From contig JAQVFR010000034.1 of assembly GCA_028697145.1 (NCBI GenBank), positions 1 to 39,609 on the forward strand: 39,609 nucleotides of DNA, read 5' to 3'. The notes below the pieces were generated by a model. It searched no databases. It saw nothing but the letters and a program-made list of their open reading frames with translations, and was not told where the DNA came from. Below, in pieces: positions 1 through 39,609 of the stretch. Source of the DNA: Actinomycetota bacterium (lineage in GTDB: Bacteria; Actinomycetota; Geothermincolia; Geothermincolales; RBG-13-55-18). The translations under genes and the position numbers were made by a program. Position 1 is the first letter of the stretch; the number at the start of each line of letters is the position of its first letter.

Positions 1-521
1 TCGGCGCTCACGTCGCTCGTGGCCACCTGCGTCGATACCATCTCACCGAGCGCGGAGACCTCCTCCACGGCGCCGTCGAACTTATCCGCGGGGATGCGCA
101 GGGTAAGGGTGGCGTAGGTGAAGCCCTCGTCGTCACGGCTGGAGCTCACGCCCTCGACGTAACCCCCCGCCGCCGTGGTTATGACTACGGCGTCCTTCCT
201 TATCTTCGCGTAACCGCCCTCGCCCGTTTCCAGCTCTACGACGGCGCTCTTGATCACCTTGAGCTGGAGTTGGGGAAGCGGAGACGATGCGGGAGAAAGA
301 TGCGCCTCTCCCGCCGCGCGTTCGCTCTGCGCGTATCCGGCCTCGTCCGGGACCGCTTCCTTGAGGTCCAGCTCCTCCACCTGTGAGGCGTCCCCGGGTA
401 AGCCTTCTCCCAACAGGCCGGCGTCTCGCTCCTCCTCGCCACCGCATCCAAACACCATGGCGGCCACGAACACCGTCAACAGGACCGCTGAAGCGACACC
501 CATCCACCTCTTCCTTGTCAT
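1..521 (-). CDS. DUF4349-type lipoprotein, 3' part beyond window
   Basis: Partial gene: the reading frame runs off the window edge at base 1, leaving the first 173 codons. The ATG at 521-519 follows a GGAGG box with 7-base spacing. The protein starts with a basic N-region, a hydrophobic stretch and the lipobox VFGC (Cys26), so it should be a membrane-anchored lipoprotein outside the cytoplasm. A low-complexity linker follows. The segment around residues 85-173 has the DUF4349 pattern: a conserved positive strand, then YATLTLRIPADKFD and a GEMVSTQVATSDV-like stretch. DUF4349 proteins usually continue with a coiled coil and a C-terminal membrane helix, which would lie outside the window. The function of the family is unknown. 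The gene diverges from the glutamate synthase subunit gene. Confidence 0.8.
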   Translation of the reverse strand, partial: MTRKRWMGVASAVLLTVFVAAMVFGCGGEEERDAGLLGEGLPGDASQVEELDLKEAVPDEAGYAQSERAAGEAHLSPASSPLPQLQLKVIKSAVVELETGEGGYAKIRKDAVVITTAAGGYVEGVSSSRDDEGFTYATLTLRIPADKFDGAVEEVSALGEMVSTQVATSDVSA

Positions 522-614
522 CTCCCTACCTCCTATCCAAAGCGGTGAAGCCACAACCCATAAGACGCCCGGCAAAACAAGCGGGGTTCCGTGGACCTGG
601 ATGAGACGCCGTTG

Positions 615-643
615 TTGCGGGTTGTTTTGAAGGCGCGTATATT
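615..643 (+). promoter_or_regulatory. candidate promoter of the glutamate synthase subunit gene
   Basis: TTGCGG (615-620), a 17-base spacer and TATATT (638-643) resemble a vegetative promoter. Transcription would begin near 650 and leave about 40 bases of leader before the ATG at 691. The -35 box matches consensus only in its TTG half. Confidence 0.4.
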
Positions 644-690
644 TTTTACAACTGCCCGTCCGCGAGATACCGTCGAGGTGATACGAGAAG

Positions 691-2109
691 ATGAGCAAGG
701 GGGACAGGAAGAGCAGGGCCAGGATGCCGCGCGCGGCCATGCCCCAGCAGGACGCGGAAATCCGCAAGGGCAATTTCGAAGAGGTCGCGCTGGGCCTGGG
801 CGAGAGAGAGGCCATGGCCGAGGCCTCGCGCTGCCTGCAGTGCAAGAAGAAGCCGTGCGTGGCGGGTTGCCCCGTGGAGATAGACATACCCGCCTTCATC
901 AAGACCATCGAGGAGGGCGACTTCATGGGCGCCGCGGCCAGGCTCAAGGAACAGAACAATCTCCCCTCGATATGCGGCAGGGTCTGCCCCCAGGAGACCC
1001 AGTGTGAGCAGGTGTGCACCCTGGGCAAGAAGGGCGAGCCGGTGGCCATAGGGAGGCTGGAGCGTTTCGCCTCGGATTACGAGGCCGCGCAGGGCGAGCT
1101 GACCATCCCGCAGCCGCGCGCGAGCACGGGGAGGAAGGTCGCGGTCATCGGGGCCGGCCCGGGAGGCCTCACTTGCGCCGCCGACCTGGCGCGCATGGGG
1201 CATGAGCTGACCGTCTTCGAGGCCCTCAACGCCCCCGGCGGGGTCCTCACCTACGGCATCCCGGAGTTCCGCCTCCCCAAGGCCATCGTCATGCGCGAGG
1301 TGGAATACGTGCGCAGCCTTGGGGTGGAGATAAAGCTCGACCAGGTGATCGGGTGCAGCAACACCCTGCAGGAGCTCTTCGAGGAGGGCTACGACGCCGC
1401 TTTCATCGCCATTGGCGCCGGACTCCCCATGTTCATGGACATCCCGGGCGAGAACCTCAACGGCGTCTATTCCGCCAACGAGTATCTCACCCGCTCCAAC
1501 CTGATGAAGGCCTACCTGTTCCCGCGATACGACACCCCCATCAAGAAGGGCAGGAAGGTCGCGGTCATCGGGGGCGGCAACGTCGCCCTGGACAGCGCCC
1601 GCACCGCCCTGCGCCTGGGGGCGGAGGAGGTGAGCATCGTCTACCGCCGCTCCCGTGCCGAGATGCCGGCGCGCGCCGAGGAGATCGAGCACGCCGTCGA
1701 GGAGGGTGTGGTCTTCAAGTTTCTCACCCTGCCCGTGCGCATCCTCGGGGAGGACTGGGTGCAGGGGATGGAATGCCTGGAGATGGAACTGGGGGAGCCG
1801 GACGAGAGCGGAAGGCGCCGTCCGGTCCCCATCAAGGGCTCGGAGTTCGAGCTAGAGGTGGACCTCGTGGTCATGGCCATAGGGACCAGGGCGAATCCCC
1901 TGCTGCCGGCGACCCTGCCGGAACTCAAGAGGAACAAGTGGGGATACATCGAAGCGGACCCGGAAACGGGTCAGACCTCCATATCCAACATCTTCGCGGG
2001 TGGAGACATCGTCACGGGCTCCGCCACGGTGATCGAGGCCATGGGCGCCGGGAAGAAGGCCGCCCGCGCCATACACAAGCTGCTCACCGGCGAGGAAGCT
2101 CCCTTCTAA
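691..2109 (+). CDS. gltA: NADPH-dependent glutamate synthase small subunit, homotetrameric type
   Basis: 472 residues with the architecture of glutamate synthase beta subunits and NfnB-like proteins. An N-terminal double iron-sulfur domain has cysteine clusters at about residues 50-61 (CLQCKKKPCVAGCP) and 99-110 (CGRVCPQETQCEQVC). It is followed by an FAD Rossmann fold (VIGAGPGGLTCA, about 153) and an NADPH-binding fold (VIGGGNVALDSA, about 292). The C-terminal GGDIVTG motif closes the FAD site. The protein passes electrons from NADPH to a partner such as glutamate synthase or a ferredoxin oxidoreductase. No large glutamate synthase subunit and no NfnA-like alpha subunit is in the window, so the partner is unknown. 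TIGR01316-type proteins of this length are annotated as homotetrameric synthases, while related sequences act in NfnAB, so the exact role is uncertain. The start follows a GAGGTGAT box. Confidence 0.85.
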   Translation: MSKGDRKSRARMPRAAMPQQDAEIRKGNFEEVALGLGEREAMAEASRCLQCKKKPCVAGCPVEIDIPAFIKTIEEGDFMGAAARLKEQNNLPSICGRVCPQETQCEQVCTLGKKGEPVAIGRLERFASDYEAAQGELTIPQPRASTGRKVAVIGAGPGGLTCAADLARMGHELTVFEALNAPGGVLTYGIPEFRLPKAIVMREVEYVRSLGVEIKLDQVIGCSNTLQELFEEGYDAAFIAIGAGLPMFMDIPGENLNGVYSANEYLTRSNLMKAYLFPRYDTPIKKGRKVAVIGGGNVALDSARTALRLGAEEVSIVYRRSRAEMPARAEEIEHAVEEGVVFKFLTLPVRILGEDWVQGMECLEMELGEPDESGRRRPVPIKGSEFELEVDLVVMAIGTRANPLLPATLPELKRNKWGYIEADPETGQTSISNIFAGGDIVTGSATVIEAMGAGKKAARAIHKLLTGEEAPF

Positions 2110-2176
2110 ATACGAGTCCTTCCCGGTGCGTCCCTCCGCAGGAACCCGGGCCGTCGTCGTCCCGTCTCTATGGTGA

Positions 2177-2192
2177 GGCCGGCGCGCCGGCC
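2177..2192. repeat. 16-bp perfect palindrome
   Basis: GGCCGGCGCGCCGGCC lies about 70 bases after the stop codon of the glutamate synthase subunit. It could fold as a GC-rich hairpin, but no T-tract follows, so intrinsic termination is not clear. A second small hairpin, GGCTCACGAGCC, lies near 2240. Confidence 0.4.
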
Positions 2193-2302
2193 GCTCCGGA
2201 CACGCCACTATTCTCACGGCGGTATGATGCTACGCCGGGCGGCTCACGAGCCGTAACGTCCGGGGCGGAGGCCAGGCGGTTACCCGGCCTGATACGGTGT
2301 TC

Positions 2303-2308
2303 TATAAT
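2303..2308 (+). promoter_or_regulatory. candidate -10 box for the 2344 gene cluster
   Basis: A perfect TATAAT lies 36 bases before the ATG at 2344. No good -35 box is visible. The AT-rich stretch after it stands out in the GC-rich flank. Confidence 0.4.
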
Positions 2309-2343
2309 ATAAAAAAGCGGCTACGGATTAGCGAGGTGAGGTA

Positions 2344-2796
2344 ATGGGATTTGTTGACAAACTCAAGCAGCAGGCATCCAGCCTGGGTTCCCAGATCGAC
2401 CAGGCGCTGGACAGCACCAAACAGAAGGGCCAGATAGGCTCCCTGCGCAAACAGCGGGGGGAAATGGTCTCACAGTTGGGAGAAGCCCTGCTGGAACAGT
2501 TCCGGCAGCAGCAGTTGGATGTGGAACAACTGCGCCCGCAGGCCGACCAGATCTTCAACCTGGAGTGGCAGATAATCGAGGCCGAGAAGGTTATCGAGGC
2601 CCAGAAGCAGGCCGCGGCAGCCGCGACACCGCCTCCCCAGGCTCCGGCGGCAGCGCAGGCTCCGCCCGCGCCGCCCGCGGCGGCCGCCCCGGCACCGCCA
2701 CAGCCTGCGCAGACGGGAACGGTCACTTGCCCTTCCTGCGGCGGCGAAGTCCCTACCGACTCCGCGTTCTGCCCGAATTGCGGAGCCAAGGTCTGA
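2344..2796 (+). CDS. coiled-coil protein with C-terminal zinc ribbon
   Basis: 150 residues with no signal peptide or membrane helix. Residues 1-85 are charged and glutamine-rich with heptad-like spacing and are probably a coiled coil. Residues 86-125 form a proline/alanine-rich flexible linker. The C-terminus is a zinc ribbon with two knuckles, CPSCG (about 129-133) and CPNCG (about 143-147). I recognise the architecture but no named family. The ATG follows GAGGTGAGG. The next gene begins only 35 bases after its stop, so the four genes from 2344 to 4819 may be one functional group. A scaffold or adaptor role is only inference. Confidence 0.75.
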   Translation: MGFVDKLKQQASSLGSQIDQALDSTKQKGQIGSLRKQRGEMVSQLGEALLEQFRQQQLDVEQLRPQADQIFNLEWQIIEAEKVIEAQKQAAAAATPPPQAPAAAQAPPAPPAAAAPAPPQPAQTGTVTCPSCGGEVPTDSAFCPNCGAKV

Positions 2797-2831
2797 GGGC
2801 ACCGGGTAAACGGAACGACCCGCAGGGGAAG

Positions 2832-3335
2832 ATGAGGGCCCGCGCGGCAGCCGTGATCCTCGTTCCGACCCTGCTGCTTCTCGGCCTCGCTGCGGCAGGA
2901 TGCGGGCAGGCGACACCGGAGCAGGCGGTGTACAAGTTCCTGGGCGCCGTGCAATCGCAAGACCGCAACGCGATGCGTTCCTGCGTCAACCCGGAAGCGC
3001 TGCGCAAAGCGGAGGAAGGCAGCGGCGAGATCGCAAGGCAGTGGGACGAACTCTGCCGCAGGTATTTCGTGGAGCCGGTGAACTGGCGCCTGGTGTTCGA
3101 CGGCGTGCGCCTCGAGAGCACCTACCTCGACAGCGACCGGGCCCTGGTGAGGCTTGCCGGAGGCAGGTGCGAGTTGTATAACCTGAGAGAGGGCACTTGG
3201 GCAGCCACGGGCGAAATAGATTTCGCCACGAAGGATTTCGTGCCGCTTTACGTGGTGGCAAGAGACGGGAAGTGGTACCTCGAGGCGCTCGACGTGTACG
3301 TGATCTTCGGGCTGGAAAACGCGGCCCGGGGGTGA
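2832..3335 (+). CDS. NTF2/DUF4878-like lipoprotein
   Basis: 167 residues from the ATG at 2832, which follows GGGGAAG. The N-terminus is a lipoprotein signal (LLLLGLAAAGC, Cys about 23). The mature part begins with TPEQAVYKFLGAVQSQD, the typical first helix of DUF4878/NTF2-like domains, followed by alternating strands. Such domains are small extracytoplasmic binding or scaffold modules without known chemistry. An open frame extends upstream into the zinc-ribbon gene, but the signal peptide and spacing support this internal start. It shares its helix pattern with the domain at the C-terminus of the next gene, which suggests that the cluster contains diverged copies. Confidence 0.7.
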   Translation: MRARAAAVILVPTLLLLGLAAAGCGQATPEQAVYKFLGAVQSQDRNAMRSCVNPEALRKAEEGSGEIARQWDELCRRYFVEPVNWRLVFDGVRLESTYLDSDRALVRLAGGRCELYNLREGTWAATGEIDFATKDFVPLYVVARDGKWYLEALDVYVIFGLENAARG

Positions 3336-3357
3336 AAGGACGGAAGGACTAAGGGGG

Positions 3358-4089
3358 TTGCACTTGCTCTGTCCCAACTGCGGTTACGAGAATCCGGAAG
3401 GCCGCCGTTATTGCGAGGAGTGCGGAGAGAAGCTCGTCGACCTCGAGACGCTGAAGGAGCGCGCCCGCAGGCGCTCGCGGCAGGAAGCCGCGAAATACCG
3501 CCGTGAAGCGCAGAAAGACGGCCTGGGGGCGGAGGAGGCCGAACGGCGCCTGCGCCGCTCGCGCAGGCGCGGCAGACCCTGGCTGGGCCTGCTGCTGCTC
3601 CTGGTCATAGCCGCCGTGATAATCATCATCGTGGTCATCGCCGCGGGCGGGGGCGAGAGCGGCCCGGAGAAAGCGGTCAAGGAATTCTACAACGCCATCA
3701 GGGACAAGGACGTGATGGCATACCTCAAGCACACCGAACTCGAGCTCTTCAAGATGGCCGAACGCGGCGAATACCAGCCCGACCCCTACACCGAGGGCAT
3801 AGATTATGACACCTACGTCCTCGAGGGCCTGACCACGCGGCTGGTCCTGGAGGAGGGAGACTACGCCGAGGTGGAGGTGAACGGGGGACATTTCGAAGGC
3901 ATGAAAAGCGACGGCAGCGCGACCACCGGCATCGACTTCGCCCAATATCCGCGCCTGGTGAGGCTGGTCAAGGTGGAGAACGTCTGGGTCGTGCAGGATT
4001 ACTGGATAATGAAACTCCCCTACCCCATCGCTGATATTGGGCCGGAGGAGCCCGAGTTCCCGGAGGCCGAGGGGGAACCGCCGAGCTGA
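3358..4089 (+). CDS. zinc-ribbon membrane protein with external NTF2-like domain
   Basis: About 243 residues. The N-terminal zinc ribbon has CPNCG and CEECG knuckles within the first 25 residues. A basic helical linker (residues 30-75) leads into one membrane helix (about 78-100, WLGLLLLLVIAAVIIIIVV). The outer part starts GPEKAVKEFYNAIRDKD, a DUF4878/NTF2-like first helix, and ends acidic and proline-rich. The layout implies a cytoplasmic zinc ribbon joined to an external sensor or binding domain. The start is uncertain: TTG at 3358 has AAGGGGG directly against it, whereas TTG at 3364 has the same box six bases upstream and gives a protein starting MLCPNCG. Both starts share the frame. Confidence 0.75.
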   Translation: MHLLCPNCGYENPEGRRYCEECGEKLVDLETLKERARRRSRQEAAKYRREAQKDGLGAEEAERRLRRSRRRGRPWLGLLLLLVIAAVIIIIVVIAAGGGESGPEKAVKEFYNAIRDKDVMAYLKHTELELFKMAERGEYQPDPYTEGIDYDTYVLEGLTTRLVLEEGDYAEVEVNGGHFEGMKSDGSATTGIDFAQYPRLVRLVKVENVWVVQDYWIMKLPYPIADIGPEEPEFPEAEGEPPS

Positions 4090-4114
4090 CAGGGGCAGCC
4101 CGGTAATCTATACT
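4086..4114 (+). promoter_or_regulatory. strong leaderless-type promoter
   Basis: CTGACA (4086-4091, 5 of 6 consensus bases), exactly 17 bases, then TATACT (4109-4114). The predicted start of transcription is about 4121, only three bases before the ATG at 4124, and no ribosome binding site is visible. This looks like a promoter for a leaderless mRNA. It overlaps the stop codon of the preceding gene. Confidence 0.6.
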
Positions 4115-4123
4115 TAGACGGTC

Positions 4124-4819
4124 ATGATAACGAGGGAAAGAAAAGCTTTGCATGCGAACCGTCCGCTGGTCTACCTGGTAGCGGCGATAACGCTCATCCT
4201 CTGCGCGGGTTGCGGCGGCTGGAGCACCGGGACTCCCTTCACGGGAGATTACGCGGATTTCGATCCGGGGGCCTACAATCCCGTGGATAACGAAGACCCC
4301 ATGGCCACCGTGGCGGGCTGGTTCTCTTCCATGGAATTCATAAGGAGCGAGAACGAGGACGGCGCGATGGTGCCCGACAAGGAATTGGGCAGGGATTTCG
4401 ATCTCTGGCTTTCCGTGGTCAACCCCGTTGTGCTGCAGGACCCCAGCGGGCAGTTCATCGGCATGGAGCAGGTGGACGCCCTGCGGGAATTATGGAATTC
4501 CACCGACTGGGAGGTGGAGTTCCTCGATCTCAAGATGGAACTCGGCTTCCAGGAGGGCGGTGAAGCCAGGGTGGATCTCGTCGGTGGCGGCGTGCGGTAC
4601 ATCGGCGACGAGTTCTTCGACAGCCCCGAGTACCGCCAGGACAGCTTCGGGGACAAGAAGGGCGAGGTGTTCTTGCGTTTTTACGATGACACCGCCAACG
4701 ACCCGCTGCAGTATATAGCGGGATTCGAGGATATCGCCGGCAAGGGGCGCTGGGTAGTCATCGGCGGCCTGGACCTCTCCGAGGAAGAGCCCTGGGGAGA
4801 AGAGATCGGGTTACGCTAG
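4124..4819 (+). CDS. lipoprotein of unknown function
   Basis: 231 residues. Basic N-terminus, hydrophobic core and lipobox (LILCAGC, Cys about 29) mark it as a lipoprotein. The mature chain is acidic, with a DPMATVAGWFSSMEFIRSEN helix early on, resembling the start of NTF2-like domains, and several beta strands towards the C-terminus. I do not recognise a specific family. It has its own promoter, apparently leaderless, but lies in line with the three preceding envelope or zinc-ribbon genes. It converges with the phosphodiesterase gene, with only 47 bases between the stops and no clear terminator there. Confidence 0.7.
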   Translation: MITRERKALHANRPLVYLVAAITLILCAGCGGWSTGTPFTGDYADFDPGAYNPVDNEDPMATVAGWFSSMEFIRSENEDGAMVPDKELGRDFDLWLSVVNPVVLQDPSGQFIGMEQVDALRELWNSTDWEVEFLDLKMELGFQEGGEARVDLVGGGVRYIGDEFFDSPEYRQDSFGDKKGEVFLRFYDDTANDPLQYIAGFEDIAGKGRWVVIGGLDLSEEEPWGEEIGLR

Positions 4820-4866
4820 CGCGAGAGCCAGGGGGTAGCCGGTCAACTCCCGCGCCGGAACGGCCG

Positions 4867-5355
4867 TTATTCCAGCCATACGATCCAGGGCTTGATCTCG
4901 TCGTTCTCTATGTCCATGACCGCGTACGAGAGGCGGTCCGAGAAACGGCGGTCGTTGGGACTGCCGGGGTTGACCAGCAGGGTCCCCTTCCTCTCCTCCA
5001 CCAGGGCTTTGTGGGTATGGCCGAAGACGATCACGTCCATGCCGGAGAAACGGGAAAGAACCCTCCTCTCGACCCCGATGGGCGGCCCCCACCCGTGGAT
5101 GATCCCGATGCGCCTGCCCTCCACCTCAACGGTGAGCTGTTGCGGCAGGACCGCCTTCACCTCCGGCTGATCCATGTTCCCCGCCACCGCCTTCACCGGC
5201 GCCAGCTCACGCAGCTCTTCCAGCACGGCCATCTCCACCAGGTCCCCCGCGTGTATGATGAGGTCCGCGTCGGATGCCGCTTCCAGGAAATCCCTCGGCA
5301 GGGGATTCCCCGACTTCGGTATATGGGTGTCCGATAACAGCACTATGCGGGCCAC
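4867..5355 (-). CDS. YfcE/MJ0936-type metallophosphoesterase
   Basis: 162 residues, the usual size for small calcineurin-like phosphodiesterases. All metal-binding motifs are visible: DTH near residue 9, HAGD near 36-39, GNMD near 59-62, an HGW histidine near 91, and GHTH near 112-115. Members hydrolyse phosphodiesters using two divalent metals in the cytoplasm; natural substrates are mostly unknown. The start is GTG (5355-5353) after GGTGGAGG. The gene diverges from the cyclo-ligase gene over a short AT-rich intergenic region with a palindrome. Confidence 0.88.
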   Translation of the reverse strand: MARIVLLSDTHIPKSGNPLPRDFLEAASDADLIIHAGDLVEMAVLEELRELAPVKAVAGNMDQPEVKAVLPQQLTVEVEGRRIGIIHGWGPPIGVERRVLSRFSGMDVIVFGHTHKALVEERKGTLLVNPGSPNDRRFSDRLSYAVMDIENDEIKPWIVWLE

Positions 5356-5415
5356 AGAATATCCTCCACCTGTCCGTCAACCTTGCTTTTCTCCTCCGCT
5401 GTAATATTATATATG

Positions 5416-5427
5416 TGGTCCGGACCA
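5416..5427. promoter_or_regulatory. 12-bp palindrome in a divergent promoter region
   Basis: TGGTCCGGACCA is a perfect palindrome lying just after an AT-rich run (TAATATTATATAT, 5402-5414) that could hold -10 boxes for the cyclo-ligase gene and perhaps the opposite gene. Its position would suit an operator. There is no evidence about a regulator. Confidence 0.35.
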
Positions 5428-5439
5428 GGGGAGTAAGAG

Positions 5440-6039
5440 ATGATCCACAAGAAAAAGAAAGAGCTGCGCAAGAAGGTCCAGGAGCTGCGCGACGCCATAG
5501 ATCTCGAGCAGAGAAAGGCCCTCTCCGCGCACGTCGCCGAAAATCTGTGGTCGATCCCCGAGTTCGCCGCGGCGAAGACGGTCCTCTTCTTCATATCCTT
5601 CCGCAGCGAGGTGGACACCGTGCCCATGATCAGGCGCGCCCTCAGCGAGGATAAAGTCGTATGCGTACCGTGCACAAACGACGGAGATAAGAGCATGGTG
5701 GCTTCGCGCATCCTCGACCTCGAGGCTGACCTCGAGATGGGAAATTACGATATCCTCGAGCCACGGAAAGGATGCCTGCGGCCCGTGAACGCCGAAGAGA
5801 TCGATGTTGTCCTCATGCCCGGAGTTGCCTTCGACCTCACCGGGGGGCGGCTGGGATACGGCGGCGGTTACTACGACCGTTTCCTTGAGAGATGCAACCC
5901 GCGCTGCGCCCTCATCGCCGTCGCCTTCGAGATCCAGATCGTGGGCCACGTGCCCTGCGCCGACCACGACGCTCACATACACAAGGTCGTCACCGAGGCC
6001 AGGGTGATAGACTGCGGGGACGGCTGCAGGCCCTCCTGA
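5440..6039 (+). CDS. 5-formyltetrahydrofolate cyclo-ligase
   Basis: 199 residues, normal for the family. It converts 5-formyl-THF with ATP to 5,10-methenyl-THF, returning an inhibitory folate to the one-carbon pool. The N-terminal basic helix (KKKKELRKKVQELR) carries the ATP-phosphate-binding residues. The signature PGVAFDLTGGRLGYGGGYYDRF (about 128-149) is nearly canonical. The C-terminal DAHIHKVVTEARVI also matches the family. The ATG follows a GGGGAG box. No downstream partner is in the same transcription unit; the next gene has its own promoter. Confidence 0.92.
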   Translation: MIHKKKKELRKKVQELRDAIDLEQRKALSAHVAENLWSIPEFAAAKTVLFFISFRSEVDTVPMIRRALSEDKVVCVPCTNDGDKSMVASRILDLEADLEMGNYDILEPRKGCLRPVNAEEIDVVLMPGVAFDLTGGRLGYGGGYYDRFLERCNPRCALIAVAFEIQIVGHVPCADHDAHIHKVVTEARVIDCGDGCRPS

Positions 6040-6130
6040 GGCGATACCCGGCATTACCGCCCGCTACGCTGATACCCTTATTGCGACACGGATACCTTCG
6101 TGTTTCGTGTAAGGCATCCCTTATGCCGCG

Positions 6131-6139
6131 TGGTATAAT
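6131..6139 (+). promoter_or_regulatory. extended -10 promoter of the NRAMP-like gene
   Basis: TGGTATAAT fits the extended -10 pattern TGnTATAAT. No -35 box is evident, as is usual for this promoter type. Transcription would start near 6146, leaving about 55 bases before the preferred ATG at 6201. Confidence 0.5.
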
Positions 6140-6200
6140 CAACCAGGACTTTTAGCAGGACTTTTCGAAAACAGGAGTGAGCAAGCGTTGGAGGAAAACC

Positions 6201-7472
6201 ATGCTCGGCAGGGGAGGCCGCACCAGAAGACGGCCGGGCCGCCGGGAGATACTGATATTCCTGACAGTACTCGGCCCCGGCCTTATCACCGCCATGGTGG
6301 ACAACGATGCCGGCGGCATCGCCACCTACTCCATGGCCGGTGCCCGCTTCGGCTACGAGATGCTGTGGGTGCTGGCCTTCACCGCCATCCTGCTGGCGCT
6401 GGTCCAGGAGATGACCGTGCGCATGGGTATGGTAACCGGCAAGGGCCTCGCCGCGCTCATCCGTGAGAGATTCTCCCTGCGCCTTACCGCCTTCATAATG
6501 TTCACCCTGCTGGTGACGAACTTCGCCAACACCGTCTCCAACTTCGCCGGCCTCGCGGCGGGCATGCAGCTATTCCATGTCCCCCCGTGGATGGCGGTGC
6601 CGCCCCTGGCGGTGCTCATATGGTGGCTTGTGGTCAGGGGGTCCTACAAAGGGGTGGAGAAGATATTTCTCGTGGCCTCCCTCGTCTACGTCTCCTACAT
6701 CATCTCGGCCTTCCTCGCCCGCCCGGAATGGGGAGAGGTAGCCAAGGCCGTGGTGACCCCTTCCCCGCGTTTCGACACCGCTTACCTGGCGCTCACGGTG
6801 ACCATCGTGGGCACGACCATCGCCCCCTGGATGCAGTTCTACCAGCAGGCGGCCATCGTCGACAAAGGGCTGGATTCCTCCAAGATAAGGTACGAGCGCG
6901 CCGACACCGTGGTGGGCTCGGTGCTCATGACCCTGGTGGCGATGTTCATCGTCATCTGCTGCGGGGCGGCGTTCTTCAACAATCCTGAGATCGGAGCCAC
7001 CACCATCACCAGCGCGGAGCAGGCGGCGGAAGCCCTGGCCCCCGTGGCCGGGAATTATGCCTCCTATCTCTTCGCGCTGGGCCTGCTGGTTGCGTCCCTC
7101 TTCGCGGGGTCCATCCTCCCCCTCTCGACCGCCTACACGGTTTGCGAGGCGTTCGGATGGGAGTCGGGCGTGGACCGCAGCTACGGCGAAGCGCCGCGCT
7201 TCTATTTCATCTACACCTTTTTCATCGCCGGGAGCGCCCTCCTGGTGATGATACCCGGCATACCTCTGGTCATGCTCATGATCGTCTCCCAGACCATGAA
7301 CGGCATCCTGCTGCCCGTCATTATGCTATGCATGCTGATCCTCATCAACGACCGCGATATCATGGGCGCCTACGTCAACCCGCCCTGGCTCAACGGGGTG
7401 ATGTGGGCGGTAACCGCCCTGTTGACGTTGTTGACCCTGGCCATGATCGTATCTACCTTTGCGTCCGGCTGA
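6201..7472 (+). CDS. NRAMP-family divalent metal transporter, NRMT-like
   Basis: 423 residues with about eleven membrane helices. GPGLITAM...DAGG aligns with NRAMP helix 1, where metal-binding DPGN has become DAGG (residues 36-39). GTTIAPWMQFY (about 204-214) aligns with helix 6, where MPHN has become APWM. Canonical Mn/Fe carriers need the helix-1 Asp and Asn and the helix-6 Met; here only the Asp is kept. Loss of the Met is a known feature of NRAMP-related magnesium transporters, so Mg2+ or broad metal uptake is a fair inference. The ATG at 6201 has GGAGG six bases upstream; an in-frame GTG at 6177 has AGGA directly against it and is less likely. A PRC-barrel gene follows after 16 bases. 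Confidence 0.8.
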   Translation: MLGRGGRTRRRPGRREILIFLTVLGPGLITAMVDNDAGGIATYSMAGARFGYEMLWVLAFTAILLALVQEMTVRMGMVTGKGLAALIRERFSLRLTAFIMFTLLVTNFANTVSNFAGLAAGMQLFHVPPWMAVPPLAVLIWWLVVRGSYKGVEKIFLVASLVYVSYIISAFLARPEWGEVAKAVVTPSPRFDTAYLALTVTIVGTTIAPWMQFYQQAAIVDKGLDSSKIRYERADTVVGSVLMTLVAMFIVICCGAAFFNNPEIGATTITSAEQAAEALAPVAGNYASYLFALGLLVASLFAGSILPLSTAYTVCEAFGWESGVDRSYGEAPRFYFIYTFFIAGSALLVMIPGIPLVMLMIVSQTMNGILLPVIMLCMLILINDRDIMGAYVNPPWLNGVMWAVTALLTLLTLAMIVSTFASG

Positions 7473-7488
7473 TCGGGGAGGTGAGAGT

Positions 7489-8064
7489 TTGGACCTAGAA
7501 GAGCCGTTTTCCCTCAGCTCCCTCCTGAAGAGGGAGGTAAGGGACGCCGAGGACCGGGAAATCGGACACGTGCAGGATCTCGCCGTGGACATGGCATCCC
7601 AGCCTCCGGTGGTAAGCGAGCTGGCAGTGCACCTGCAGTGGACGGACCGCATCGGGGACCTCGTCCTGCCCCGCCCCGTGGATGACATCATCCTCCTGCT
7701 GGCATGGGCCGAGGTGGAGTCGCTGGAGCCCGAGGCAGTGCTCCTGCGCAACCCCCACCCCCAGTTCGAGGTGGTTTCGTGCGAGGGCAAGACGCTCGCG
7801 CGCCGGGACATCCTCAACAAGCAGATAACCGACGAGGATGGAAACCGGCTGCACCGCGTGGACGACGTGCTCATGCGCCGGGAGGGGGTGTTGCTCTTCC
7901 TGGAGGGGCTGCAGGTGGGGACGGAATGGCTTCCCGCCGGGAGCCGCATAGGCAGGCTCGTCAGCAGGCTGCGCCGCCGCTACAACCGCCCCGGCGAGAC
8001 CAACGTCATCCCGTACGAGGCCATCGTGCGCGTGGACGAGGAGGCCCTGGTCATCCGGACCTGA
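7489..8064 (+). CDS. double PRC-barrel protein, partner of the NRAMP-like carrier
   Basis: 191 residues, no membrane helix. Two PRC-barrel-like modules are visible: residues about 8-95 (EVRDAEDREIGHVQDLAVD) and about 100-190 (QITDEDGNRLHRVDDVLMR, closing with IPYEAIVRVDEE). In larger actinobacterial proteins this pair precedes MgtE-N and CBS domains; here the protein stops after the barrels, so it may be a shortened form. The TTG start (7489) has GGGAGG seven bases upstream. It lies 16 bases after the carrier gene, which suggests an operon and a role in metal sensing or control of the carrier. Confidence 0.7.
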   Translation: MDLEEPFSLSSLLKREVRDAEDREIGHVQDLAVDMASQPPVVSELAVHLQWTDRIGDLVLPRPVDDIILLLAWAEVESLEPEAVLLRNPHPQFEVVSCEGKTLARRDILNKQITDEDGNRLHRVDDVLMRREGVLLFLEGLQVGTEWLPAGSRIGRLVSRLRRRYNRPGETNVIPYEAIVRVDEEALVIRT

Positions 8065-8111
8065 GGTGTCGTGAAGACCCGCTCAAGGCGTTCGGGCTCA
8101 TCAGATAGATT

Positions 8112-8178
8112 GCCCGAGCCTCAGGGTAACGGTCTCGCTCGCAAAGCCTCGCTGCGACCGACCTTGTAGTTCTCGGGC
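8112..8178 (+). repeat. intergenic repeat family, copy 1
   Basis: Starts GCCCGAGCC, continues GGGTAACGGTCTCGCTC and CGCTGCGACCGACC, and ends CTCGGGC, so its two ends are inverted repeats of each other. The same blocks recur at 29306-29332, 29351-29423, 31227-31262 and 31281-31326, always between genes. Confidence 0.6.
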
Positions 8179-8354
8179 TCGGTTTCGGTTTCCTGCTCCA
8201 GGTCCGGGGACCAGGGTGGGGGTCAGGGTGGGGGTAATTGTATAGGGGACACACGGACGAGATTATGCAGCCATCCCTGCCACTTGAGGCCAGGTATCTA
8301 CCAGGGGAACGCCGGGAAGAACATGAAATGCCTACCCCTCGAGAGTAGCGTAAC

Positions 8355-8444
8355 CTGGGGGTCACGTTTTGCACACACGCAACAAATCCCCAGTTGCCAA
8401 CAGGCAACATACTGCGGTATGCAAAAAACAAGACCTGACCCCAG
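8355..8444. mobile_element. short inverted-repeat element, possible REP/MITE relic
   Basis: The left end (CTGGGGGTCA..CGTTTTGCACAC, 8355-8377) and the right end (GTATGCAAAAAACAAGACC, then TGACCCCAG, 8417-8444) are imperfect inverted repeats. Between them a perfect hairpin, GTTGCC-AACA-GGCAAC (8393-8408), sits in the loop. GGGGTCAG-type ends with internal hairpins are common at relics mobilised by REP-associated or IS200-like transposases. No transposase is present. One-sided similar words occur at 21546-21553 and 37568-37576. Confidence 0.4.
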
Positions 8445-8449
8445 ACAAA

Positions 8450-8477
8450 GAGGGCGCCCGAGGGCGCCCTCGATTTT
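8450..8477 (+). terminator. intrinsic terminator
   Basis: GAGGGCGCCC and GGGCGCCCTC form a 10-bp stem with a minimal loop, followed on the plus strand by GATTTTTT. It would end plus-strand transcripts from the carrier operon. On the minus strand the hairpin is followed by TTTG, so it may also serve the fbp gene. Confidence 0.7.
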
Positions 8478-8489
8478 TTCGTACGATTT

Positions 8490-9608
8490 TTAGTGGTCGC
8501 GCTCGGTGCCCTCGAGGGGGACAAAACGGTCGGCCAGCTTCTCCAGCACCGCGGGCATGGTGGTGTATTCCATCTCGTCCAGCGGCAGGCGGTGCGGCTC
8601 GAAGGGGCCGTGCGCCCGCAGGTAGTCCGCGATGTCCAGAGCCTTCTGGCGGGCGTTGTTGTAGCTCGGGTCCGCGAACATATCCCGGGGGCCGACGAGC
8701 TTGCCGCCGATGAGCTGGAAGCCCAAAGCCACCACGCGCGGCGGCCCGTCGAAGCGGGTGGGCGTGTCCCAATCGGTGCCAACGGGCATGAAGGGCCCGT
8801 GATGGCTTCCCCGCATCCATCCAGCCACGGTATAGGGGAAAGCGAAAGGCTCGAGCACTTCGCCCACGGCGGGGAGCCCGCTCTGGCAGCGCACCGCCAT
8901 CACCGGGTCGTCCTTGCCCACGTAACGCCCGGCCATGAGGAAGAGGCGCTGGGTGGAGGTCACGGCCACCGGCTCGTCATCGCCGCCCTTGCGGAAGATG
9001 TGCTTGATCACGTAGCGCGAGGGAGCGCCGATGAACACCAGCAGGTCGTAGAGCTCCTCTGGGGTGTTGAAGATGACCTTCTTCTCCTCGATGAGGTCGT
9101 GCACCTCGAAGCGGAAACCGTCGTGCATGGAGGGGTCGATGACCAGCCCGGCGGTATTGAAGGGGTCGGCGAACATCTTGTAGAGGGGATAGTTCCACGA
9201 ACCCGGCTCCGTCTTGTCCGCGAGGAAGCAGATGATGGGCTCGCTCTTGCGCTCCTCGATCTCCATCTCCGCGAAGCCCGGCCCCATTCCCCGCAGGTTT
9301 CCCGAGAAAGCGTCGGTGAGCAGGTCCTGCCCCGCCCCGTACTGCCCGAGTTCCTTGGCCACCTCGGTCACGTTTTCGAACGTGTCCCACGCGAAATGGT
9401 GGATGTCCTCGTTGTCCGGGCCCTTGGTGTGGGTCATGATCAGGGCGATGTCGTCCCCGCACTTGGCCTGGCAGTAATCGATGATCAGGCCTTTTTCCTT
9501 GGCCTCGGCCAGGAGCTCGCGCGTGCGGCTGAGCATCGCCGGGTGTACGTCGGAATGGCCGACGTATCCGCCTACATCAGCCTTGATTATGCTGAATGTG
9601 ACCTTCAT
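8490..9608 (-). CDS. fbp: fructose-1,6-bisphosphate aldolase/phosphatase, archaeal type
   Basis: 372 residues from the ATG at 9608, which follows AAGGAGG. This is the bifunctional class V enzyme that condenses triose phosphates and then dephosphorylates fructose-1,6-bisphosphate, driving gluconeogenesis one way. Metal ligands fit the family numbering: Asp11 and His18 in KADVGGYVGH, the CGDD pair near 52-53, the QDLL glutamine near 95 and Asp-Lys near 132-133. YVGKDD near 229-234 holds the Schiff-base lysine and its aspartates. The enzyme is typical of archaea and some thermophilic or anaerobic bacteria and marks autotrophic or gluconeogenic growth. It diverges from the P-ATPase gene. An upstream in-frame extension lacks a ribosome binding site and is not used. 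Confidence 0.93.
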   Translation of the reverse strand: MKVTFSIIKADVGGYVGHSDVHPAMLSRTRELLAEAKEKGLIIDYCQAKCGDDIALIMTHTKGPDNEDIHHFAWDTFENVTEVAKELGQYGAGQDLLTDAFSGNLRGMGPGFAEMEIEERKSEPIICFLADKTEPGSWNYPLYKMFADPFNTAGLVIDPSMHDGFRFEVHDLIEEKKVIFNTPEELYDLLVFIGAPSRYVIKHIFRKGGDDEPVAVTSTQRLFLMAGRYVGKDDPVMAVRCQSGLPAVGEVLEPFAFPYTVAGWMRGSHHGPFMPVGTDWDTPTRFDGPPRVVALGFQLIGGKLVGPRDMFADPSYNNARQKALDIADYLRAHGPFEPHRLPLDEMEYTTMPAVLEKLADRFVPLEGTERDH

Positions 9609-9670
9609 ACTCCTACCTCCTTGGTTCCGCTTTGAAGTGCTCTTTCCGTGCTTCCGATACACCTTTCACA

Positions 9671-9692
9671 GCCGCCATGCTCGCATGGCGGC
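9671..9692. promoter_or_regulatory. 10+2+10 perfect inverted repeat between fbp and the P-ATPase gene
   Basis: GCCGCCATGC-TC-GCATGGCGGC. It lies just upstream of a -10 box at 9715-9720, about where a -35 box would be, and 63 bases upstream of the fbp start. It could be an operator for both genes, or a hairpin in the fbp leader. Confidence 0.45.
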
Positions 9693-9712
9693 CAACAGCC
9701 ACGACATTCGCC

Positions 9713-9720
9713 ATTATAAT
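9713..9720. promoter_or_regulatory. two-way -10 box for fbp and the P-ATPase gene
   Basis: ATTATAAT reads TATAAT on both strands (9715-9720 plus, 9718-9713 minus). It lies between the divergent fbp and P-ATPase genes and could drive both. The plus-strand leader would be about 95 bases, the minus-strand leader about 100. The 12-mer CGCCATTATAAT recurs at 37697-37708. Confidence 0.45.
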
Positions 9721-9820
9721 ATCTATGCAGTATCATTTCAAAGACGAGACGACGTATTCGCGCTGGCCGCATTATATGCCAATCGTTTTCTATGGTACCC
9801 AAAAGCGGGAGGTAAAAAAC

Positions 9821-12529
9821 TTGCCGGTCGAAACCCGGGAAACATCCTGGTACCGCATGGAAGCGGCGGGGGTTGCGGACAGGCTTGATACATCGATGGA
9901 GGCTGGCCTATCCGAGCCGGAGGCCGGCTCCAGGCTGCTCGATCACGGCCCCAATGCCATCCGCGAGGAAAAACGCTCGCACCCCGCCGTGCTCTTCCTC
10001 AACCAGTTCCGGGACTTCATGATCTACGTCCTCATCGCCGCGGCCGTCATATCGGCAGTGCCGCCGCTGCGTGAATACGTCGACGCTATCGTGATCATGT
10101 TCATCGTGGTGGCAAACGCCGTACTGGGCTTCGTGCAGGAATACCGCGCGGAAAAAGCCCTGGAGAGCCTGCGCACCCTGAGCGCGCCCACCGCACGCGT
10201 CGTACGGGACGCGAGCGAGAAGGTCATCCCCTCCAAGGAACTCGTGCCCGGGGACCTCATCCTGCTGGAGGCCGGGGACAGGATACCCGCCGACGCCCGC
10301 CTGCTCGAGGCCCACAGCCTCCGGGCAGAGGAGTCTTCCCTCACCGGCGAGTCCCATGCGGTGGAAAAGAACCCGGCCAGCCTGCAGGGAGACGACCTGC
10401 CGCTGGGAGACCGCAGGAACATGGTGTTCACCGGCACCCATATCGTACACGGGCGCGGCTCCGCCCTTGTGGTAGGGACCGGGAGCAACACCGAGCTGGG
10501 CCGCATCGCCGAGATGATCGGGGAGGCCGTCGAGGAAAAGACTCCCCTGCAGGTGGAGCTGGGGAGGACCGGGAAGAGGATCGCCCTGCTCTGCCTGGCC
10601 ATATGCGGCGTGGTCTTCGCCATCGGGGTGCTGCGGAGCCTTGAGTGGGCGGATATGTTCCTCTTCTCGGTAAGCCTGGCGGTGGCGGCCATCCCCGAGG
10701 GGCTCCCGGCCATCGTTACCATCGCGCTCTCCCTGGGGGTGCGCCGTATGGCGAACAGGAACGCCCTCATGCGCCGCCTGCCGGCCGTGGAGACCCTGGG
10801 CTGCGCCGACGTCATATGTACCGATAAGACAGGCACCCTCACCCGCAACGTCATGGAGGTGCAGGAGATCCGGCTTCCCGGTTTTTCGCCCGCCGGACTC
10901 TCCGGCCCGGAGGAAAGAGACTGCGACTGGGGAGATGCCCTGCGACCGCTGATTACCGTCGCGGCACTCTGCAACGACGCCCGCATGCAGGAAGGCGAAT
11001 TCATGGGCGAGGGGACCGAGGTAGGCCTGCTGCGTGCGGCCCTCGAACTCGGTTACCCCCTGGAGGACGCGCCGCGCGACCTGCCACGCGTCGAGGAACT
11101 GCCCTTCGAGAGCGAGCGCAAGATGATGAGCACCATCAACGCCATGCCCGAGAACGGCCGCGATTATTTCGACTTCGCCGCGTCGCCCTACGTGATGCTG
11201 ACCAAGGGAGCCCCAGAGGCCGTCCTCATTCACTGCAGCCACATTCTCACCCCGCGGGGGATAGAAGAGCTGGGGAGCGGGGGACGCGTCAGCCTCGTGG
11301 CCGAGGCCGAGAACATGGCGGGGCGGGCGCTGCGCACCATGGCCTTCGCATGCCGCCCCCTCGACGAGATACCCGAAAACCTCGAGCCCCACGAGATGGA
11401 GCGCGGCCTCATCTACCTGGGCATGACCGGCCTAATGGACCCTCCGCGCCCCGAGGTCTTCGAGGCGCTGGAGAAATGCCGCAAGGCCCACATCCAGGTA
11501 GTGATGATAACCGGCGACCATGCCGCAACCGCCCGCGCCATCGCGGAGCAGCTCTCCATCCTCACCCCGGGCTCCGAGATGGTGGCCGGCAGCGAGCTGG
11601 CCCATATGAGCGGCGAAGAGCTCGCGCGCAGGGTGGAGAACATAACCGTCTACGCGCGGGTGTCGCCCGCGGACAAGGTGAAGATCGTGCGGGCCTGGAA
11701 GCAGAAGGGCAGGACGGTGGCCATGACCGGTGACGGGGTGAACGACGCTCCCGCCCTGAAGAACGCGGATATCGGCGTGGCCATGGGCATCACCGGCACG
11801 GACGTGAGCAAGGAAGCGTCCGACATGGTGCTCGCGGACGATAACTTCGCCACCATCGTGGGCGCGGTGGAGGAAGGGCGCATCATCTACGACAACCTGA
11901 AGAAGTTCATCTATTTCCTTCTCTCCTGCAACATGAGCGAGGTCTCCACCATGTTCCTGGGCATGCTCTTCGCCTCCGTCACCCCCCTCAAGGCGGTGCA
12001 GGTGTTGTGGATGAACCTGGTGACCGACGGGCTCCCGGCCATGGCCCTGGGGGTGGACACTCCCACCCCGGACATCATGCTGCGACCGCCCCGCGACCCC
12101 TCCGAGGGGATACTCTCGGGCAGGAAGCTGCTGCTGGTGACGTGGCAGGGGTTGTTCCTTTCCATGGGGGCGCTTGCCGCCTTCTTCATCTCCTACTATG
12201 TGCTCTATCCCGGAGGCAATGGAGCCCCGTTGGAGAAAGTGCAGACGGTGGTCTTCACCACCCTGGTGCTGTCGCAGCTCATGCACGCCTTCAATTCCCG
12301 CTCCGAGCACCTCACCCTGATGGAGCTGTCCTTCATCGATAACAAGGCCCTCCTGGGCGCGCTGGGTGGATCGCTCGCCCTGCACGTGGCGGTGATCTTC
12401 ATCCCCGTCTTCATGCGCCTCTTCGGCACGGCATACCTGGACCTTACGGGGTGGGGTCTCATACTGGCCTGTTCGATCCTGCCCATCGTCCTCATCGACC
12501 GAGTCAAAGTCCTGCTGCGGGGCAGGTAA
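9821..12529 (+). CDS. P-type calcium-transporting ATPase (P2A)
   Basis: 902 residues from a TTG start with GGGAGG eight bases upstream; a longer frame reaching back to 9632 lacks support. Domains in order: N-terminal cation-ATPase domain, actuator domain with LTGES, helix-4 motif IPEGLP (Ca2+-binding helix of SERCA-like pumps), phosphorylation motif DKTGTLT with Asp335, nucleotide-binding domain with KGAPE, hinge TGDGVNDAP, and a C-terminal domain of about six membrane helices. The pump expels or compartmentalises Ca2+, possibly Mn2+, using ATP at the plasma membrane. PEGLP favours P2A over Na/K-type pumps. It ends four bases before the converging DUF4015 gene, so no room exists for a separate terminator. 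Confidence 0.9.
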   Translation: MPVETRETSWYRMEAAGVADRLDTSMEAGLSEPEAGSRLLDHGPNAIREEKRSHPAVLFLNQFRDFMIYVLIAAAVISAVPPLREYVDAIVIMFIVVANAVLGFVQEYRAEKALESLRTLSAPTARVVRDASEKVIPSKELVPGDLILLEAGDRIPADARLLEAHSLRAEESSLTGESHAVEKNPASLQGDDLPLGDRRNMVFTGTHIVHGRGSALVVGTGSNTELGRIAEMIGEAVEEKTPLQVELGRTGKRIALLCLAICGVVFAIGVLRSLEWADMFLFSVSLAVAAIPEGLPAIVTIALSLGVRRMANRNALMRRLPAVETLGCADVICTDKTGTLTRNVMEVQEIRLPGFSPAGLSGPEERDCDWGDALRPLITVAALCNDARMQEGEFMGEGTEVGLLRAALELGYPLEDAPRDLPRVEELPFESERKMMSTINAMPENGRDYFDFAASPYVMLTKGAPEAVLIHCSHILTPRGIEELGSGGRVSLVAEAENMAGRALRTMAFACRPLDEIPENLEPHEMERGLIYLGMTGLMDPPRPEVFEALEKCRKAHIQVVMITGDHAATARAIAEQLSILTPGSEMVAGSELAHMSGEELARRVENITVYARVSPADKVKIVRAWKQKGRTVAMTGDGVNDAPALKNADIGVAMGITGTDVSKEASDMVLADDNFATIVGAVEEGRIIYDNLKKFIYFLLSCNMSEVSTMFLGMLFASVTPLKAVQVLWMNLVTDGLPAMALGVDTPTPDIMLRPPRDPSEGILSGRKLLLVTWQGLFLSMGALAAFFISYYVLYPGGNGAPLEKVQTVVFTTLVLSQLMHAFNSRSEHLTLMELSFIDNKALLGALGGSLALHVAVIFIPVFMRLFGTAYLDLTGWGLILACSILPIVLIDRVKVLLRGR

Positions 12530-12533
12530 GCGG

Positions 12534-14240
12534 TCAGCCGCCGGTTTCCTCGCCGCCCTCCGCCTCGGTCTCCGTGCCGACCTCCGCGGGCTGCAGGGCG
12601 CTCTCCGTAAAGGTGCAGTTGGGGTCCCAGAGTAGCCACTCGTTGACGCCCAGCTCGTAACAGGCCCTGATCTGCGCCTGCACCTCCGCCGGGCCGTAGG
12701 TCAGGCGCAGCGAGAAGTCCTGCAGCCACGGGCGCAGTTTGCAGGGCGTCCCCTCCAGTTTCTTCTGGAAATCCACCAGGCTCATGTACACGGTGTCGTG
12801 GGGGTTCGCCTCCGGGTCCCCGATATCGTACTCGCCCGCGTTATAGTGTGATGGGTACACCATGGGGCAGATGTAGTCGAGGTACATGCCCATGGCGCTC
12901 ACATCCTGCCCGATACCCATATCGCCCTGGCCGGATGCGGTGAGGCCGAAGACGTCCGCCGAAAGGACGATGCCCATGGGCTTCAGGGCGTCGCGCATGA
13001 ACTGCAGGAAGTCCTGGATCACCTGCGACTTGGTACGCGTATCGCTCCCCTGGGCGGGGAACACGCAAGTGGAGGTATTACCGTCCGAGGGAAACCGCAC
13101 GTAATCGAGCTGGATCTCCTTGAACCCCTTGCGGGCTGCCTCCACCGCGATCCCCAGCATGTAGTCCCAGTTCTCCCGGCTGTAGGGGTCGAGCCATTTT
13201 CCGTCGCCCCACAGCCCTCCCCCCGTGCTGTGCACCGCCAGATCCGGCCGCTTGGAGGAGACGACCGGGTCCTTGAAGCAGACGATACGGGCTATGGTGT
13301 AGATGTCGTTGTACCAGCACTTGTCCATCACCTTGTCGATATCCATACCACCCGCGTTCAGGGGGCTTCCGACCTCTACCCCCAGGGGTACCTGGCTGTT
13401 GTATCCGATTCTCCCGCTCTCGTCCTTGACGTCGATCTGCATGCCGTTGAGCTCGGTCCTGGCAACAAGGTCGGCCATCTGTTTGAAGAGGGTGCGGTCC
13501 GCCGCCACCCATATGGAGACGTGCGTGCCCTTGATCTGGGGGGGCGGGGAGGTATCCAGCAGCAGCTCGCGCCGGTTGCCGGCCGCGTCCACCGCCGCGA
13601 GGGTGACCGTTGTGCGCTGGAAACGGTCCACCTCCACCTGGAAGGTCCCATCGGGGTTCGGCTCGAGCCTCTTGTCGTCGACCATGAGGAGGTCCGAGCC
13701 CTCGACGTACCCCCTGATCACGGTGATGCCGTCATCGCGCAACTCCCATTCGTCTACGCGCACTATGGGGGGGGTGTTGTCCACGATGAAGCGCGAGTAT
13801 ATCTCCACCTTATCGCCGACCATCACCTCGACGAAGTGCTCGCCGTCGGCCAGGTCCACGTCCATGCTGAGCACCGAGGACGCGATGCTGGCCTGGTCCG
13901 TGTGGTCCTCACCGTCGATCATGACCTTGACCGCGGCCGAGTCCACGTTCTCCCTGAGCAAGGTCTCGATATGGACGGGCAGGCCGGACACCTGTGAGCC
14001 GTCCTCCGGCGATATGGAGCTTGCCGCGGGAGAGCCCAGGAGGATGACGAGCATCACGATGAGGAAGATGGCGCTTCCCAGTCCCACCAGGGCCCAGACG
14101 GCGCGCGAGGTCAACCTCACCTTGCGGCGGCGCATACGCGGCTGTGCGCGGGCGCCGGTGATCTTGCCACGCGGGGCGACCCGCGACCGCCAGCGGCGGC
14201 GGGAAAAGATCCGCTTATCGCTCCTGGGATAATAGGCCAC
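12534..14240 (-). CDS. membrane-anchored DUF4015 glycoside hydrolase-like protein
   Basis: 568 residues. A long basic cytoplasmic N-terminus leads to one membrane helix (about 48-70). Residues 75-220 look like two Ig-like or bacterial surface repeats (SPEDGSQVSG..., DNTPPIVRV...). The C-terminal part (about 235-545) has the DUF4015 TIM-barrel pattern: GTHVSIWVAADR, GMQIDVKDESGRIGYNS, YTIARIVCFKDP, EIQLDYVRFPSDG, LSADVFGL, YICPMVYPSHY and WLLWDPN. This family is placed near glycoside hydrolases but its substrate is unknown; an envelope or exopolysaccharide target is likely. The GTG start has a ribosome-binding-like AAAGGAGG only about 38 bases upstream, so the start is uncertain. It follows the deacetylase gene by 45 bases, probably in one operon. 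Confidence 0.82.
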   Translation of the reverse strand: MAYYPRSDKRIFSRRRWRSRVAPRGKITGARAQPRMRRRKVRLTSRAVWALVGLGSAIFLIVMLVILLGSPAASSISPEDGSQVSGLPVHIETLLRENVDSAAVKVMIDGEDHTDQASIASSVLSMDVDLADGEHFVEVMVGDKVEIYSRFIVDNTPPIVRVDEWELRDDGITVIRGYVEGSDLLMVDDKRLEPNPDGTFQVEVDRFQRTTVTLAAVDAAGNRRELLLDTSPPPQIKGTHVSIWVAADRTLFKQMADLVARTELNGMQIDVKDESGRIGYNSQVPLGVEVGSPLNAGGMDIDKVMDKCWYNDIYTIARIVCFKDPVVSSKRPDLAVHSTGGGLWGDGKWLDPYSRENWDYMLGIAVEAARKGFKEIQLDYVRFPSDGNTSTCVFPAQGSDTRTKSQVIQDFLQFMRDALKPMGIVLSADVFGLTASGQGDMGIGQDVSAMGMYLDYICPMVYPSHYNAGEYDIGDPEANPHDTVYMSLVDFQKKLEGTPCKLRPWLQDFSLRLTYGPAEVQAQIRACYELGVNEWLLWDPNCTFTESALQPAEVGTETEAEGGEETGG

Positions 14241-14285
14241 TTCGGACTTTGCGCGGGTGGGACAGGCCTACCCGCTCCTCCTTTC

Positions 14286-15371
14286 CTAGTAAGCCTTTAG
14301 TTCCTTATCGCCGAGTTTACTATGATCTACCCTGTCGATCATGTGCTTGGGCACGGTAACCACGTCGGGATTGCCGTCGCTGCAATAGCGCCGCTCCGGG
14401 TTCTCCATGAAGTACTGTATCCAGGCATAGATGCCTGAGTCGCCGGTGTCGAGCGAGGGATCGAGGGCCTGCACGCGCGGAAGGCGCAAGGGGTCAAAGG
14501 AGTAATCGCAGGGCGCGGGGGCCGGATTGGCTCCCACCAGTAGCGAGGCCATGAACCTTACCTCTATGCCGTCGTATGAACCTCCGGTGAAGATCGCCGG
14601 GTTCTTCGGCTCGGCTCCGTAGGGAAGGGCGATGCTTGACTGCTCATATTCCGGGAGATATTCCCGGATGAGGCTGATATGGCCGGTCAACTCCTTGAGG
14701 GCTTCCTGGTCGTCAAGCTCGCTCAGGTTGGCATGGTTCGCGGTGTGATTCCCGATATCGTATCCGTTCTCGACCAGATAGGTCAGCTTGTCCTGGATGT
14801 ATTCATCCTGCCCGAAAATGTTGGAGAGGACGTAGAAGGTCGCGGTGACGTTGAAATCGGGGTAATCCCGGTCGAACTGCTCCATCACGCCCACGGCGCA
14901 GCGCGGGTCTATGACCGTCTTTCCGTCCTGCTCGATGTAACGGAACTGGCTGGGATCGGAATCGTCGAAGGTGATCACCACTGGCGTGTAGCCCGCCTCA
15001 ACGTCGATATCGTTGCTGACGAAGTCGTCCAGTCCCACGCAGCGGTAGCCCTCTTCGTACAGGAACTCCAGGTCGGCACGGAAATTCTCCGGGGTGCGCG
15101 ACCACCTCCCCTCCTCGGCGATCTTATGGTACTCGAGCACCATGACCGCGCCCAGCTCGTTTACCTTGAGGTTGTTGAGTTCGCCCTCGTTCAGGGCTCC
15201 GATAACGGAGACGGTTTCCTCGAAACCTCCTCCCCCGCAAGAGAGGGCGGAGATGAGGATGACGGTCAATACCAGAAGGGCCAGTGAGCCCACCAGTACG
15301 TAGAAACGGCGGGTGAACCTGGTCCTGCGTTGCGGCCGTCTTCTCGCCAGTCTTTCCGCATTTTCCGTCAT
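14286..15371 (-). CDS. membrane-anchored polysaccharide deacetylase
   Basis: 361 residues from the ATG at 15371, which has GAGG seven bases upstream. A basic N-terminus is followed by a membrane helix (about 23-44) and SCGGGG. The NodB-type domain carries the motif-1 TFDD (134-137, with the catalytic and metal-binding Asp pair) and HTANH (209-213, metal-binding histidines). The family removes N- or O-acetyl groups from polysaccharides, commonly peptidoglycan, chitin-like or biofilm polymers, outside the membrane. Next to it in the same direction lies the DUF4015 glycosidase-like gene, so the pair may modify the same surface polymer. The Cys after the helix does not form a strict lipobox. Confidence 0.85.
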   Translation of the reverse strand: MTENAERLARRRPQRRTRFTRRFYVLVGSLALLVLTVILISALSCGGGGFEETVSVIGALNEGELNNLKVNELGAVMVLEYHKIAEEGRWSRTPENFRADLEFLYEEGYRCVGLDDFVSNDIDVEAGYTPVVITFDDSDPSQFRYIEQDGKTVIDPRCAVGVMEQFDRDYPDFNVTATFYVLSNIFGQDEYIQDKLTYLVENGYDIGNHTANHANLSELDDQEALKELTGHISLIREYLPEYEQSSIALPYGAEPKNPAIFTGGSYDGIEVRFMASLLVGANPAPAPCDYSFDPLRLPRVQALDPSLDTGDSGIYAWIQYFMENPERRYCSDGNPDVVTVPKHMIDRVDHSKLGDKELKAY

Positions 15372-15435
15372 GATAATCCTCGCTTCCCGATGCCGTCTCA
15401 CCGGCAGAAGGACCTGCCGTAATAATCCAGCATAA

Positions 15436-15441
15436 AGTGTA
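15436..15441 (-). promoter_or_regulatory. candidate -10 box for the deacetylase operon
   Basis: On the minus strand TGCTACACT fits an extended -10 (TGnTACACT) about 65 bases before the deacetylase ATG. An almost identical word, GTGCTACACTTAATG, occurs at 23008-23022 upstream of the DUF2342 gene. Confidence 0.35.
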
Positions 15442-15579
15442 GCACTCGCCAGGTCCGCCTCCAATGACATACGGCAGGAGGGCATCTCCCGCCAGCCCCG
15501 GCATGGGGCTCACGGCCCCTATCAGTAGACATTCTTTGCACGTGCCGGGGTTCCCTTTTCAGCTCGCGGCGCCGACCCC

Positions 15580-15813
15580 TCAGGGCAGGTCGACCACGAT
15601 GCGGGTATCGGTCCCCCTGATGCCCTCCACGTCGTGCAGATCCGCGATCACCACCTCCGAGACCCCTTTGGCGTCGTCGGATTCCAGCACCGCGATGATA
15701 TCATCCGGCCCGGTGACGCAATATGCCTCCACGACCGCCCGCATCGCTGATATGACCTCGAGGACCTCTCTTACCTTGCCCGGCTCGACCTTAATCAACA
15801 CGAACGCCTTCAC
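15580..15813 (-). CDS. stand-alone RAM (Lrp/AsnC ligand-binding) domain protein
   Basis: 77 residues, a complete RAM domain without the DNA-binding helix-turn-helix of Lrp/AsnC regulators. The pattern is typical: KAFVLIKVEPGKVREVLEVIS, then VVEAYCVTGPDDIIAVLES, and a C-terminal EGIRGTDTRIVV strand. Such single-domain proteins form ring-like oligomers and are thought to bind amino acids or other effectors, acting with a DNA-binding partner. The start is GTG (15813-15811) after a GAGGGGGTG box. It stands alone between the deacetylase and thiolase genes. Confidence 0.88.
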   Translation of the reverse strand: MKAFVLIKVEPGKVREVLEVISAMRAVVEAYCVTGPDDIIAVLESDDAKGVSEVVIADLHDVEGIRGTDTRIVVDLP

Positions 15814-16063
15814 GGACCCACCCCCTCATTTCCTTTGCGGCGCTTTCCTGCTTCTATGTCACCGGCCCTTGCACACGTGCAGTCGGAGCGTCCCGACGGC
15901 GTGTGAAGAGCCCTATATAGATATATTTCCGGCGGGCAGCTCCCTAAAACCCCTCCACGCGCCTGCCCGCAGGCCCGGAACCGGGAAGGACAAGCGGGGC
16001 GTGGATAAGAATAAAGGTAAGTAGGTACGCAGGTCGCCGGAACAGAGAGGCAGGTGATCGGGA

Positions 16064-17245
16064 GTGCGGGATGTCTTCATCATCGACGCGGCACGCACGC
16101 CGACCGGGATACGCAACGGGGCCTTGAGCGGCTTACGCCCCGACGACACCCTGGGTGTACTGTTAAACCACCTGGTAAGCGAACGCCTGGGAATCGATGC
16201 GGCCGAGGTGGAGGATCTCGTCTGCGGATGCGCCACCCAGATCGGCGAACAGGGCATGAACGTCGCCAGGAGCTCCATTCTCGCGGGAGGCCTCCCGTCC
16301 TCCATGCCGGGAGTGAGCGTCAACCGTCAAGAGGGCTCCGGCCTGCAGGCCCTGGCCTTCGCGGCCCAGGCAGTGGCGGCGGGGGAGGCGGGCGTCGCGA
16401 TCGCGTGCGGGGTCGAGTTCATGAGCCGCCAGCCCTTGGGTGCGGACGGTTTCGGCGATCACCTGGCCCTTCTCGGCACCGCGGTCAGCCCCCTTGTCTG
16501 CGACCGTTTCGGCGACGTGGTGTCCCAGGGCATAGCCGCGGAACGCGCGGCGGAAAGCCTGGGGCTGACGCGCGGCGACCTCGACGACTGGGCGAAACGC
16601 TCGCGCGAACTGGCAGCCTCCACCGCGGCTTCCGGGGCCTACGCGGCCTGCATCATGCCGCTGGAGACGACCTCGCCGGACGGCACTACTTTTGCGCTGC
16701 GGGAGGACGAGGGTGCGGTGCGGAACATGGGCGACGGGGAACTGGCCGGGCTCGCGCCCGCGTTCGAGCCGGGCGGAGTCGTCACTGCCGGGAACTCGGG
16801 GCCCGCCGCGGACGGGGCGGCGGCGGTCCTGCTCGCGTCCGCGGAAGACGCCTCTCGCCTCGGGCTCGTTCCCAGGGCCCGCTGCGTATGCACCTCGCTG
16901 GGCGCGGGGGATCCCCGGTCAATATCCTCCGGCCCCATCGCTGCCGCCGCAAGGGCGTTGAGTGTGGCGGGCCTGGTCCTGGACGATATCGATCTCATCG
17001 AGGTCAACGAGAACTTCGCGTCCACGGTCATCGCCTGGATGAGGGAAATGAGGCCTCCGCGCCCGGAGAGGGTAAACGCCTTCGGCGGAGCCATCGCCCG
17101 CGGCAATCCCCTGGGCGCAGTCGGGATCATACTGGCCTGCACCCTGCTCGGCGGCCTGGAGGGCCTGGAGGGGCGCTACGGCCTCGCCGTCACCTGCGCC
17201 GGCATGGGCATGGGAATCGCCACCATACTGGAGAGAGTGGCGTAA
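16064..17245 (+). CDS. thiolase-family protein lacking catalytic Cys and His
   Basis: 393 residues, full length for a degradative or biosynthetic thiolase, with a recognisable thiolase I/II fold from end to end. The usual nucleophile motif NRxC(S/G)SG reads NRQEGSG, so Glu90 replaces the acyl-accepting Cys. The usual GHPLG reads GNPLG, so Asn348 replaces the catalytic His. The NEAF-type motif is kept as NENF (315-318), and the C-terminal acid/base Cys378 is kept in TCAGMG. The usual GNASG motif reads GNSGP. Normal Claisen condensation or thiolysis is therefore unlikely; a thiolase-like binding or altered acyl-CoA function is possible. The GTG start has AGGTGAT upstream. The frame is intact, so this does not look like a pseudogene. 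Confidence 0.8.
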   Translation: MRDVFIIDAARTPTGIRNGALSGLRPDDTLGVLLNHLVSERLGIDAAEVEDLVCGCATQIGEQGMNVARSSILAGGLPSSMPGVSVNRQEGSGLQALAFAAQAVAAGEAGVAIACGVEFMSRQPLGADGFGDHLALLGTAVSPLVCDRFGDVVSQGIAAERAAESLGLTRGDLDDWAKRSRELAASTAASGAYAACIMPLETTSPDGTTFALREDEGAVRNMGDGELAGLAPAFEPGGVVTAGNSGPAADGAAAVLLASAEDASRLGLVPRARCVCTSLGAGDPRSISSGPIAAAARALSVAGLVLDDIDLIEVNENFASTVIAWMREMRPPRPERVNAFGGAIARGNPLGAVGIILACTLLGGLEGLEGRYGLAVTCAGMGMGIATILERVA

Positions 17246-17284
17246 GGGCACGCCTCACGCGACTTTTCAGCGGCGCCCATGGTT

Positions 17285-17290
17285 TATAAT
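17285..17290 (+). promoter_or_regulatory. -10 box of the tRNA-Ala gene
   Basis: A perfect TATAAT 28 bases before the 5' end of the tRNA. Transcription would start near 17297. No clear -35 box; TTTTCA at 17264-17269 is a weak candidate. Confidence 0.45.
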
Positions 17291-17317
17291 GCAGGGAGAC
17301 GTGAACTGACCTTCGGT

Positions 17318-17392
17318 GGGGATGTAGCTCAGTGGGAGAGCACCTGCCTTGCAAGCAGGGGGTCGGCGGTTCGAATCCGCTCATCTCCACCA
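17318..17392 (+). tRNA. tRNA-Ala (TGC)
   Basis: A 75-base cloverleaf. The acceptor arm is GGGGATG pairing with CATCTCC, with discriminator A and an encoded CCA. The D-arm is GCTC..GAGC. The anticodon stem is CCTGC/GCAGG with loop CTTGCAA, so the anticodon is TGC (17350-17352). The T-arm contains GGTTCGAATCC. It lies between a plus-strand thiolase gene and minus-strand DUF2229 genes, and no integrase is next to it. Confidence 0.97.
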
Positions 17393-17402
17393 TTCTTTCA
17401 GA

Positions 17403-18545
17403 TCAGGTCTCGATTATCGAGAGATGCTCCATTTTCTGGTTGTAGACTCGATATCCGTGAACTGATCCTGCTCTATCCCGGCGCGAGCGCAGCATGTCCA
17501 GGAAGGCCTCGAGACGCGTCACCGTCCCTACCGTGGAGGTATGTTCGTCGAAACAGAGGTCGAGCATGGGGATGCCGTCCCGCGCCGCGATGTGCGGCAG
17601 GATGGTGCGGCAGATATTCTCCGGCATGCAGGTGAGCGGATAGGCATGGATGACCCCATCGAAACCGTCACCTGGGGCATCGAGGGCGCCGGTGAGGGTC
17701 ATGTGCTCCTCCCCGCCCAGGACATATGGGAGATATTCACGGCTCACGCGGCGGGCACGCGACGAGGAGACGTGCAGCAGCGGGTCCAGCCAGAGGGGGC
17801 TGAGCAGCCAGCGGTAAGTCGAGAGCACCGGCTCCGCTTCCACCCCGAACTGCGTGCCCAGTCGCCTCACGAGGTCGAAGTTGAGGGAGGGCTCCAGCAA
17901 GACGTAGAGCTCGCCCACGATGCGCACCCTCAAGACGCCGTTGCAGTCCCGCACGGGCAGCGAGGTCATCTCCTCCCGTTGCTCGAGTCGCAGCTGCCGA
18001 ACACGGCGGATGGAATCAGCCCGGTCCAGTCTATCCAGGTAGCTCACCATGACCGCGTCGGCGCTCCCCGCTACCTCCTCCCTCGGTCTTATCTTCCTCG
18101 CCATGGACTCCAGCTCCTCCACCGCCCCCGCCTTGGACCGGAACATCGCCGCGGCCCCCGGCAGCTTGAGGAAACCCCTCCTTCCCACGGCGGAGCGTAT
18201 CTTTTCCAGGACCGAGCGCGGGTCCTCCCTGCCGATGAGGAGCGACTCGAACTCGTATCCCATGTCCCTGAGGATGAGGTGCTGCACGTAGGCATAATAG
18301 CCGAAGCGGCACGCCCACATGCCACAGACCATGGCCATGGTATCGGCTCCCCTGTCGAGGGCGTTCATGCAGTCCCCCAGGGTTATCTTGAACGGCAGGC
18401 ATACGAACTCGGGCGCATGCCTGGCACCCCTCTCCAGGGTGACGCGGTTGGGCCTCTCCGGCACCACCGCTTCCACGCCCATGTATTCCACCAGGGCGCG
18501 CAGCGGTATGCAGGCGTTGCCCATATGGGGAAAGGCTACCTTCAC
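17403..18545 (-). CDS. DUF2229-type 2-hydroxyacyl-CoA dehydratase activase-related protein, second gene of pair
   Basis: 380 residues. The sequence starts MKVAFPHMGN and contains CLPFKITLGDC (about 49-59) and CGMWACRFGYYA (about 74-85), resembling the iron-sulfur proteins related to the D-component and activator of 2-hydroxyacyl-CoA dehydratases (DUF2229/HgdB-like). Several cysteines could bind a 4Fe-4S cluster. The GTG start overlaps the upstream stop as GTGA, so translation is coupled, and GGAGGG lies before it. In many genomes this region is fused to a BadF/HgdC activase in a protein of over 1000 residues; here it is separate and no activase or dehydratase lies in the window. The substrate is unknown. 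Confidence 0.72.
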   Translation of the reverse strand: MKVAFPHMGNACIPLRALVEYMGVEAVVPERPNRVTLERGARHAPEFVCLPFKITLGDCMNALDRGADTMAMVCGMWACRFGYYAYVQHLILRDMGYEFESLLIGREDPRSVLEKIRSAVGRRGFLKLPGAAAMFRSKAGAVEELESMARKIRPREEVAGSADAVMVSYLDRLDRADSIRRVRQLRLEQREEMTSLPVRDCNGVLRVRIVGELYVLLEPSLNFDLVRRLGTQFGVEAEPVLSTYRWLLSPLWLDPLLHVSSSRARRVSREYLPYVLGGEEHMTLTGALDAPGDGFDGVIHAYPLTCMPENICRTILPHIAARDGIPMLDLCFDEHTSTVGTVTRLEAFLDMLRSRRDRAGSVHGYRVYNQKMEHLSIIET

Positions 18546-19543
18546 GGTACCCTCCGTGCTGACGCATACGCCTTCTTGCGATGGCGCAGCATGTCCGCGA
18601 AGGCCTCCGCGCGCGTCCTCACGCCGGACTCCGCGCTATGCTCGTCCAGCACCATTTCCATGAGCACCTGGTCCCCCGCCGGCCTCAGCTCGCGGCGCAC
18701 GATCTCGGTGATGAGGGAATCCGGGCCGCATCCGAAACTCGTTAGGTACACCACCCCGTCCACGTCGTCCCTCTTCATGAGGATCGAGGCGGCCGCCAGC
18801 AGCTCCCGCTCGTAGCTCCAGGAGAGCGTGGGCAGCGACGGCTCCTCGGCATCGAGGTCCCGCTCCGAGAGCATGGTGCTCCCGAGCACCCTCACCCCCG
18901 CCGCGTCCAGCCAGTGGAAAAGCCTCTTGTTCACGATGTGGTCACCCAGGAGATAGGGGTGCCCGACCACGGCAACGGTGACGTCCCGCTCCGCCAGATA
19001 TGGGGGAAGTGATGTCCCGTTCCCGTTGTACATCCTGCTCAAGGCATCGGCGGGAAGCAGCCCGGCGCGGAGAAGACCGTCATATCCCTCCTGCTCCCGT
19101 ATGCCAGACGAGTAGGCGTGGGGCATGACGCGCAGGGGAACTCCGAGCCGCCGCATCAGGCGCACGCAGCTCCACCACCATGGGGCTCTGGCGACGTCGA
19201 CGGTGAAGTCCAGGAGCGGGGGCAGGTGGCGAAAGGAGTAACGCACCATGTCCGGCGCGGCTATGAGCTTCGGGCAGGTGAAGGTGTCGTATTTCCGTTT
19301 CTCCACGCTCACCAGGCGCGGCACGAGGATCGCGTCGACCTCGCGCGCCAGCCGCGATACGTGGCCGAAGAGCACTTTTACGGCTACGCACACGTCGTCC
19401 ACGCACCGGTTCGTCCCCTCCCCCAGTATCTCCAGGTTGGTGGGCGGGGAAGCCAGTACCTCGCACCCGCATCCCTCGAGCATGGCCTTGAGAAAAGGGT
19501 AATATCGATAGAACATGAGGGCACGCGGCATCCCTATCCTCAA
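18542..19543 (-). CDS. DUF2229-type 2-hydroxyacyl-CoA dehydratase activase-related protein, first gene of pair
   Basis: 333 residues from the TTG at 19543, which gives the family-like start RIGMPRALMFYRYYPF and has AAAGGTGAT a suitable distance upstream; a GTG at 19552 has no good box. It shows the DUF2229 pattern: early conserved Pro/Arg/Tyr residues, CVDDVCVAVKVLFGH (about 47-61) and TSFGCGPDSLITE near 270. Cysteines in these motifs are candidates for an iron-sulfur cluster. It overlaps the next gene by four bases. The pair probably forms a complex. The divergent region 19544-19798 separates it from the GerMN gene. Confidence 0.72.
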   Translation of the reverse strand: MRIGMPRALMFYRYYPFLKAMLEGCGCEVLASPPTNLEILGEGTNRCVDDVCVAVKVLFGHVSRLAREVDAILVPRLVSVEKRKYDTFTCPKLIAAPDMVRYSFRHLPPLLDFTVDVARAPWWWSCVRLMRRLGVPLRVMPHAYSSGIREQEGYDGLLRAGLLPADALSRMYNGNGTSLPPYLAERDVTVAVVGHPYLLGDHIVNKRLFHWLDAAGVRVLGSTMLSERDLDAEEPSLPTLSWSYERELLAAASILMKRDDVDGVVYLTSFGCGPDSLITEIVRRELRPAGDQVLMEMVLDEHSAESGVRTRAEAFADMLRHRKKAYASARRVP

Positions 19544-19798
19544 TAGAATCACCTTTCAAGTCTTCGCGGTAGCCCCCTGACGAGAGCTGAGCACGCCGGC
19601 ATGTAACTCCCTTAACATTATCCCTGGACCATCGTATAAGTAAACCGCAATGGACGCGCGGGGTCCAGAACGGCATCGCGCGGAGCGGGGCCGCGACGTC
19701 GTCCCCCGTGAACCCTTGACCACCCCTCCGCATCTAAACCCTTGCTCAAAGAAGTCCTTAATCCATAAAATGAAGCAAAACGAAAGGGGGACAAGGAC

Positions 19799-20521
19799 AT
19801 GGCCAGAAGGACAATGGTTTTCGCGCTCGTGGCGGCGGTCGCCTTGCTGTTCCCGTGCCTGCCCGCATATGCCCAGGAAGAGCAGCCGGTTCAACCCGTG
19901 GAGGAAGAGGCGCCATCGCCCGGAGGTATCTATCTCTACCTGGATGGCGAACCGGCGCGGGTGCCGCGGGACATAACCGGTGGTAACCAGATGATAGAGT
20001 TCGCCCTGCTCGAGCTCCTGAAGGGGCCTACGGACGAAGAAAAGGCCGCCGGCTACGCAACCTATATCCCCGAAGGCGTGAAGCTGCAATATACCACGGT
20101 AAAACAGGACCGCAGCGAGTTCAGCGTCAACCTCTCCCGCGAGCTCCTGCAGCTCTCGGGCGACACGGACGCCTCCACGAAGGCCCTCACCCAGATCGTG
20201 AAGACGGCACAGGAAGTATCGGGGATCACGAGCATCGGGATAACCGTGGCCGGGGAGGGCATGGGAGATCAGCCCCAGGACGCCTTTGAGGCCCTGGGGG
20301 TGGAAAGGGGCGAGGCCGGCGCCGGGGGCCAGGAAGAGGCCACGCAGGAGGAAGGCGGCAATACGGGACTCGTACTGGGGATAGTGTTCGGCATCCTTGG
20401 GGCCGTGCTGCTGGCCGCAGTAGCTTTCCTACTCATCAGGAGACGCAAGTCGGCGGCGCACAAGGCGCCGGCGAAAAGAACGCCCGGCAAGGCATCCGGC
20501 GGAAAAAAGACGGGGAAATGA
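19799..20521 (+). CDS. GerMN-domain membrane protein
   Basis: 240 residues. An N-terminal signal peptide (about 1-25, cleavage near AYAQ) is followed by a GerMN domain (about 40-155: IYLYLDGEPARVPR, IEFALLELLKGPTDEEKA, YIPEGVKLQ, VNLSRELL). A Glu-rich linker then leads to a membrane helix (about 193-215) and a basic tail, so the domain faces outward. GerMN domains occur in germination and sporulation proteins and in actinobacterial LpqB-like envelope proteins; the role here is not known and does not imply sporulation. The ATG follows AAGGAC. Its TGA overlaps the ATG of the M28-like gene (ATGA), so the two are coupled. Confidence 0.82.
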   Translation: MARRTMVFALVAAVALLFPCLPAYAQEEQPVQPVEEEAPSPGGIYLYLDGEPARVPRDITGGNQMIEFALLELLKGPTDEEKAAGYATYIPEGVKLQYTTVKQDRSEFSVNLSRELLQLSGDTDASTKALTQIVKTAQEVSGITSIGITVAGEGMGDQPQDAFEALGVERGEAGAGGQEEATQEEGGNTGLVLGIVFGILGAVLLAAVAFLLIRRRKSAAHKAPAKRTPGKASGGKKTGK

Positions 20522-21510
20522 GACGATCCCGGCTCCTGCTGGCCGCGGCTTTGCTCCCGCTCCTGCTGGCGGGGGCCGGATGCGGCGCCTCGCAGGTCCC
20601 GGCCGAAAAGGACCCTTTCCTCGTCTCCCTGGCGGAAATGGTGGATACCTCACGCATGATGCAGACAATAGAGTATATGGCGGGCGATGAGCTGCGAGGG
20701 CGCCCCTCCGGGTCCGAGCAATCACGTGAGCTGGAGGATCATCTCGAGGAGTCGCTGGCCGGGCTCGGGCTGGACCCCCTTGACGAGCTCGGACTGGAGG
20801 GTTACCGGCAGGAGTTCCCGGTCCCGCCGGAGAGGTGCTTCCTCGAGAGCCCGCCTCCCGCGGAAACGTTGTTGACCTGCGCCAACGTCCTGGCCAAGCT
20901 GCCAGGCGCGTCCTCCGGCGAGATGGTCATCCTCACCGCTAATTACGACGGGATGGGAGTGGACACCTCCAGCGGGGACATCTATCCGGGCGCGGACTAT
21001 AACGCCTCCGGGACCAGCGCCGTCCTGGAGCTCGCCCGCATCTTCTCTTCCCTCGGTCATGAGCCGGCGAAGACGCTGGTCTTCGCGTTCCTCGGCGCCG
21101 AGGAGTGCGGCGGATACGGCGCCGACGCCCTCGCGGAGGCCCTGGAGAGCGGCGGACTCCGCGACGGCGTGCACATCATAAACATCGAGGGCATCGGGGC
21201 GGGGGGCGGGGACTATATGGATGTCTGGGACCTCAATTATCGCAAGAACCGGCCCGTGGTGGCGGCCCTGGATGAAGCCGCCTCGCTGCTGGAGGTGGAG
21301 GTGGAGCTGGGGGGCGCCGATCCCGGCACCTCCGCCGCCTTTTTCTACCTCTATCACATGCCGGCGGTGACTTGCGACTGGTCGTGGTTCGAGCGCGATG
21401 AGCACCCCGACTTTCACCTGCCCAGCGATACGCCCGACAGGATAGACCGCGAAGGCCTGCTGCGGGTGACGCAGGTGGTCGCCGTCACCGCCTGGACCCT
21501 GGCGCAATAG
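20518..21510 (+). CDS. M28-family peptidase-like lipoprotein with altered metal site
   Basis: 330 residues. Lipoprotein-like signal with Cys22 (LLLAGAGC, a loose lipobox). The M28 fold is recognisable: YMAGDELRGRPSGS, then ILTANYDG, YPGADYNASG, LVFAFLGAEECGGYG and FHLPSDTPDRID. In active M28 enzymes two zinc ions are held by His, Asp, Glu, Asp/Glu and His. Here the first His is Asn142, the bridging Asp before NxSG is Tyr161 and the later Asp is Glu224; Glu195/196 and His300 are kept. Normal two-zinc aminopeptidase activity is therefore doubtful. It starts inside the stop of the GerMN gene, so the two likely act together at the outer face of the membrane. Confidence 0.8.
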   Translation: MRRSRLLLAAALLPLLLAGAGCGASQVPAEKDPFLVSLAEMVDTSRMMQTIEYMAGDELRGRPSGSEQSRELEDHLEESLAGLGLDPLDELGLEGYRQEFPVPPERCFLESPPPAETLLTCANVLAKLPGASSGEMVILTANYDGMGVDTSSGDIYPGADYNASGTSAVLELARIFSSLGHEPAKTLVFAFLGAEECGGYGADALAEALESGGLRDGVHIINIEGIGAGGGDYMDVWDLNYRKNRPVVAALDEAASLLEVEVELGGADPGTSAAFFYLYHMPAVTCDWSWFERDEHPDFHLPSDTPDRIDREGLLRVTQVVAVTAWTLAQ

Positions 21511-21566
21511 GCGTTTTGCCTGTGCTTATCCTAACGACTGCGCTCTGACCCCGGTTCGTCGCGTGG

Positions 21567-22796
21567 TCAGATGCTGTGCCGCAGGACCTTTTCTTCCCGG
21601 CTTCTCTCCATGCGCTCTATCCATTTGAAGGCGTGGTGGATCTCATCGCCGTCGGGCAGGTTTTCCTCTCTCTTCCAGGCGAGGTTGAGGAAATCGAGGC
21701 CTTTTTTCTCCACGACTTCCCGGCAGAAAAGCTCGCCGATATGGTACTGTTGCAACTTGAGATCGAAGCCGAGCATCCGCTCCACAAAGCGTTCCGCGCC
21801 GGACTTGGAGTCGCGGCGGTGGCGGAACGCGATGCTCATCTCCTCGAATGAAGGTATGATCTCCTTCCCCACCAGGTCCATGACGAGGTTGCTGTAGCCC
21901 TCCACCAGGGACATGAAGGCCTGGATGCGCGACAGGATCTCCCTCTGCTCGGGGCTGTGGACCACGCTGATCAGCCCCCCCTGGTTGATGATCTCGTTGA
22001 GCTTTTGCTTGTCGCGGAGCTCCCGGGGGTGCAGCCGCATGCCCATCTCGTCCAGGCGCAGTGAAACGCTCTTGAAATAGCTCTCCATGAGGTCCCGCAG
22101 GTACTGCCTGATCCAGGGATTAGCAGCGAATTCAAAGGCGTGGGTGACCTCGTGCAGGGTTATCCACAGCCTGAAGTCGGCCGGCACCAGCCTCAGCTTC
22201 CCCTCGGTCTTCAACAGGTTGGGGTAGACGATATAGAGCTTGCCGCCGTCCTCTGGCCTGGGAAGGCCCAGGTCGAACTGGCCCAGCACGCCGCGCGCCA
22301 GATATCCGATGACCATGCCCAGTTGTGCAGTGAGCAGTCCGCGGGTAATCCCGCGCCCCAGGCGGATCGGGCGTTTGCGCTGCTCCTCCAGATTGCGCAA
22401 GGTCTTGCCGTAGCTCTCCGCCAGGGGCTCGAAGATGAGCTGGAAACTCGCGAGGTTGGCCTCGATCCAATCTTCGCGGCTGAAAACGAGCAGCGGCCCC
22501 ACCGCTTCACCGGGCTCGAGGCGGGAGTACTCCCTGACCAGCTCCACGCTTCGCCCCATCATCGCCTCGAAATCGCGCCGCACCTCGTCCGTCGCCGCAG
22601 GTCCGCCGCCCTCCGACTGCGCCACCAGGACGGCGATCTCGCGGGCCTGCGCCCGGTTCACCATATCGTCCCCGCCGCCCTGGAAGGCGTGCCGCAGCGA
22701 ACGGTAGAGGGGCACCTTCCTCGCGAATCCCTCTATGAACTCGTTGACACCGCGCAGGCTGCGGTCCCAGGGGTTTTCCTTCTCTTCCTCACCCAT
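21567..22796 (-). CDS. DUF2342 zincin-like metallopeptidase (F420-biosynthesis-associated family)
   Basis: 409 residues. HEVTH (about 215) followed by FEFAANPW is the zinc-binding HExxH signature of this family, and EGYSNLVMD near 293 fits the conserved second half. The family is mainly actinobacterial and is often near coenzyme F420 genes, although none is visible here, so the association is only by family. Its substrate is unknown. The C-terminus is helical and charged. There is no signal peptide, so it should be cytoplasmic. The ATG follows AGAGGTGAT. It converges with the M28-like gene. Confidence 0.87.
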   Translation of the reverse strand: MGEEEKENPWDRSLRGVNEFIEGFARKVPLYRSLRHAFQGGGDDMVNRAQAREIAVLVAQSEGGGPAATDEVRRDFEAMMGRSVELVREYSRLEPGEAVGPLLVFSREDWIEANLASFQLIFEPLAESYGKTLRNLEEQRKRPIRLGRGITRGLLTAQLGMVIGYLARGVLGQFDLGLPRPEDGGKLYIVYPNLLKTEGKLRLVPADFRLWITLHEVTHAFEFAANPWIRQYLRDLMESYFKSVSLRLDEMGMRLHPRELRDKQKLNEIINQGGLISVVHSPEQREILSRIQAFMSLVEGYSNLVMDLVGKEIIPSFEEMSIAFRHRRDSKSGAERFVERMLGFDLKLQQYHIGELFCREVVEKKGLDFLNLAWKREENLPDGDEIHHAFKWIERMERSREEKVLRHSI

Positions 22797-23301
22797 CGTG
22801 CATCACCTCTGAAGCCCCTCGTCCTCGAGGCGGCTCCTGTCTCCATATTAACTCGCCACGGGGGCGGCCATGATCGCACCCGCATCGCTCGCGGGCCGCC
22901 GGGTTGGTCCAGCCGCCTCGCCGCGGGGCCGGGACTGCCTGTCGTTGTATACGAGCGTACCGGCCACGGGGTTTCCCTCGCGGCTTCTCCCCCGGTTTCG
23001 CGGCGTCATTAAGTGTAGCACAGCAGGGTCTCGCCTATCCCGACTCCCCCGTGCGGGGGATGAGCAGAACGCGATACTCTAGCCTTTCCCGCCCGATCCG
23101 CGGTGGTTTTCTAAAAAGCCGTCGCCAATTATGCCCGTAAACGTGCCTGCTAATCCTCTGGTATTAGTCAACCGCATAATTACTACCTGTGTGGAATGGC
23201 GCTATGCCGCCACACTGATGTATTTTCAGATTGTGCAAAAGCTCTTTGAAAAAGGCCCCAAGCGGACGCCGGGGAAATAGTGCCTTAGAAACAGCATACA
23301 G

Positions 23302-23466
23302 ACGTCATGGGCGAGCCGGTAACAGCAACATTCGCAGCCCCCTTAAGTAGAAGCAGTAGCATTCCCCTAGCACCATCCGAAGCCGACTAGCCGAGACAGC
23401 CATCTACCCCAATGCAATCGAATGCAGCCCAGACGCACTACTTAACACGACCCTCGCCCATGACGT
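23302..23466. ncRNA. nested inverted-repeat structure, possible structured RNA
   Basis: Three perfect inverted repeats are nested: ACGTCATGGGCGAG (23302-23315) with 23453-23466, TTAAGTAG (23343-23350) with 23438-23445, and GCATTC (23359-23364) with 23420-23425. Together they would fold 165 bases into an elongated, bulged hairpin. A terminator lies 140 bases downstream on the plus strand. The shape is loosely like 6S RNA, but I see no specific consensus. A MITE-like element is the alternative. Confidence 0.35.
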
Positions 23467-23604
23467 TTCTTCACATCAACGATAGCAGCACATCTGCGCA
23501 ACCGAACGCAGCCTTATTCGCAGCAGAATCGCATCACGCCGGCAGCAAAATCGAACAATCCCTGAGGTATCCCCTTAATCCCCATAGGAGTCCGCATTAG
23601 CGGA

Positions 23605-23636
23605 AGGCCCCGTTCCCCCTGCGGGGCCTTTTCCGT
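23605..23636 (+). terminator. intrinsic terminator
   Basis: AAGGCCCCG (23605-23613), an eight-base loop and CGGGGCCTT (23622-23630), running into TTCCGTT. It ends a plus-strand transcript, yet no gene lies upstream on that strand for over 2 kb. This supports transcription of the gene-free stretch. Confidence 0.65.
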
Positions 23637-23737
23637 TATGCGAGCATACCGCCATATAACGGACAGCCTTTTGGGGAAAAATACTGTTGCGCCCCAACGG
23701 TCACTTGAGTAACCTTTGGACAAGGAGGTGGAAGGTA

Positions 23738-24862
23738 TTGCCTGGAGGAGATGACTGTCCCGTCTGCGGCCTGCCACGCTCCCTCAACCGCAAGCTGGTC
23801 TGGGCCACGGATGGGGGCATCTATTTCCAGGCCAGACGTTCCGAGCGGCTGATCTTCCTCCAGGAAGACGACATAAAGGCTCTGGTCGAAGAGGGGGTGA
23901 AGCTGCGCGGGGGCCAACTCCTCGACACCCTGCGAGAATGCCGCCGCTCTTTCACCAGGGATGTGGTGGCGTCACAGGCTGCCGGCCTGCGCCGCTTCCT
24001 TCTGCGCCGCTGGCCTATGGCCAGGCGCGTGGTGAAGAGCGCCTTCGCGGAGGCAGCCTTTTTCGGATGCGGCAACGTGGTCATCTCCAGTATAAAGCCG
24101 GGCAAAGAGTTGGTGGTGAAAATCCGCCGCCCTTATCATCCCCACCTCATGGCCGGCGATATCTGGGGCTTCTGGGAGGGGCTGTTCGGGGTTGAGGCCC
24201 TGCTGTCGCTCAGCCCCGCCTCTGAGCACGAATGGGATATCACGGTCAGGACGGTCGAGAGAAGACGCCTTTCCTCGCGGCCCGAGCGGGCGCCGCTCCG
24301 GCCCAAACGCGACTACGGCCTGGAGGTATGCGAGAAATGCCGCCTGCCCAGTTTTCCCTGGCAATTACGCTGGGACACGGATCTCGGCACCATCTACGAG
24401 GCGGACACCCACCGCCACATGATAATCACTTACGCCGCGGGATGGCAGAGGATTATCGACGAGATAAACGGGAGCAGGGAGGGCGGCCTTCCGCCATCCA
24501 TTGGAGCGGCCCTGGCCGCCAGCTCGGCGGCCGAATACCGGCAGTTGAAGGGCGGCAACTACAAGACAGCTTACCGCCATTTCTTCCTGAGCCTTCCATT
24601 CCTCGGGTGGGGGAAGCCGAACAGGGTAACCCGCAAGCCCTTCCTCATCGACGCAGAGATCGAGGGGGTGCCCTTTCCGCAGCTCCTTGCCTGGAAGATC
24701 GCGGGCGTATTCGAAGCCCTGGAGGGCGAGGCGGCCGACATCCAGCACCTCAAGTCCGGGGATGAAGCATGGAGATACCTCATTGGTCCGAGGCTCGACG
24801 GCACCTTCCTGGCGATCAGCAGCATGCTTCCGGGGGAGGGGCGTTTCGTCCTGCCGTTCTGA
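23738..24862 (+). CDS. duplicated CxxC / V4R-like domain protein, member A of a local family
   Basis: 374 residues from a TTG with GGAGG nine bases upstream. I do not recognise a named family. It is an internal duplication. Repeat 1 begins CPVCGLP (Cys7, Cys10) and repeat 2 CEKCRLP (Cys198, Cys201). After each CxxC come a W..(T)D.G.I motif, a basic-hydrophobic motif (SERLIF; HRHMII), a helical segment and a G-x-G/N followed by a strand-rich tail ending in a LxAxxxxGxxEal helix (WGFWEGLFG; IAGVFEAL). The tail resembles V4R-type small-ligand domains. With one CxxC per repeat, the two repeats may share one zinc or iron site. The gene at 29868-30935 has the same layout. A metallo-beta-lactamase-fold gene follows after 49 bases. 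Confidence 0.7.
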   Translation: MPGGDDCPVCGLPRSLNRKLVWATDGGIYFQARRSERLIFLQEDDIKALVEEGVKLRGGQLLDTLRECRRSFTRDVVASQAAGLRRFLLRRWPMARRVVKSAFAEAAFFGCGNVVISSIKPGKELVVKIRRPYHPHLMAGDIWGFWEGLFGVEALLSLSPASEHEWDITVRTVERRRLSSRPERAPLRPKRDYGLEVCEKCRLPSFPWQLRWDTDLGTIYEADTHRHMIITYAAGWQRIIDEINGSREGGLPPSIGAALAASSAAEYRQLKGGNYKTAYRHFFLSLPFLGWGKPNRVTRKPFLIDAEIEGVPFPQLLAWKIAGVFEALEGEAADIQHLKSGDEAWRYLIGPRLDGTFLAISSMLPGEGRFVLPF

Positions 24863-24911
24863 TTATCGTCTCAACCGGCGGCACCCGTGCCGCCCGCGGG
24901 AAGGGGGAGCG

Positions 24912-25604
24912 ATGGGCGAGATAATACGCATCGCCGGGCTGATCGAGAACTGTTACCTGGTCAGGAGAGAAAGTCCATACCTCGTGGACACCCTGAATCC
25001 CAAGGCATACAAGAGGTTGAGCGAAGGGCTACGGGAGAACGGGGTCGATCCCCGGGACCTGGCCCATATCCTCATCACCCATTACCACTACGATCACACC
25101 GGCAACCTGGCGGAGTTGAAGCGGCTGAGCTGGGCGGAGGTGATCGCGGGGGCCGGGGACGTCCCCTTCATAGAGGGTGAGAGGCCTCCGCAAACGGGCA
25201 GCGACCTCAACCGCACAGGCCGCCTCCTGGGGCGGTTGCCCGCATCGCTCACCACGAGTTACCAGAGGTGCGCGGCCGCGCAGGTGGATGTCTCCCTCAA
25301 GGGCGGCGAAACCCTGGAGGAACTGGGGCTGGAGGCGGTCGCCCTTCCCGGCCATACGCCCGGCGGCATGTGCTTTCTCGACCGCGCCAACCGCAGGGCC
25401 TTCGTGGGCGACATCGTCTCCAACTACTTCGGCCGCGTCGGCCTACCCGTGCTCTCCGCCAGCTACAGCCTGGAGGAGATAGAGGAATCCATGCGCAGGC
25501 TGGCCGCGCTGGAGCTGGAACACATGTATCCCGGTCACGGCAGGATCATCGGACCGGGCGCCTCGGGGCTCGTCGCCGCGTTCGTGCGCAAGAAGTTCGG
25601 CTGA
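24912..25604 (+). CDS. metallo-beta-lactamase-fold hydrolase
   Basis: 230 residues from an ATG after a GGGGGAG box. The metal site is intact: THYHYDH (56-62, HxHxDH), then PGHTPGG near 149, GDIVSNYFG near 173 and a final YPGHG. The size and motifs resemble glyoxalase II-like and other MBL-fold hydrolases that cleave thioesters, lactones or phosphodiesters; the substrate cannot be told. There is no signal peptide, so it acts in the cytoplasm. It lies 49 bases after the duplicated CxxC gene, probably in one transcript, and converges with the response regulator gene. The 33-base gap carries an imperfect inverted repeat. Confidence 0.85.
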   Translation: MGEIIRIAGLIENCYLVRRESPYLVDTLNPKAYKRLSEGLRENGVDPRDLAHILITHYHYDHTGNLAELKRLSWAEVIAGAGDVPFIEGERPPQTGSDLNRTGRLLGRLPASLTTSYQRCAAAQVDVSLKGGETLEELGLEAVALPGHTPGGMCFLDRANRRAFVGDIVSNYFGRVGLPVLSASYSLEEIEESMRRLAALELEHMYPGHGRIIGPGASGLVAAFVRKKFG

Positions 25605-25637
25605 GGGGTGCCGTCAGCCGCACGGGCTGGCGCACCT

Positions 25638-26345
25638 TCATATGGCGGGCTTGTCCGGCTTGATGCTGTCTCTGTCCTTGAGCACGATGCCCCGTTCCAG
25701 CGCCCACAGCACGGCGTTGGTGCGGTCCACGACGCCGATCTTACGGAAGATGTTGCGGATGTGTACCTTGACGGTATGTTCGCTGATGAAGAGGATGTCG
25801 GCTATCTGGCGGTTGTTGTAGCCGCGAGTCATGAGCTTGATCACGTCCATTTCGCGTTGTGACAACTCCTCGAAGCCCTCCTCTTTCTTTTTTCTCCGCC
25901 CGGCGGGTTCCGTTATCTCCTCGATGAGCTTTCGCGCCACGGAGGTCGAGATGAGCGATTCGCCCTTGGCCGCAGCGCGCACCGCCTTCACCAGTTCCTC
26001 CTTGGCGGCATCCTTGATCACGTAGCCTATGGCGCCCGCCTTGATGGCCTGCTTCGCGAACTGCTCGTCGTCGAAGACGGTGAGGGTGATGGCCTCTATC
26101 CCCGGGTAGTCCGATTTCAGGCGCCTGATGAGCTCGATGCCGTTCATGCCCGGAAGCTGGATGTCCACGATGATGACATCCACCGGAAACCTCGCCACCT
26201 TCTCCAGGGCTTCCTCCGCGCTGCGGGCGACGTTGACGATCTTAATGCCGCCCTGCTTCTCCAGGATGCGGATGAGCCCCTCCAGCACGACCTCGTGGTC
26301 GTCCACGAGCATTACGTTGATGGACTCTGTATCCTGGCTGGTCAT
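25638..26345 (-). CDS. NarL/LuxR-family response regulator
   Basis: 235 residues. The receiver domain (1-125) has the acidic pair Asp15-Asp16, phosphoacceptor Asp61 in VIIVDIQLPGMNG and a conserved Lys near 111. The C-terminal LuxR-type helix-turn-helix (about 163-228) reads LSQREMDVIKLMTRGYNNRQIADIL...HTVKVHIRNIF. Phosphorylation by the adjacent kinase should promote binding to DNA. Its ATG overlaps the TGA of the kinase gene (ATGA), so both are made together. The genes it controls are unknown; the duplicated CxxC and MBL genes lie next to it but converge with it. Confidence 0.93.
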   Translation of the reverse strand: MTSQDTESINVMLVDDHEVVLEGLIRILEKQGGIKIVNVARSAEEALEKVARFPVDVIIVDIQLPGMNGIELIRRLKSDYPGIEAITLTVFDDEQFAKQAIKAGAIGYVIKDAAKEELVKAVRAAAKGESLISTSVARKLIEEITEPAGRRKKKEEGFEELSQREMDVIKLMTRGYNNRQIADILFISEHTVKVHIRNIFRKIGVVDRTNAVLWALERGIVLKDRDSIKPDKPAI

Positions 26346-27937
26346 CCGCCGCCTCCCCCGGTGATGGTCGGGATCCTGACCGTGATGCGCGTGCCCATGC
26401 CCGGCAGCGAGTTGATGGAGAGCTCCCCGCCCAGCAGCTCCGCGCGCTCTCTTATCGCCATGAGCCCGAGGTGTTCGCCGCTTTCCTGTTCCTCGGCCAG
26501 CATCTTCGGGTCGAAACCTATGCCGTCGTCCTCGACGATAAGGATGAGGTCGCCCTGGGAGGCCTCCGTCTTTATCCTCACCGACTCCGCCCTGGAGTGC
26601 TTGCGCACGTTGGTCAGCTCCTCCTGCAGGATGCGGAAGATAGCCAGCTCCACCGAGGTGGGGATGGAATCCAATCCCTTCAGGTCCACGGTGGTGCTGA
26701 TGGCATACTCCTCCTCGAATTGCTCCGCATATCGCGTCACCGTCTCCTTCAGCCCCAGGATATCCAGGGAAGTAGGCCTGAGGTTCGACATGATCGCGCG
26801 CAGTTCGCGCAGGCAGTCCTTTGCCCTCTGCTGCACCTCATCGATCTCGTCAACGGCCAGGCGCGGATCCTCCTTAAGGAAGTCGAGGGCGAAGCCGGCC
26901 GAGTAGATTATCTTGAGAAGCGACTGCGCCACGGAATCGTGCAGCTCGCGCGCTATGCGCGCTCTCTCCTCCTCGTGAGCGGTGTTCACGCGCGACATGA
27001 GGTTGTCCATCACCCTGCGCTTGGCCCCGACCTCGCGGTAAAGCCTCGTGTTCTCCAGGGCAAGGCCGACCGTATCGGCATAGGTCGTGATGATCTCCAC
27101 GTCCCTCTCTCCGAGCACGGACCCCGGGGCGTCGCTCTCCATGTACAGCAGTCCGCGCGGAGACCCGGCCGGGTTCACGGGGACGAGGATGTAGGTCGAG
27201 CCCTCCTCCGGGGTGATGAATGCGATGCGCTCTCCGGCCGCCTGAGCGGTTTTCACCGATGTCCCGAAAAACGCCTGCGCCTCCAGGCTGCCGGACATGG
27301 GGGATATGGGGTACTGCCTCTTTTCCTCCATCACCCTTTCCCCCCAGAAGGGATCCAGGCGGTCCTTCGCCGACAGCGGGATGAGCATCTCGTGTTCGTA
27401 GATGAAGAATACGGAACGGCGGTATCCGAGCACGCCGCACGCTCCCTCCACCAGTATCAGCACCAGCTCCTTGCGGTCCTGGGTGACCCTGATACGGTCC
27501 AGGAGGTTGTTGAACTCTTTCACCGCCGCCTGGCGCTGCTTCATGTAATCTCGAGCCAGGGTGTTCGCCGCCGCGAAAAAGGCTTCCCATACTATCTCCG
27601 CGGCCTTGAGCTTGTCCTCCGGGGTGTAGCCCGCCTCGTCCCAGCCGAGCTTGACCCATTTCCAGAAGACCTCGCTGCCCGCCTGGAAGGCCCGCAGGAT
27701 ATCGACCAGCTCCAATCCCTGCAGGTCCGCCCAGTCGACGCTATCCATGCTGACCCGCCCCCGCTCCAGCTGATTGATCAGGGTCATACAGGCCCTGCGC
27801 CCGGCTCCGCGCAGAGTAGGATGGAACTCCGCCGGCAGGCGCGTGAAGGAAGGGACGGTGTTTACGATTACTTGCACGATCTCCTCGACGATATCGTCGA
27901 GACGGGCCCGCAGGAGGTCCAGAGCGTCGGAAAACAT
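26342..27937 (-). CDS. NarX-type sensor histidine kinase with GAF domain
   Basis: About 531 residues from the ATG at 27937; an in-frame TTG at 27946 is possible. No membrane helix, so a cytoplasmic sensor. Residues 1-140 form a helical domain resembling RsbT co-antagonist/PucR-type N-terminal domains. A GAF domain follows (about 150-300). The HisKA_3 dimerisation domain has RIARELHDSVAQSLL, with the phosphorylated His at about 333. The HATPase_c domain has a TNVRKHSRA-type N-box, DDGIGFD and GLMAIRERAELLGG. The GAF domain probably binds a small ligand or senses redox; the signal is unknown. It is coupled to the response regulator gene. Confidence 0.92.
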   Translation of the reverse strand: MFSDALDLLRARLDDIVEEIVQVIVNTVPSFTRLPAEFHPTLRGAGRRACMTLINQLERGRVSMDSVDWADLQGLELVDILRAFQAGSEVFWKWVKLGWDEAGYTPEDKLKAAEIVWEAFFAAANTLARDYMKQRQAAVKEFNNLLDRIRVTQDRKELVLILVEGACGVLGYRRSVFFIYEHEMLIPLSAKDRLDPFWGERVMEEKRQYPISPMSGSLEAQAFFGTSVKTAQAAGERIAFITPEEGSTYILVPVNPAGSPRGLLYMESDAPGSVLGERDVEIITTYADTVGLALENTRLYREVGAKRRVMDNLMSRVNTAHEEERARIARELHDSVAQSLLKIIYSAGFALDFLKEDPRLAVDEIDEVQQRAKDCLRELRAIMSNLRPTSLDILGLKETVTRYAEQFEEEYAISTTVDLKGLDSIPTSVELAIFRILQEELTNVRKHSRAESVRIKTEASQGDLILIVEDDGIGFDPKMLAEEQESGEHLGLMAIRERAELLGGELSINSLPGMGTRITVRIPTITGGGGG

Positions 27938-27972
27938 GGGGTTCAAGCCACCAGCCTTCGGATCGCGTTTAC

Positions 27973-29010
27973 TTATCCTACCGTGAAGTATATCAATTTC
28001 TGGTTGTTGTCCACGAAGGTTTCCTGCGGCACGGGGTCGACTTTTATCTCCAGTATGTTGCGCACCCCTGCTGTCGGCCTGAGCCCCCCTATATCCACCT
28101 GCAGGGTTTCGCCTGGCGCGATGGTGGTAATGGTCTGCTCCTGCCGTACCGGGGTCGGATCTGTCACCGTATACAGGCTCACCGTCACGATCACGTTATT
28201 CTCCGCCCGGTTGCCCTGGTTCTCCACGGTGATACCGAGGCCGAGCTCCTCCGTCGCGGGCAGGCGGTGGATGGTCTCGCCCCCTTCCTCGACTATGCTT
28301 CCCTCCGGATTGAGGGTCACGGTGCCAATGGCCAGGCCGTGCACCTCCGTGCCTCTCAGGGTGACCAGGAAAGCCTTCACCCTCTCGTAGGCCGCTTGCC
28401 CCCAATCCGCCAGCCAGATGGAATCGGCGAGCGGGGCAGTATCCCCGGCACTCCCCTCCTCCAGCTTTTCGGTTACCGCCCGCTTGTAGAACCGGTAGGT
28501 GCCGTCTGAATACATCAGCTCCTTCAGGTCCTCGGAGAGGCTCTGTGCATATACATCCAGGTCCACCGCGGATAGGGAGTTGATGAGATCCGAGCGGTAG
28601 GTTTTCGCCGCCCGGTAGCGCTGCTCGAGGCATATGAGCAGCGCGGCGTGGGTCTCCCCCAGCCCCTCGGGCACCTCCAGCTGCCTGGCCTGTTCCAGCA
28701 GGTCGAGGCAAGACTGCTCGATTCCCTTGAGCTGGTCGTTGAGGCCGTCGGGATTGGCGACCAGTTGAGCCAGCGAGGTGTGGATGGCAAACCAGCTCTG
28801 GCCCACGCTCGTCGACGTATCCACCACGGGCCGCACGCGGTTGACGTATTCGGTCAGCGCCGAGGTATCTATCTCTTTCCCGCCGCCCCCCCCGCAGGTC
28901 AGGTTGAAGATCCAGCAGCCGAGCAGAAGGATGACCACGGCGATGATGATCGCCGGGGCGGGATTCCTCCTCCTCCTGGAAAACCTTGGGCTCCTTACCT
29001 GTGCGTACAA
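27973..29010 (-). CDS. membrane-anchored helical/CARDB-like protein
   Basis: 345 residues. A basic N-terminus, a membrane helix (about 18-38) and TCGGGGG are followed by a mostly helical external part (about 45-215) with weak repeats, and a C-terminal beta domain (about 225-345) with LGITVENQGNRAENNVIVTVSLY and TIAPGETLQVDIGGLRPTAGVRNILEIKVDP, characteristic of CARDB/APHP-type adhesion modules. No catalytic motif is seen. It stands 26 bases upstream of the kinase gene and could be in the same transcript, perhaps supplying an external signal, but this is inference. The start is TTG (29010-29008) with AGGAG nearly against it, so it is uncertain. Confidence 0.7.
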   Translation of the reverse strand: MYAQVRSPRFSRRRRNPAPAIIIAVVILLLGCWIFNLTCGGGGGKEIDTSALTEYVNRVRPVVDTSTSVGQSWFAIHTSLAQLVANPDGLNDQLKGIEQSCLDLLEQARQLEVPEGLGETHAALLICLEQRYRAAKTYRSDLINSLSAVDLDVYAQSLSEDLKELMYSDGTYRFYKRAVTEKLEEGSAGDTAPLADSIWLADWGQAAYERVKAFLVTLRGTEVHGLAIGTVTLNPEGSIVEEGGETIHRLPATEELGLGITVENQGNRAENNVIVTVSLYTVTDPTPVRQEQTITTIAPGETLQVDIGGLRPTAGVRNILEIKVDPVPQETFVDNNQKLIYFTVG

Positions 29011-29136
29011 GCTCCTGTCACCCCACCGTTCCCGGCTGTTTATCGCTACTATACAAGTGTTTCTTCAAGCTGACCACCTGCCATTCCTTCGACCCTTCAC
29101 CCCGCCGCGCCGTTCCACCCCCGTGGCAAGGCAATA

Positions 29137-29162
29137 AAGGGACGGCCCGAGAGCCGTCCCTT
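29137..29162 (-). terminator. terminator of the tRNA-Leu gene
   Basis: AAGGGACGGC-(6)-GCCGTCCCTT, a perfect 10-bp stem just after the 3' end of the tRNA on the minus strand, followed by TATTG. The U-rich tail is short. Confidence 0.65.
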
Positions 29163-29168
29163 GATACC

Positions 29169-29255
29169 TGGTGGGCGAGGCGGGACTCGAACCCGCATGC
29201 CCATACGAGCACTGGACCCTGAACCCAGCGCGTCTACCAATTCCGCCACTCGCCC
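29169..29255 (-). tRNA. tRNA-Leu (CAG)
   Basis: An 87-base class II tRNA with a long variable arm. The acceptor GGGCGAG pairs with CTCGCCC, with discriminator A and an encoded CCA. The anticodon stem CTGGG/TCCAG closes the loop TTCAGGG, giving anticodon CAG (29221-29219). The T-arm contains GGTTCGAGTCC. The variable arm is TGCTCG..GGGCA-like. No integrase is adjacent. Confidence 0.97.
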
Positions 29256-29289
29256 GGGATGAATCTCAGCCCGCTTCCAGGCGGAATAT

Positions 29290-29295
29290 ATTATA
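29290..29295 (-). promoter_or_regulatory. -10 box of the tRNA-Leu gene
   Basis: TATAAT on the minus strand, preceded by TGG, so TGGTATAAT fits an extended -10. It lies 34 bases before the tRNA 5' end; transcription would start near 29283. Confidence 0.55.
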
Positions 29296-29305
29296 CCAGA
29301 GTTTT

Positions 29306-29332
29306 TGCCCGAGCCCGCAGGCAACGTCCCTC
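29306..29332 (+). repeat. intergenic repeat family, copy 2 (partial)
   Basis: GCCCGAGCCCGCAGGCAACGTCCCTCAC is a shortened, diverged copy of the repeat starting GCCCGAGCC..GGGTAACGGTCTCGC. It lies directly before copy 3. Confidence 0.45.
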
Positions 29333-29350
29333 ACCCTTTAATGCTTTTCC

Positions 29351-29423
29351 GGCCCGAGCCTGCGGGTAACGGTCTCGCTCCGCTCTATACGTTCCGCTCC
29401 GACCGACCCCATAGTCCTCGGGC
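29351..29423 (+). repeat. intergenic repeat family, copy 3
   Basis: GGCCCGAGCC..GGGTAACGGTCTCGCTCCGCT, then CCGCTCCGACCGACC and CTCGGGC. It shares the 17-base block GGGTAACGGTCTCGCTC with copy 1, over 21 kb away, and its ends are inverted repeats. Confidence 0.6.
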
Positions 29424-29541
29424 TGGTGGTCGCGCAGAGGAGATGGCTGCGACGCATCACGGCGGCGCCCGGAGGGCGGCGCGACGGTGACGGGGGCGTG
29501 ATATGCTGGGAAGAGCCTGGTTACCTGGTTGGGAGGATAGA

Positions 29542-29835
29542 GTGGAGATAAAGGAGTTCCAGGAACTGATCGCAGGTACTTACCTGGAGAAGGACGGGCG
29601 AAGGGGCGAGTGGGGCACTTTCGGCTGGCTGGTGGAGGAGATTGGGGAGCTATCCCGCGCCATGCGGGACGGCGACCTCGACTCCATGCGCGAGGAGATC
29701 GCGGACGTACTGGCCTGGCTTGCCAGCCTGGCCAACTTGTACGGGATCGACCTCGGAGAGGCCGCGAGGAAGTACGAAGGGGGCTGTCCGAAGTGCGGCG
29801 TCATGCCCTGCTCCTGCCGGGAGGACGGCGCCTGA
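29542..29835 (+). CDS. MazG-like nucleotide pyrophosphohydrolase with C-terminal Cys motif
   Basis: 97 residues from the GTG at 29542, which has GGGAGGAT five bases upstream; an upstream ATG at 29503 adds a poorly supported N-terminus. The MazG pattern is present: WLVEEIGELSRAMRDGD (metal-binding EExxE) and EEIADVLAWLASLAN (ExxD). The C-terminus CPKCGVMPCSC could bind zinc. The MazG fold hydrolyses nucleoside triphosphates to monophosphates and pyrophosphate, often damaged or rare nucleotides. The small size suits a single-domain dimer or tetramer. It converges with duplicated CxxC gene B, only 32 bases away. Confidence 0.85.
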   Translation: MEIKEFQELIAGTYLEKDGRRGEWGTFGWLVEEIGELSRAMRDGDLDSMREEIADVLAWLASLANLYGIDLGEAARKYEGGCPKCGVMPCSCREDGA

Positions 29836-29867
29836 AGGAGGGGGGAAGTCCCGGGAAGTCCCGCGTC

Positions 29868-30935
29868 TCAAACGGTTGCGGCGACTTCCACCAGCAGGTC
29901 GCCTTCCCCGTTGATCTCCCAATCCACTTTACTGTCCCGTCTCGTGACCATCTCGAATATCCCCTGCACGAGTCCCACGAGCACCGGTACCAGGCAGGGA
30001 TTCTCGAGACGGAAACCGAGCCCGTTATCTCTCCAGTCGATCTCTCTGAGGTTGCCCATCCCGCGCAAGGCGAGCGCCTCGCGCAAGCTCTCCTCGGACC
30101 TCGCCTCATCTATGGAATAGAAACCGGCACGCACGAAACGCTTCTGGGCTTCCACGACCACCCGGGGTATGGTGTCTCCGAGTTCCTGCTCCAGTTCATT
30201 GATGACAGCGTCCAGCGATCCCGGCCCCGTGGCGATCATGCGGTGGCCGCTGATCTGGCTGATTATCACCCCGCGGTCGGTATGCCACTTGTAGTTGGAG
30301 AGGGCCATGGGACCGCCGCACTTCGGGCAAGGCTCGAACTCGATATCGCCCGGCTTGCTCGTGTACTGCATGGCTTGCAGCCTCTCCTGCAACTCGAGTG
30401 GGTTGGGGGTGATATGGCTGGTGATCAGGTGCTCATCTGGGCCTATCTGCTCGCTGGTCACGCCGGTCTCTCGACCGTCGACTGCGTTGAAGGTGCCGAG
30501 GATGTCTCCGCCGAAGAGCGGCACCGAGTAGAGTTCCTTGCAGCGTATTACCACGTAGTCGCCCTTGCCGTGCACCCGCCGTATGGAGTCGAGCCTGACG
30601 TCGCCGTATCCCATGACCATGCCCAGGGCGGTGACGTTGTTCACCACCAGCCGTACCCCCACCAGCTTCACGATGGCCTTGATTGTGCCCGGCAGCATGT
30701 GGTCCACGAAATCGAAGGTGGCCCTGCGCTTGGCCTCGGTGATGATGCGCTCGATGGGCATGCCGATGATCTCCTCGACCCCCCGGAAGGTCTGCTGGAC
30801 GTTCTCGTTCTCGATGAAGATCATGCGGTGGTCCGGGTTCTCCCGCTGCACGATGGTGCCGTTACCCAACCACGCATGTTCCTTTACAAAGCGTCTCGGA
30901 ACGCCGCATTCGCTGCACAACTTTATCTTCGGCAT
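29868..30935 (-). CDS. duplicated CxxC / V4R-like domain protein, member B of a local family
   Basis: 355 residues from the ATG at 30935 after GGGGGGAT; a longer upstream frame covers repeats and is rejected. It has the same layout as the protein at 23738-24862. Repeat 1 starts CSECGVP (Cys7, Cys10, the same positions as in member A) and repeat 2 CPKCGGP (Cys203, Cys206). Each continues with W...G.I, then HRMI (residues 36-39 and about 228-231), an E....G segment, and a tail containing MGYGDV or RGMGNL, then a strand and GGDILGTFNAV or VGLVQGIFEMV. No named family is recognised. HRMI and the LxGxxxGxfE helix suggest a ligand-binding pocket. It diverges from the repeat-rich 31-kb intergenic DNA, where its promoter probably lies. 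Confidence 0.7.
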   Translation of the reverse strand: MPKIKLCSECGVPRRFVKEHAWLGNGTIVQRENPDHRMIFIENENVQQTFRGVEEIIGMPIERIITEAKRRATFDFVDHMLPGTIKAIVKLVGVRLVVNNVTALGMVMGYGDVRLDSIRRVHGKGDYVVIRCKELYSVPLFGGDILGTFNAVDGRETGVTSEQIGPDEHLITSHITPNPLELQERLQAMQYTSKPGDIEFEPCPKCGGPMALSNYKWHTDRGVIISQISGHRMIATGPGSLDAVINELEQELGDTIPRVVVEAQKRFVRAGFYSIDEARSEESLREALALRGMGNLREIDWRDNGLGFRLENPCLVPVLVGLVQGIFEMVTRRDSKVDWEINGEGDLLVEVAATV

Positions 30936-31226
30936 CAGGACATCCCCCCGTCGCTTCGAGAGCCTCAGGCGATGTATCTTCCGGAAAGCCGCCCACCTTA
31001 GTCCTAGTATCGACCTCAGGCTGGGATACTTAATATGTAGGTTTACTATCGTTAAGCATGCACCCCGGGCGTCGCCTGCAAAACAACCGCTGCCCGAGCT
31101 CCGGCGTCCGGCCCGAGCGACCCCGCATGTGCTGCCACCTGCCCGGGAACCGGGGGTCGGTCCGAAGCGACCTTCGCGAGCAGTATAAGCGAGAGAAGGA
31201 ACCCGCTCGTTCTGTAAGCCCTGCGA

Positions 31227-31262
31227 GTGCGGAGCGAGGACCGTTACTCCCGGGCCCGGGCC
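31227..31262 (-). repeat. intergenic repeat family, copy 4
   Basis: On the minus strand it reads GGCCCGGGCC..GTAACGGTCCTCGCTCCGC, matching copies 1 and 3 but in the opposite orientation. Confidence 0.55.
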
Positions 31263-31280
31263 GGAAGAAAGCAACCCTCT

Positions 31281-31326
31281 TGATCGGTCGCAGCGGAGCG
31301 AGGGCCGCATGCCCCTGGCTCGGGCC
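31281..31326 (-). repeat. intergenic repeat family, copy 5
   Basis: On the minus strand it reads GGCCCGAGCC..CCTCGCTCCGCTGCGACCGA. It shares the GCTGCGACCGA part with copy 1. The GTAACGG part is replaced by GCATGCGGC. Confidence 0.55.
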
Positions 31327-32796
31327 TCAATAATAAATCCATTCGAAACGCGAGCGGCGGTCCGCCCAGCCCACGAGCCGTTCCAGCAGGGGGCGGCGCC
31401 AGCTCCAGGGCAGCCGCTCCGTTTCGATGAGCGCGTCCAGCGCCTTCGACATCGCCTCTCCAGCCGCGCCTGCCTCGAACAGGCGGGAATAAAGCTCCGT
31501 AAGGGGGTAGAACTTCTCCTTGGCGAACCCGTATGCGGGAGCGCGGAAGGCGGGGATGTCCAGGGCGCTGCGGCCGTCGAAGATGGTGTCCACGTGGCGC
31601 CCGCTCAGGTACCCCTTCTCCTCGCAATACTCGTAGAGCCTCGTATTGGGATAGGGATGATAAGTCGACACCTGCATGCAGTGGGGGCGGCAGCGCGCGT
31701 TTATCCTGATGGAGTCAAGGAGGGCCGGCAGGTCCTCGTCCGGCAGGGCGGTCATGTTGGTGGAAACGGTCTTGATGCCGTGTTCCCTGCACAGGCGGAA
31801 GGCCCGCACGATGTCGTCATTCGACATGTGGCGGCCCAGGACCCTTTTCCTTATGACCTCGTTACCGCTCTCGATGCCCATACAGATCACCGAGCAGCCG
31901 GCCTCGGCGAAGAGCCGCACCGTTTCCTCGTCCAGCACGTTCACGCGGGAATTACAGATAAACGGGAGGTCTACCTCGTCACGATAGCGCGATACCAGGT
32001 CCCTGAACCAGTCCGGATCGAGGGTGAGGATGTCGTCGTCGAAACGGATGTAACGCAGCTTGCCTTGCGTGTCGGCGGAGACGATCTCGTCAACCTCGCG
32101 CATGACGTTATCCACGCTGCGGAAACGCACGTACTTCCTGCGGTTGGGGTAGATGCTGCGCTGCACGTGGTTGGAGCAGTAGGTGCAGCTGTACGGGCAG
32201 CCCCGCGAGGCCATGAGGGTGCCGCGCTCGTGCTGCTGCTCGCAGAAATCGTCCGGGTCGAATATCTCCCGGTCGGGCAGGGGGAGGGTATCCAGGTCCT
32301 CGACGAGGGGACGCACCTGGTTGCGCTTTATCTCATCGCCCTCACGCACCCACAGCGAGGGGATCCCCGACGGGTCCCTCCCCTCCTCCAGCGCCGCGCA
32401 GAGCTCCGCCAGGGCCTCTTCCCCCTCTCCCAGGCATATGGCATCCAGCGGCGCTCCCTCCAGGGCCCCAAGGGGATCGATGGTGGGGTGGGCGCCGCCG
32501 CAGATGGTATAGATATCCAAATCATCCTTTATCCACTCCAGCCACTTTCGTACGTGCGGGAACATGTGGGTGGTGCTGGAGACCGCCAGGAGGTCCGGCG
32601 ATTCCTCCGACACCCTCGCCATGAGTGCGTCCCGGTCGAGGGGCCGTACCATGTGGATGAGGGAGGTGCGGTGTCCCTCGCGCTTGAGGAAGGCGGAAAG
32701 ATAACCTATGCCGAGGTATATACGGCCCTCGGGGAGAAACCGCTCCTCGTCGTAGGAGAAAAAATCCGGGTAAAGGAAAGTAACCTTGATGCCCAA
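31327..32796 (-). CDS. B12-binding-type radical SAM protein
   Basis: 489 residues from a TTG with AAGGAGG four bases upstream. The N-terminal part (about 1-170) follows the cobalamin-binding Rossmann pattern with GYLSAFLKREGH, TICGGAHPTIDP and LGEGEEAL, though the classical DxHxxG motif is not obvious. The radical SAM core has CPYSCTYC (Cys200, 204, 207), binding the 4Fe-4S cluster that cleaves SAM. C-terminal helices follow. Such B12-radical SAM enzymes methylate or rearrange unreactive carbons of lipids, tetrapyrroles or antibiotics; the substrate is unknown. The gene follows the geranylgeranyl-reductase-type flavoprotein after nine bases, so the two probably modify the same isoprenoid or lipid. 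Confidence 0.85.
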   Translation of the reverse strand: MGIKVTFLYPDFFSYDEERFLPEGRIYLGIGYLSAFLKREGHRTSLIHMVRPLDRDALMARVSEESPDLLAVSSTTHMFPHVRKWLEWIKDDLDIYTICGGAHPTIDPLGALEGAPLDAICLGEGEEALAELCAALEEGRDPSGIPSLWVREGDEIKRNQVRPLVEDLDTLPLPDREIFDPDDFCEQQHERGTLMASRGCPYSCTYCSNHVQRSIYPNRRKYVRFRSVDNVMREVDEIVSADTQGKLRYIRFDDDILTLDPDWFRDLVSRYRDEVDLPFICNSRVNVLDEETVRLFAEAGCSVICMGIESGNEVIRKRVLGRHMSNDDIVRAFRLCREHGIKTVSTNMTALPDEDLPALLDSIRINARCRPHCMQVSTYHPYPNTRLYEYCEEKGYLSGRHVDTIFDGRSALDIPAFRAPAYGFAKEKFYPLTELYSRLFEAGAAGEAMSKALDALIETERLPWSWRRPLLERLVGWADRRSRFEWIYY

Positions 32797-32805
32797 GCGC
32801 CCTCC

Positions 32806-33987
32806 TTACGGCGGATAGTCGGAACGCCGGCAGTTCATCAGGAAACGTCCCATCTTGTCCCCGAGGCCGTGCAGCCTTGAGGTGATGAAGAGCAGGGGAT
32901 TGATGAAGCAGGGGTTGTTGCCGTAGCGGATGGCATAGGTGCCCAGGAAAAAGTAACGGCGGTAATACCATTCCAGGATGCGGGGATAGTTCTCGAGAAG
33001 GCTCTCGTCGCCGCTGTGCATGGCGGCGGCAAGCGTCTCTCCGGCCCAGCGGCCACTCTCCAGGGCATAGGTTATCCCCTCCCCGCTTATGGGGTTGGTG
33101 AGGGAAGCGGCGTCTCCCACCAGAAGCACGTTACGGCAGCGGGGGACGGCGCCGCCCATGCCCACGCGCAGCATGGCTCCGCGCAACCTTCCCCGCGGTT
33201 CCGCTCCTCGAAGCTTGGCGGCGGCATGGCGGGTGCGTGAGAGGAAATCCTCGAAGGCGCGGTTGAGGTTGATCCTGCGCTTGTGCCGGGCGTAGAGCAT
33301 GTAACCCACCCCTACGTTGGCCGTTTCCTCATCCACGGGGAAGATCCAGCCGCAGCTGGGGCTTATCGCGTCTTCCGGGTATATCTCCAGGAAGTCCGAT
33401 ATCCCCTTTACCCCGGCCATATAACAGCGCACCGACACTCCCAGGTAGAGGGGGTCGCTGCGCAGAAGGCCGAGTTCCTTGCCGATTGTGGAGGACGGCC
33501 CGTCGGCCCCCACGATGAACCGGCCTTCCAGTATCTTTTTCTCGCCGCCGCATTCGGCGGCCACGCCGGGAAAGCGCCCTCCCCGCGGCGGCAGCACCCC
33601 GGTCACCCTGCAGCCCTGCATCACCTCTGCGCCCAATCCATCCGCCCGGGCGAGGAGGATGGCGTCGAGTTCGCGGCGGGGGATGACGTATCCATGGTCG
33701 GGATAACGGCTGCCCATGGGATAACTCACCTCCGTGAGCCCGCCATGGGTGGCGTAGAAACGGATGCCCTCGGTGCGCTTGAACCGGCCTTGCAGCTCGT
33801 CGCGGAGGCCGAGACGGTACAGGGAATGCACCGCGCGCGGCGCTATGCCGTCCCCGCATACCTTCTCGCGTGGAAAGTGCTCCTTGTCGATGAGGAGGAC
33901 CCGGAAGCCCCGCTCCGCCAAGCTGCAGGCAGCCGAGCTGCCTCCGGGGCCGGCGCCGACTATGATCACGTCGTAGCGCTCATTCAT
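32806..33987 (-). CDS. geranylgeranyl reductase-family FAD oxidoreductase
   Basis: 393 residues. FAD-binding motif VIIVGAGPGGSSAA (about 7-20), a second motif VCGDGIAPRA (about 43-52), YVIPRRELD, GADGPSS and the GDAASLTNPISGEGI motif near 287 match the geranylgeranyl reductase family, which saturates isoprenoid chains of lipids, quinones or chlorophyll-type molecules. No membrane helix is obvious; such enzymes are peripheral at membranes. The start ATG lies seven bases after a -10 box and no ribosome binding site is seen. The gene leads a two-gene operon with the radical SAM gene. Targets could be menaquinone or membrane lipids, but this is inference. Confidence 0.88.
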   Translation of the reverse strand: MNERYDVIIVGAGPGGSSAACSLAERGFRVLLIDKEHFPREKVCGDGIAPRAVHSLYRLGLRDELQGRFKRTEGIRFYATHGGLTEVSYPMGSRYPDHGYVIPRRELDAILLARADGLGAEVMQGCRVTGVLPPRGGRFPGVAAECGGEKKILEGRFIVGADGPSSTIGKELGLLRSDPLYLGVSVRCYMAGVKGISDFLEIYPEDAISPSCGWIFPVDEETANVGVGYMLYARHKRRINLNRAFEDFLSRTRHAAAKLRGAEPRGRLRGAMLRVGMGGAVPRCRNVLLVGDAASLTNPISGEGITYALESGRWAGETLAAAMHSGDESLLENYPRILEWYYRRYFFLGTYAIRYGNNPCFINPLLFITSRLHGLGDKMGRFLMNCRRSDYPP

Positions 33988-33991
33988 GGCG

Positions 33992-34003
33992 TCGATTATA
34001 GCA
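33992..34003 (-). promoter_or_regulatory. extended -10, leaderless-type promoter
   Basis: On the minus strand TGCTATAAT is an extended -10 (TATAAT at 34000-33995), followed by CGACGCC and then the ATG at 33987. Transcription would start at or within a base of the ATG. There is no ribosome binding site and no -35 box. This is the clearest leaderless start in the window. Confidence 0.6.
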
Positions 34004-34038
34004 TGAGGGGGTGTTCCCCCCGGACGAGCCGCGGATAT

Positions 34039-35859
34039 CTAATCCGGCGTGCGGCCTATGAAGATGCGCACGTTGTAGCCGGCGTCGACCATGGACCCCG
34101 GCAGTGGGACCTGGTCCATCACCTTACCCACCTCGGTGGGATTGGTGGTGTCCTGCGGGATGACCGTATAGCTCAAGTCGGCATCAGTGAGGATGGTCTT
34201 GGCTTCCTCCTCCGTCTTCGTCCTCACGTCGGGAACCTCCACGACCTCGACCCCGGTGCTGATCCAGATGGTCACGACGCCCCCCTCCAGCGCCTTCTGG
34301 TTGGCGAGAGGGCTTTGGCGGATGACGTAGCCCTCCTCCACTTCCGAACTGGGTTCCTCCAACACCTCCACCTGGAAGCCGGCGTCCTTGAGCTTCTTTT
34401 CCGCGTTCTCCCTGGAATCTCCCACTACTTCAGGCACCGCGACCCTTTTCTGCTCCACCCCCACCTCCAGCTTTACGCTGGTGTTGAGCGATATGAGCCG
34501 CCCTGCCGCGGGTGACTGGGAGAGGACCGTATTGGCCTTGTCCTCGTCATCGACGGGAACGTTCTGTATCTCGATCACCGAAACGCCCGCATCCTTGAGG
34601 GCGTTCTCCGCCTCGGCGCGGGACATGCCCACGACCTCGGGCATCCTCAACTCCCGGGTAACGGTTACGTTCACCTTTTCTCCCCTGGCGAGCATGGTTC
34701 CCCATTCAGGGTCCTGGGAGACGACGATTCCCGCCTCCTCCTCTTCTTCCTCTATGTACTGGTACCCGACCTCGCCCAACTGCAGCCCCAGGCCCTCGAG
34801 GACGCTTTTCGCCTGTGCCTCCGTCATCCCCTGCAGGTTGGGCACCTCGGTCTTTCCCCCACCGCCCCCCAGGACCAGGGCCAGGACCACGGCCGTGACC
34901 ACGAGGACCAGGGCGGCCGCCGCGGCGATCCACGGCCACCGGCGCCCCGACTTTGCCGCGGGTACGGCCGCCGCGGTGCCGGCCAGGCCCGCTTCCGGGA
35001 GAACGGGGGTCGCGGAAACCGGCATGCCCTCCAGAAAACGAAGCAGGTCCGCCTTCATCTCCTGGGCGTTCTGAAAGCGGTTGGCGGGGTTTTTCGACAT
35101 GGCCTTCATCACGATGGCCTCCAGCGTCGCCGGTATCTCGGGGTCGATGACCGACGGGGGCATGGGGTCTTCCCGCACCTGCTTGTAGGTAATGGTCACC
35201 GGGTTGGGGTCATCGAAGGGGATCTGGCCCGTGAGCATCTCGTACAGGACGACGCCGAGGGAGTAGATATCGGACCTCCCGTCCACCGCCAGCCCCTGGG
35301 CCTGTTCCGGGGAGATATACTGGGGCGTCCCCATCACCATGCCCGTCTGCGTTATGCCCCCGCCGTTGCCCTCCCTGGCTATCCCGAAGTCCATCACCTT
35401 CACCAGTCCGCTGTCGGTGATGAATATGTTGTGGGGCTTGATATCGCGGTGTACCAGGTTACCGCGGTGGGCGAACTGCAGCGCCGCGCACACCTCGGCG
35501 GCGATCTCCGCCGCTCTTTCCGGGAGGAGCCGGCCCTCGGAGCGCAGGATCTCCTTGAGGTCTCTCCCCTCCACATACTCCATGACTATGTAATAAAGGT
35601 CGCCCTCGTTCCTCCAGTCGTATACGTTTCCCCAGTCATAGATATTCACGATGTTGGGGTGGTTGAGGTTGGCCGCGGCCTGGGCCTCGTGCCTGAACCT
35701 CTGGATGAAGGCCGGGTCGGCGGCGTATTGGGGGTGCAGCACCTTGACCGCCACCTCCCTGCCCAGTTGAAGGTCGTCGGCGAGATAGACATCGGCCATC
35801 CCCCCGCTGCCGAGCTTCTCCTTCAGGCGATAGCGCTCGCCCAGGACCTTGCCGAGCAT
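34039..35859 (-). CDS. pknB: PknB-type Ser/Thr kinase with four PASTA repeats
   Basis: 606 residues from the ATG at 35859, which has AGAGGGGG just upstream; an in-frame ATG at 35880 adds seven residues. The kinase domain is complete: GSGGMADVYLA, VAVKVL (Lys), HRDIKPHN (catalytic Asp), DFGIA and SPEQ. A basic-hydrophobic region gives a membrane helix (about 310-335). Four external PASTA repeats follow (about 343-606), each with V/MPxV/L and SQxP-type cores. These kinases sense peptidoglycan or lipid II through PASTA repeats and phosphorylate cell-division and cell-wall proteins. The gene follows the pseudokinase gene in the same direction, with 275 bases between. Confidence 0.94.
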   Translation of the reverse strand: MLGKVLGERYRLKEKLGSGGMADVYLADDLQLGREVAVKVLHPQYAADPAFIQRFRHEAQAAANLNHPNIVNIYDWGNVYDWRNEGDLYYIVMEYVEGRDLKEILRSEGRLLPERAAEIAAEVCAALQFAHRGNLVHRDIKPHNIFITDSGLVKVMDFGIAREGNGGGITQTGMVMGTPQYISPEQAQGLAVDGRSDIYSLGVVLYEMLTGQIPFDDPNPVTITYKQVREDPMPPSVIDPEIPATLEAIVMKAMSKNPANRFQNAQEMKADLLRFLEGMPVSATPVLPEAGLAGTAAAVPAAKSGRRWPWIAAAAALVLVVTAVVLALVLGGGGGKTEVPNLQGMTEAQAKSVLEGLGLQLGEVGYQYIEEEEEEAGIVVSQDPEWGTMLARGEKVNVTVTRELRMPEVVGMSRAEAENALKDAGVSVIEIQNVPVDDEDKANTVLSQSPAAGRLISLNTSVKLEVGVEQKRVAVPEVVGDSRENAEKKLKDAGFQVEVLEEPSSEVEEGYVIRQSPLANQKALEGGVVTIWISTGVEVVEVPDVRTKTEEEAKTILTDADLSYTVIPQDTTNPTEVGKVMDQVPLPGSMVDAGYNVRIFIGRTPD

Positions 35860-36133
35860 CGAACCCCCTCTATCCGACATGAAGCTTTCTCTCCCTCACT
35901 CTGGACGCGTCCGTTGCCTTCCGGCCGCACGCCGCGCGCGGCGCTTCGCGCATGCGAACCGGCACACGGGGGCGTGCGCGCCTCGCTGCGCCGGATAGCG
36001 CGTAGATATTCAGGTCATTCGTATTCTTCAATGGCCTTCGCTCCAACTCCTTCCGGGCTGCTTCGGGAACCCTCCCAGAAATGTTTTGAGGGGCCTCGCG
36101 CGGGCATGGTTCCCGGTCCTGCGGCAAGGGGGG

Positions 36134-37495
36134 TCAGGGGCTCGAGGTCCCCTCGCTGACCACCATGTCGACTGAGTCACCGCTGGATAGCTTGGACCCG
36201 TAGGGCGGATCGGTCTCCACCACGCGGCCGTCGCTGTATCCTGGCACCTCGCGGTAGACGACTTCGCCTACCTTGAACCCCCTCGTCTCCAGCACGACCC
36301 GCGCATCCTCCAGGCTCAGGCCGATCAGGTTGGGAACGGTCAGCGGACCCAGGCTCTCGAGTACCTTGATCACGGTCTTCTTTTTCACCATCACGCCCAC
36401 CTCTGGGTCCTGGGAGATGATGTAATTCGCCCTTACGTCCGCGTCGTGCTCCCTGCCCATCACCAGCAACCCCAGATCGCGTTCCCCTGCCAGTTTCGAC
36501 GCCTCCTCGGTGCTCATGTTGACCAGGTTGGGTACCTCGACCTTGCTCTCGGTTATCACCGTTGAGAGGATCCAGACCAGGAGGAAGATCGCCGCTACGA
36601 CCAGGAAGGAAACCCCCGCCCAGATCTGCCAGCGCTTGAGGCGCGGGACGGGTATGCGGGCGGGTAACGCCTCCTCCGCCCGCGGCATGGCGGCGGGCGC
36701 CGCATCAGGAGCCAGTTCCGGAATGGCCACCATCGGCTGCTCCTCCCGCAGGGTTGAGACCACCTCCCTGAGCAACTGCTCGCTCGTGGGGAAACCGCCG
36801 CCACCCGAGCTGTCGAGGCAGTCCTGGACCAGCTTGCGGAAACGTACCGGCACCTGTTCGTCCCATGCCAGCCTGCCCGCCTTGATGTCCTGCGATGCCT
36901 CGGCCTTGCTCTTTCCCGTCATGGAGCGGTACAGCAGGTAACCCAGGCCACGTATATCTCTCCTCGCATCCCGGGAAAGGGGCTGCGGGCTCGCTCCGGC
37001 GCCCAGCAGCGTCGGGAATCCCGCGTCGGACACCTTGGCCTTGCGGCCCGGGAAGATAAACACGTGCCTCTCGTCAAGCGAGCCATGCACGACGCCTTGT
37101 TCGTGGAGATAGGCGAGCAGCCTGGCCATCTCCAGGGCGAAGTAGAGCGCCCCGACCGGTTTCATCTTCTTCCTGGTCTCGAGCAGCTCGTGCAGCGTCT
37201 TCTCCTCGACGATCTCCATGGTCACGAAGGGCCTGCCCTCCTCGATGCCGTAATCGGAGACCTCGACCATGGAGGGATGGCGCAGGCGGGTGGCGCGGTG
37301 GGCGGCGGAGCGGAAAGCGTCGCAGAACTCGCGGTCGGAAAGCAGGTGCGGCAGGGGCAGCTTGACCGCCACTTCCACCTCCTCGAGCAGATCGAAGGCA
37401 CGAAAGACCTCTACCGTCCGCCCGACCGCTATCCTCTCGTCGAGGCGATAGCGCCTTCTCAGGACCCTGCCCTTCCAGTCCATCAACCGGTCCAT
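36134..37495 (-). CDS. PASTA-domain pseudokinase
   Basis: 453 residues. The kinase-like domain (1-250) keeps the VAVK lysine (Lys45) but not the other catalytic parts. The glycine loop reads IAVGRTVEV. The HRDIKPHN loop reads HGSLDERH (137-144), so the catalytic Asp, Lys and Asn are Ser139, Asp141 and His144. DFG is DAG (157-159). A membrane helix (about 290-313) is followed by two PASTA repeats (about 318-385 and 386-450). It therefore probably cannot transfer phosphate, but could bind nucleotides or partners and the same cell-wall ligand as PknB. The frame is intact. The ATG follows GGAGG. It lies directly upstream of the active kinase gene, so it may regulate or scaffold it. Confidence 0.88.
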   Translation of the reverse strand: MDRLMDWKGRVLRRRYRLDERIAVGRTVEVFRAFDLLEEVEVAVKLPLPHLLSDREFCDAFRSAAHRATRLRHPSMVEVSDYGIEEGRPFVTMEIVEEKTLHELLETRKKMKPVGALYFALEMARLLAYLHEQGVVHGSLDERHVFIFPGRKAKVSDAGFPTLLGAGASPQPLSRDARRDIRGLGYLLYRSMTGKSKAEASQDIKAGRLAWDEQVPVRFRKLVQDCLDSSGGGGFPTSEQLLREVVSTLREEQPMVAIPELAPDAAPAAMPRAEEALPARIPVPRLKRWQIWAGVSFLVVAAIFLLVWILSTVITESKVEVPNLVNMSTEEASKLAGERDLGLLVMGREHDADVRANYIISQDPEVGVMVKKKTVIKVLESLGPLTVPNLIGLSLEDARVVLETRGFKVGEVVYREVPGYSDGRVVETDPPYGSKLSSGDSVDMVVSEGTSSP

Positions 37496-37535
37496 GCATC
37501 CTCCGTTTGTCCCGCCTCCTGAGTCCGCCCTGTTC

Positions 37536-37547
37536 GCTCACGTGAGC
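37536..37547. promoter_or_regulatory. 12-bp palindrome upstream of the pseudokinase gene
   Basis: GCTCACGTGAGC, 41 bases upstream of the pseudokinase ATG. It may be an operator or a leader hairpin. No regulator is known. Confidence 0.3.
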
Positions 37548-37700
37548 AAAGGGCTTAGCTATATCTTGGGGTCAGACAATCTCATTTGCAACATCCGTTC
37601 CCCCCGGAATCGCGGGGTCGATCTCAGCCGCGCCCCCGTCCCGGGCGCGGCGCTTGGCATTGAGCGGCGCGGAGCGGACGGCCCCGCCCGCCGGGACGCC

Positions 37701-37708
37701 ATTATAAT
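37701..37708. promoter_or_regulatory. two-way -10 box for the kinase and ligase genes
   Basis: ATTATAAT gives TATAAT on both strands, in the divergent region between the pseudokinase and acyl-CoA ligase genes. It is preceded by CGCC, making the same 12-mer as at 9709-9720. The plus-strand leader would be about 120 bases. Confidence 0.4.
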
Positions 37709-37833
37709 GAGGGTTGAACCGGAACGGTAAATAATCGGATAATATGTAGCGACGGTCTTTGCGGACTTATCTAGGATGGACATAGTAAGATCTCGAAAAG
37801 GCGGGCTGATGCCTGCCGGGGGAAGGGGGAGTG

Positions 37834-39603
37834 ATGAGCGACATCTACGCGGAGAAACCATGGCTGAAGAACTACGACCCTAATGTGCCGCCCACGCTGG
37901 AGTACGAGGAGAAGACGTTCGCCGAAAAATTCCTGGAGATGGCGGACAGGTATCCCGACAAGACCGCCCTCATCTACATGGGCAACCATATCACCTTCCG
38001 TGATATCGACCTGCTGTCCAACCAGCTCGCGGCCTATCTAATCAAGAGCGGGGTGAAACCCGACGACGTGGTGGGACTGTGCATGCCCAATTTACCGGCG
38101 AACTACATCAGCATCGTCGCAGTGCAGAAGGCCGGCGCGGTGTCCACGGGCCTCAGTCCGCTTCTCACCCCGGTCGAGATGGAGCACCAGATCAAAGACT
38201 CGAGGACCAAGGTGGTCATCACCGTGGACCTGCTCTACGGCATCGTGGCGCAGGCAGCGCAGAACTCCGATTTCACCACCGTCATCTATTCCGAGATAGC
38301 CGACTTCCTGCCGGGGATAAAGGAGAAGCTGGCCAAGGCGTATATCAGGCAGACCGCCCTCGGTAAGCTGCTGAAGAAGGTCAAGAAGCTGGATGAGCAG
38401 CTGAGCGCCATCCCCCACGTCGAGGTGCAACCCATCGAGGGCAAGACGGTGGTCCGCTTCATGGACGCCATCGCGGGGATGCCGAAGGACCGTGTCCACG
38501 TCAAGCGGGAGATGGACGACCTCATCTTCCTCATGTACACCGGGGGGACCACGGGACCCGCGAAGGGCGCTATGCTCACCCAGCGCAGCTACATGTGTAA
38601 CCGCCTGCAGACCCTTGCTTACCTGGACCTCACGCCGGACACGCTGGCGCTCTCCGCCTTCCCGCTCTTCCACATCGCCGGGCTGGCCCTGGGGGGCTTC
38701 TCGCTGACCAACGGCGCCACCCAGATATGCGTGCCCAATCCCCGCGACACCGACTTCCTCATCGAGGCCATAGAGAAGTACAAACCGAACATCATCGTCA
38801 ACGTGCCCACGGTATTCTTCGAGCTCATGAAGCGTGACGAGTTCAAGGCGGTCGACAAGAGCAACCTCAGGTTCTGCCTCAGCGCGGCGGCGCCCTTCCC
38901 ACCCGAGAACATGAAGGAGCTGGAGAGCGTCATCGGCGAAGGCAACTTCATCGAGCTCTACGGCATGACCGAGACTTCTCCGGTCACCTGCTGCAACCCC
39001 CGCTACGGCAAGAAGAAACCTTCCTCCATTGGCATGCCGATGCCGGACACGGAGTTCAAACTCGTCGACCCCGAGACCGGGCAGCTGGCGGAGCAAGGAG
39101 AACCCGGCGAGATGGCTATACGGGGACCGCAGCTCATGAGGGGCTATTTAAACCAGCCCGAGGAAACGGCCAACGCTGTCCGCGACGGCTGGATGTTCAC
39201 GGGCGACGTGGCCCGCATGGACGAGGACGGGTATTTCTACATCGTTGACCGCGTCAAGGACATGGTGATCGTCTCCGGCTTCAAGGTCTTCACCCGCGAG
39301 CTGGACGACGTCCTCGCCAAGCACCCCGACGTGGAGATGGCCGCGTCCATCGGCGTCCCAGACCCCAACCGCCCGGGTTCCGAGCGCGTGGCGGCAGCCG
39401 TGGTGCTCAAACCCGGGATCGAGAAGAACGATGTCGAGAAGGAGAAGATCATCGCCTTCCTGCGCGAGAACGTGGCGCCCTACAAGGTCCCCAAGGTCAT
39501 AGAGTTCATGGACCAGCTCCCCACCAGTGGAGTGGGCAAGATCCTCAAGCGCGAGCTGAAAGCGGTCCTCAAGGAGGAGTTCGACAAGCAGGTCGGCTCC
39601 TGA
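37834..39603 (+). CDS. acyl-CoA ligase (AMP-binding, long-chain type)
   Basis: 589 residues from the ATG at 37834 after AAGGGGGAG; a GTG directly before it is possible. Motifs of the AMP-forming synthetase family are intact: MYTGGTTGPAKGAM (P-loop), YGMTETSPVT, GWMFTGDVARMDEDGYFYIVDR, and the C-terminal catalytic lysine in TSGVGKILKREL. It activates a carboxylic acid with ATP to the acyl-adenylate, then to the CoA thioester. Length and motifs fit medium- or long-chain fatty acid CoA ligases, but the substrate cannot be told. The gene ends six bases before the window edge. It may supply acyl-CoA for fatty acid degradation or lipid synthesis. Confidence 0.92.
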   Translation: MSDIYAEKPWLKNYDPNVPPTLEYEEKTFAEKFLEMADRYPDKTALIYMGNHITFRDIDLLSNQLAAYLIKSGVKPDDVVGLCMPNLPANYISIVAVQKAGAVSTGLSPLLTPVEMEHQIKDSRTKVVITVDLLYGIVAQAAQNSDFTTVIYSEIADFLPGIKEKLAKAYIRQTALGKLLKKVKKLDEQLSAIPHVEVQPIEGKTVVRFMDAIAGMPKDRVHVKREMDDLIFLMYTGGTTGPAKGAMLTQRSYMCNRLQTLAYLDLTPDTLALSAFPLFHIAGLALGGFSLTNGATQICVPNPRDTDFLIEAIEKYKPNIIVNVPTVFFELMKRDEFKAVDKSNLRFCLSAAAPFPPENMKELESVIGEGNFIELYGMTETSPVTCCNPRYGKKKPSSIGMPMPDTEFKLVDPETGQLAEQGEPGEMAIRGPQLMRGYLNQPEETANAVRDGWMFTGDVARMDEDGYFYIVDRVKDMVIVSGFKVFTRELDDVLAKHPDVEMAASIGVPDPNRPGSERVAAAVVLKPGIEKNDVEKEKIIAFLRENVAPYKVPKVIEFMDQLPTSGVGKILKRELKAVLKEEFDKQVGS

Positions 39604-39609
39604 CACTTT

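Follow-up and report, generated by a model that had tools for sequence, protein, structure and literature searches.

Two genes for PASTA-bearing proteins with kinase-like domains lie next to each other on the reverse strand of the window (the whole stretch of DNA that was analysed, 39,609 nucleotides). The features to which we refer below are as follows (positions are those of the window; fractions refer to the 16 full-length psk orthologues, 13 in family f1 and three more distant ones in families f2 and f3).

36134..37495, reverse strand: psk, predicted PASTA pseudokinase gene, 453 aa (reading frame, Pfam, orthologues)
36731..37471, reverse strand: predicted pseudokinase domain of psk, aa 9–255, a two-lobed kinase fold without activation segment (Pfam, AlphaFold2, solved-structure matches)
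37451..37453, reverse strand: psk Arg15, at the site of M. tuberculosis PknB Arg10 (dimer salt bridge), 16/16 (alignment; numbered Arg9 in PMC3372466)
37382..37384, reverse strand: psk Glu38, at the site of the PknB dimer-interface Leu33; Glu in 13/13 of family f1, Leu in the three distant orthologues (alignment; PMC8541300)
37361..37363, reverse strand: psk Lys45, the ATP-binding Lys of VAVK, kept in 15/16 (alignment)
37253..37255, reverse strand: psk Asp81, at the site of PknB Asp76 (dimer salt bridge), 16/16 (alignment)
37064..37087, reverse strand: psk catalytic loop HGSLDERH (aa 137–144) replacing HRDIKPHN, degenerate yet conserved (alignment)
37013..37030, reverse strand: psk SDAGFP (aa 156–161) replacing MDFGIA, with Asp157 and Gly159 invariant (alignment)
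36551..36634, reverse strand: psk membrane helix, aa 288–315 (AlphaFold2)
36347..36544, reverse strand: psk PASTA repeat 1, aa 318–383 (Pfam, AlphaFold2)
36155..36343, reverse strand: psk PASTA repeat 2, aa 385–447 (Pfam, AlphaFold2)
35881..36133, reverse strand: gap of 253 bp between psk and pknB
34039..35880, reverse strand: PknB, intact PASTA kinase, 613 aa (Pfam; NF033483 631 bits, cut-off 450)
35026..35853, reverse strand: active-type kinase domain of PknB (HRDxKPxN, DFG, GTPQYISPE; Pfam, alignment)
34054..34848, reverse strand: four PASTA repeats of PknB (Pfam)

Pfam recognizes a complete Pkinase domain in PknB (177 bits) together with four PASTA repeats, and the motifs HRDxKPxN, DFG and GTxxYxSPE are all present. 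In psk the Pkinase match is partial (aa 16–167, 42.7 bits with a cut-off of 31.7) and is accompanied by two PASTA repeats. The AlphaFold2 model of psk, made from the orthologue alignment (mean pLDDT 83), shows a confidently predicted kinase fold of two lobes, a single membrane helix and two PASTA domains; confidence is low in the juxtamembrane stretch and at residues 163–172, where the activation segment would sit. The closest solved structures are the kinase domains of M. tuberculosis PknB and PknA, the psk profile scoring best with PknA (119 bits; 110 for PknB). The sequence-only reading had both genes in the right place and frame, and its picture of an upstream protein that keeps Lys45, a single membrane helix and two PASTA repeats, against four in a complete PknB downstream, agrees with these results.

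Residues were tallied in the 16 full psk orthologues and compared with 26 PknB sequences. Every psk (16/16) has lost the alpha-C Glu, the catalytic-loop Lys and the activation segment with GTxxYxSPE and has Gly for the HRD Arg, the metal-binding Asn of the loop is gone in 15 of the 16, and the position of the HRD Asp is occupied by Ser in 13, Asn in two and Asp in one (L054). In the window's psk the HRD Asp has become Ser, the loop Lys Asp and the loop Asn His, just as the sequence-only reading had it, and the loss proved to be general among the orthologues. Its statement that the glycine loop and DFG are lost was right in part: the first and third Gly of the loop are missing, but the middle one (G25) is kept in 14/16, and it is the Phe of DFG that has gone, Asp157 and Gly159 being invariant (16/16). 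Lys45 (15/16) and the HRD His (16/16) are likewise retained. Three changes, each seen in 16/16, had escaped notice: the alpha-C Glu is lost, Gly replaces the HRD Arg, and the activation segment is deleted together with GTxxYxxPE. Outside family f1 the catalytic loop varies (HGNL, HGDI). An intact HRD/DFG set was not seen in any orthologue. L054, a distant orthologue on the contig of L070 (Candidatus Geothermincola secundus), comes closest: the beta-3 Lys, an Asp at the HRD position and the Asp of DxG (the DFG Asp) are present, but the loop Lys is replaced by Arg, and the alpha-C Glu, HRD Arg, metal-binding Asn and activation segment are missing. If a pseudokinase is taken as a protein in which at least one of the beta-3 Lys, HRD Asp and DFG Asp is replaced while the fold is kept, then psk has Ser for the HRD Asp and, in the AlphaFold2 model, the kinase fold. 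Judged by its residues psk is a well-supported candidate pseudokinase, the deletion of the activation segment being a stronger sign of this than the change in DFG.

Among 18 genomes of the uncultured order Candidatus Geothermincolales (Actinomycetota) psk was found at full length in 16; in a 17th (G003) it is split over two contig ends and in the last (G008, 62% complete) only fragments are present. Two relatives bear names, Candidatus Solincola and Candidatus Geothermincola, and belong to the class Candidatus Geothermincolia; metagenome-assembled genomes are all that represents them. A search of 13 other genomes of the class yielded no psk: at E 1e-50 each gave a single match, which was its PknB, and the psk profile score falls from 574–782 bits in the order to 224–263 bits in the rest of the class. 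In a sample of 396 genomes from the phylum, with four candidates scored per genome, only members of the order pass E 1e-80, and a plasmid search revealed no close relative. Firmicutes matches from the genome scan (L071–L081) were rejected as pseudokinase relatives because their PASTA kinases have intact HRD and DFG.

The usual gene order in Candidatus Geothermincolales is FhaA-FhaB-PstP-RodA-PbpA-psk-PknB, after which come a geranylgeranyl-reductase-like and a radical-SAM gene. The corresponding order in the actinobacterial cluster is pbpA-pknA-pknB, and as psk lies between PbpA and PknB it occupies the pknA slot. In this wall cluster pknA and pknB accompany rodA, pbpA and FHA genes (PMC3989709). 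Elsewhere in the phylum this slot may hold a kinase with intact HRD and DFG (L108 and L116); in other phylum genomes PknB comes immediately after PbpA, and in other families of the class, where read, no kinase gene belongs to the wall cluster and PknB is found at another site (the genomes of the class outside the order each have a single PknB and no psk). Wherever a contig of the order shows the junction, the gene that follows psk is either PknB or a second dead paralogue, itself followed by PknB. This paralogue, present in G001 and G002, is a degenerate PASTA kinase (HGG, DVG, activation segment kept) that proved to be a recent copy of PknB; a remnant of it was sought in the psk-pknB gap of the window, with no significant match. 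In the window's genus an AMP-ligase gene stands between PbpA and psk, while psk and PknB are still together (L039; the window and L118), and in the genome of the window the remaining wall-cluster genes lie close to the end of contig C36 (L118).

This arrangement bears on the possibility that psk is a wall-bound anchor, placed by its PASTA repeats at sites of wall growth and docking PbpA or RodA through its kinase fold, independently of PknB kinase activity. The strong conservation of the PASTA repeats and the position of psk beside PbpA in most genomes would suit such an anchor, for which YukC/EssB, a pseudokinase acting as a scaffold, is a precedent (PMC12599244), but in the window's genus psk has parted from PbpA and stayed with PknB, and we consider this explanation quite unlikely. 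No terminator-like site was found in the 253 bp between psk and pknB. Since the gap ranges from 87 to 560 bp in the orthologues, co-transcription of the two genes is not certain.

Region by region, mean identity of psk in family f1 is 82% in the N-lobe, 66% in the C-lobe, 39% in the juxtamembrane stretch, 57% in the membrane helix and 78% and 81% in the PASTA repeats; for PknB the values are 91%, 90%, 44%, 60% and, in its four repeats, 73, 62, 73 and 53%, so that the PASTA repeats are better kept in psk than in PknB. Pairwise dN/dS of psk in this family is 0.09–0.19 over the whole gene and 0.06–0.16 in the N-lobe. Invariant residues make up 57% of the segment that runs from the changed catalytic loop to SDxGFP, more than in any other part of the protein, and the juxtamembrane stretch is the least conserved part, with no invariant residue. 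From these identities and invariant shares, three parts of psk are held by selection: the N-lobe, the former active site and the PASTA repeats. Chance or sequencing error was discarded as an origin of psk, the open frame and the substitutions recurring in 16 genomes with dN/dS of about 0.1–0.2. In a tree of kinase domains psk forms one clade (support 100/99) on a long branch, as might be expected if it were a decaying, functionless duplicate of PknB or PknA. This explanation is contradicted by the selection data (intact frame in all 16, the low dN/dS, and PASTA repeats better conserved than those of PknB) and is hardly credible.

Conservation of the former active site raises the question of whether, in altered form, it still binds nucleotide or catalyses another reaction, as do the pseudokinases SelO and SidJ with their other transferase activities (PMC12599244). 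Lys45, Asp157 and Gly159 are kept, and HGSLDERH and SDxGFP are among the best conserved stretches of psk. As the alpha-C Glu, the Asn that is the second metal ligand, two of the three glycine-loop Gly and the activation segment have gone, and the catalytic loop varies outside family f1, this is very unlikely. Even more improbable, in our estimate, is the specific proposal that the site has been rebuilt, Lys45, Asp157 and the fixed loop HGSLDERH...SDxGFP serving other chemistry or the sensing of nucleotide or ligand beside PknB, in which case the kinase fold of this wall receptor would have a task other than phosphotransfer.

The N-lobe was considered with reference to M. tuberculosis PknB, which dimerizes through its N-lobes with a salt bridge between Arg9 and Asp75 in the numbering of PMC3372466, this dimerization activating the kinase allosterically (PMC3601408, PMC12189002); mutants of the interface residue Leu33 (L33D and L33E) have been crystallized (PMC8541300). 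By alignment the psk counterparts are R15, D81 and position 38. R15 and D81 persist in 16/16 despite the loss of the catalytic set; as they are also conserved in nearly all related active kinases, however, their retention may reflect the fold alone. All 13 members of family f1 have Glu at position 38, the three of families f2 and f3 have Leu, and every other kinase of the set has Leu or Met. By analogy with L33D and L33E, Glu38 should oppose psk homodimers of the PknB type, and because the interface Leu is replaced by Glu throughout family f1 at the very site of these mutants, a plain copy of the PknB homodimer is doubtful.

We consider that psk has about an even chance of being a non-catalytic co-receptor that pairs with PknB. 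This reading draws on the adjacency of psk and PknB, kept where the window's genus broke the cluster, on their co-occurrence in the order and the selection on the N-lobe and PASTA repeats, on the retention of R15 and D81 with the catalytic set lost, and on the precedent of activating N-lobe dimers. Outside the cell, the two PASTA repeats of psk would bind the same kind of cell-wall ligand as PknB, or the PASTA rod of PknB itself; inside, the psk N-lobe would dock on the PknB kinase domain and shift PknB between silent and autophosphorylating states; what PknB signals to the FHA proteins, RodA and PbpA would then be set by the pair rather than by PknB homodimers alone. In this model we infer the binding of psk to PknB, the ligand of psk and the direction of the effect. 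We lean slightly towards a heterodimer that would replace or limit PknB homodimers, and regard activation and inhibition of PknB by psk as close to equally likely. The suggestion in the sequence-only reading that psk controls or scaffolds PknB is thus supported indirectly, by the strict adjacency, the pair kept when the cluster is split and the conserved N-lobe and PASTA repeats, but the Glu that replaces the interface Leu in family f1 counts against its simplest version. It should be noted that several observations count against a co-receptor: an N-lobe interface does not explain the conservation around the catalytic loop, the interface Leu is lost in family f1, R15 and D81 may be kept for the fold only, and the gap between the genes is 87–560 bp.

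An alternative to the co-receptor, which we regard as unlikely, is a phospho-scaffold of the MviN type, psk being phosphorylated by PknB and its phosphothreonine recruiting FhaA or FhaB so as to tether or restrain RodA, PbpA or lipid II flipping. There is a precedent in MviN, which binds FhaA once PknB has phosphorylated it (PMC12599244); the FhaA and FhaB genes are in the same cluster as psk, and the MurJ of the window's genome is encoded in a frame of 613 aa, too short for an added pseudokinase domain, so that psk could take that place. The phosphorylated site of MviN, however, is in the C-terminal tail after the kinase domain, and the matching juxtamembrane stretch of psk (39% identity) was searched for Thr or Ser kept across family f1 and has none, which weakens this alternative; the only cytosolic Thr residues kept in 13/13 of family f1, T27 and T100, are both inside the fold.

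PASTA kinases control wall growth in Gram-positive bacteria. It is still debated whether ligand-driven dimerization switches them on (PMC3601408), and in an order with a natural dead PASTA receptor as well as PknB, ligand binding and partner contact would come already separated from catalysis. This candidate dead kinase sits in the slot where other Actinomycetota carry an active PknA. As the catalytic residues and loop are lost yet psk is maintained by selection, it suggests a dead receptor kept as a non-enzymatic partner in the control of cell-wall growth. Comparable receptor pseudokinase pairs are found in animals, as with HER3.

Among known systems the Stk1/PknB PASTA kinases (NF033483, an equivalog) resemble psk in kinase fold, single membrane helix, extracellular PASTA repeats and place in the FhaA-FhaB-PstP-RodA-PbpA cluster. 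They differ from it in that psk has lost the catalytic set and the activation segment and has two PASTA repeats against four in its neighbour, and psk scores 190.6 bits, below the curated cut-off of 450 (PknB 631). PknA of Actinomycetota shares with psk the place between PbpA and PknB, but the pknA-slot kinases L108 and L116, unlike psk, have intact HRD and DFG. In AU tests neither a grouping of psk with the PknB of the order (p-AU 0.40) nor one with the pknA-slot kinases (p-AU 0.20) was rejected. CD2148 of Clostridioides difficile is, like psk, a second Hanks-type protein that acts beside a PASTA kinase; it has Ser in place of the Asp and Asn and has no SPE motif, and unlike psk it lacks PASTA repeats and its gene is monocistronic, not co-transcribed with prkC (PMC9674922). 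YukC/EssB is a membrane pseudokinase with a shortened activation loop, as is psk, and acts as a scaffold (PMC12599244), but it is part of type VII secretion and is not known to carry PASTA repeats. ActPs3 (MviN of M. tuberculosis) is similar in its degraded motifs, activation-segment deletion, membrane location and link to wall synthesis and PknB (PMC12599244), but psk is not fused to a lipid II flippase and has PASTA repeats; MviN has VALT and no DFG Asp where psk keeps the VAVK Lys and the DxG Asp (PMC12599244). Of the interface Leu and Asp that are under constraint in ActPs3 (L750 and D793 in MviN), psk has the Asp in 16/16 and the Leu in 3/3 of families f2 and f3, with Glu in 13/13 of family f1.

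Our search of the literature, limited to published papers that were for the most part open access, turned up no PASTA pseudokinase, although an earlier description may exist. The 2025 review of bacterial pseudokinases has seven families, none described in its text as having PASTA repeats (PMC12599244). Three of its groupings were tried for psk and rejected: ActPs1 (all three catalytic residues substituted, often with PQQ), as Lys45 and Asp157 are kept and Pfam finds no PQQ; ActPs2 (beta-3 Lys to Arg, HRD to HRN, a long activation-loop insertion), as the Lys is kept in 15/16, the motif is HGS and the activation segment is deleted; and ActPs3, in which the activation-loop deletion is shared but all three motifs are degraded, VAVK and DxG being kept in psk. 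On this comparison psk would be a PASTA-bearing class of pseudokinase outside the seven families of that review (PMC12599244).

Both sister genomes of the window's genus carry an extra PASTA pseudokinase gene between the pseudokinase gene psk and the intact kinase gene pknB, at the following loci:

L039:6817-8406, (-) strand, second PASTA pseudokinase, between psk and PknB
L040:5106-6650, (+) strand, second PASTA pseudokinase, between psk and PknB

This second pseudokinase, which is not present in the window, has HGG in place of HRD and a DVG motif, retains the alpha-C Glu, the Asn and the activation segment, and falls inside PknB in the tree. It is independent of psk.

Two genes lie immediately downstream of pknB in the window and keep this place in most family members; the remaining features share the contig with psk and pknB, and an Rfam search of the whole window found no RNA families beyond the two tRNA genes.

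31327-33987, (-), two genes, for an FAD-dependent geranylgeranyl-reductase-like protein and a radical-SAM/B12-binding protein
12534-14240, (-), putative glycosyl hydrolase (DUF4015) gene
14286-15485, (-), putative polysaccharide deacetylase gene
20518-21510, (+), putative M28 peptidase gene
17318-17389, (+), tRNA gene (Rfam)
29172-29255, (-), tRNA gene (Rfam)

The wall cluster FhaA-FhaB-PstP-RodA-PbpA of the window's genome is on a different contig (C36, locus L118) from the psk-pknB pair (window positions 34039-37495), at the contig end, and in one sister genome (G001) PbpA and psk are separated by an AMP-ligase gene and one further gene. In other families of the class (L119-L123) the same five-gene cluster occurs without a kinase gene and PknB is encoded away from it, at a distance of about 30 kb in two genomes and, in one checked genome, next to a rubrerythrin gene.
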